A stretch of DNA of 25,745 nucleotides from the IMG/VR virus record IMGVR_UViG_3300006119_000059, positions 1 to 25,745 of that record; one strand, given 5' to 3'. Origin of the DNA: a virus. Below are positions 1 through 25,745 of this stretch, piece after piece; within the stretch, counting starts at the first letter, position 1; the number at the start of each line of letters is the position of its first letter. The notes beneath the pieces are model-generated. The model was not told the DNA's origin and did no database searches. It was given only the letters and a program-made list of their open reading frames with translations. A program made the position numbers and the translations under genes.

Positions 1-105
1 GATAATATTTTTGGAATATCTGCATTAAACACAACAGTAACTTTAACAACAGAACAATGTTATTGGATTGTTGATGCAATACTAAAGAAAGCGAGTGAGA
101 AATGA
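1..105 (+). CDS. C-terminal end of an unknown small phage protein (partial)
   Basis: An open frame enters at base 1 and ends at TGA 103-105, giving 34 residues that finish in LKKASEK. The start lies outside the window. The last 22 bases also serve as the ribosome-loading region of the next gene, whose ATG at 102 overlaps the stop as ATGA. The same C-terminal LKKASEK is found in the next protein, so these are related small genes or share a junction module. The function is unknown. Confidence 0.6.
   Translation, partial: DNIFGISALNTTVTLTTEQCYWIVDAILKKASEK
83..105 (+). repeat. 23-bp direct repeat, copy 1, at a gene junction
   Basis: This copy is identical over 23 bases to 340-362. It encodes the end of one protein (KKASEK and stop), holds a GAGTGAG ribosome-site-like stretch, and ends with the ATGA start/stop overlap of the next gene. 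Matching stops at bases 82 and 106. Confidence 0.9.
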
Positions 106-362
106 CAGCAAATGAACTAGCAGATATAAATGAGTGGTCTTGTTGTGCTCATAGTAAACAAGTTTCTGCCATGCTACGTCAACAAGCACAAGAAATAGAA
201 GCGTTAAATAATGCAGTAGATTCTTTAGTATTAAATAATGTTTTGTGGGAGTTAACAGATGAGGAAATACTAGCCCTATGGGTAAAGAAAAACAATCTAA
301 ATGGTGCTAAAGATATTTTAGATTTTGCTAGAGATTTATTAAAGAAAGCGAGTGAGAAATGA
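102..362 (+). CDS. Small phage protein with MTANELAD / TDEEI modules
   Basis: This is an 86-residue soluble protein of unknown function. The N-terminus MTANELAD followed by MLRQQAQEIEAL (about residues 24-35) is a signature I recognise from many small phage proteins. The second half, with LTDEEILALW (about 51-60) and a C-terminal FARDLLKKASEK, resembles another recurrent phage module. The gene therefore looks like a fusion of two common accessory modules. The start overlaps the preceding stop (ATGA), and its own TGA overlaps the ATG of the glycosyltransferase gene in the same way. An antisense frame over the same DNA (179-508) has no such features and was discounted. Confidence 0.8.
   Translation: MTANELADINEWSCCAHSKQVSAMLRQQAQEIEALNNAVDSLVLNNVLWELTDEEILALWVKKNNLNGAKDILDFARDLLKKASEK
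340..362 (+). repeat. 23-bp direct repeat, copy 2, at a gene junction
   Basis: This is the second exact copy of the 83-105 repeat. It again supplies the last codons of the upstream gene, the ribosome-binding region and the ATGA overlap that starts the next gene (ATG 359). The two copies bracket the 102-362 gene as a unit 257 bp long. Confidence 0.9.
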
Positions 363-1741
363 AAATTGTTGTCATTACGCCCACAACAGGAAAAGAAACA
401 TTGCAAAGAGCTATTGATTCTGTCAAAGCACAGACTATGAAATGTGAACATTGGGTGATTGTTGATGGAAAATTCGATTTTTCTTGTGACGCAGACGTTG
501 TTATTCATTTACCAGAAAATACGGGAAGGGCAGGCGGTATTTTATGGAATGGTCAACGCATCTACGCAGGTATGCCGTTTATGATCAATGCAGATTATAT
601 GCTGTTCTTAGATGAAGATAATTGGTTTGAACCAACACATGTCAATGATATGGTGTTTAAATGTGAATCGGAAAACCTAGCATGGTGCTATTCACTGCGC
701 AGAATCTTTAATACAGAAGGCGAATACGTCTGTAATGATGACGTTGAATCACTTGGCAAACTCTCTAGCAATCCAGATACATTTGTGGATATGAACTGCT
801 ATTGTGTTAGAGGGGATGTCTTACCTACTTTATCTCCAGCTCTCTATCATGGTGGCTGGGGTGAAGATCGTGCATTTTATCAAGCGCTTGTAGATAATGC
901 ACCACAATTTGAGTGTACGAATGGCTATACCGTGAACTACACTGCACCCGATCGTTTATTACCCATGTTTTTAAATAACCAAAAAAAGGAAACTCAAATG
1001 GCATCTATTTTTATTGCAACACCTATGTATGGCGGTATGTGTGCAGGATATTACACACAATCTATTCTCCAACTTTCCGATTTACTCAAACAACACGGTA
1101 TTGAGAATACTTTTAGCTTTATGTTTAATGAATCTCTCATCACCAGAGCAAGAAATGCACTTACAAACGCATTTTTAAAGAAAGAGGGCTGCACACATCT
1201 CATGTTTATTGATGCAGATATTCACTTTAAACCGCATGATGTATTAAGTCTTTTACAAGCTGATAAAGACATTATTTGTGGCATCTATCCTAAAAAAGAA
1301 ATCAATTGGCATGGTGTAGAGAAGGCAGTTAAAAATAACGTGCCACAGGATCAATTAAAACGTCATACAGGCAGCTTTGTAGTGAACTTAGTAGGTTATG
1401 CAGGAGAAGTAACTGTACCGATTAATGAACCCGTAGAAATCTTTAATGGTGGCACTGGATTTATGCTTATCAAACGTGAAGTATTTGAAAAAATGAAAGA
1501 TTCTATGCCGTTCTACTTAAATGATGTGACTGATTTAGGCGGAAACATGGAACAGCAAGACAAGATTACAGAATATTTTGCAACCAGCATAGAACCAGAA
1601 ACAGGCAGATTGTTGTCTGAAGATTATCACTTCTGTTACAACTGGCGCAAAATGGGTGGTAAAGTGTATGCTGCCCCGTGGGCTGAGTTATCCCACATTG
1701 GAACATACGCTTTTGATGGCAGACTTACTCCTGCCGCATAA
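359..1741 (+). CDS. Two-domain (GT-A type) glycosyltransferase
   Basis: The 460-residue protein appears to be two glycosyltransferase domains in tandem. Domain 1 (about 1-205) starts KIVVITPTTGKETLQRAI, has a metal-binding DED (D85-D87, in MLFLDEDNWF) and GGWGEDRAF near 166-173, typical of GT2-like enzymes. Domain 2 (from about M214) starts MASIFIATPMYGG, has a DAD motif (D285-D287, in LMFIDADIHF) and ends with LSHIGTY. Both would move a sugar from a nucleotide-sugar donor onto an acceptor glycan in the cytoplasm. M214 (ATG 998-1000) follows AAAGGAAA at a good distance, so domain 2 might also be made alone. The start overlaps the upstream stop (ATGA), and the 3' end overlaps the convergent methyltransferase gene by 17 bp. 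The acceptor and linkage cannot be told from sequence. Confidence 0.85.
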   Translation: MKIVVITPTTGKETLQRAIDSVKAQTMKCEHWVIVDGKFDFSCDADVVIHLPENTGRAGGILWNGQRIYAGMPFMINADYMLFLDEDNWFEPTHVNDMVFKCESENLAWCYSLRRIFNTEGEYVCNDDVESLGKLSSNPDTFVDMNCYCVRGDVLPTLSPALYHGGWGEDRAFYQALVDNAPQFECTNGYTVNYTAPDRLLPMFLNNQKKETQMASIFIATPMYGGMCAGYYTQSILQLSDLLKQHGIENTFSFMFNESLITRARNALTNAFLKKEGCTHLMFIDADIHFKPHDVLSLLQADKDIICGIYPKKEINWHGVEKAVKNNVPQDQLKRHTGSFVVNLVGYAGEVTVPINEPVEIFNGGTGFMLIKREVFEKMKDSMPFYLNDVTDLGGNMEQQDKITEYFATSIEPETGRLLSEDYHFCYNWRKMGGKVYAAPWAELSHIGTYAFDGRLTPAA

Positions 1742-2438
1742 AGATTAAATTAACAAATGTTTGAGAGCAGAGAATATAACCTTTGCTCTCTAACAATTCC
1801 ATCATCTTATTGATTGTGCCAGGCGCAAATTCCTCACTCGGCTCAACCATAATAATAAGCGGTTTGTATTTGTCAAAATCAATGTCTGCAAGGATGTTGT
1901 AATCATAACCCTCAATATCAATGCTTAAAATAATGTCTACATGTCTTGGTAAGTGCATCTGATCAAATAAACTGTTGATGCGTATTGCAGGAACATGTAT
2001 CACACCACTGACTTCACCTTCTTTCCATGCTTTGACAAAATCCTTGTTTAAAGAAGATATTTCATTGTCTGGAGATAAGTAAAACTCTACTTCTGCAACA
2101 TCTTGATCCGTCACAGCTGCATTGATAATGGTGTCATTGTGTCTATGTTGCTGTAATTGCGGTATAAGGTCAGGATTAGCTTCTACTAGCACAGTATGAA
2201 TACCCATTTTTTGTTTAAGTAAGAAACTTGCACTGGTAGCTACTGGATGGTTTGCGCCAATTTCAAAAAAGATTAAATACATCATTTTCTTTGTGCGCAG
2301 CATATACGCCCGTAATAAAGACTCTAAAATGACATCTTCATAGGCTTGTGAATAACTTGGTTGCAATTGCACAGGAATCGTGGGATGTTCCATGTGATTA
2401 TCAGTAATGTGTTGATATATGTATGGATTAAGGTGCAT
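1725..2438 (-). CDS. FkbM-family SAM-dependent methyltransferase
   Basis: This 237-residue protein has the FkbM-type layout: SYSQAYEDVIL (28-38) before the fold, a SAM-binding glycine motif FFEIGANHP (57-65), the acidic VEANP strand (85-89), and LSIDIEGYDYNIL (171-183) followed by MVEPSEEF. FkbM enzymes O-methylate sugars or related hydroxyls, and phage copies are often found with glycan genes. Its ATG overlaps the stop of the upstream HAD gene (TAATG), and an AGGAG ribosome site lies 7 bases before it. It is the last gene of the leftward operon and converges with the glycosyltransferase. The likely role is methyl-capping of a surface or virion glycan, which I infer from context. Confidence 0.85.
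   Translation of the reverse strand: MHLNPYIYQHITDNHMEHPTIPVQLQPSYSQAYEDVILESLLRAYMLRTKKMMYLIFFEIGANHPVATSASFLLKQKMGIHTVLVEANPDLIPQLQQHRHNDTIINAAVTDQDVAEVEFYLSPDNEISSLNKDFVKAWKEGEVSGVIHVPAIRINSLFDQMHLPRHVDIILSIDIEGYDYNILADIDFDKYKPLIIMVEPSEEFAPGTINKMMELLESKGYILCSQTFVNLIFMRQE
1763..1790 (+). terminator. Hairpin just after the + strand operon (possible terminator)
   Basis: A 10-bp stem (1763-1772 with 1781-1790, one G-U pair) closes an 8-base loop 22 bases past the glycosyltransferase stop. No clear T-run follows, so efficiency as an intrinsic terminator is doubtful. It lies within the convergent methyltransferase coding sequence, which it must also encode. Confidence 0.4.
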
Positions 2439-3736
2439 TACAATTCTCCTAAATATTGATTTTCTTTTTCTAAAAATAACTGCAAACGTAAACGTAATTG
2501 TTCTTGATTACTGATTGTCAATGCCATATCACCAAATACACGCAATAAGTCTTTTTCTGACTTACTGGCTAATTCTTGTCTTAATATATCTTTGTAATGT
2601 TTCGATAGTGTGATTGCTTGATTGACAGGCTCATGTATTTGAGCCACTAACCAATCTGGTAACTCTGGTTCTGCAAAAGTAGCTTGCCAATTTTTAAACT
2701 CTTTAATGTGTCCATGATTCGCACAATTAAATGCTTCTAAAATTAAATTGGTATCACCGAACTGTGAATTAGCTAATAAATAATTAAAGTGTTTAGGTAA
2801 TACTGGTTTTTCTTTAGTGTAAAAGAATTTATCAGAATAAATGCCAACTAAGACGTTTAAATCAACGTAGGATGAAAGAAAACTCCATGTTGCACCCGTA
2901 CTGCTTAAATCTACATATAATGCGTCTGGTGGGCTTTGTGTGCGCAAATACTCAATTGCGTTTTGTGGATCTTTATATGCTAAAGTGCGGCTGAAAGGTA
3001 AATAAGTGCTAGTGTCATAGTAATGACTGTAAAGTCTGCCCAAAAGATAACAGTCCCTACCCAAGAATACGACTGGATGCTCATTCTTTCTTCTATGTAC
3101 CAATTCCGCAAAGCAGAACAGAAGCGGAATATTGTATTGATGAGCAACTTGTGTAAATTCATGATCTTGACACCGTAATCGCAACTCACGCATGAGTAAT
3201 GCTAATACTTGAAATCCTTGATGATATAAATGCTGTTCATGGTTGGTAAAATGTGTACCTTCATAGTGTATAGCAGAAATACCAGCTTGTGTAGGCATAT
3301 TCACATCACTATGGATATTGTCACCTAAATGTTGATCTGGTTTAATTCTTTCCCATGCACGACCACTTGCTTTATCGCCATTACTTTGATAAATAGTGAC
3401 TTGCTTATCAAAGCCAGCATTGCGCAACATTTGCATGATCACCCAACCAGGCAAATACATATCAGAGATTAAAACATCTCCATTTTTCACTTTTTCGAAA
3501 TTTTTTGTTACGGGGAAAGCCGAATTAATTTCTAATTCAATCTCCCGTGCCATTTGGGAATTTAATCCTCCAAATGCGTCATAGATTTCCTCAAGGCTAC
3601 GTTGACCGTTATCCGCAGATACTCTACGAGCAACAAAATCCCTATCATCAAACTCACTTGCTATGGTTTCCCAAATGATATGACTGGTTATAAAACGCCT
3701 AGCAATCAGCGTATCAAATACATCAAAACTGTTCAT
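2438..3736 (-). CDS. HAD-superfamily hydrolase-like protein (COG5610 type)
   Basis: The first about 160 residues of this 432-residue protein carry the HAD motifs: nucleophile motif FDVFDTL (D5, D8), ISDMYLP (90-96, motif II), a lysine in GDKASGRAW (K122) and HLGDNIHSDV (136-145, motif IV acidic pair). The second Asp of the usual DxD in motif I is replaced by F7, as in the FDVFDT variant of this family, so phosphatase chemistry is not certain. The C-terminal half (about 190-432) has FLGRDCYLLGRLY and VDLSSTGATW and resembles the second half of COG5610 proteins, which occur in polysaccharide gene clusters. It is translationally coupled to the FkbM gene (TAATG). The start follows AGGGGATAAG closely. 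Confidence 0.75.
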   Translation of the reverse strand: MNSFDVFDTLIARRFITSHIIWETIASEFDDRDFVARRVSADNGQRSLEEIYDAFGGLNSQMAREIELEINSAFPVTKNFEKVKNGDVLISDMYLPGWVIMQMLRNAGFDKQVTIYQSNGDKASGRAWERIKPDQHLGDNIHSDVNMPTQAGISAIHYEGTHFTNHEQHLYHQGFQVLALLMRELRLRCQDHEFTQVAHQYNIPLLFCFAELVHRRKNEHPVVFLGRDCYLLGRLYSHYYDTSTYLPFSRTLAYKDPQNAIEYLRTQSPPDALYVDLSSTGATWSFLSSYVDLNVLVGIYSDKFFYTKEKPVLPKHFNYLLANSQFGDTNLILEAFNCANHGHIKEFKNWQATFAEPELPDWLVAQIHEPVNQAITLSKHYKDILRQELASKSEKDLLRVFGDMALTISNQEQLRLRLQLFLEKENQYLGEL

Positions 3737-3754
3737 CTTATCCCCTAATAAATA

Positions 3755-3979
3755 CTACCTACAACCCCATCTTTGCCTTGCAGCTTTACCACGTTCACCT
3801 TTCCAGCTTTTTGATCTAGCGCAAAAAGACTTGTGACGTGGTCCTGATTTCTGTGGTGCTTTCAAATTACTACCAGTTGCACGGTTATACTTTCTGCGCC
3901 CTTTAGCAGTCAAACCACCGCCACGAGCAACAGATTGTTTCTCACCTCTACCAACAGAAAGGTTAGGTTTAGAATTCAT
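3755..3979 (-). CDS. Small basic protein, DUF6321-like
   Basis: This 74-residue, strongly basic protein contains GGGLTAKGRRKYNRATGSNL (21-40) followed by KAP and a Ser-Phe-Cys-Ala-Arg segment. This pattern matches a small conserved phage protein family I recall as DUF6321, whose function is unknown. Its ATG overlaps the endolysin stop as ATGA. The high Arg/Lys content would suit nucleic-acid or virion binding, but that is inference. The family name should be treated as probable. Confidence 0.75.
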   Translation of the reverse strand: MNSKPNLSVGRGEKQSVARGGGLTAKGRRKYNRATGSNLKAPQKSGPRHKSFCARSKSWKGERGKAARQRWGCR

Positions 3980-4503
3980 GCAATCATGTTCTCCGCTTCA
4001 CTTTGTACACTAGCAACACGGTTTAACCAACCTTTACCGAATGTAGCAAAAGTATTTAATGATTTATAAAAAGCAGTTTTTTCAGCAGAAAAGTTTTCTA
4101 AAAGAGAACGTGTATTCGCCTTACTAATCGCTTGTATCGTTCCTTGCCCAATAATACCGTCAGCATCAACTCCAACGGCTTCTTGCAAAAGTTTAGCAGC
4201 TCTACCCACACCCATATTAACAGCAGCATCAAAAGTGGCATAATCGACACCAGCAGGAAGATCGTCACCATGTACTTTATCCCAATATAATTGCTTGTAA
4301 AGGTCGTGAACATCTTGGTCGCTTATATTTTTTAAATCATCTTTAGTTAAATGAGGATTACGTTTCCAGTCTTTAAAAACCGCAAAAGTAATTCCCTTCA
4401 TTGTAGCTCCACCTGGATCTTGAGGGTTATCACTCCAAAGCCCTTCTGACTTTAAAACGTGCGCTAACGCTGTATCAAAATTATCCTTCATCGGTTTCTC
4501 CAA
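3976..4503 (-). CDS. Endolysin, GH108-type muramidase with PG-binding C-terminus
   Basis: This 175-residue protein would cut the glycan chain of peptidoglycan to release phage. The N-terminal part has the family pattern HVLKSEGLWSDNPQDPGGAT (15-34), with E20 as the expected catalytic acid; the usual EGG is EGL here. KGITFAVF follows, then DLYKQLYWDKV near 68-77. A C-terminal peptidoglycan-binding-type region (about 88-175) holds ATFDAAVNMGVGRAAKLLQE and DGIIGQGT. There is no signal peptide, so export depends on a holin. The ATG at 4503 overlaps the upstream 2-TM gene by 23 bp; M5 (ATG 4491) is an alternative start with an 11-bp overlap. Its TGA overlaps the next ATG. Confidence 0.9.
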   Translation of the reverse strand: MEKPMKDNFDTALAHVLKSEGLWSDNPQDPGGATMKGITFAVFKDWKRNPHLTKDDLKNISDQDVHDLYKQLYWDKVHGDDLPAGVDYATFDAAVNMGVGRAAKLLQEAVGVDADGIIGQGTIQAISKANTRSLLENFSAEKTAFYKSLNTFATFGKGWLNRVASVQSEAENMIA

Positions 4504-4702
4504 TTTTGATTCCAGTAATCAATCCAATGAATCCACCAACAATTGTCTGAAATGCTGGTGTAATCGCTTCAAATATTTTAGTGTTATCTACTTTTTCAAA
4601 AAAAAGTCCAGTTAACAAAACAAATACCATACTTAATAATATAATAGACAATGTGACAGTTGCAATTAATGTTACCCAATACCCTAATTTTTGTTCATTC
4701 AT
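4481..4702 (-). CDS. Two-TM membrane protein, holin-like
   Basis: This 73-residue protein has two hydrophobic segments (about 8-34 and 46-66) and short polar ends, in a gene wedged between a 3-TM holin-like gene and the endolysin. By position and shape it is a candidate holin or antiholin. The start overlaps the upstream stop (ATGA). I do not recognise a specific family. Confidence 0.7.
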   Translation of the reverse strand: MNEQKLGYWVTLIATVTLSIILLSMVFVLLTGLFFEKVDNTKIFEAITPAFQTIVGGFIGLITGIKIGETDEG

Positions 4703-5106
4703 TTAGCAGCTACTCCCTGTACCTTTTCAAATGTTCTGAGTCCACCCATACCTAACATACCCATCATGAGTTGCCATAAATTGTCATCAAGTCCTGGCAT
4801 TAGTGGCACGTTATATCCAGCAACACCTGCTAACCATGTAATGATTGGTTTTAGTAAATATTGGTAGAACAATGCCAACGCACAAACCCATCCGATTGCT
4901 GGTCGCCAGCCCGATACAAATAATGACGCATTACTAGCCTCTACTTTATTAATATCTGTTTGTGCAGTCATTGACGCTAATTCGCCTGACTGTTGCAATT
5001 TTAATAATTCTAACTTTGCTTGATCAGCTTGTGCAGGATCAGGAAATATCCTCGTAATAAGGGTATTCCCTAAATCTAATGCAGCAGAGATAGGATCTAA
5101 AGACAT
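4699..5106 (-). CDS. 3-TM holin-like protein (GTA_holin_3TM family)
   Basis: The 135-residue protein matches the 'holin of 3TMs' family, first named from gene-transfer agents. It has an amphipathic N-terminus, the signature SGWRPAIGWVCALALFYQYL (65-84), a hydrophobic stretch to about residue 95, and the C-terminal MGMLGMGGLRTFEKVQG (115-131). It would form inner-membrane lesions that let the endolysin out. Its ATG overlaps the stop of the preceding 50-aa gene (TAATG), and its TGA overlaps the next start. Confidence 0.85.
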   Translation of the reverse strand: MSLDPISAALDLGNTLITRIFPDPAQADQAKLELLKLQQSGELASMTAQTDINKVEASNASLFVSGWRPAIGWVCALALFYQYLLKPIITWLAGVAGYNVPLMPGLDDNLWQLMMGMLGMGGLRTFEKVQGVAAK

Positions 5107-5258
5107 TACAGTGCTTTAAAAAAGTCTTTAACCTTATCCCATGCTTCTTCAGCAATATTTTCTACTTCTGCAGGAATGTTAGCAATTTGTTGTTCGAGTT
5201 GCGCAACTTCTTGTCTTTTAGCGTCTAAGTCCGCTTGTAACTTTTCTTTAATGTTCAT
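5106..5258 (-). CDS. 50-residue coiled-coil-type small protein
   Basis: This short ORF starts MNIKEKLQADLDAKRQEVAQ, is rich in charged and heptad-like positions, and ends DKVKDFFKAL. There is no membrane segment. A strong AAGGATC ribosome site lies before ATG 5256-5258. It overlaps its upstream neighbour as ATGA and the 3-TM holin gene as TAATG, which together argue for a real gene. Its place before the holin suggests a lysis-associated role, but nothing in the sequence proves it. Confidence 0.75.
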   Translation of the reverse strand: MNIKEKLQADLDAKRQEVAQLEQQIANIPAEVENIAEEAWDKVKDFFKAL

Positions 5259-5413
5259 TTTGATCCTTTTTTGGTTTCGGTTTTATGTGATTGACGTGCA
5301 GATTTCACTCCAGCAGCAACAGCTAATGTTTCTGGTGCGCCTTGTTTTAACTTAGGATTCATGGTCTGACCAATTGCTTTTAATCCTAATGTACTTTTTT
5401 GTTTAGTAGCCAT
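5255..5413 (-). CDS. 52-residue basic small protein
   Basis: This ORF starts MATKQKSTLGLKAIGQTMNP and ends with a Lys-rich tail (KTETKKGSK). It is soluble and basic, with no recognised family. Support comes from exact junctions on both sides: its ATG overlaps the upstream stop (TAATG) and its TGA overlaps the next ATG (ATGA). Confidence 0.7.
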   Translation of the reverse strand: MATKQKSTLGLKAIGQTMNPKLKQGAPETLAVAAGVKSARQSHKTETKKGSK

Positions 5414-5622
5414 TAGTACACCTTCTTTCCACCAGATTTAGATGTGTAAGAGTTTTTAGAATCTCCACCATCTTCAAATCTCCAAATAGATTGAAAACCA
5501 CCAATCGGCATCTTTCCTAAACGATAATGCTCATGATGACCATAAGTATCACTAATTGTTTCTGGTCTTGTTGCAACCTTTAATGGGTGCATTTTGACAT
5601 TCTTTCCACTTTCATCTTTCAT
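5413..5622 (-). CDS. 69-residue hypothetical phage protein
   Basis: This soluble protein contains GHHEHYRLGKMPIGGFQSIW (28-47) and a Gly/Ser/Lys-rich end. An AGGAG site sits 6 bases before ATG 5620-5622. It follows the 865-aa structural gene by 9 bases and starts the lysis-side gene block. I do not recognise the family. Confidence 0.7.
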   Translation of the reverse strand: MKDESGKNVKMHPLKVATRPETISDTYGHHEHYRLGKMPIGGFQSIWRFEDGGDSKNSYTSKSGGKKVY

Positions 5623-5631
5623 TTTCAGCTC

Positions 5632-8229
5632 CTATGCTTGAGTTTCTAACCACGATAAACGGCACACAATATTGGCACTTGCACCTGACGTATTGGTTGC
5701 CACAACATACAAAATATCTGGACCATCTGGAAATTGACCATTGACCGATGATGGTACGTTATTATTTAAACCACCACCTAATATAGAATTACCAATACCA
5801 GAAATTTGAGATAAATCTAATGTAGACTGATTACCTGATATACCACCAGAGTTGGTATACGCAGCACCAATTGACTCACCACCTGTAATTGTTGCAGTTG
5901 CATTAGAATTAGCAGCCACCTGACAAATAGAAGATGAATAAGTATTGTTTTGTGTTGGTGATGCAAAAGTTCCTGTAAATCCAGTTGTTACACCATTTAA
6001 AACTAATTGAATTAAGAAGAATCCACTAGACAACACACCCAATTCTTTTAACTGCAATGTCATACGATTGATAATTTCTTTATTACCTAAAGTACCAACA
6101 GTACCGTTATCCACAGACGGTGCTAAACGAATAGCAAGAATAGGTACAGTTGCAGCATTGGCTACCGTGACGTTGGATGTTGTTCCGTAGTTAAAGATAA
6201 GTGAAAAGTCATTATTAAATCCACCATCCATGACCACAGCAGAACCCCAGTGTGATAACACAGCCACAGAATCAGGAGGAGAATATTCTACTAATACGGG
6301 AGGAGTAGAGTTACTTGCTGGATATGCAGCAGTAAATCCAGTAGCAGCTGCACCACCTGTTGCACCCCTAGTCACACCTGTTAACTGATCATATCCTAAA
6401 CCAGTTGTTGCATTAGATGTAATGCCTGTATAGGTTGCATACTCAATAGCACCATTGGTTGCAGCAGCTGTAATCTTGACTGTACCACCATTAGGGTTAA
6501 ATCCAGAAGCACTTAAAATAGGAATGACGTTTGCACCACTGGTGATGGATGAATATAAAACAGTTGATGGACCTTGACCATTTGATTCATAATGCGATGG
6601 TAAGTTACCAGAACGTAAGTAAGCATTGGTCTGAATGTTATTGCTCTGTAAAGAATGACAATATGTCACTGCACCATTGGTTGTACGCATACCCCAACGA
6701 ATAGTACCAGCACCATACCAAGAATAATCAATGTATAACATTTGCATCTTTGTAAGGTCTACTTTATATCCACTTGGACCAGTACCATCACAAGGATCTA
6801 AATTCCATTGAGATTGTGGAATCTTCTGATCAATGGTTTTTGATACTAATGCGTTAGTAATGGTTGCACCACGATATTCTGGAGCAATAAACATTTGCGT
6901 ATCACTCGTAATATTCACAACTCTATAAGACTGTCCACGAATGACAATAAAATCATTTGGAAATAATTGTGTTGTAAATGCAGTAGATGTACCTGTTACA
7001 GTAGCATTACCTTGCGTCACAGCAACAGAACCACTTAATTGATTGATAGAGTTTCTGTAAACGGCATACAATGTTTGACCATCGTATTGGAAGAACATAC
7101 CGTTTTGTGAATCAAAATAACCGACTTTGTTAGATGATCCATACCATGAATAAGGACTCACAATTGGCACAGTACCGTTAGACTGTATCGCTGGTGAAGA
7201 AGTAATTGGTGTACCTACGTTATAAGTAAATGTATTTGCATTGACAACAGATGCAATTTTATAAATACCGTTATAAGCAGCAACAGTTGCGCCAGAAGTT
7301 TGAATGTAAGCATTTGTTGTTAAATTGTGTGGGGTGAAAGTTGTTACGGTTACTGTTGAACCTGTTGCAGTAATAGAACTAACCAACAATTTTGGCTTCA
7401 TAGATGTACCAGTAGAAAACTGAATTGCTTTACCAGACTGATAACGGAAATAACGCCTTGTTTGACGTATCATTTGTTGATTCGGTACTGCGCTACCAGC
7501 AGTAAAGTTAACAGATCCGTTGTATGCTCTGGTTTCTACATAACCAGATGGTCTTGAATACACAGTACCTTGTGATGTACCTGAAGTGACTGTACCTGTT
7601 AAAGCAGTTGCAAAAGTAAACTGATTGGCAGAAGGCACACCATTGACAATGTATGCACCATTCAAACCAGCAACACCCGTAGTATTAACAATATACACTA
7701 ATGAACCATAAGACAATCCATGTGCGTAGAGTGTATTGACATACGCAGTACCAGCATTAAGAATAATTGCAGCAGAACTTGAACCTGCTACGGCAATACC
7801 AGCATTGGTATAAAAATATCCTTGATAACCATAGGTAGCAGTTGGATTGTATAAAGTACCAGATATAGTAGCATTGGTAGTCGTTGCAACAATCGCAGTT
7901 GCATTTGAAGAAGTGGTATACCACCATCCGTTTGCGTTAGGATCTAATGTTTCTTCTAAAAATATCGGTTGATTAGCACCAATGTTAGAAGTAGAACTAA
8001 TAACAATAGTAGTTGTTCCATTACCAGCAATGTTTGAAATGTTAATTGGATTGTTTGTAAAATAGAAACAAGATTGACGATTATTTTCTAATGCTAATTG
8101 TTCCCATTTAACAGATTGTTGACCATACTCAAAGTCTGTGTCAATCAATGACTGTGGTGTTGAAACACGATATTTCGCTACGGGATCTGTCTGCGCTGCT
8201 TGTGGCACTACAATCATTGAATCTGGCAT
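5632..8229 (-). CDS. Large mosaic virion structural protein (865 aa)
   Basis: This is a long Ser/Thr/Gly/Asn-rich, beta-type protein with few charges. I see recurrent phage-virion modules: two 'HGL...G.NG.Y' type units (about 166-206 and 298-336), a core YFRYQSGKAIQFSTGT (260-275), a GNATVTGTSTAFTT unit (408-420, extending to about 456), and KMQMLYIDYSWYGAGTIRWG (494-513). The last segment resembles a structural protein found in marine T4-like cyanophages. The protein therefore looks like a virion surface, baseplate or fibre component assembled from exchangeable modules, but its exact place is unknown. A GGAG ribosome site precedes ATG 8227-8229. Confidence 0.8.
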   Translation of the reverse strand: MPDSMIVVPQAAQTDPVAKYRVSTPQSLIDTDFEYGQQSVKWEQLALENNRQSCFYFTNNPINISNIAGNGTTTIVISSTSNIGANQPIFLEETLDPNANGWWYTTSSNATAIVATTTNATISGTLYNPTATYGYQGYFYTNAGIAVAGSSSAAIILNAGTAYVNTLYAHGLSYGSLVYIVNTTGVAGLNGAYIVNGVPSANQFTFATALTGTVTSGTSQGTVYSRPSGYVETRAYNGSVNFTAGSAVPNQQMIRQTRRYFRYQSGKAIQFSTGTSMKPKLLVSSITATGSTVTVTTFTPHNLTTNAYIQTSGATVAAYNGIYKIASVVNANTFTYNVGTPITSSPAIQSNGTVPIVSPYSWYGSSNKVGYFDSQNGMFFQYDGQTLYAVYRNSINQLSGSVAVTQGNATVTGTSTAFTTQLFPNDFIVIRGQSYRVVNITSDTQMFIAPEYRGATITNALVSKTIDQKIPQSQWNLDPCDGTGPSGYKVDLTKMQMLYIDYSWYGAGTIRWGMRTTNGAVTYCHSLQSNNIQTNAYLRSGNLPSHYESNGQGPSTVLYSSITSGANVIPILSASGFNPNGGTVKITAAATNGAIEYATYTGITSNATTGLGYDQLTGVTRGATGGAAATGFTAAYPASNSTPPVLVEYSPPDSVAVLSHWGSAVVMDGGFNNDFSLIFNYGTTSNVTVANAATVPILAIRLAPSVDNGTVGTLGNKEIINRMTLQLKELGVLSSGFFLIQLVLNGVTTGFTGTFASPTQNNTYSSSICQVAANSNATATITGGESIGAAYTNSGGISGNQSTLDLSQISGIGNSILGGGLNNNVPSSVNGQFPDGPDILYVVATNTSGASANIVCRLSWLETQA

Positions 8230-8238
8230 GTGTTACTC

Positions 8239-8454
8239 CTAATCAGTTCGGTTTATATCAATATTATTTCTCACCTTTGAATTTATGGCAAGATAACTAA
8301 ACATACAAAAAAATGCCATTACAGATAATGTTTCCCATCTTGGATTCCACATCGCCCAACACGCTAAAGCAAACGATAAGGCAAGTGCCAAAATAATTAA
8401 CAAACGATCCGTAATAACATTTAATGCTAATCTTACTAATGCAATTCCATCCAT
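8239..8454 (-). CDS. Small two-TM membrane protein
   Basis: The 71-residue protein has two hydrophobic helices (about 15-35 and 42-58) and a polar, Asn/Arg-rich C-terminus. It sits between virion genes. The start follows an AGGGGATAA motif by 2 bases, as in two other genes here. The function is unknown; a holin, superinfection or virion-entry role are all possible. Confidence 0.7.
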   Translation of the reverse strand: MDGIALVRLALNVITDRLLIILALALSFALACWAMWNPRWETLSVMAFFCMFSYLAINSKVRNNIDINRTD

Positions 8455-8484
8455 ATTTATCCCCTTAAAAACTACATTCTACAT

Positions 8485-8685
8485 CTATTCATCATCACCT
8501 GTTATAAACCCACTCCCCCATTCATCGTCAGAAATTTTCTGTTTTAATTTCTCAATGTTGATAGAACGGTCTATCACTTTACATTTGTCTGTTAAAGAAG
8601 CATTAGAATCAGCCATGACTTCTCTTAACAATTGACTTACTGCATCCTCTAAATCAGGGTTTACCCCTTTACTTTTCTTACTCAT
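8485..8685 (-). CDS. Small acidic phage protein (66 aa)
   Basis: This soluble protein has a helical core (LEDAVSQLLREVMADSNASL, 12-31), then LTDKCKVIDRSINIEKLK and an acidic end DDEWGSGFITGDDE. The DKxKVIDRxxxxExLK plus DDEWGSGF pattern recurs in phage structural operons, but I know no function for it. Its ATG overlaps the stop of the 684-aa gene (ATGA). Confidence 0.7.
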   Translation of the reverse strand: MSKKSKGVNPDLEDAVSQLLREVMADSNASLTDKCKVIDRSINIEKLKQKISDDEWGSGFITGDDE

Positions 8686-10736
8686 CTTTCACCTAACGCT
8701 TTAGCACCAAAATATGTTGCAGTTCCTAAACCACCTAAACCACTGTATACAAGAGTTTTTCTTAATAATCCATCAATCAATTGTTTTGCTTTTGTTGCAT
8801 CTTGTGTTGATAATTCTATTTGTTTTATCTGTTTTAACAAATCAGCATGAGTTTGTGCATCAATAATACGATCGTTTTTAAACATATTATTTACTACGGC
8901 TTTTGCATCTTCAGTGCCAGTATTGACTTGATTTAAATATGTTTCGTATTTGCGTGTCAAATCCGACAATTCTTTTTCGGTTCTTTGTGCTTTTCCAGCT
9001 TCTCCAGCTAACCTGGTTTGTGCAGATGTTGCACGTTGCGATGCTTGTACACCAAGAGTTTCTGCTTCTTTTTTTGCTTGTGCAATATAGTTTAATGGTT
9101 TTTTAAACTCAGGGAAAACCCTTAATAATCCTTCGTTTTTTGCAATAAAATTAGCTGCTTGTTGACTATTCATTGATTCTAATTGATTCCTTAGATAACC
9201 CTTGACTGTATTAACAATTTCTGCATTTTTACCGCCAACCAAATCAAGTAATCGTTCGGCACGTTCTTGTGTGCCGTTTAAATAATAATTAGCTGCTGCT
9301 GTTTTGTCAGAAGAAAACAATATATTTTCAGCTTCTTGCAATTCCACATCCGTTAAAGTTTTTCCACGCCCAGCTATGGCTTTTTCAATAGGAACAGACT
9401 TGTTTTTATAGGCTTGTAAATATTGACCAAAACGACTGTCATAAGCGTTCATTGCATTACTCAATTTTTGAGCCAATACATTTTGACGAGTAACATCCAA
9501 TGCTTGAAATCCTTCAACTTCAAATGCTTTTTTATTATTTAACATTCTCCTTAAAAATTCAGCCTGATCCATTGTCATCGCTTGAATTTCTGCTGTAGGT
9601 TTATTAAATAATCTTTCTTTAATGCTCATACCTTCAGACGATGGTTTTGCCATTCTAACTTGACCAACAATAGAATCAAAACGTCTTTTTAATTCAGATT
9701 TATAAGGTTCAGGAGTTCTTTCAATTTGAGTTTTAATTTCATTAACAACTTCTGCAAATTGCTGACTACTTTGAGGGCTATTAGAAATAAATTCACCTTT
9801 TTTTTCTCTTGCCCTTGCGTCTTTAAATACAGGATCTTTTAATTCTTCTATTGCAGCTTTTTCACGTTCACCACGCAATTTGTCTATGTTTTTTCTACCT
9901 GTTTTTTGTATCACATCACCAGCATTTTCAGGCAAAACATTAGAATCTTTACTCAAATCATTTAAACTTTGTGTTACACGTTGTTCTCTAGCTTTTTGAC
10001 GTTGTGAGGCAATTTTTTCACGACCTCCTAACTGTTCTTGTGCTTTACCAATACGTTCAGATTCTTTTTTTGCAACTTGCGCTTCTTTTGATGTAGAACT
10101 TAATAAATTTTCTATTTGATCATTAAGTTGTGTTTTTAAAGATTTATAAAGAGAGTCCGCTATTTTTCCTTTAGATGATTCTAAAGCACCTAACAATTCT
10201 TTTACTTTGTTTATTGCCGCAGGTATACCAACTTCAGCAACTGGACCTAATGCAGCACCCATGACGGCAGAAGTTCCACGACCTTCTTCTGTAGGTGTGG
10301 TTACACCAGAAATTGTTCCGCCTTTTACTGCAGATTCACCAATTTTGCCTAATGTGCTAGCTTCACCTAATCCTAATGCAGTTCTACCAGCTTGAAATCC
10401 TTTAGTCAAACCAGAAAACGGTAAAACATATGAACCGTATTTACCAGCAGTTGTTGCTACGGGATTCGCTTCTTGTACACGTTGTTGTAATTTATTGATA
10501 GGATCATACATTGCCTTACCTGTTTCTGGTGCAACCAATTCAACACCAGAAGCAATACCTTTTCCTAATTCTGTTAAACCACCAGCAACAAATGGAACAA
10601 GCGCACTTTTTCCTAGTGCCATATTAATAGGATCTTTTTTTGTATCCGTTGGTATAGAATCAGCAACAGCAGTACCTCCAAATTTTGAAGTGGATGGTTG
10701 CGAATCGTCAACAGATACACCGCCAAATTTAGACAT
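8682..10736 (-). CDS. Putative internal virion / DNA-ejection protein (684 aa)
   Basis: The N-terminus carries a doubled SKFGG motif (2-6 and 17-21). A Gly/Ala-rich weakly hydrophobic region follows (about 40-170, with ALVPFVAGGLTELGKGIASG). A long helical, Lys/Glu/Gln-rich stretch (about 190-650) then leads to a C-terminal hydrophobic Gly-rich segment (LGGLGTATYFGAKALGE). This layout, and the position beside three other such proteins after the tail genes, fits podoviral ejection proteins that leave the capsid and line a channel through the envelope. No lysozyme or transglycosylase motif was seen. It is coupled to the upstream gene (TAATG). The role is inferred from architecture and context. 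Confidence 0.7.
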   Translation of the reverse strand: MSKFGGVSVDDSQPSTSKFGGTAVADSIPTDTKKDPINMALGKSALVPFVAGGLTELGKGIASGVELVAPETGKAMYDPINKLQQRVQEANPVATTAGKYGSYVLPFSGLTKGFQAGRTALGLGEASTLGKIGESAVKGGTISGVTTPTEEGRGTSAVMGAALGPVAEVGIPAAINKVKELLGALESSKGKIADSLYKSLKTQLNDQIENLLSSTSKEAQVAKKESERIGKAQEQLGGREKIASQRQKAREQRVTQSLNDLSKDSNVLPENAGDVIQKTGRKNIDKLRGEREKAAIEELKDPVFKDARAREKKGEFISNSPQSSQQFAEVVNEIKTQIERTPEPYKSELKRRFDSIVGQVRMAKPSSEGMSIKERLFNKPTAEIQAMTMDQAEFLRRMLNNKKAFEVEGFQALDVTRQNVLAQKLSNAMNAYDSRFGQYLQAYKNKSVPIEKAIAGRGKTLTDVELQEAENILFSSDKTAAANYYLNGTQERAERLLDLVGGKNAEIVNTVKGYLRNQLESMNSQQAANFIAKNEGLLRVFPEFKKPLNYIAQAKKEAETLGVQASQRATSAQTRLAGEAGKAQRTEKELSDLTRKYETYLNQVNTGTEDAKAVVNNMFKNDRIIDAQTHADLLKQIKQIELSTQDATKAKQLIDGLLRKTLVYSGLGGLGTATYFGAKALGER

Positions 10737-12109
10737 TATGGTTTCCTATATTTCTTTCCATCATCTTCATAATATTCTGTACCACTTGGTAAAGCATCAT
10801 ATTCTGCTTTTGTTTTTACTGTTGGTATTTGTTGTCCACCACCTACATCATTTGGCACAACAGGCACTTTTCCTGATTGTTCATAATATTTATCAAATTG
10901 AGGTTTTAATTGTGTAAAACCAGGATACATAATTTCTTGCATACCTTGATTGTTTTCTAAATTCTTTTTAATACCATCTAATCTTTGTTTTAATGCGTCA
11001 GCAGTAATTCCTCTCCAACCATAAATAGGCTCAAGAATTTTACTTTCATTTGCAGTTAATGATTTACCACCAGTTTCAAATTCAATCGCTTGAATACGTG
11101 CTAATTTGCTTTGTAGCTCTGGAAAATTTTTCTGTAAATTAAGCAAAACGTCTGGAGTAAATTTAGTAGTTGGATTTATAAACTTGGCATATTTAGGATC
11201 TTGTAAAAGACTTTGAATATCTTCAATATTTTTAATTGTTTGATAACGACTAGAATATTGCTCTCTTATTTTAGATTCTTTTGGTAACGCACCAGTAACA
11301 CCACCTTGTGTTAATTTTTGTTTTTCCAACTGTAAACGATCTTGTTGTAATTTCATGCTTTCTGCATGTTGCTTGGCTTGTTGTTGCATTTTTTCATATT
11401 GCAAATTAATATTCATGCCAGATTGCAAAGTTTGCAAAGCTGCTTGATCTTGCATGTTTTGCATTTGATAACCAAGTATTGAACTTTGTCCTGCTAAACT
11501 AACTGCGTATTGTCTTTCTTTTAATGACGCATCTTTATCAACCGCAGCTAATTGCATTGCTTTTTGTAAATGATTTTGTATGTCTGTACGAATATCATTA
11601 ATGCGTTTGTACTCTTTATCAAACTCTTTTAACTCACGTTCGTATAAATCTTTACGACCTTCTTGCCAACCTTTTAACATTCCAGTCATAGCACCCAAAG
11701 CATTTTGAGAGGCAAGTTTTCCACTGTTTCCTAAAATTATTCCAAAAGTAGCAACCATGCTAAATAAACCACCTAAAGTTTCTGCGTTTTCTCTAGTTGG
11801 GTGAAACTCTGGTCTTGGATATTCTAATTCTTTGTTTTCCGCTTCTTGTTGCAAGCCACGAACATCTTGCGCATATTGTTTTGAAGATTCAGCTTCAGCA
11901 CCCATTAAATTAGTTTGCAATTCTGTTTTTGCTTTTTCTAATTCACCTCTGGATGTTGCTTCTTTTTGACTTAATGCAGATTGTTGTTTAACATAATCTT
12001 GACCACCTTTAGTAGACATTTTTATCGGAAAAGGTTTCATTTCAGTGTTTAAAGAACTACTCAAAGTAGAGGGTTCTTTTTTTTCAACAATATTAGATTC
12101 TTCAGCCAT
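10736..12109 (-). CDS. Putative internal virion protein, coiled coil (457 aa)
   Basis: The protein is mostly helical and Gln/Lys/Glu-rich (about 40-270), with one weakly hydrophobic Gly-rich stretch near 113-140 (LGGLFSMVATFGIILGNSGK). It ends with TKAEYDALPSGTEYYEDDG, a short tail motif seen at the C-terminus of many phage virion proteins. It lies between two other ejection-type genes and is coupled on both sides (TAATG). I infer an internal core or ejection role; no enzyme motif was seen. Confidence 0.7.
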   Translation of the reverse strand: MAEESNIVEKKEPSTLSSSLNTEMKPFPIKMSTKGGQDYVKQQSALSQKEATSRGELEKAKTELQTNLMGAEAESSKQYAQDVRGLQQEAENKELEYPRPEFHPTRENAETLGGLFSMVATFGIILGNSGKLASQNALGAMTGMLKGWQEGRKDLYERELKEFDKEYKRINDIRTDIQNHLQKAMQLAAVDKDASLKERQYAVSLAGQSSILGYQMQNMQDQAALQTLQSGMNINLQYEKMQQQAKQHAESMKLQQDRLQLEKQKLTQGGVTGALPKESKIREQYSSRYQTIKNIEDIQSLLQDPKYAKFINPTTKFTPDVLLNLQKNFPELQSKLARIQAIEFETGGKSLTANESKILEPIYGWRGITADALKQRLDGIKKNLENNQGMQEIMYPGFTQLKPQFDKYYEQSGKVPVVPNDVGGGQQIPTVKTKAEYDALPSGTEYYEDDGKKYRKP

Positions 12110-13212
12110 TACGCAACTCCTGGTTTCGTACCACCAATTACATTACCACTAGCAATAGCAGCTAACTGTGTATAGAAATTTTGTGTGGTTTGTTGCAAAG
12201 ATTGATCCAACTGTAAGCCAGAACGTATTGCACCCAATGCAATATTGTCACCAATTTGAGCAACTTGCAAGCCGTAAGTATATTGATTTTGCAATAATTG
12301 ATTATATAAATTAGCCATTTGCTGTTGCATTTGTGCTTGTCCAACACCACCACGATTAGCCATCGCTTGATTTGCTTGTGCCATTGCTGCTTGATAGGCT
12401 TGCTGACTTTGTGGGGTTAATTCGCCACGTTGTGCTGCACCAATCATTTCCTGACCTTGTGCTTGGTAAGGTTGTGCTATTGCTTGTTGTTGTGCAGTTG
12501 CAGCTTGATTCTGCGCACCAGCCACATTCGCATTTCTAGCACCTAATAATCCTAAACCACCTAAACCTAATGCTTTTAATAAGGTTGTTGAAGAAACATT
12601 ACCTAATGCACCACCAATATTACCCAAAGTTGATGGAGTAGGACCTTGTGTGGTTGCTTGCGTTAAAGCTGCTTGTGATGTTGGTCCTAAAGCAGAACTA
12701 TACGGTAAATTTGCTAATTCTTGACCTGTTTGTATAGCACCTGTATATAAAGGTGAAACACCAGTATCCGCTAATCCTTGACCAGTACCTCCAGCAACTC
12801 CTGTTTGACCTAATCCTACAGTTGGCACACCACTGGCTAAAGAGTAATCTCCTAAACCCGATGGTTTACCACCAGTATCAACTAATCCTTGTGCTTGATT
12901 TGATTGCGCAGTTGTTGAAGGGGTTGAATCAAAATATTGTTGTGCTTGATTAAGAGCAGTTTGATCTGATGGCAAAGGCGCATTTTGTTGTTCTGGACTC
13001 ACTCCAATTTCTGTAAGAGTAGCATCTCCATCATCAAATTGGGGTAAACCCGTATCAGGGTTAATATCTCCACTACCACCATGACGTTTGAGTAAGGCGG
13101 CTTCTCTGGGATTAATGTGTGCAAGAATACTATCATTATTCTTACCTTTAGAACGCAACAATTCAGCTAATGCAGGTAAATCAGCTTTTAATGATTTTGT
13201 CAGTTTTGTCAT
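12109..13212 (-). CDS. Putative internal virion protein, Gln/Ala-rich (367 aa)
   Basis: An N-terminal conserved block ILAHINPREAALLKRHGGSG (29-48) runs on to NPDTGLPQF; this block is common to a family of phage virion proteins. The middle is Gly/Thr/Pro-rich and low complexity, and the C-terminal about 140 residues are helical and dominated by Gln/Ala (such as QQQMANLYNQLLQNQYTYG). The start overlaps the stop of the 435-aa gene (ATGA). The composition resembles T7 gp14-like ejection proteins, but this is analogy only. Confidence 0.7.
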   Translation of the reverse strand: MTKLTKSLKADLPALAELLRSKGKNNDSILAHINPREAALLKRHGGSGDINPDTGLPQFDDGDATLTEIGVSPEQQNAPLPSDQTALNQAQQYFDSTPSTTAQSNQAQGLVDTGGKPSGLGDYSLASGVPTVGLGQTGVAGGTGQGLADTGVSPLYTGAIQTGQELANLPYSSALGPTSQAALTQATTQGPTPSTLGNIGGALGNVSSTTLLKALGLGGLGLLGARNANVAGAQNQAATAQQQAIAQPYQAQGQEMIGAAQRGELTPQSQQAYQAAMAQANQAMANRGGVGQAQMQQQMANLYNQLLQNQYTYGLQVAQIGDNIALGAIRSGLQLDQSLQQTTQNFYTQLAAIASGNVIGGTKPGVA

Positions 13213-14516
13213 GATAGTCCTAATGCAGTTCGTAAAGATTCAGTATTCCACACATTACGTTGATTCTTGTCATCCCCTTGAAAAATAGGATTTCCTGTGG
13301 TTGCAGGATCTGGATTACTTGATTGTAATGCTTGTCCAAGAATAGAGGAAGATGGTGCGCCTAAAACACTAGATAAAACTTGTGGAGATGTTCCACCAGA
13401 AGAAACAATGGTTGGACTGATTAACTGTAATTTATCACTCGGTGTCGCTTGACCTTTTTGTGTAGTTCCACCCTCATCAATTGTAGAAGTTTGTTTTCCA
13501 GTTACATCTAATGCTCCAGCCGATAAAGGTTGAGTTGTTTGTGTTCCTAATGCTCCAGCCGATAAAGGTTGAGTTGTTTGTGTTCCTAATGCTCCAGCCG
13601 ATAAAGGTTGAGTTGTTTGTGTTCCTAATGCACCACTCAATGTAGATGATGTTGAACCACCACCTGAATAATCAGCCGTAGAACTTGGATAAGTTCCTGC
13701 ATTACTAAGATATAAACTATCTTCTGATGGTTCATTCAATGTAGGTTGATAAATACTACCATCTGCGTAAGTATATTGGTTAACATCAGGATTCCACATA
13801 ACACCTGCTGGCAATGGAGTTGCTTGAAAAGTACCTGATTGTGCATCTGTAGTTTGTTGTGGATTACTAAGCGAATCAATAGTTACAGTAGGTTGATTTT
13901 CTGCTAATTGTGTTGGTTGAGGATTGTATGCAACTTGTTGTCCTGTTTGTGGATTAAATACGGATTTTGCTAAACCACCAACAGCACCTTGAACACCACC
14001 ATATAAAGCAGATTGTCCAACATTTTGTCCAGCAAGTTGTGCAGCCGTTGCACTTCCTGTAGCACCACCTAAAATGTTTCCTGTTGTTCCACCAATCTCT
14101 GTACCCAATGCAGAACCTAAAGCACCACCTGCTGCGCCTGCACCAACATCACCACCTTTTAATCCTGCCGATAATGCACCTTTAGCTGCTCCACCTACGG
14201 CAGCAGCGCCTTCTGTACCTAAATCACCTATTGCACCACCCGCAGCAGAACTAATTTCAGAACCTGCTCCACCAGATACAGCACCTACACCTGCTGCGTT
14301 TAAAACTTGTTGAGCATCACCACCTGCGACAGCAGTTCCAATCGCATTACTTGCACCACCGATGGCGGCAGCACCTATTGCGTCTGCTGTTGTTAAAGAA
14401 ACTGTTGCACCAACACTATCAGCAATTGCAGCACCTATATATGGTGCTAATTCTGGCATCGCAGCAACAACAGCTACGGCAACAATATCAACAACGACAG
14501 GAGCAGCAGCACCCAT
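13209..14516 (-). CDS. Putative internal virion protein, Gly/Ala-rich with tandem repeats (435 aa)
   Basis: The first about 190 residues are almost all small or hydrophobic (Gly, Ala, Val, Ile), with AVAVVAAMPELAPYIGAAIA near 13-32 and repeated GxxxG/AxxxG patterns that could insert in a membrane. A Pro/Thr/Ser-rich region follows, with three copies of a 13-residue unit (GALGTQTTQPLSA) encoded by identical 39-bp repeats. The C-terminus is polar. It is the first gene of the ejection module. Its ATG overlaps the upstream stop (TAATG), and its TGA overlaps the next start. The role is inferred from composition and place. Confidence 0.7.
   Translation of the reverse strand: MGAAAPVVVDIVAVAVVAAMPELAPYIGAAIADSVGATVSLTTADAIGAAAIGGASNAIGTAVAGGDAQQVLNAAGVGAVSGGAGSEISSAAGGAIGDLGTEGAAAVGGAAKGALSAGLKGGDVGAGAAGGALGSALGTEIGGTTGNILGGATGSATAAQLAGQNVGQSALYGGVQGAVGGLAKSVFNPQTGQQVAYNPQPTQLAENQPTVTIDSLSNPQQTTDAQSGTFQATPLPAGVMWNPDVNQYTYADGSIYQPTLNEPSEDSLYLSNAGTYPSSTADYSGGGSTSSTLSGALGTQTTQPLSAGALGTQTTQPLSAGALGTQTTQPLSAGALDVTGKQTSTIDEGGTTQKGQATPSDKLQLISPTIVSSGGTSPQVLSSVLGAPSSSILGQALQSSNPDPATTGNPIFQGDDKNQRNVWNTESLRTALGLS
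13512..13628 (-). repeat. Tandem repeat, 3 identical copies of 39 bp
   Basis: Units are at 13512-13550, 13551-13589 and 13590-13628, identical base for base. Each encodes 13 residues (GALGTQTTQPLSA, circularly permuted). A degenerate edge continues on both sides. In-frame identical copies suggest recent expansion by slippage or recombination. Confidence 0.95.
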
Positions 14517-14842
14517 TATATTTTCCCTTCTTGCATTAATTCTTTTGTCAATTTGCCAGCTAAAATAGCCATAGAAATGATTTTGTAATCAATAATGTTA
14601 GAAATTGGTGTATTAGGTGGTAACAAACCTTCTCTAATTGCAGCCTGTAATGCAACGGGATACATTTTGGGATTTTTTAAGGCTTGTTTTGCATACGTTT
14701 CTCCTCTTAAAATATCTTGAGGATTTACTCCAACTTGTTGAATAATTCTTCTCAATCTTTCTTTAGACTGTTCTCTTTCCTTACCCGTCATTTGCGGATT
14801 TTCCATTTTTTTTTGGGGTGGGGAAGTTGGATTAGTTGCCAT
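14516..14842 (-). CDS. Hypothetical phage protein (108 aa)
   Basis: I place the start at ATG 14840-14842 (MATNPTSPPQ), not at a longer upstream option, because it overlaps the preceding stop (TAATG) and has an AGGG ribosome site. The protein has a Pro/Lys-rich N-terminus, a charged helical part (TGKEREQSKERLRRIIQQ) and a hydrophobic-helical end. It sits directly before the ejection genes, so it may be a virion or assembly protein. I do not recognise the family. Confidence 0.7.
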   Translation of the reverse strand: MATNPTSPPQKKMENPQMTGKEREQSKERLRRIIQQVGVNPQDILRGETYAKQALKNPKMYPVALQAAIREGLLPPNTPISNIIDYKIISMAILAGKLTKELMQEGKI

Positions 14843-15183
14843 TATGTTAACCCTAAAACCGAAGCAATTTGTGTATGAATGTTGTAATGCGTACTTAACC
14901 AATCATAAAAATCATTCTCTGATTTAAAGTCTACATCCAACATATTGAACGGATTATCTAAATTGAGATAAGTTGAAAGTGCTTGATGCTCAGTTTGGTG
15001 AGCTAATAACCAGTCATCTAGGTTATCAATATTAGCGTCTGTAATAGGAAATTTAGCGTATGTTTGACCTTTATCCGTCAAAGTTTCCCAAAATAATTGA
15101 TGTTGTACTCCATTTTCAAACAAAAACTCTCCTAATGACTCTTTGTCACCAAATTTAACGATGGAGAGCGTGTCCATATTCAC
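14842..15183 (-). CDS. Hypothetical acidic phage protein (113 aa), GTG start
   Basis: The start is GTG (15181-15183) overlapping the upstream stop as GTGA; an ATG two codons later (15177) is an alternative. The protein is acidic and rich in Leu, Asp, Trp and His, with two similar segments DNLDDWLLAHQTEHQALSTY and FYDWLSTHYNIHTQIASVLG that look like an internal duplication of a (D/Y)DWL...H...H(x)A motif. No family is recognised. Overlapping junctions on both sides support a real gene. Confidence 0.75.
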   Translation of the reverse strand: MNMDTLSIVKFGDKESLGEFLFENGVQHQLFWETLTDKGQTYAKFPITDANIDNLDDWLLAHQTEHQALSTYLNLDNPFNMLDVDFKSENDFYDWLSTHYNIHTQIASVLGLT

Positions 15184-15401
15184 TTGTCGACCTTATGATC
15201 TAATTTATCAAAGATTTTATTCAACATTTGTTTAATATCATTGATGTCATTACGATAATCTTCTTTAGTAACGTAATAATGTGGGAAATCCTTAATATCA
15301 TCTTCTAATACCTTAATTGCTTTGTAAATATTATTTAATATCCAGCCTGCAAGAAAACCGCAAGTTGTTACTAAAATATTAAAAATCTCTTGCTCTGACA
15401 T
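15180..15401 (-). CDS. Small membrane-anchored protein with helical tail (73 aa)
   Basis: One N-terminal hydrophobic helix (about 7-27) is followed by a charged helical tail with YYVTKEDYRNDINDIKQMLN (42-61) and KIFDKLDHKVDK. Similar 'YV...Y..DI..IK.ML..IFDKLD' tails are common in small phage membrane proteins of unknown role. It may be lysis-associated, but it lies in the tail module and not with the endolysin. Confidence 0.75.
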   Translation of the reverse strand: MSEQEIFNILVTTCGFLAGWILNNIYKAIKVLEDDIKDFPHYYVTKEDYRNDINDIKQMLNKIFDKLDHKVDK

Positions 15402-15402
15402 G

Positions 15403-15708
15403 TTAATCTTTCTTATAAATTAAATAATTTTCGTATACAACAAAAAAATAAAGTGTATTAATAGTTATCATTAAAACAGTTACTAAATCAACACCATCAT
15501 AATAAAAATGTGTAAGTTGAACGTAATATATTCCTATAATTGCTGCAATTTTAATGAACAAAAATGCTTTGATAATTCCTAATTTATCAATTAAATATTG
15601 CACAATCATATTTCCTTCGTGTCCTTTACCTGATTTAATGACGTTATACGTTGTCCAAAAGTCTAGGAATTGAAGAATTACAAAAAGTAAAAATAAAATA
15701 TAATTCAT
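15403..15708 (-). CDS. Multi-TM membrane protein, DUF5658-like (101 aa)
   Basis: Three to four hydrophobic helices fill the protein (about 2-20, 45-63, 76-94). The N-terminal QFLDFWTTYNVIKSGKGHEG followed by N-x-I-V-Q-Y-L resembles DUF5658 membrane proteins. The biochemical role is unknown. It lies between tailspike-associated and ejection genes, with a 1-base gap to the next gene. A superinfection-exclusion or envelope-interaction role is possible, but the sequence does not show it. Confidence 0.7.
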   Translation of the reverse strand: MNYILFLLFVILQFLDFWTTYNVIKSGKGHEGNMIVQYLIDKLGIIKAFLFIKIAAIIGIYYVQLTHFYYDGVDLVTVLMITINTLYFFVVYENYLIYKKD

Positions 15709-15714
15709 AAGTAA

Positions 15715-15948
15715 TTAAACAATACCATCAGCTACAAATTTAATTAAACTCCAATCAACACCAAGATCCCCACCTACTGTATTAGTTAACTGAACATTCT
15801 GTCCTGACATAGACAATGCAAGTCCACCAGTAGCATGAATGGTATAAATAGTAGAAGATGAACTTCCTCTCCTAATTTGAGCTAATGCGTTTATACCACC
15901 ATTAGAAGCACCTTCGGCAAGAAATGATAGGTTACGAGGTATAGTCAT
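15715..15948 (-). CDS. Short tail-associated protein (77 aa)
   Basis: The N-terminus MTIPRNLSFLAEGASNGG is the opening seen in many phage tail-fibre proteins, but the gene stops after 77 mostly beta-type residues. It overlaps the tailspike stop (TAATG). It could be a small fibre subunit or the remnant of a longer fibre whose distal part was lost. Confidence 0.65.
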   Translation of the reverse strand: MTIPRNLSFLAEGASNGGINALAQIRRGSSSSTIYTIHATGGLALSMSGQNVQLTNTVGGDLGVDWSLIKFVADGIV

Positions 15949-17825
15949 TATGAAAGAGTTAGAGTATTAGAACGAACAACACCATCAGAACCTTTTACTT
16001 TTACAACAAGTGATGTATTGCTTGTTAATTGAAAAGTCATTTCACCATTATTTGTCGGAGTTGCAGAAGCTGGTGGAGTTAAAATAGGTGTTCCTAATAA
16101 TTTTGCTCTACCTGTTCCATTGCCACATAATATTGCATCAGCATTAGAATATCCTGTTGTAAATACACCACCACCTGTTGTACCATCTCGTTGTAATAAT
16201 GCACCTTGTCCATCTACTGTACCACCAGCATATAAATCACCTAAATGATGTAATGAAGCATCACCTTTTAAATATTGAAGTGTTGTGCTTCCATTTAAAA
16301 CAGTTTGACTAATAGTTTGCGAACCACTTAACGATTGTACTAATAAGTTTTGTGTAGCACTATTGGTTAATTGACGAACAATATTTGTATTTCCTACAGC
16401 TTGTAAGTTAATTGTTCCAGCAGCGATTGTGTAGGAATAAGTGCCACTTGTATAAGTTACCTTTAACGCAACAGCACCATTACTTGTACCTTGATAAGAA
16501 TTTAAACAATTAAAATAAGTACAATTTAAACCAACCATAACACAAGTTGCAGATGCTCCTGAATTTACAATTGCAGAATCATACAAAGAAACTGATCCAG
16601 AATTTCCAGCATAAATTGAACTAATATTTGAGCCACTATATGATGAAACACCTGTCCAAATAGAATTAACAAATGTATTTGTTATTGTATGAACTGAACC
16701 ACTATTTGTTGTATCAGAAATATAAATATCATAAACAGCACCTGATATATTTCCATCTCTAGAACCTATATTGTTTAATTCTATGTAACAGTTATCAATT
16801 GTTGCCATTTTAACATCAACAATTTTTATACCTGATAATCCAGCATATTCTGAATCACAATTTTTTAAAATAACATTCCAATTATTAGGTTGACTTGTAT
16901 TTGTAATATTGAAACCATTACCGCCGCATCCATACGCTTGGCAAGTATGTATTTCTAATACATTTGATGCGTACTCAACAAAAAATCCATCTCCTGAACA
17001 CCATTGAGCAATACAGTTATTAATTTGACCAAATAAATGGTATTTACTATGAAATCCTATTCCACAATAATAAGCATCCACACCTTCAATAACAACATTG
17101 CCAAATGCTTGATTAACATATACACCAAATGTAGTTAAACTTGCTTGCGTTTGCCCTGTGTAATTTGTTTGATTCCAACTAGCATTAGCAACACCTTGAA
17201 TTGTTAAATTTCTTACACCTTCACGATGCGAATAATTTTGCCCACCTGAATATGAATTAACAATTTGAATACATCCAACATTACCACCTGTATGATATAA
17301 AATTGTTGATGGACCATCACCTTGTAATACAACACCAACAGGTATTGAAATTAATCCAACTTTATAACTTCCTGATGGTACTAAAACTAAAGAACATAAT
17401 GGGTTATATAGTTGATATGCAACACTAGATAAATGTCGATATATAGATGAAGCATAATTTAATGCAGCAGTAAAAGCTGCTGTGGAATCTACTGTACCTG
17501 TAGAATCAGCACCAAAATCTAAAACAGATACTGTCTGTTGTAGTTTTGCTGTTACAGTTGTTGTTACCGCATTTGCATTTCCTTGATTGTAAGAAATGGA
17601 AGTACTTGTAATTGTTGAATTTGCTATGTTATAAGAAACATTGGCTGAAATAACTCCACTAGTAATATTGACGTTTCCAAGCGATAAATTATTAATAATT
17701 GTAACAACTTGTCCAAGATTAGCAGTCGTACTACCAATCGTAATTGGTGTTTGAAAATTAGTATCTAATTGCGATAAAGGAATCGCAGTTGTTGCAGTTT
17801 GAAATGTATAGGGAACGCCAGCCAT
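15948..17825 (-). CDS. Tailspike with pectate-lyase-type beta-helix (625 aa)
   Basis: Residues about 1-95 look like a virion-binding N-terminus (VPYTFQTATTAIPLSQLDTN). From about 97, VSVLDFGADSTGTVDSTAAF matches the opening of Pectate_lyase_3 beta-helix tailspikes. The next about 380 residues show short Gly/Asn/Cys/Ile-rich turns (INNCIAQWCSGDGFFVEYAS, ILKNCDSEYAGLSGIKIVD) as expected for a parallel beta-helix. The C-terminus has TNNGEMTFQLTSNTSLVVKV, a cap seen on many tail fibres. The role would be binding, and perhaps cutting, host surface polysaccharide. Catalytic residues cannot be assigned by eye. The ATG overlaps the upstream stop (TAATG). Confidence 0.85.
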   Translation of the reverse strand: MAGVPYTFQTATTAIPLSQLDTNFQTPITIGSTTANLGQVVTIINNLSLGNVNITSGVISANVSYNIANSTITSTSISYNQGNANAVTTTVTAKLQQTVSVLDFGADSTGTVDSTAAFTAALNYASSIYRHLSSVAYQLYNPLCSLVLVPSGSYKVGLISIPVGVVLQGDGPSTILYHTGGNVGCIQIVNSYSGGQNYSHREGVRNLTIQGVANASWNQTNYTGQTQASLTTFGVYVNQAFGNVVIEGVDAYYCGIGFHSKYHLFGQINNCIAQWCSGDGFFVEYASNVLEIHTCQAYGCGGNGFNITNTSQPNNWNVILKNCDSEYAGLSGIKIVDVKMATIDNCYIELNNIGSRDGNISGAVYDIYISDTTNSGSVHTITNTFVNSIWTGVSSYSGSNISSIYAGNSGSVSLYDSAIVNSGASATCVMVGLNCTYFNCLNSYQGTSNGAVALKVTYTSGTYSYTIAAGTINLQAVGNTNIVRQLTNSATQNLLVQSLSGSQTISQTVLNGSTTLQYLKGDASLHHLGDLYAGGTVDGQGALLQRDGTTGGGVFTTGYSNADAILCGNGTGRAKLLGTPILTPPASATPTNNGEMTFQLTSNTSLVVKVKGSDGVVRSNTLTLS

Positions 17826-19831
17826 TAGAACCTCACTCTTAATTCATGTTCAAATTCAAATCCGTTATAAACGAATCCAGGTGTGCAGTTTGATTGTATC
17901 GTCATTCCCAAGTATTTTCCATATTGTTTAGCATCTGATTTAAATAAAGAATATCCAACTGTTGTCCATCCAACTGTTGCACCAGAGGCATTTGTCCATG
18001 ACACAACTTGACTTGCATTGTTTTGCCAAGAAACAAAACTTGTTAAACTTATTGCTGGACTTGAACTAATTTCACTATCTACAGTTGTACTTAAAGTAAC
18101 ACCATTATTACCATTAGTACCTTCAATACCTATTTTTAATGCTTGTTTAGTGCGAATATTATCATCCATCGGCAACAAAGCAGTTTGCACAATAGTTGCA
18201 ATAGAATTACTGCTATCGTTATATAAACGATATAAAGTAGTGCCGTCTGTACCATATAGCCCTATTTTACCAAGAACAGGCACTGAAGTGATATAAGCTA
18301 AACTGTTATTTTGTGAAGTAATAAACCATTTTTTCTCAAAAAATACAGCTTGAATATAACGATAACTCTGACTAAACACCGCATCATAATATCGAAAATT
18401 AAAGGCTGCACATAAAATGTTATTTAATAAGACTTGTCCCGCATAAATTGGACTATTAAAGTCAATATTCGGTATCATACCGTCTAAACTGTCCGACAAT
18501 TTAGAGGTTGTTGATCCAACGAGTGCATAAATACCGTAATCATTCATAAATAATACAGAACGGAAGTACGGAAATATGGCATACGGGCGCTTTGTTCCCA
18601 CCGATGCAGATACGTTTGTATTTGTAAAAATAGTCACACCAGTTGATGTAACCCTAACATCAGAAAACACATTAATCGAATCATCACCAAAAATATACAA
18701 AAAGTTATTGGCAGCTAATAATTGAATGATGTTTCCATGCAAAGTAGAGTCTGTTAAAGTCAAATAGCCCGCAGAAACACTTGTAAAATCGCTATAATAG
18801 CCCGCTGCTGAATAATAAACCGTTCTGCCTTGCGCAACCCATACCCTACCACTAAATGTTGCTACACCCACGTTTTGATTGTTATTCACAATAGGTTGTA
18901 ATACAGCCGTATTGCCACCTGAACCACCAGGATTTGTGATAGTCACAGAAATATTCGCTGCATTGGTATAACCTGTACCATTATTGGTCATAATGACTTG
19001 AGTAATGGCATTTCCTTGAATAATCGCTTTAGCTACTGCGCCCGTACCCCCACCACCAGAAATAGCAATAGTTGTATTGGCGGTATTGGTGTAGCCTGAC
19101 CCTCCAGACACTACGGCAAAAGCTAATGTTCCTGTAGCAAAAGTAGTAATACCAGCAATTGCATTAGCTCCTGATCCTCCGCCTCCAGAAAAAGTAACGG
19201 TAACATTAGAACCATTGGTATAACCAGAACCACCTGTTAATAAGGTGATGGTGCTAACATTACCGTTTAAAATGGTACATACTGCATTGGCTTGCGTTCC
19301 ACCTATCTGGTCGGGAGCAGAGATAGTGACGGTGGGCGCAGAAGTGTAGGCATTTCCTGCCGATGTCAATGCAATTGTACCAATCGAGCCTATTGAAACT
19401 GTGTTGTTGCCATCCCAAGAATACAAACCATTGTTTGGATCAAGAATTAACATCCGATCATTGTTGTATTGAGAATAAGTAATTCCCGCATTAGAAAATG
19501 TGCCTGCAACAGCCACGTTTCCTGTTGTTTGTTTTTGTACGTTGTAATATTCTGATGCACCATTCGCTTCAAAACCTACAACAAAATCATTTAATCCTAA
19601 ATTAACAGAAGCAAACGTAGTAACCGTATTACTAAAAGTCACAATTGTGCCAGTAGCATTAGTCACATTGGATACGGTTGGAATAATTTTTAAGTTAGCA
19701 TAACCGACTGGTTGAGCATTTTCTAACCAACTAAACTCATCATCTTCAATTGAGGTGCGGTTAGCTTTGGTGTTAAGACTTTTAAATTGCTTAACAACCT
19801 TGTACGATTTTTTCTGTTCTGCGCTTGCCAT
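17825..19831 (-). CDS. Tail nozzle / stabilisation-type protein with inserted repeat domain (668 aa)
   Basis: Position between connector and tailspike fits a tail-hub nozzle (T7 gp12-like) or P22 gp10-like stabilisation protein. The N-terminal FKSLNTKANRTSIEDDEFSW (16-35) and, further on, TFSGRVWVAQGRTVYYSAAG (325-344) with YSDF are typical of this beta-propeller group. Between them (about 150-312) lies a block of four about 42-residue Gly-rich repeats (GGSGYTN...TISGGGGTGA), apparently inserted in a loop. The C-terminal half (IIQLLAANNFLYIFGDDSIN, 360s onward) returns to propeller-like strands. The ATG directly follows the connector stop (TAA-ATG). The exact homology is judged from context. 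Confidence 0.75.
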   Translation of the reverse strand: MASAEQKKSYKVVKQFKSLNTKANRTSIEDDEFSWLENAQPVGYANLKIIPTVSNVTNATGTIVTFSNTVTTFASVNLGLNDFVVGFEANGASEYYNVQKQTTGNVAVAGTFSNAGITYSQYNNDRMLILDPNNGLYSWDGNNTVSIGSIGTIALTSAGNAYTSAPTVTISAPDQIGGTQANAVCTILNGNVSTITLLTGGSGYTNGSNVTVTFSGGGGSGANAIAGITTFATGTLAFAVVSGGSGYTNTANTTIAISGGGGTGAVAKAIIQGNAITQVIMTNNGTGYTNAANISVTITNPGGSGGNTAVLQPIVNNNQNVGVATFSGRVWVAQGRTVYYSAAGYYSDFTSVSAGYLTLTDSTLHGNIIQLLAANNFLYIFGDDSINVFSDVRVTSTGVTIFTNTNVSASVGTKRPYAIFPYFRSVLFMNDYGIYALVGSTTSKLSDSLDGMIPNIDFNSPIYAGQVLLNNILCAAFNFRYYDAVFSQSYRYIQAVFFEKKWFITSQNNSLAYITSVPVLGKIGLYGTDGTTLYRLYNDSSNSIATIVQTALLPMDDNIRTKQALKIGIEGTNGNNGVTLSTTVDSEISSSPAISLTSFVSWQNNASQVVSWTNASGATVGWTTVGYSLFKSDAKQYGKYLGMTIQSNCTPGFVYNGFEFEHELRVRF
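18896..19369 (-). repeat. Inserted block of four Gly-rich protein repeats
   Basis: This block encodes residues about 155-312 of the nozzle protein. The units are divergent at DNA level but share the pattern (G)G(S/T)GYTN..N.(T/S)(V/I)(T/A)(I/F)(S/T)(G/N). Such modules are common in phage virion proteins and are likely surface-exposed. Confidence 0.75.
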
Positions 19832-20719
19832 TTACATAGGACTACTATAAATGGTTGGAATACGCCTCGTATAGATAGTGTTGACAATAGAGGCAATCTG
19901 ACGTTGATACTCTTGTTTGTATATTTCTGCTTCACCAAAACTTTGTTCATAATATTTAGCAAGATAAGCAGCATAAAATTTAACAGCCGTAGTGTACGGA
20001 TCATTAATCACGTCTGCTACAGTAGAAGTAGATAAATTAAGTGCATTAGGTAACAATACACAATCAATCTCTACTTGATAGGCTTGATCAGGTACTGGTC
20101 CTATATAAATTCTGTCTTGGCTATACACACTAAATGCAAGCGGTCTACCAATGTAATTTTGCCAAAACCTAAGACGTGCATTAAAATCCGACCATGCCAA
20201 GTAATCTAAAGGTACTCTTGTATTACCCCAATACAGATTAATGTTCACAATGTCTAACACCGTATTACCAGATGTATTCGATAAAGGCATACTTGACAGT
20301 ATGGAGGTTAGGTTTTCAAAAGTAATAATTTCACAATTACCGACATAAAGTAGTGTTGCAGTACCGTCTGCAAATGCTGTACTTGGTGGGTAATTCGTAT
20401 AGTTGTTTGTGCCGTTAGCAGGATAGGCAGGTGCAGTAGATCCACTCACACCATTAGTTTGATATTGATAAATAAAAATATTACTAAAGACGTATGATCC
20501 TGCTGTAACTGCTGTGTTTGCTACCCATGCAGTAGGAGTACCACCTTGCACTATGGGAGTCTGGGTTACTACAATTTGTCTTAAACACCCAGTATCACGA
20601 ACTACACGTTCCCTTGCTGAATTTATATAATCAGTTAATTGTTGTTGAGTATAGAAATTAAGGTTAGCATCGTGCAACAATCGTTGAACATCGGTGAGAT
20701 AGCTCTGTAAGGTTGCCAT
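19832..20719 (-). CDS. Head-tail connector (adaptor), with an inserted binding-type module (295 aa)
   Basis: The N-terminus YLTDVQRLLHDANLNFYTQQ and QQLTDYINSARERVVRDTGC (26-45) is typical of podoviral adaptor proteins (T7 gp11/P22 gp4-like role), which dock under the portal. The conserved fold resumes with CEIITFENL and runs to the helical end TAVKFYAAYLAKYYEQSFGE. Residues about 62-127 look like a separate inserted module (W-A-x-T-x-VTAGSYV, then GVSGSTAP, then DGTATLLYVG), a pattern seen in phage fibre modules of the carbohydrate-binding type. The ribosome site is weak. The upstream gap contains a 10-bp palindrome AGTTTAAACT. Confidence 0.8.
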   Translation of the reverse strand: MATLQSYLTDVQRLLHDANLNFYTQQQLTDYINSARERVVRDTGCLRQIVVTQTPIVQGGTPTAWVANTAVTAGSYVFSNIFIYQYQTNGVSGSTAPAYPANGTNNYTNYPPSTAFADGTATLLYVGNCEIITFENLTSILSSMPLSNTSGNTVLDIVNINLYWGNTRVPLDYLAWSDFNARLRFWQNYIGRPLAFSVYSQDRIYIGPVPDQAYQVEIDCVLLPNALNLSTSTVADVINDPYTTAVKFYAAYLAKYYEQSFGEAEIYKQEYQRQIASIVNTIYTRRIPTIYSSPM

Positions 20720-20733
20720 GTTCTATTCATAGT

Positions 20734-21069
20734 TTAAACTGCTTTAAGGATTTTTCCCCTTGTCTGCGCTGAATCAGGCAAGGGTACTCTTTCCACCAAC
20801 GGGGATAACGATTGGTTCTTTTTTGGTCGTTCAATTTGAATGTCTACTTGTGCAAGTAGCTCTAAACCCTTCTTTACTTCCAAATTGTTTTTAATCCAAC
20901 CTAAACGAGCCAAATAAGGAAACTTGTCCTCTTTATCGTAACCAAATACATGTTCAGCAACAAACACAGGCACTTCAACAGTAACTCCTTTTTTAAATTC
21001 ATAGAATTTACCATCGTAGCCATCTACGACTTCAAGGTCTGTGTTATTGGTTACAAATACAGTAGACAT
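20734..21069 (-). CDS. Hypothetical head/tail-region protein (111 aa)
   Basis: I use ATG 21067-21069 (MSTVFVTNNTDLEVVDGYDG) because it overlaps the upstream stop as TAATG; the longer frame above it reads through the preceding gene. The N-terminal half has the Tyr/Phe/Val-rich strand pattern YDGKFYEFKKGVTVEVPVFV and then AEHVFGYDKED. This resembles small phage head proteins found just before connectors. The function is unknown. Confidence 0.75.
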   Translation of the reverse strand: MSTVFVTNNTDLEVVDGYDGKFYEFKKGVTVEVPVFVAEHVFGYDKEDKFPYLARLGWIKNNLEVKKGLELLAQVDIQIERPKKNQSLSPLVERVPLPDSAQTRGKILKAV

Positions 21070-21521
21070 TAGAAACTCACTACATCGCCATACACACAAA
21101 TGTCAACGGTATTGCCGTTTCCAGAAGGTGTATTAATATTAACGTACAAGGCTTGTGTTACCGATCCTGACACTACGTTTGCAGTATAAGGGGATGACGG
21201 TGTTATATCCTGCCATGTGCCAACACCAGTTATTGTTGTTAACACGGTGTTTGCAAAAACAATATTTGCGTTATTGTTGGTTGCAGAAATTGACACATTA
21301 GCAGAAGAAACAGATCCTGTAGGATTTTGTATAGTTACTCTACGAATAATAACACCACCAGAATTGGCAACAGCACCGCCATTCGTTAAACCACCACTTA
21401 ATAAAGGAATAGTAATAACTGCATTACCACCTGTATTCAATGAGGTTGCACGAATAACGCCAAGTCTACCATTACTAAAACTGTCAAGGTAAAACTGACC
21501 GACTGAATCTGGATTAGCCAT
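21069..21521 (-). CDS. Beta-rich virion protein, decoration candidate (150 aa)
   Basis: The protein is rich in Val, Thr, Ser, Asn and Gly, with alternating strand patterns (VIIRRVTIQNPTGSVSSANV, WQDITPSSPYTANVVSGSV) and almost no charge. Placed two genes after the major capsid protein, it is a candidate capsid decoration or head-fibre protein. AAGGAG lies 6 bases before its ATG. There is no specific family match by eye. Confidence 0.7.
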   Translation of the reverse strand: MANPDSVGQFYLDSFSNGRLGVIRATSLNTGGNAVITIPLLSGGLTNGGAVANSGGVIIRRVTIQNPTGSVSSANVSISATNNNANIVFANTVLTTITGVGTWQDITPSSPYTANVVSGSVTQALYVNINTPSGNGNTVDICVYGDVVSF

Positions 21522-21531
21522 TGTTTACTCC

Positions 21532-21903
21532 TTAACTTGTAAAGGTAGCAGATACGTTTTGTCCACCATTGACTGTATACAAAGTTAATGTCTGATTCGA
21601 TACAGTTGCGTTTGCTCGCACGTTATATCCGTCAGAAATTAATGTACCGCCAGAGTTAGAAGCAATGTAAGTTGTCCAGTTGTTATTGTTTGTACCACTG
21701 TTGACTTCAATTGCTACGTTTGCAGCAGCAACTAAAGGCATAATGTACATACCTGCTGGAACATACTGTGCTGTCAAAGTACCTGCGTTCATTGCAGTTA
21801 AATTACCAATACCAATACTAGAAATAGTGACCGTCTGTGGATAACCACCAGGTGTATTTGTGTTGGTGTTTGCTAATAAGATTTTATTTAAACCGAGTGC
21901 CAT
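21532..21903 (-). CDS. Beta-rich virion protein, decoration candidate (123 aa)
   Basis: This small, uncharged protein has a strand-like pattern (QTVTISSIGIGNLTAMNAGT, WTTYIASNSGGTLISDGYNV). It follows the capsid gene directly. Its AAGGAG ribosome site lies in a small hairpin that also contains the capsid stop codon, so its synthesis may depend on capsid translation. A decoration or head-surface role is inferred from place and composition. Confidence 0.7.
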   Translation of the reverse strand: MALGLNKILLANTNTNTPGGYPQTVTISSIGIGNLTAMNAGTLTAQYVPAGMYIMPLVAAANVAIEVNSGTNNNNWTTYIASNSGGTLISDGYNVRANATVSNQTLTLYTVNGGQNVSATFTS

Positions 21904-21905
21904 GT

Positions 21906-21920
21906 TATAAGCTCCTTATA
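21906..21920 (-). promoter_or_regulatory. Hairpin joining the capsid stop and the next ribosome site
   Basis: On the minus strand the sequence is TATAAG-GAG-CTTATA, a perfect 6-bp stem with a 3-base loop. The capsid TAA (21916-21918) lies in the 5' arm, and the AAGGAG ribosome site of the next gene spans the 5' arm and loop. Ribosomes ending the capsid gene would open it. Confidence 0.6.
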
Positions 21921-22926
21921 GTGAAATTGAGTTATAACCAGTCACACGAGTCATGGACTTAGGTTTAGTAGAAACTAATTCTGCAATCATAAGTACTGCA
22001 CCGACATAACCAATCTGCCAGTTCGGTAAAGTTGATTCAAAACCAGTAAATACAAACGAACCTTGATCGTGGATGTATAAACTCAAGTAGTTGGAGTTAA
22101 TAAAATACAATGTGCCTTCAGGACAGTATGGATCTGGATAAATAGGAACACCAGCAACCATCAATGCTCTAAACGCAGCTTGTGGACCATTTGCATCACC
22201 ATCAAACGCATGACCTGGAGTAATCACATATTGCTCTTGACCTACAAAGTCTTGTGCTAACAATGTCCATGTACCAAAACCACATACACCAAATGTAGGC
22301 ACTTCCGCTCCGTACTTGACAGTACCAGAGATGTATTGCAATACGTTTTGACGTGTTGGATTGACGTTACCAGCATTGTAAACTTTAGATTTCCACCAAC
22401 CGTATGTAGAACGGTTAATGTTTCCGTAAGTTGCTAAGTTTGTACCGTCATCAATTGCACCAGGTAATCCAATAAATTGTTGGGTATTAGTGTAATTGTT
22501 GTAAAGAGCAGTAGCCATCGCATCCATCATGACGTTTGTAGCGTCATTCATACGGGCTTCAATTAATGGGATGATTGCGTAGTCTTGTTGCACTGCGCCT
22601 TCCATACCGAGAAACGGTACAGGAGAAATCATCAGTTTAAGGTTAAATTCAGCAAGGAAAGCACCTTGTTGGACTGAAGGTTGCGTAAAGCTACCTGAAT
22701 AGTCCGACCACTGTGCGTTCACAAACTGTGCGCCTTGCACAGGTACTGAAACTTGGGATACACCACCAGAGGCTTGTTGACTGTTACCAATCAAAGCAGC
22801 CATTAACGGTGTGCTGTTATAAATTTGTACAACCAACTTAGGGATAAATGCACGGCGTGTAACGTAGGTTAACTCGTTATACTGTGAACTACCCGAAGCT
22901 GGTACTATTCCGCCTCCAATTGGCAT
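21916..22926 (-). CDS. Major capsid protein
   Basis: This 336-residue protein follows the scaffold gene. I choose ATG 22924-22926 (MPIGGGIVPASGSS) because a GGAG site lies 6 bases before it; an in-frame TTG two codons upstream overlaps no ribosome site of its own. Features fitting a shell protein are RRAFIPKLVVQIYNSTPLMA near the N-terminus, SPVPFLGMEGAVQQDYAIIP in the middle, MMDAMATALYNN, and the late PDPYCPEGTLYFINSNYLSL. The fold is expected to be HK97-like, but this rests on context and gene order. Hairpins lie both just before the ribosome site and at the stop codon. Confidence 0.85.
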   Translation of the reverse strand: MPIGGGIVPASGSSQYNELTYVTRRAFIPKLVVQIYNSTPLMAALIGNSQQASGGVSQVSVPVQGAQFVNAQWSDYSGSFTQPSVQQGAFLAEFNLKLMISPVPFLGMEGAVQQDYAIIPLIEARMNDATNVMMDAMATALYNNYTNTQQFIGLPGAIDDGTNLATYGNINRSTYGWWKSKVYNAGNVNPTRQNVLQYISGTVKYGAEVPTFGVCGFGTWTLLAQDFVGQEQYVITPGHAFDGDANGPQAAFRALMVAGVPIYPDPYCPEGTLYFINSNYLSLYIHDQGSFVFTGFESTLPNWQIGYVGAVLMIAELVSTKPKSMTRVTGYNSISL

Positions 22927-22940
22927 AATCAACTCCTATA

Positions 22941-22959
22941 GTAAATATCCCCTATTTAC
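22941..22959 (-). promoter_or_regulatory. Hairpin in the capsid mRNA leader
   Basis: On the minus strand: GTAAATA-GGGGA-TATTTAC, a perfect 7-bp stem with a 5-base purine loop, between the scaffold stop (22962) and the capsid ribosome site (22933-22936). It may protect or process the capsid message, or present a decoy ribosome-binding loop. The structure is seen; the role is inferred. Confidence 0.55.
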
Positions 22960-22961
22960 AA

Positions 22962-23498
22962 TCATAAACCAATGGGCTTAGTGCTTTTACGCAAGTCCAT
23001 TAGCGCCTGTGCTGCTTCGTTTCTTGCACCTTGAATCGGATTTTTCATAAACGACTCAAGATTAAATTTCTTCATCACGTTTGGATTGTAACCCATACTT
23101 GAGTCAGAAGTAGGTACTGCTGCTTGTTTCATCCACTCGAAATATTCAGCTGCTGTTTCGTGATCGTGAATTTGTTTTTCCAGCATAATTTTTTCAATTT
23201 CTGGAATGTCGTTTTCAGATGCTTTACCTTTTTTGATTAAAGAATTTCTACGACTTTGTAAATCTTCCATTGCTTCTTTTTCTTTCATTTTTGATGCCAA
23301 TTTCTGATACTCGTCTTGCGTTTGCTTGAGTTGTTTAGAAATGTGATCTTTGAGAGAAAGTTCTGGAATCGTTAAATCAGGTTTCACTTGTTGCGTTAAA
23401 CGCAAAAAAGATTCCCGTGTATTTGGATTATCAGCGAGCTGTTTTGCAAGCATCGCTAATTCATCTCGTTGTTCTAGTGAAAGATCTTCTAAAGACAT
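22962..23498 (-). CDS. Scaffolding protein
   Basis: The 178-residue protein is nearly all helical and highly charged (LKDHISKQLKQTQDEYQKLA, then SKMKEKEAMEDLQSRRNSLI), with a basic, less charged C-terminus (FMKNPIQGARNEAAQALMDL). Its place directly before the major capsid gene is classical for the internal scaffold that directs capsid assembly. The start follows AGGGGATAAAA. No protease is seen near it. Confidence 0.8.
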   Translation of the reverse strand: MSLEDLSLEQRDELAMLAKQLADNPNTRESFLRLTQQVKPDLTIPELSLKDHISKQLKQTQDEYQKLASKMKEKEAMEDLQSRRNSLIKKGKASENDIPEIEKIMLEKQIHDHETAAEYFEWMKQAAVPTSDSSMGYNPNVMKKFNLESFMKNPIQGARNEAAQALMDLRKSTKPIGL

Positions 23499-23515
23499 TT
23501 TTATCCCCTTTTAAA

Positions 23516-23701
23516 TTAAATGACTTTTTTAGTATCACCAGGATTACTTGTGGTCATCATATTTTTAAATCCAGCTTTAGGTGCTGAAGTTAAACCACCA
23601 AATTGTGAATATCTTGGTGTATTAATGATTTGACCATTTTTCTGGTTGTTGTCGGTAGGTCTACGAGGAGATGCTGCACCTCTTGGTTTAAACAGTTCCA
23701 T
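23516..23701 (-). CDS. Hypothetical small head-region protein (61 aa)
   Basis: I use ATG 23699-23701 (MELFKPRGAASPRRPTDNNQ), which has AAAGGAAA before it; a longer upstream frame reads out of register through the preceding gene. The protein is basic, Pro/Asn/Gly-rich and probably disordered, containing RYSQFGGLTSAPKAGFKNMM. No family is recognised. It lies between the 173-aa protein and the scaffold. Confidence 0.7.
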   Translation of the reverse strand: MELFKPRGAASPRRPTDNNQKNGQIINTPRYSQFGGLTSAPKAGFKNMMTTSNPGDTKKVI

Positions 23702-23711
23702 ACTATTTCCT

Positions 23712-24233
23712 TTACATAGGTTGTGGTGGAGGCATACCACCAGGAGGAGGACCACCAGCACCAGCGCCCATTGGAGGCATTGGAGGAGAAGGTGCGCCAC
23801 CAGGTGACATACCAGGAATCAACGGTGCTTGTTGCATTGCTTTACCTTCAGGCGTTGCACCACCAGCTTGAGGTAATTGTTGTAACATTTGCATGATTTC
23901 AGTTGGTTGCAAAGAATTCGTTTTTGCTCTCTTTGCACCGAGAATTGTTGTCAAGGTACGAATACCATTTAATACTTTTTGACCTTCTTCTGATTCACTG
24001 CCAAGTGCAGGCAATGCTTGCTCTAATAAATCCATTGCCATTGCAATGTTCACTAATGATGCCTCACGATTTCCCATCTTGGGTTCTGGTGTTGACATGG
24101 GAGAAGCCATAGGCGCACTACTGGGATCAGAGATACCTGTTGGTGTTTCAGGAACGGGTGGCTTTCCACCAGGAGTTGCTCCATCCTTTTGGCTTTTCAA
24201 CAAGTTCATCAACTGATCTGGCGGCATGCTCAT
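23712..24233 (-). CDS. Pro/Gly/Met-rich head-region protein (173 aa)
   Basis: A disordered N-terminus (Pro/Ser-rich, about 18-52) leads to a helical core (ASLVNIAMAMDLLEQALPAL, 58-77, then KVLNGIRTLTTILGAKRAK). The C-terminus is very Pro/Gly/Met/Gln-rich. It sits between portal and scaffold, where phages often encode a head-assembly or portal-associated protein; the exact role is unknown. AGGA lies 8 bases before its ATG. The leader is the structured intergenic region at 24234-24357. Confidence 0.75.
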   Translation of the reverse strand: MSMPPDQLMNLLKSQKDGATPGGKPPVPETPTGISDPSSAPMASPMSTPEPKMGNREASLVNIAMAMDLLEQALPALGSESEEGQKVLNGIRTLTTILGAKRAKTNSLQPTEIMQMLQQLPQAGGATPEGKAMQQAPLIPGMSPGGAPSPPMPPMGAGAGGPPPGGMPPPQPM

Positions 24234-24357
24234 AGTTATTTCCTATTCAATTACAAGAAAGATTAAACCTTTCTATCAAAATGTCAAGTAGGGGGTAATA
24301 TTTCTATTCCCACCCCCAAAGGGAGGTTAAACGGTCAAACCGTAGAATCCTTGCGGA
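24234..24357 (-). promoter_or_regulatory. Structured leader with hairpins and a possible promoter
   Basis: This 124-base stretch contains no gene that I can support. On the minus strand it holds a GCAA-tetraloop hairpin beginning in the preceding stop (24346-24359), a small hairpin ACGGT-TTG-ACCGT (24331-24343), and a GGGGGT/ACCCCC pair (24291-24296 with 24312-24317). Next comes a perfect TTGACA (24282-24287) with TTTAAT only 14 bases on (24262-24267), shorter than the usual 16-18 spacing. It could be a terminator-promoter unit, but the promoter is weakly supported. Confidence 0.35.
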
Positions 24358-24396
24358 TTACTTACGACCTTTACGACCTTTTCTTCCTTTACGCAT
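24358..24396 (-). CDS. Tiny Arg/Lys/Gly peptide (12 aa)
   Basis: The ORF MRKGRKGRKGRK has ATG 24394-24396, a GGAG ribosome site 7 bases upstream and a TAA stop. It is three and a half near-copies of a Lys-Gly-Arg unit, strongly cationic, so it could bind nucleic acid or membrane. A GTG at 24447 would give 29 residues (MLAANPNRWTAWIRRFS before the basic part). It could instead be a chance ORF in a structured RNA region. Confidence 0.45.
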   Translation of the reverse strand: MRKGRKGRKGRK

Positions 24397-24474
24397 GGAA
24401 AATCTCCTAATCCAAGCGGTCCACCGATTTGGGTTGGCAGCCAACACCCTTTCCTTCTCACAGGAAACCCGTGT
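24397..24474 (-). other. GC-rich structured gap between two tiny ORFs
   Basis: This stretch has 41 of 78 bases G or C by my count, well above its AT-rich surroundings. On the minus strand I see a hairpin TTTCCT-GTGAGA-AGGAAA with outer ACAC/GTGT pairing, then GTTGG-CTG-CCAAC, then AATC...GATT closing CGG-TGGA-CCG. It stays open in the frame of both neighbours. It may be a structured RNA or leader; the function is unknown. Confidence 0.35.
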
Positions 24475-24633
24475 TTATCCCCTCGTAGGTCTACCGCCAT
24501 AATCTTTGCGAGTCCCACGACTAAAACTTTTAATACCAGTATTTTTGTACTGCATAGATGGCGTAGCACTTCTCTTTAAAGTTTCCGTAGATACTTTAGG
24601 TTGATCAGCTCTGGGCGCTACATTAATTGCCAT
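24475..24633 (-). CDS. Small basic protein after the portal (52 aa)
   Basis: The protein starts MAINVAPRADQPKVSTETLK and ends FSRGTRKDYGGRPTRG, basic and probably disordered. Its ATG overlaps the portal stop as TGATG, and a GGAGGA ribosome site lies immediately upstream, which makes the start convincing. The alternative frame through this region (24327-24569) has no ribosome site and overlaps several signals, so I discarded it. The function is unknown; a head-assembly role is possible from place. Confidence 0.7.
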   Translation of the reverse strand: MAINVAPRADQPKVSTETLKRSATPSMQYKNTGIKSFSRGTRKDYGGRPTRG

Positions 24634-25745
24634 CATTCCTCCATCTTCATTTTATGCTGTTCTTTACCTTTTTGACCTTGAGGTTGCGGTTGTGTTGCTT
24701 TTTTCGCTTCCTCTTGCTTTAAACGGTCTTTCAGTAATTGTTTCATTGGTGGCTCTAATAAGTCAAGTAAAGATTCTTTACTAATTGCTTGCGCCTTAAA
24801 TAAATTAAATGCTAACTGTTTTAAATCCTCTGTAAAGATAGGACTATTGGAGTGAGCATCCACTTTTACTACAAAATCGTCTGTAAATTGTTCTGCAATA
24901 AACAGTTTACCGTCTACATCTTTAAAATGCGTATCATCATAATTTTTCATGAGTTTTAAATACAAAGTAGCCACTTTTTCAAGGCTATCTTCTACAATCA
25001 AAGCTCTTTTCTTAGCTCTAGAGCTACCAAGACGTGCTAATTGGCTTGCATGACCTTGAGAACGGACTCCAGACTCACCTTTACCTGATAATACGTTAGA
25101 AATACCAGAAACTTCACTAAACATAGCGTCAATTTCATGGATGACTTCAAATAAATCAGGTGGCATCTCAGGAGCAAGGTTTTCAACCCTCGCACCAGGC
25201 ATATCACTAGCAATATGGCTTCCAGCACGGTTTAAAGCCAAGAATTTCTCATCCATGATGCCACTAATACCTGAAAACACTCTTGGAGGAGCTACTTGTT
25301 TACTTAACAAGTCTAAAATCTCTGTCATACGGGTATTTCTAAGTTGTTGAAGGTTTACTAGCTTAGAAACTTCCGACACACCCCAAAAATAATCGTATTG
25401 AGGGACTGGGCATATCTGTACAAAAGGACATTCACCTTTTAAAAACATACTTTCACCAGGTCTGTCATAAATAACCACATTAGGATTAGCAATGGTTACT
25501 ACTTGATAATCTTGCGTATCATCGTTCCATAACCAACACTCACGCATTTCCACCATATCTTCAGCAACTCTAGCTTTGTAACGGTTTGTGCCGTACAACT
25601 CCATATTGACATTACCGTAGATAGTAGGGTTAGTTTGGGACATAACAATACGGTTTACTGCGTCTGGAATCTCAGATTCTTGTACTCGAACACCACCAAC
25701 CACCCTTTTAATGATGGCATCACGTTGCGGATGGGAATAAAGACG
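24633..25745 (-). CDS. Portal protein (5' end outside window)
   Basis: The frame stays open to the window edge; the apparent GTG start at 25703 is internal, since RLYSHPQRDAIIKRVVGG reads on upstream. Visible features fit a podoviral (P22/BPP-1-type) portal: WLWNDDTQDYQVVTIANPNV, YDRPGESMFLKGECPFVQIC, YDYFWGVSEVSKLVNLQQLR, SEVSGISNVLSGKGESGVRS and RAKKRALIVEDSLEKVATLY, ending in a charged Gln/Lys-rich tail. The portal ring is the capsid vertex through which DNA is packed and released. It is the most upstream gene seen here; a terminase is expected beyond the edge. Its TGA overlaps the next ATG. Confidence 0.9.
   Translation of the reverse strand, partial: RLYSHPQRDAIIKRVVGGVRVQESEIPDAVNRIVMSQTNPTIYGNVNMELYGTNRYKARVAEDMVEMRECWLWNDDTQDYQVVTIANPNVVIYDRPGESMFLKGECPFVQICPVPQYDYFWGVSEVSKLVNLQQLRNTRMTEILDLLSKQVAPPRVFSGISGIMDEKFLALNRAGSHIASDMPGARVENLAPEMPPDLFEVIHEIDAMFSEVSGISNVLSGKGESGVRSQGHASQLARLGSSRAKKRALIVEDSLEKVATLYLKLMKNYDDTHFKDVDGKLFIAEQFTDDFVVKVDAHSNSPIFTEDLKQLAFNLFKAQAISKESLLDLLEPPMKQLLKDRLKQEEAKKATQPQPQGQKGKEQHKMKMEE

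Follow-up and report, generated by a model that had tools for sequence, protein, structure and literature searches.

The J/VP8 proteins of microviruses (phiX174, gokushoviruses) are small and strongly basic, lie in the capsid interior and are encoded beside the capsid genes (PMC11945456), and the adenovirus core peptide Mu, also very short and basic at 19 aa, is associated with a dsDNA genome (PMC7998265). As regards RNA, a 2010 review described the pseudoknot of gene 32 as possibly the sole viral pseudoknot in translational autoregulation (PMC3014915). The nearest known kinds are thus small, basic viral peptides that bind nucleic acid and, among RNAs, the pseudoknots of phage mRNAs. The locus described here combines a micro-ORF for a 12-residue basic peptide with a structured RNA upstream of it; the peptide family itself was found in no library or paper.

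The micro-ORF and its genomic setting

The window, by which we mean the whole stretch of DNA analysed, is a 25,745-base virus record with its head genes on the minus strand. The portal gene, assigned to phrog_1216/SU10_portal, and the gene downstream of it for p53, a basic protein of 53 aa (24475..24636, minus strand; relatives 40–100% identity), together span 24475-25745. An interval of 241 bases separates p53 from its downstream neighbour on the same strand, a Pro/Gly/Met-rich protein of 173 aa (23712..24233, minus strand; relatives 56–100%). Within this interval lies micro-ORF B, 12 codons plus TAA encoding MRKGRKGRKGRK (24358..24396, minus strand; ATG 24396-24394, stop 24360-24358). Its ribosome site had been called well placed in a preliminary description of this DNA, and rightly so: a Shine-Dalgarno (SD) sequence, AGGAG (24404..24408, minus strand), precedes the ATG at the optimal spacing of 7 nt and is kept in relatives. 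When both strands of the window were scanned from end to end for SD-preceded Lys/Arg-rich (K/R-rich) micro-ORFs, MRKGRKGRKGRK alone came up; the assignment rests on the SD, on uniqueness in the window and on the conservation and selection described below. The stretch 24288-24474 is GC-rich, as had been stated, at 48.1% against 37.2% for the window, although the island is only a modest one, since 2.6% of 187-nt windows are equally GC-rich and two stretches (14101-14300 and 23701-23900) are richer.

Neither p53 nor the 173-aa protein matched a family above cut-off in Pfam, PHROGs or PDB, where among the neighbouring proteins only the portal and capsid found matches. The preliminary description placed the island between portal and scaffold genes; the portal side of this statement stands, but the 178-aa protein (22962-23498), whose gene immediately precedes that of the major capsid, is a better scaffold candidate than the 173-aa protein, because of synteny with SU10 and phiEco32. 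Gene order in relatives is terminase–portal–p53–(micro-ORF)–...–capsid. Elsewhere in the window, 3755-3979 (minus strand) encodes a 74-aa basic protein of the DUF6321 family (PF19846), and a glycosyltransferase family 2 gene (359-1741, plus strand) lies at the window end, on the opposite strand to the head and tail genes.

As first noted, no stop interrupts the spacer 24397-24474, which shares the reading frame of its two neighbours. The accompanying proposal that readthrough would fuse the 53-aa protein to the peptide was rejected, because an in-frame open spacer is not kept among relatives: before the last micro-ORF it occurs in 6 of 73, and it is broken even inside the window's own clade (L005, L006, L007, L009-L011). 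Rfam gave no match at gathering score in the interval and relaxed searches yielded chance-level scores only; PhotoRC-I was discarded as an RNA family, its score of 14.1 against a cut-off of 45 being that of chance, and a tRNA was likewise rejected. Rfam, Pfam and PHROGs returned nothing in the interval, peptides of <20 aa lying outside what such libraries can scan, and such peptides were found nowhere described in the literature. Global small-ORF catalogues take ORFs of 30 nt, and unannotated copies may be there (PMC11364881). The family is invisible to ordinary annotation: in the public phage records MW202825 (L081) and MW202753 (L082) the micro-ORFs are unannotated and are covered by the reverse-strand hypothetical proteins UOF82412, UOF81572 and UOF81573 (L081 6263-6523, L082 4740-5038), which are spurious.

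Conservation, selection and spread of the peptide family

A portal search of IMG/VR provided 80 close loci that, with the annotated uncultured phages MW202825 and MW202753, gave a set of 82; 75 of these yielded the interval that follows p53. SD-preceded K/R-rich micro-ORFs numbered two in 58 of the 75 loci, one in 11 and three in 4; the two loci without any (L008, L077) are cut by a contig end, and every close relative with a complete p53-to-next-gene interval has one to three. Each copy has its own SD. The last micro-ORF (type B) has an RK C-terminus (GRK[GAS]RK, rarely CK), the earlier one (type A) has an RR C-terminus and a third cassette ends in SCK; type A is absent from the window's clade, L001-L011. 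L011 is also the only relative with an insertion of ∼400 nt between the micro-ORF and the 173-aa gene (L011:2131-2686), in which a small ORF resembles, by eye, an HNH-type homing endonuclease.

Comparison of distinct sequences by the Nei-Gojobori method gave pS 0.39 and pN 0.13 for type B micro-ORFs of 12 codons, 0.40 and 0.12 for those of 13 codons, and 0.74 and 0.37 for type A. The pN/pS of about 0.3 indicates that type B residues are under purifying selection. Codon swaps that preserve the residue occur for both Ser (TCN/AGY) and Arg (CGN/AGR), and among 321 distinct micro-ORFs from all loci GC3 tracks locus GC (rho 0.71, P about 1e-50), with a rho of 0.08 for GC2. Type B avoids rare Arg codons, CGT/CGC accounting for 97% of its Arg codons compared with 70% in portal and 79% in capsid genes.

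We fetched more distant loci from genomes and viruses using a portal alignment of 14 diverse members; most of these 14 had been found via their micro-ORF, but portal was the sole criterion for the loci that the alignment brought in. Of the 75 distant loci that extended far enough, 46 had a K/R-rich, SD-preceded micro-ORF ≤1.2 kb downstream of the portal; the controls gave 4 of 75 (an equal upstream stretch), 0 of 75 (reverse strand) and 1 of 1500 (dinucleotide shuffles). Relaxed criteria made 9 of the remaining 29 loci positive, with 1 reverse-strand hit in the same 29, and left 20 of the 75, mostly one high-GC group, without a detectable micro-ORF. A few of the 75 (for example L302, L218, L337) are contigs also present in a micro-ORF pattern scan of IMG/VR. 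That scan found at least 200 loci, at least 183 of them with the lineage's portal, capsid or neighbouring proteins; of the other 17 loci among the pattern matches listed, 16 are without a K/R-rich micro-ORF and L244 alone has one. The distant peptides include MARKSHRKGRK, MIERNRKGKRKHRK, MFTRSKRKHRKGRK and MTRYRRRKHRRK. In the stretches read of cultured Mx8, BUCT555, TM7 phage, Phriendly, GiJojo, SU10 and phiEco32, a K/R-rich micro-ORF is absent.

Peptide length is 10–15 aa throughout. Lys plus Arg make up 63% of the composition, almost without Asp/Glu or large hydrophobics, and net charge is +7 or +8 in 182 of 211 distinct peptides, figures that are partly conditioned by the searches because the IMG/VR pattern fixes the C-terminus and the micro-ORF scan demands ≥45% K/R. 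In L173, L313, L314, L338, L339 and L343 a second, different basic micropeptide is encoded right behind the first, for example MRRKMRRKGRQ, MVRYRMKRRHGRR and MPRFRRMRKSKRM. The comparison thus defines a family of predicted Lys/Arg-rich peptides of 10–15 residues, with 1–3 independently translated copies in the stretch from portal to capsid gene of a large uncultured podovirus-like lineage. Versions stand at the same place of the head cluster in hundreds of related phages, some of whose portals share as little as ∼1/4 of their residues, and these genes come close to the smallest size that a gene can have.

RNA structures and a putative promoter around the micro-ORF

The island had been said to fold into several small hairpins, which is not acceptable on folding alone because the single-sequence fold of the coding strand is ordinary (z = −0.98; 35 of 200 shuffles fold as well); it is comparison with relatives that backs structure here. 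An all-against-all search of column pairs in 101 non-redundant sequences, with no assumed structure, ranked three pairs at the top: two together make up an H-type pseudoknot, and the third lengthens its second helix beyond a bulged U. The predicted pseudoknot lies 10–20 nt upstream of the type B SD (24418..24450, minus strand). Helix P1 pairs GGG (24447-24449) with CCC (24431-24433), and P2 pairs GGCTGCC (24436-24442) with GGTGGACC (24418-24425), both on the minus strand. The window copy is a modified form, in that P2 needs one bulged A and a nested hairpin, UUGG-CUG-CCAA, competes; a strict descriptor without bulges gave no match to it.

When 44 sequences were aligned with MAFFT by sequence only, 88.8% of the cells of the 14-pair structure were paired and 12 of the 14 pairs showed both-side changes (72 cells). 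Because the 44 sequences were hand-picked for diversity and trimmed to the motif, two controls outweigh the raw 88.8%: no shuffle of 500 reached any pseudoknot measure, and sliding the 3′ arms by 1–3 columns lowered pairing to 39–57%. Conserved U-G and G-U pairs in P2, seen in 30 and 34 of the 44 sequences, identify the RNA strand as the mRNA strand; a plus-strand fold (z = −2.5) was set aside since these pairs need minus-strand RNA. The strict descriptor matched 58 of 110 motif sequences (shuffles 4%) and 8 of 78 other micro-ORF loci (shuffles 6%), indicating that only a portion of the lineage has the pseudoknot and that the peptide is far more widespread. Different shared RNA-like motifs precede the micro-ORF in L135 and L223 and likewise in L162, L178 and L195 (GGTATCGAGGAACC; GGCGGTTGTTG..AGAGGAG), which suggests that each clade may have its own structured leader.

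The preliminary description had left the choice between a structured RNA, a cationic micropeptide or both. On comparative grounds the gene and the RNA are almost certainly both real, and the random drift without conserved structure or peptide that it had named as a refutation was looked for and did not occur; the head-assembly role that it gave the peptide is suggested by position and charge. Its packaging role for the RNA found no support. Translational regulation fits better, because the RNA stands just upstream of the micro-ORF ribosome site, and the pseudoknot probably regulates micro-ORF translation.

Downstream of the pseudoknot, a putative short hairpin, AATCC-GCAA-GGATT, covers the micro-ORF stop (24346..24359, minus strand) and is seen by eye after the type B stop in most relatives. 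A second putative hairpin, ACGGT-TTG-ACCGT (24331..24343, minus strand), has arms that vary between relatives. It is followed by a G/C hairpin, GGGGGT...ACCCCC (24291..24317, minus strand), that lies just before a TTGAC element and has perfectly complementary arms of changing sequence in 36 of 45 distinct relatives. An intrinsic terminator at 24291-24317 was considered and rejected, the hairpin being followed by UACUUGACA, without a U-run.

The TTGAC element reads as part of a putative sigma70-type promoter of the following head genes, placed before the 173-aa gene (24260..24287, minus strand) with TTGACA at 24282-24287 and, after 16 nt, TAATCT at 24260-24265. TTGAC is present in 45 of 45 distinct relatives; in 42 of these it precedes the following start codon by 49–57 nt, mostly by 53–57 nt, and the −10 element at 16 nt is TAnnnT-like in most, with A in second and T in sixth position in 32. 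A promoter here means that the micro-ORF would end the portal transcript, and its place upstream of this putative promoter means that it would not necessarily be expressed at capsid levels. Over the −10 region (24260-24287, minus strand, and in relatives) we also noticed by eye a dyad whose arms change together (GAAAG/CTTTC, TAAGG/CCTTA, TTAGG/CCTAA, GCATAG/CTATGC), for which either an RNA hairpin or an operator that evolves quickly might account.

Function of the peptide and comparison with known systems

Comparison of the loci shows coding selection, synteny, a narrow range of length and charge and a conserved upstream pseudoknot. We infer that the product acts in trans, because there are several independently translated copies, the C-terminal classes are distinct and the Arg codons are common ones. 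With 63% Lys plus Arg, a charge of +7/+8 and no hydrophobic core, little beyond polyanion binding would be possible for such a peptide, and a gene placed between those for portal and capsid suggests a part in head assembly or packaging. Our preferred reading, at a probability of roughly 0.4, is therefore one by analogy with J and Mu, in which the peptide would serve head assembly or packaging as a small polycation with affinity for nucleic acid. It would be made in quantity, stay unfolded and bind nucleic acid during head assembly, where it would most likely neutralize or compact the packaged DNA or bridge DNA or RNA to acidic head proteins, and the pseudoknot upstream of the ribosome site would most likely tune its translation. 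The location of the micro-ORF upstream of the putative head promoter and the lack of a detectable one in 20 of the 75 distant loci count against this reading, and at 12 residues the peptide is shorter than any DNA-condensing virion protein known to us. That the peptides constitute the genome-condensing core of the virion, a tailed-phage protamine whose genes are often tandem and whose dosage is set by a dedicated autoregulatory pseudoknot, seems doubtful to us. The polycation reading raises the possibility that head assembly or packaging in tailed phages involves polycationic peptides dedicated to the task.

Given how near the pseudoknot lies, the chief rival is that the peptide is an arginine-rich-motif ligand of its own transcript's pseudoknot or hairpins that controls head-gene translation or transcription, in the manner of the N-terminal part of lambda N or of the gp32 system. 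T4 gp32 represses its own translation via a pseudoknot 67 nt upstream of the start codon (PMC3014915). Here a pseudoknot with both-side changes in 12 of 14 pairs stands 10–20 nt before the type B SD, and the size and charge of the peptide suit RNA binding; however, the peptide is kept in loci without the pseudoknot (descriptor hits in 8 of 78, against 6% of shuffles), and its sequence wanders freely while the charge stays fixed, a pattern that fits loose electrostatic contacts more readily than one specific site. We consider this explanation unlikely, and would give less weight still to a cis-acting leader ORF, whose translation slows or positions ribosomes so that neighbouring RNA folds or opens and whose peptide has no job of its own. 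Ribosome-stalling leader peptides such as ErmBL are well known, basic nascent chains can slow ribosomes, and the micro-ORF has RNA structures on either side and head genes after it. Such a leader is nevertheless hard to reconcile with common rather than rare Arg codons, with 1–3 copies per phage of differing C-terminal classes, with a promoter-like element between micro-ORF B and the next gene, with a variable distance to that gene, and with the 400-nt insertion after the micro-ORF of L011.

The peptide might instead be a head-assembly cofactor that binds an acidic surface of the portal, scaffold or capsid protein, not nucleic acid. Its gene lies between portal and capsid genes, and scaffold–coat contacts are electrostatic in other phages, but the candidate partners, the portal, 173-aa, 178-aa and capsid proteins, are just slightly acidic overall; we regard this possibility as improbable. 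A chance ORF in a GC-rich spacer, with no gene at all, would agree with the length of 39 nt and the ordinary single-sequence fold energy, yet it is refuted by conservation, selection, synteny and the behaviour of GC3, and its likelihood is close to nil.

Like J/VP8, the micropeptide is strongly basic, has little or no acidic residue and is encoded near capsid genes. Microvirus J proteins are about 24–40 aa long and belong to ssDNA phages, whereas the micropeptide is 10–15 aa, often tandem, from a tailed dsDNA lineage and known from sequence only; we do not file it as a J/VP8 member because the length differs and homology is beyond judging at 10–15 aa. Mu (pX), a product of an animal virus, is released by proteolysis of a precursor of 79 aa, in contrast to direct translation of the micropeptide at 10–15 aa. 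The arginine-rich motifs of lambda N, Tat and Rev are basic stretches of 10–20 residues within longer proteins, with fixed contact residues; the micropeptide offers a similar basic stretch that could bind structured RNA, but as a free peptide whose residues drift at constant charge. SU10 and phiEco32 have the SU10_portal family and a similar gene order in common with the window, and carry a 78-aa gene and no micro-ORF between portal and scaffold, where the window has its micro-ORF. Finally, the predicted pseudoknot shares with that of T4/T2/RB69 gene 32, and with the E. coli rpsO operator, an H-type fold in mRNA upstream of the ribosome site, which comparison supports for the family and which the window has in modified form. 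It differs from the gene 32 pseudoknot in sequence and distance, in lying between micro-ORFs of a head operon and in having no Rfam match, and would add to the gene 32 case a further phage mRNA pseudoknot upstream of a ribosome site.
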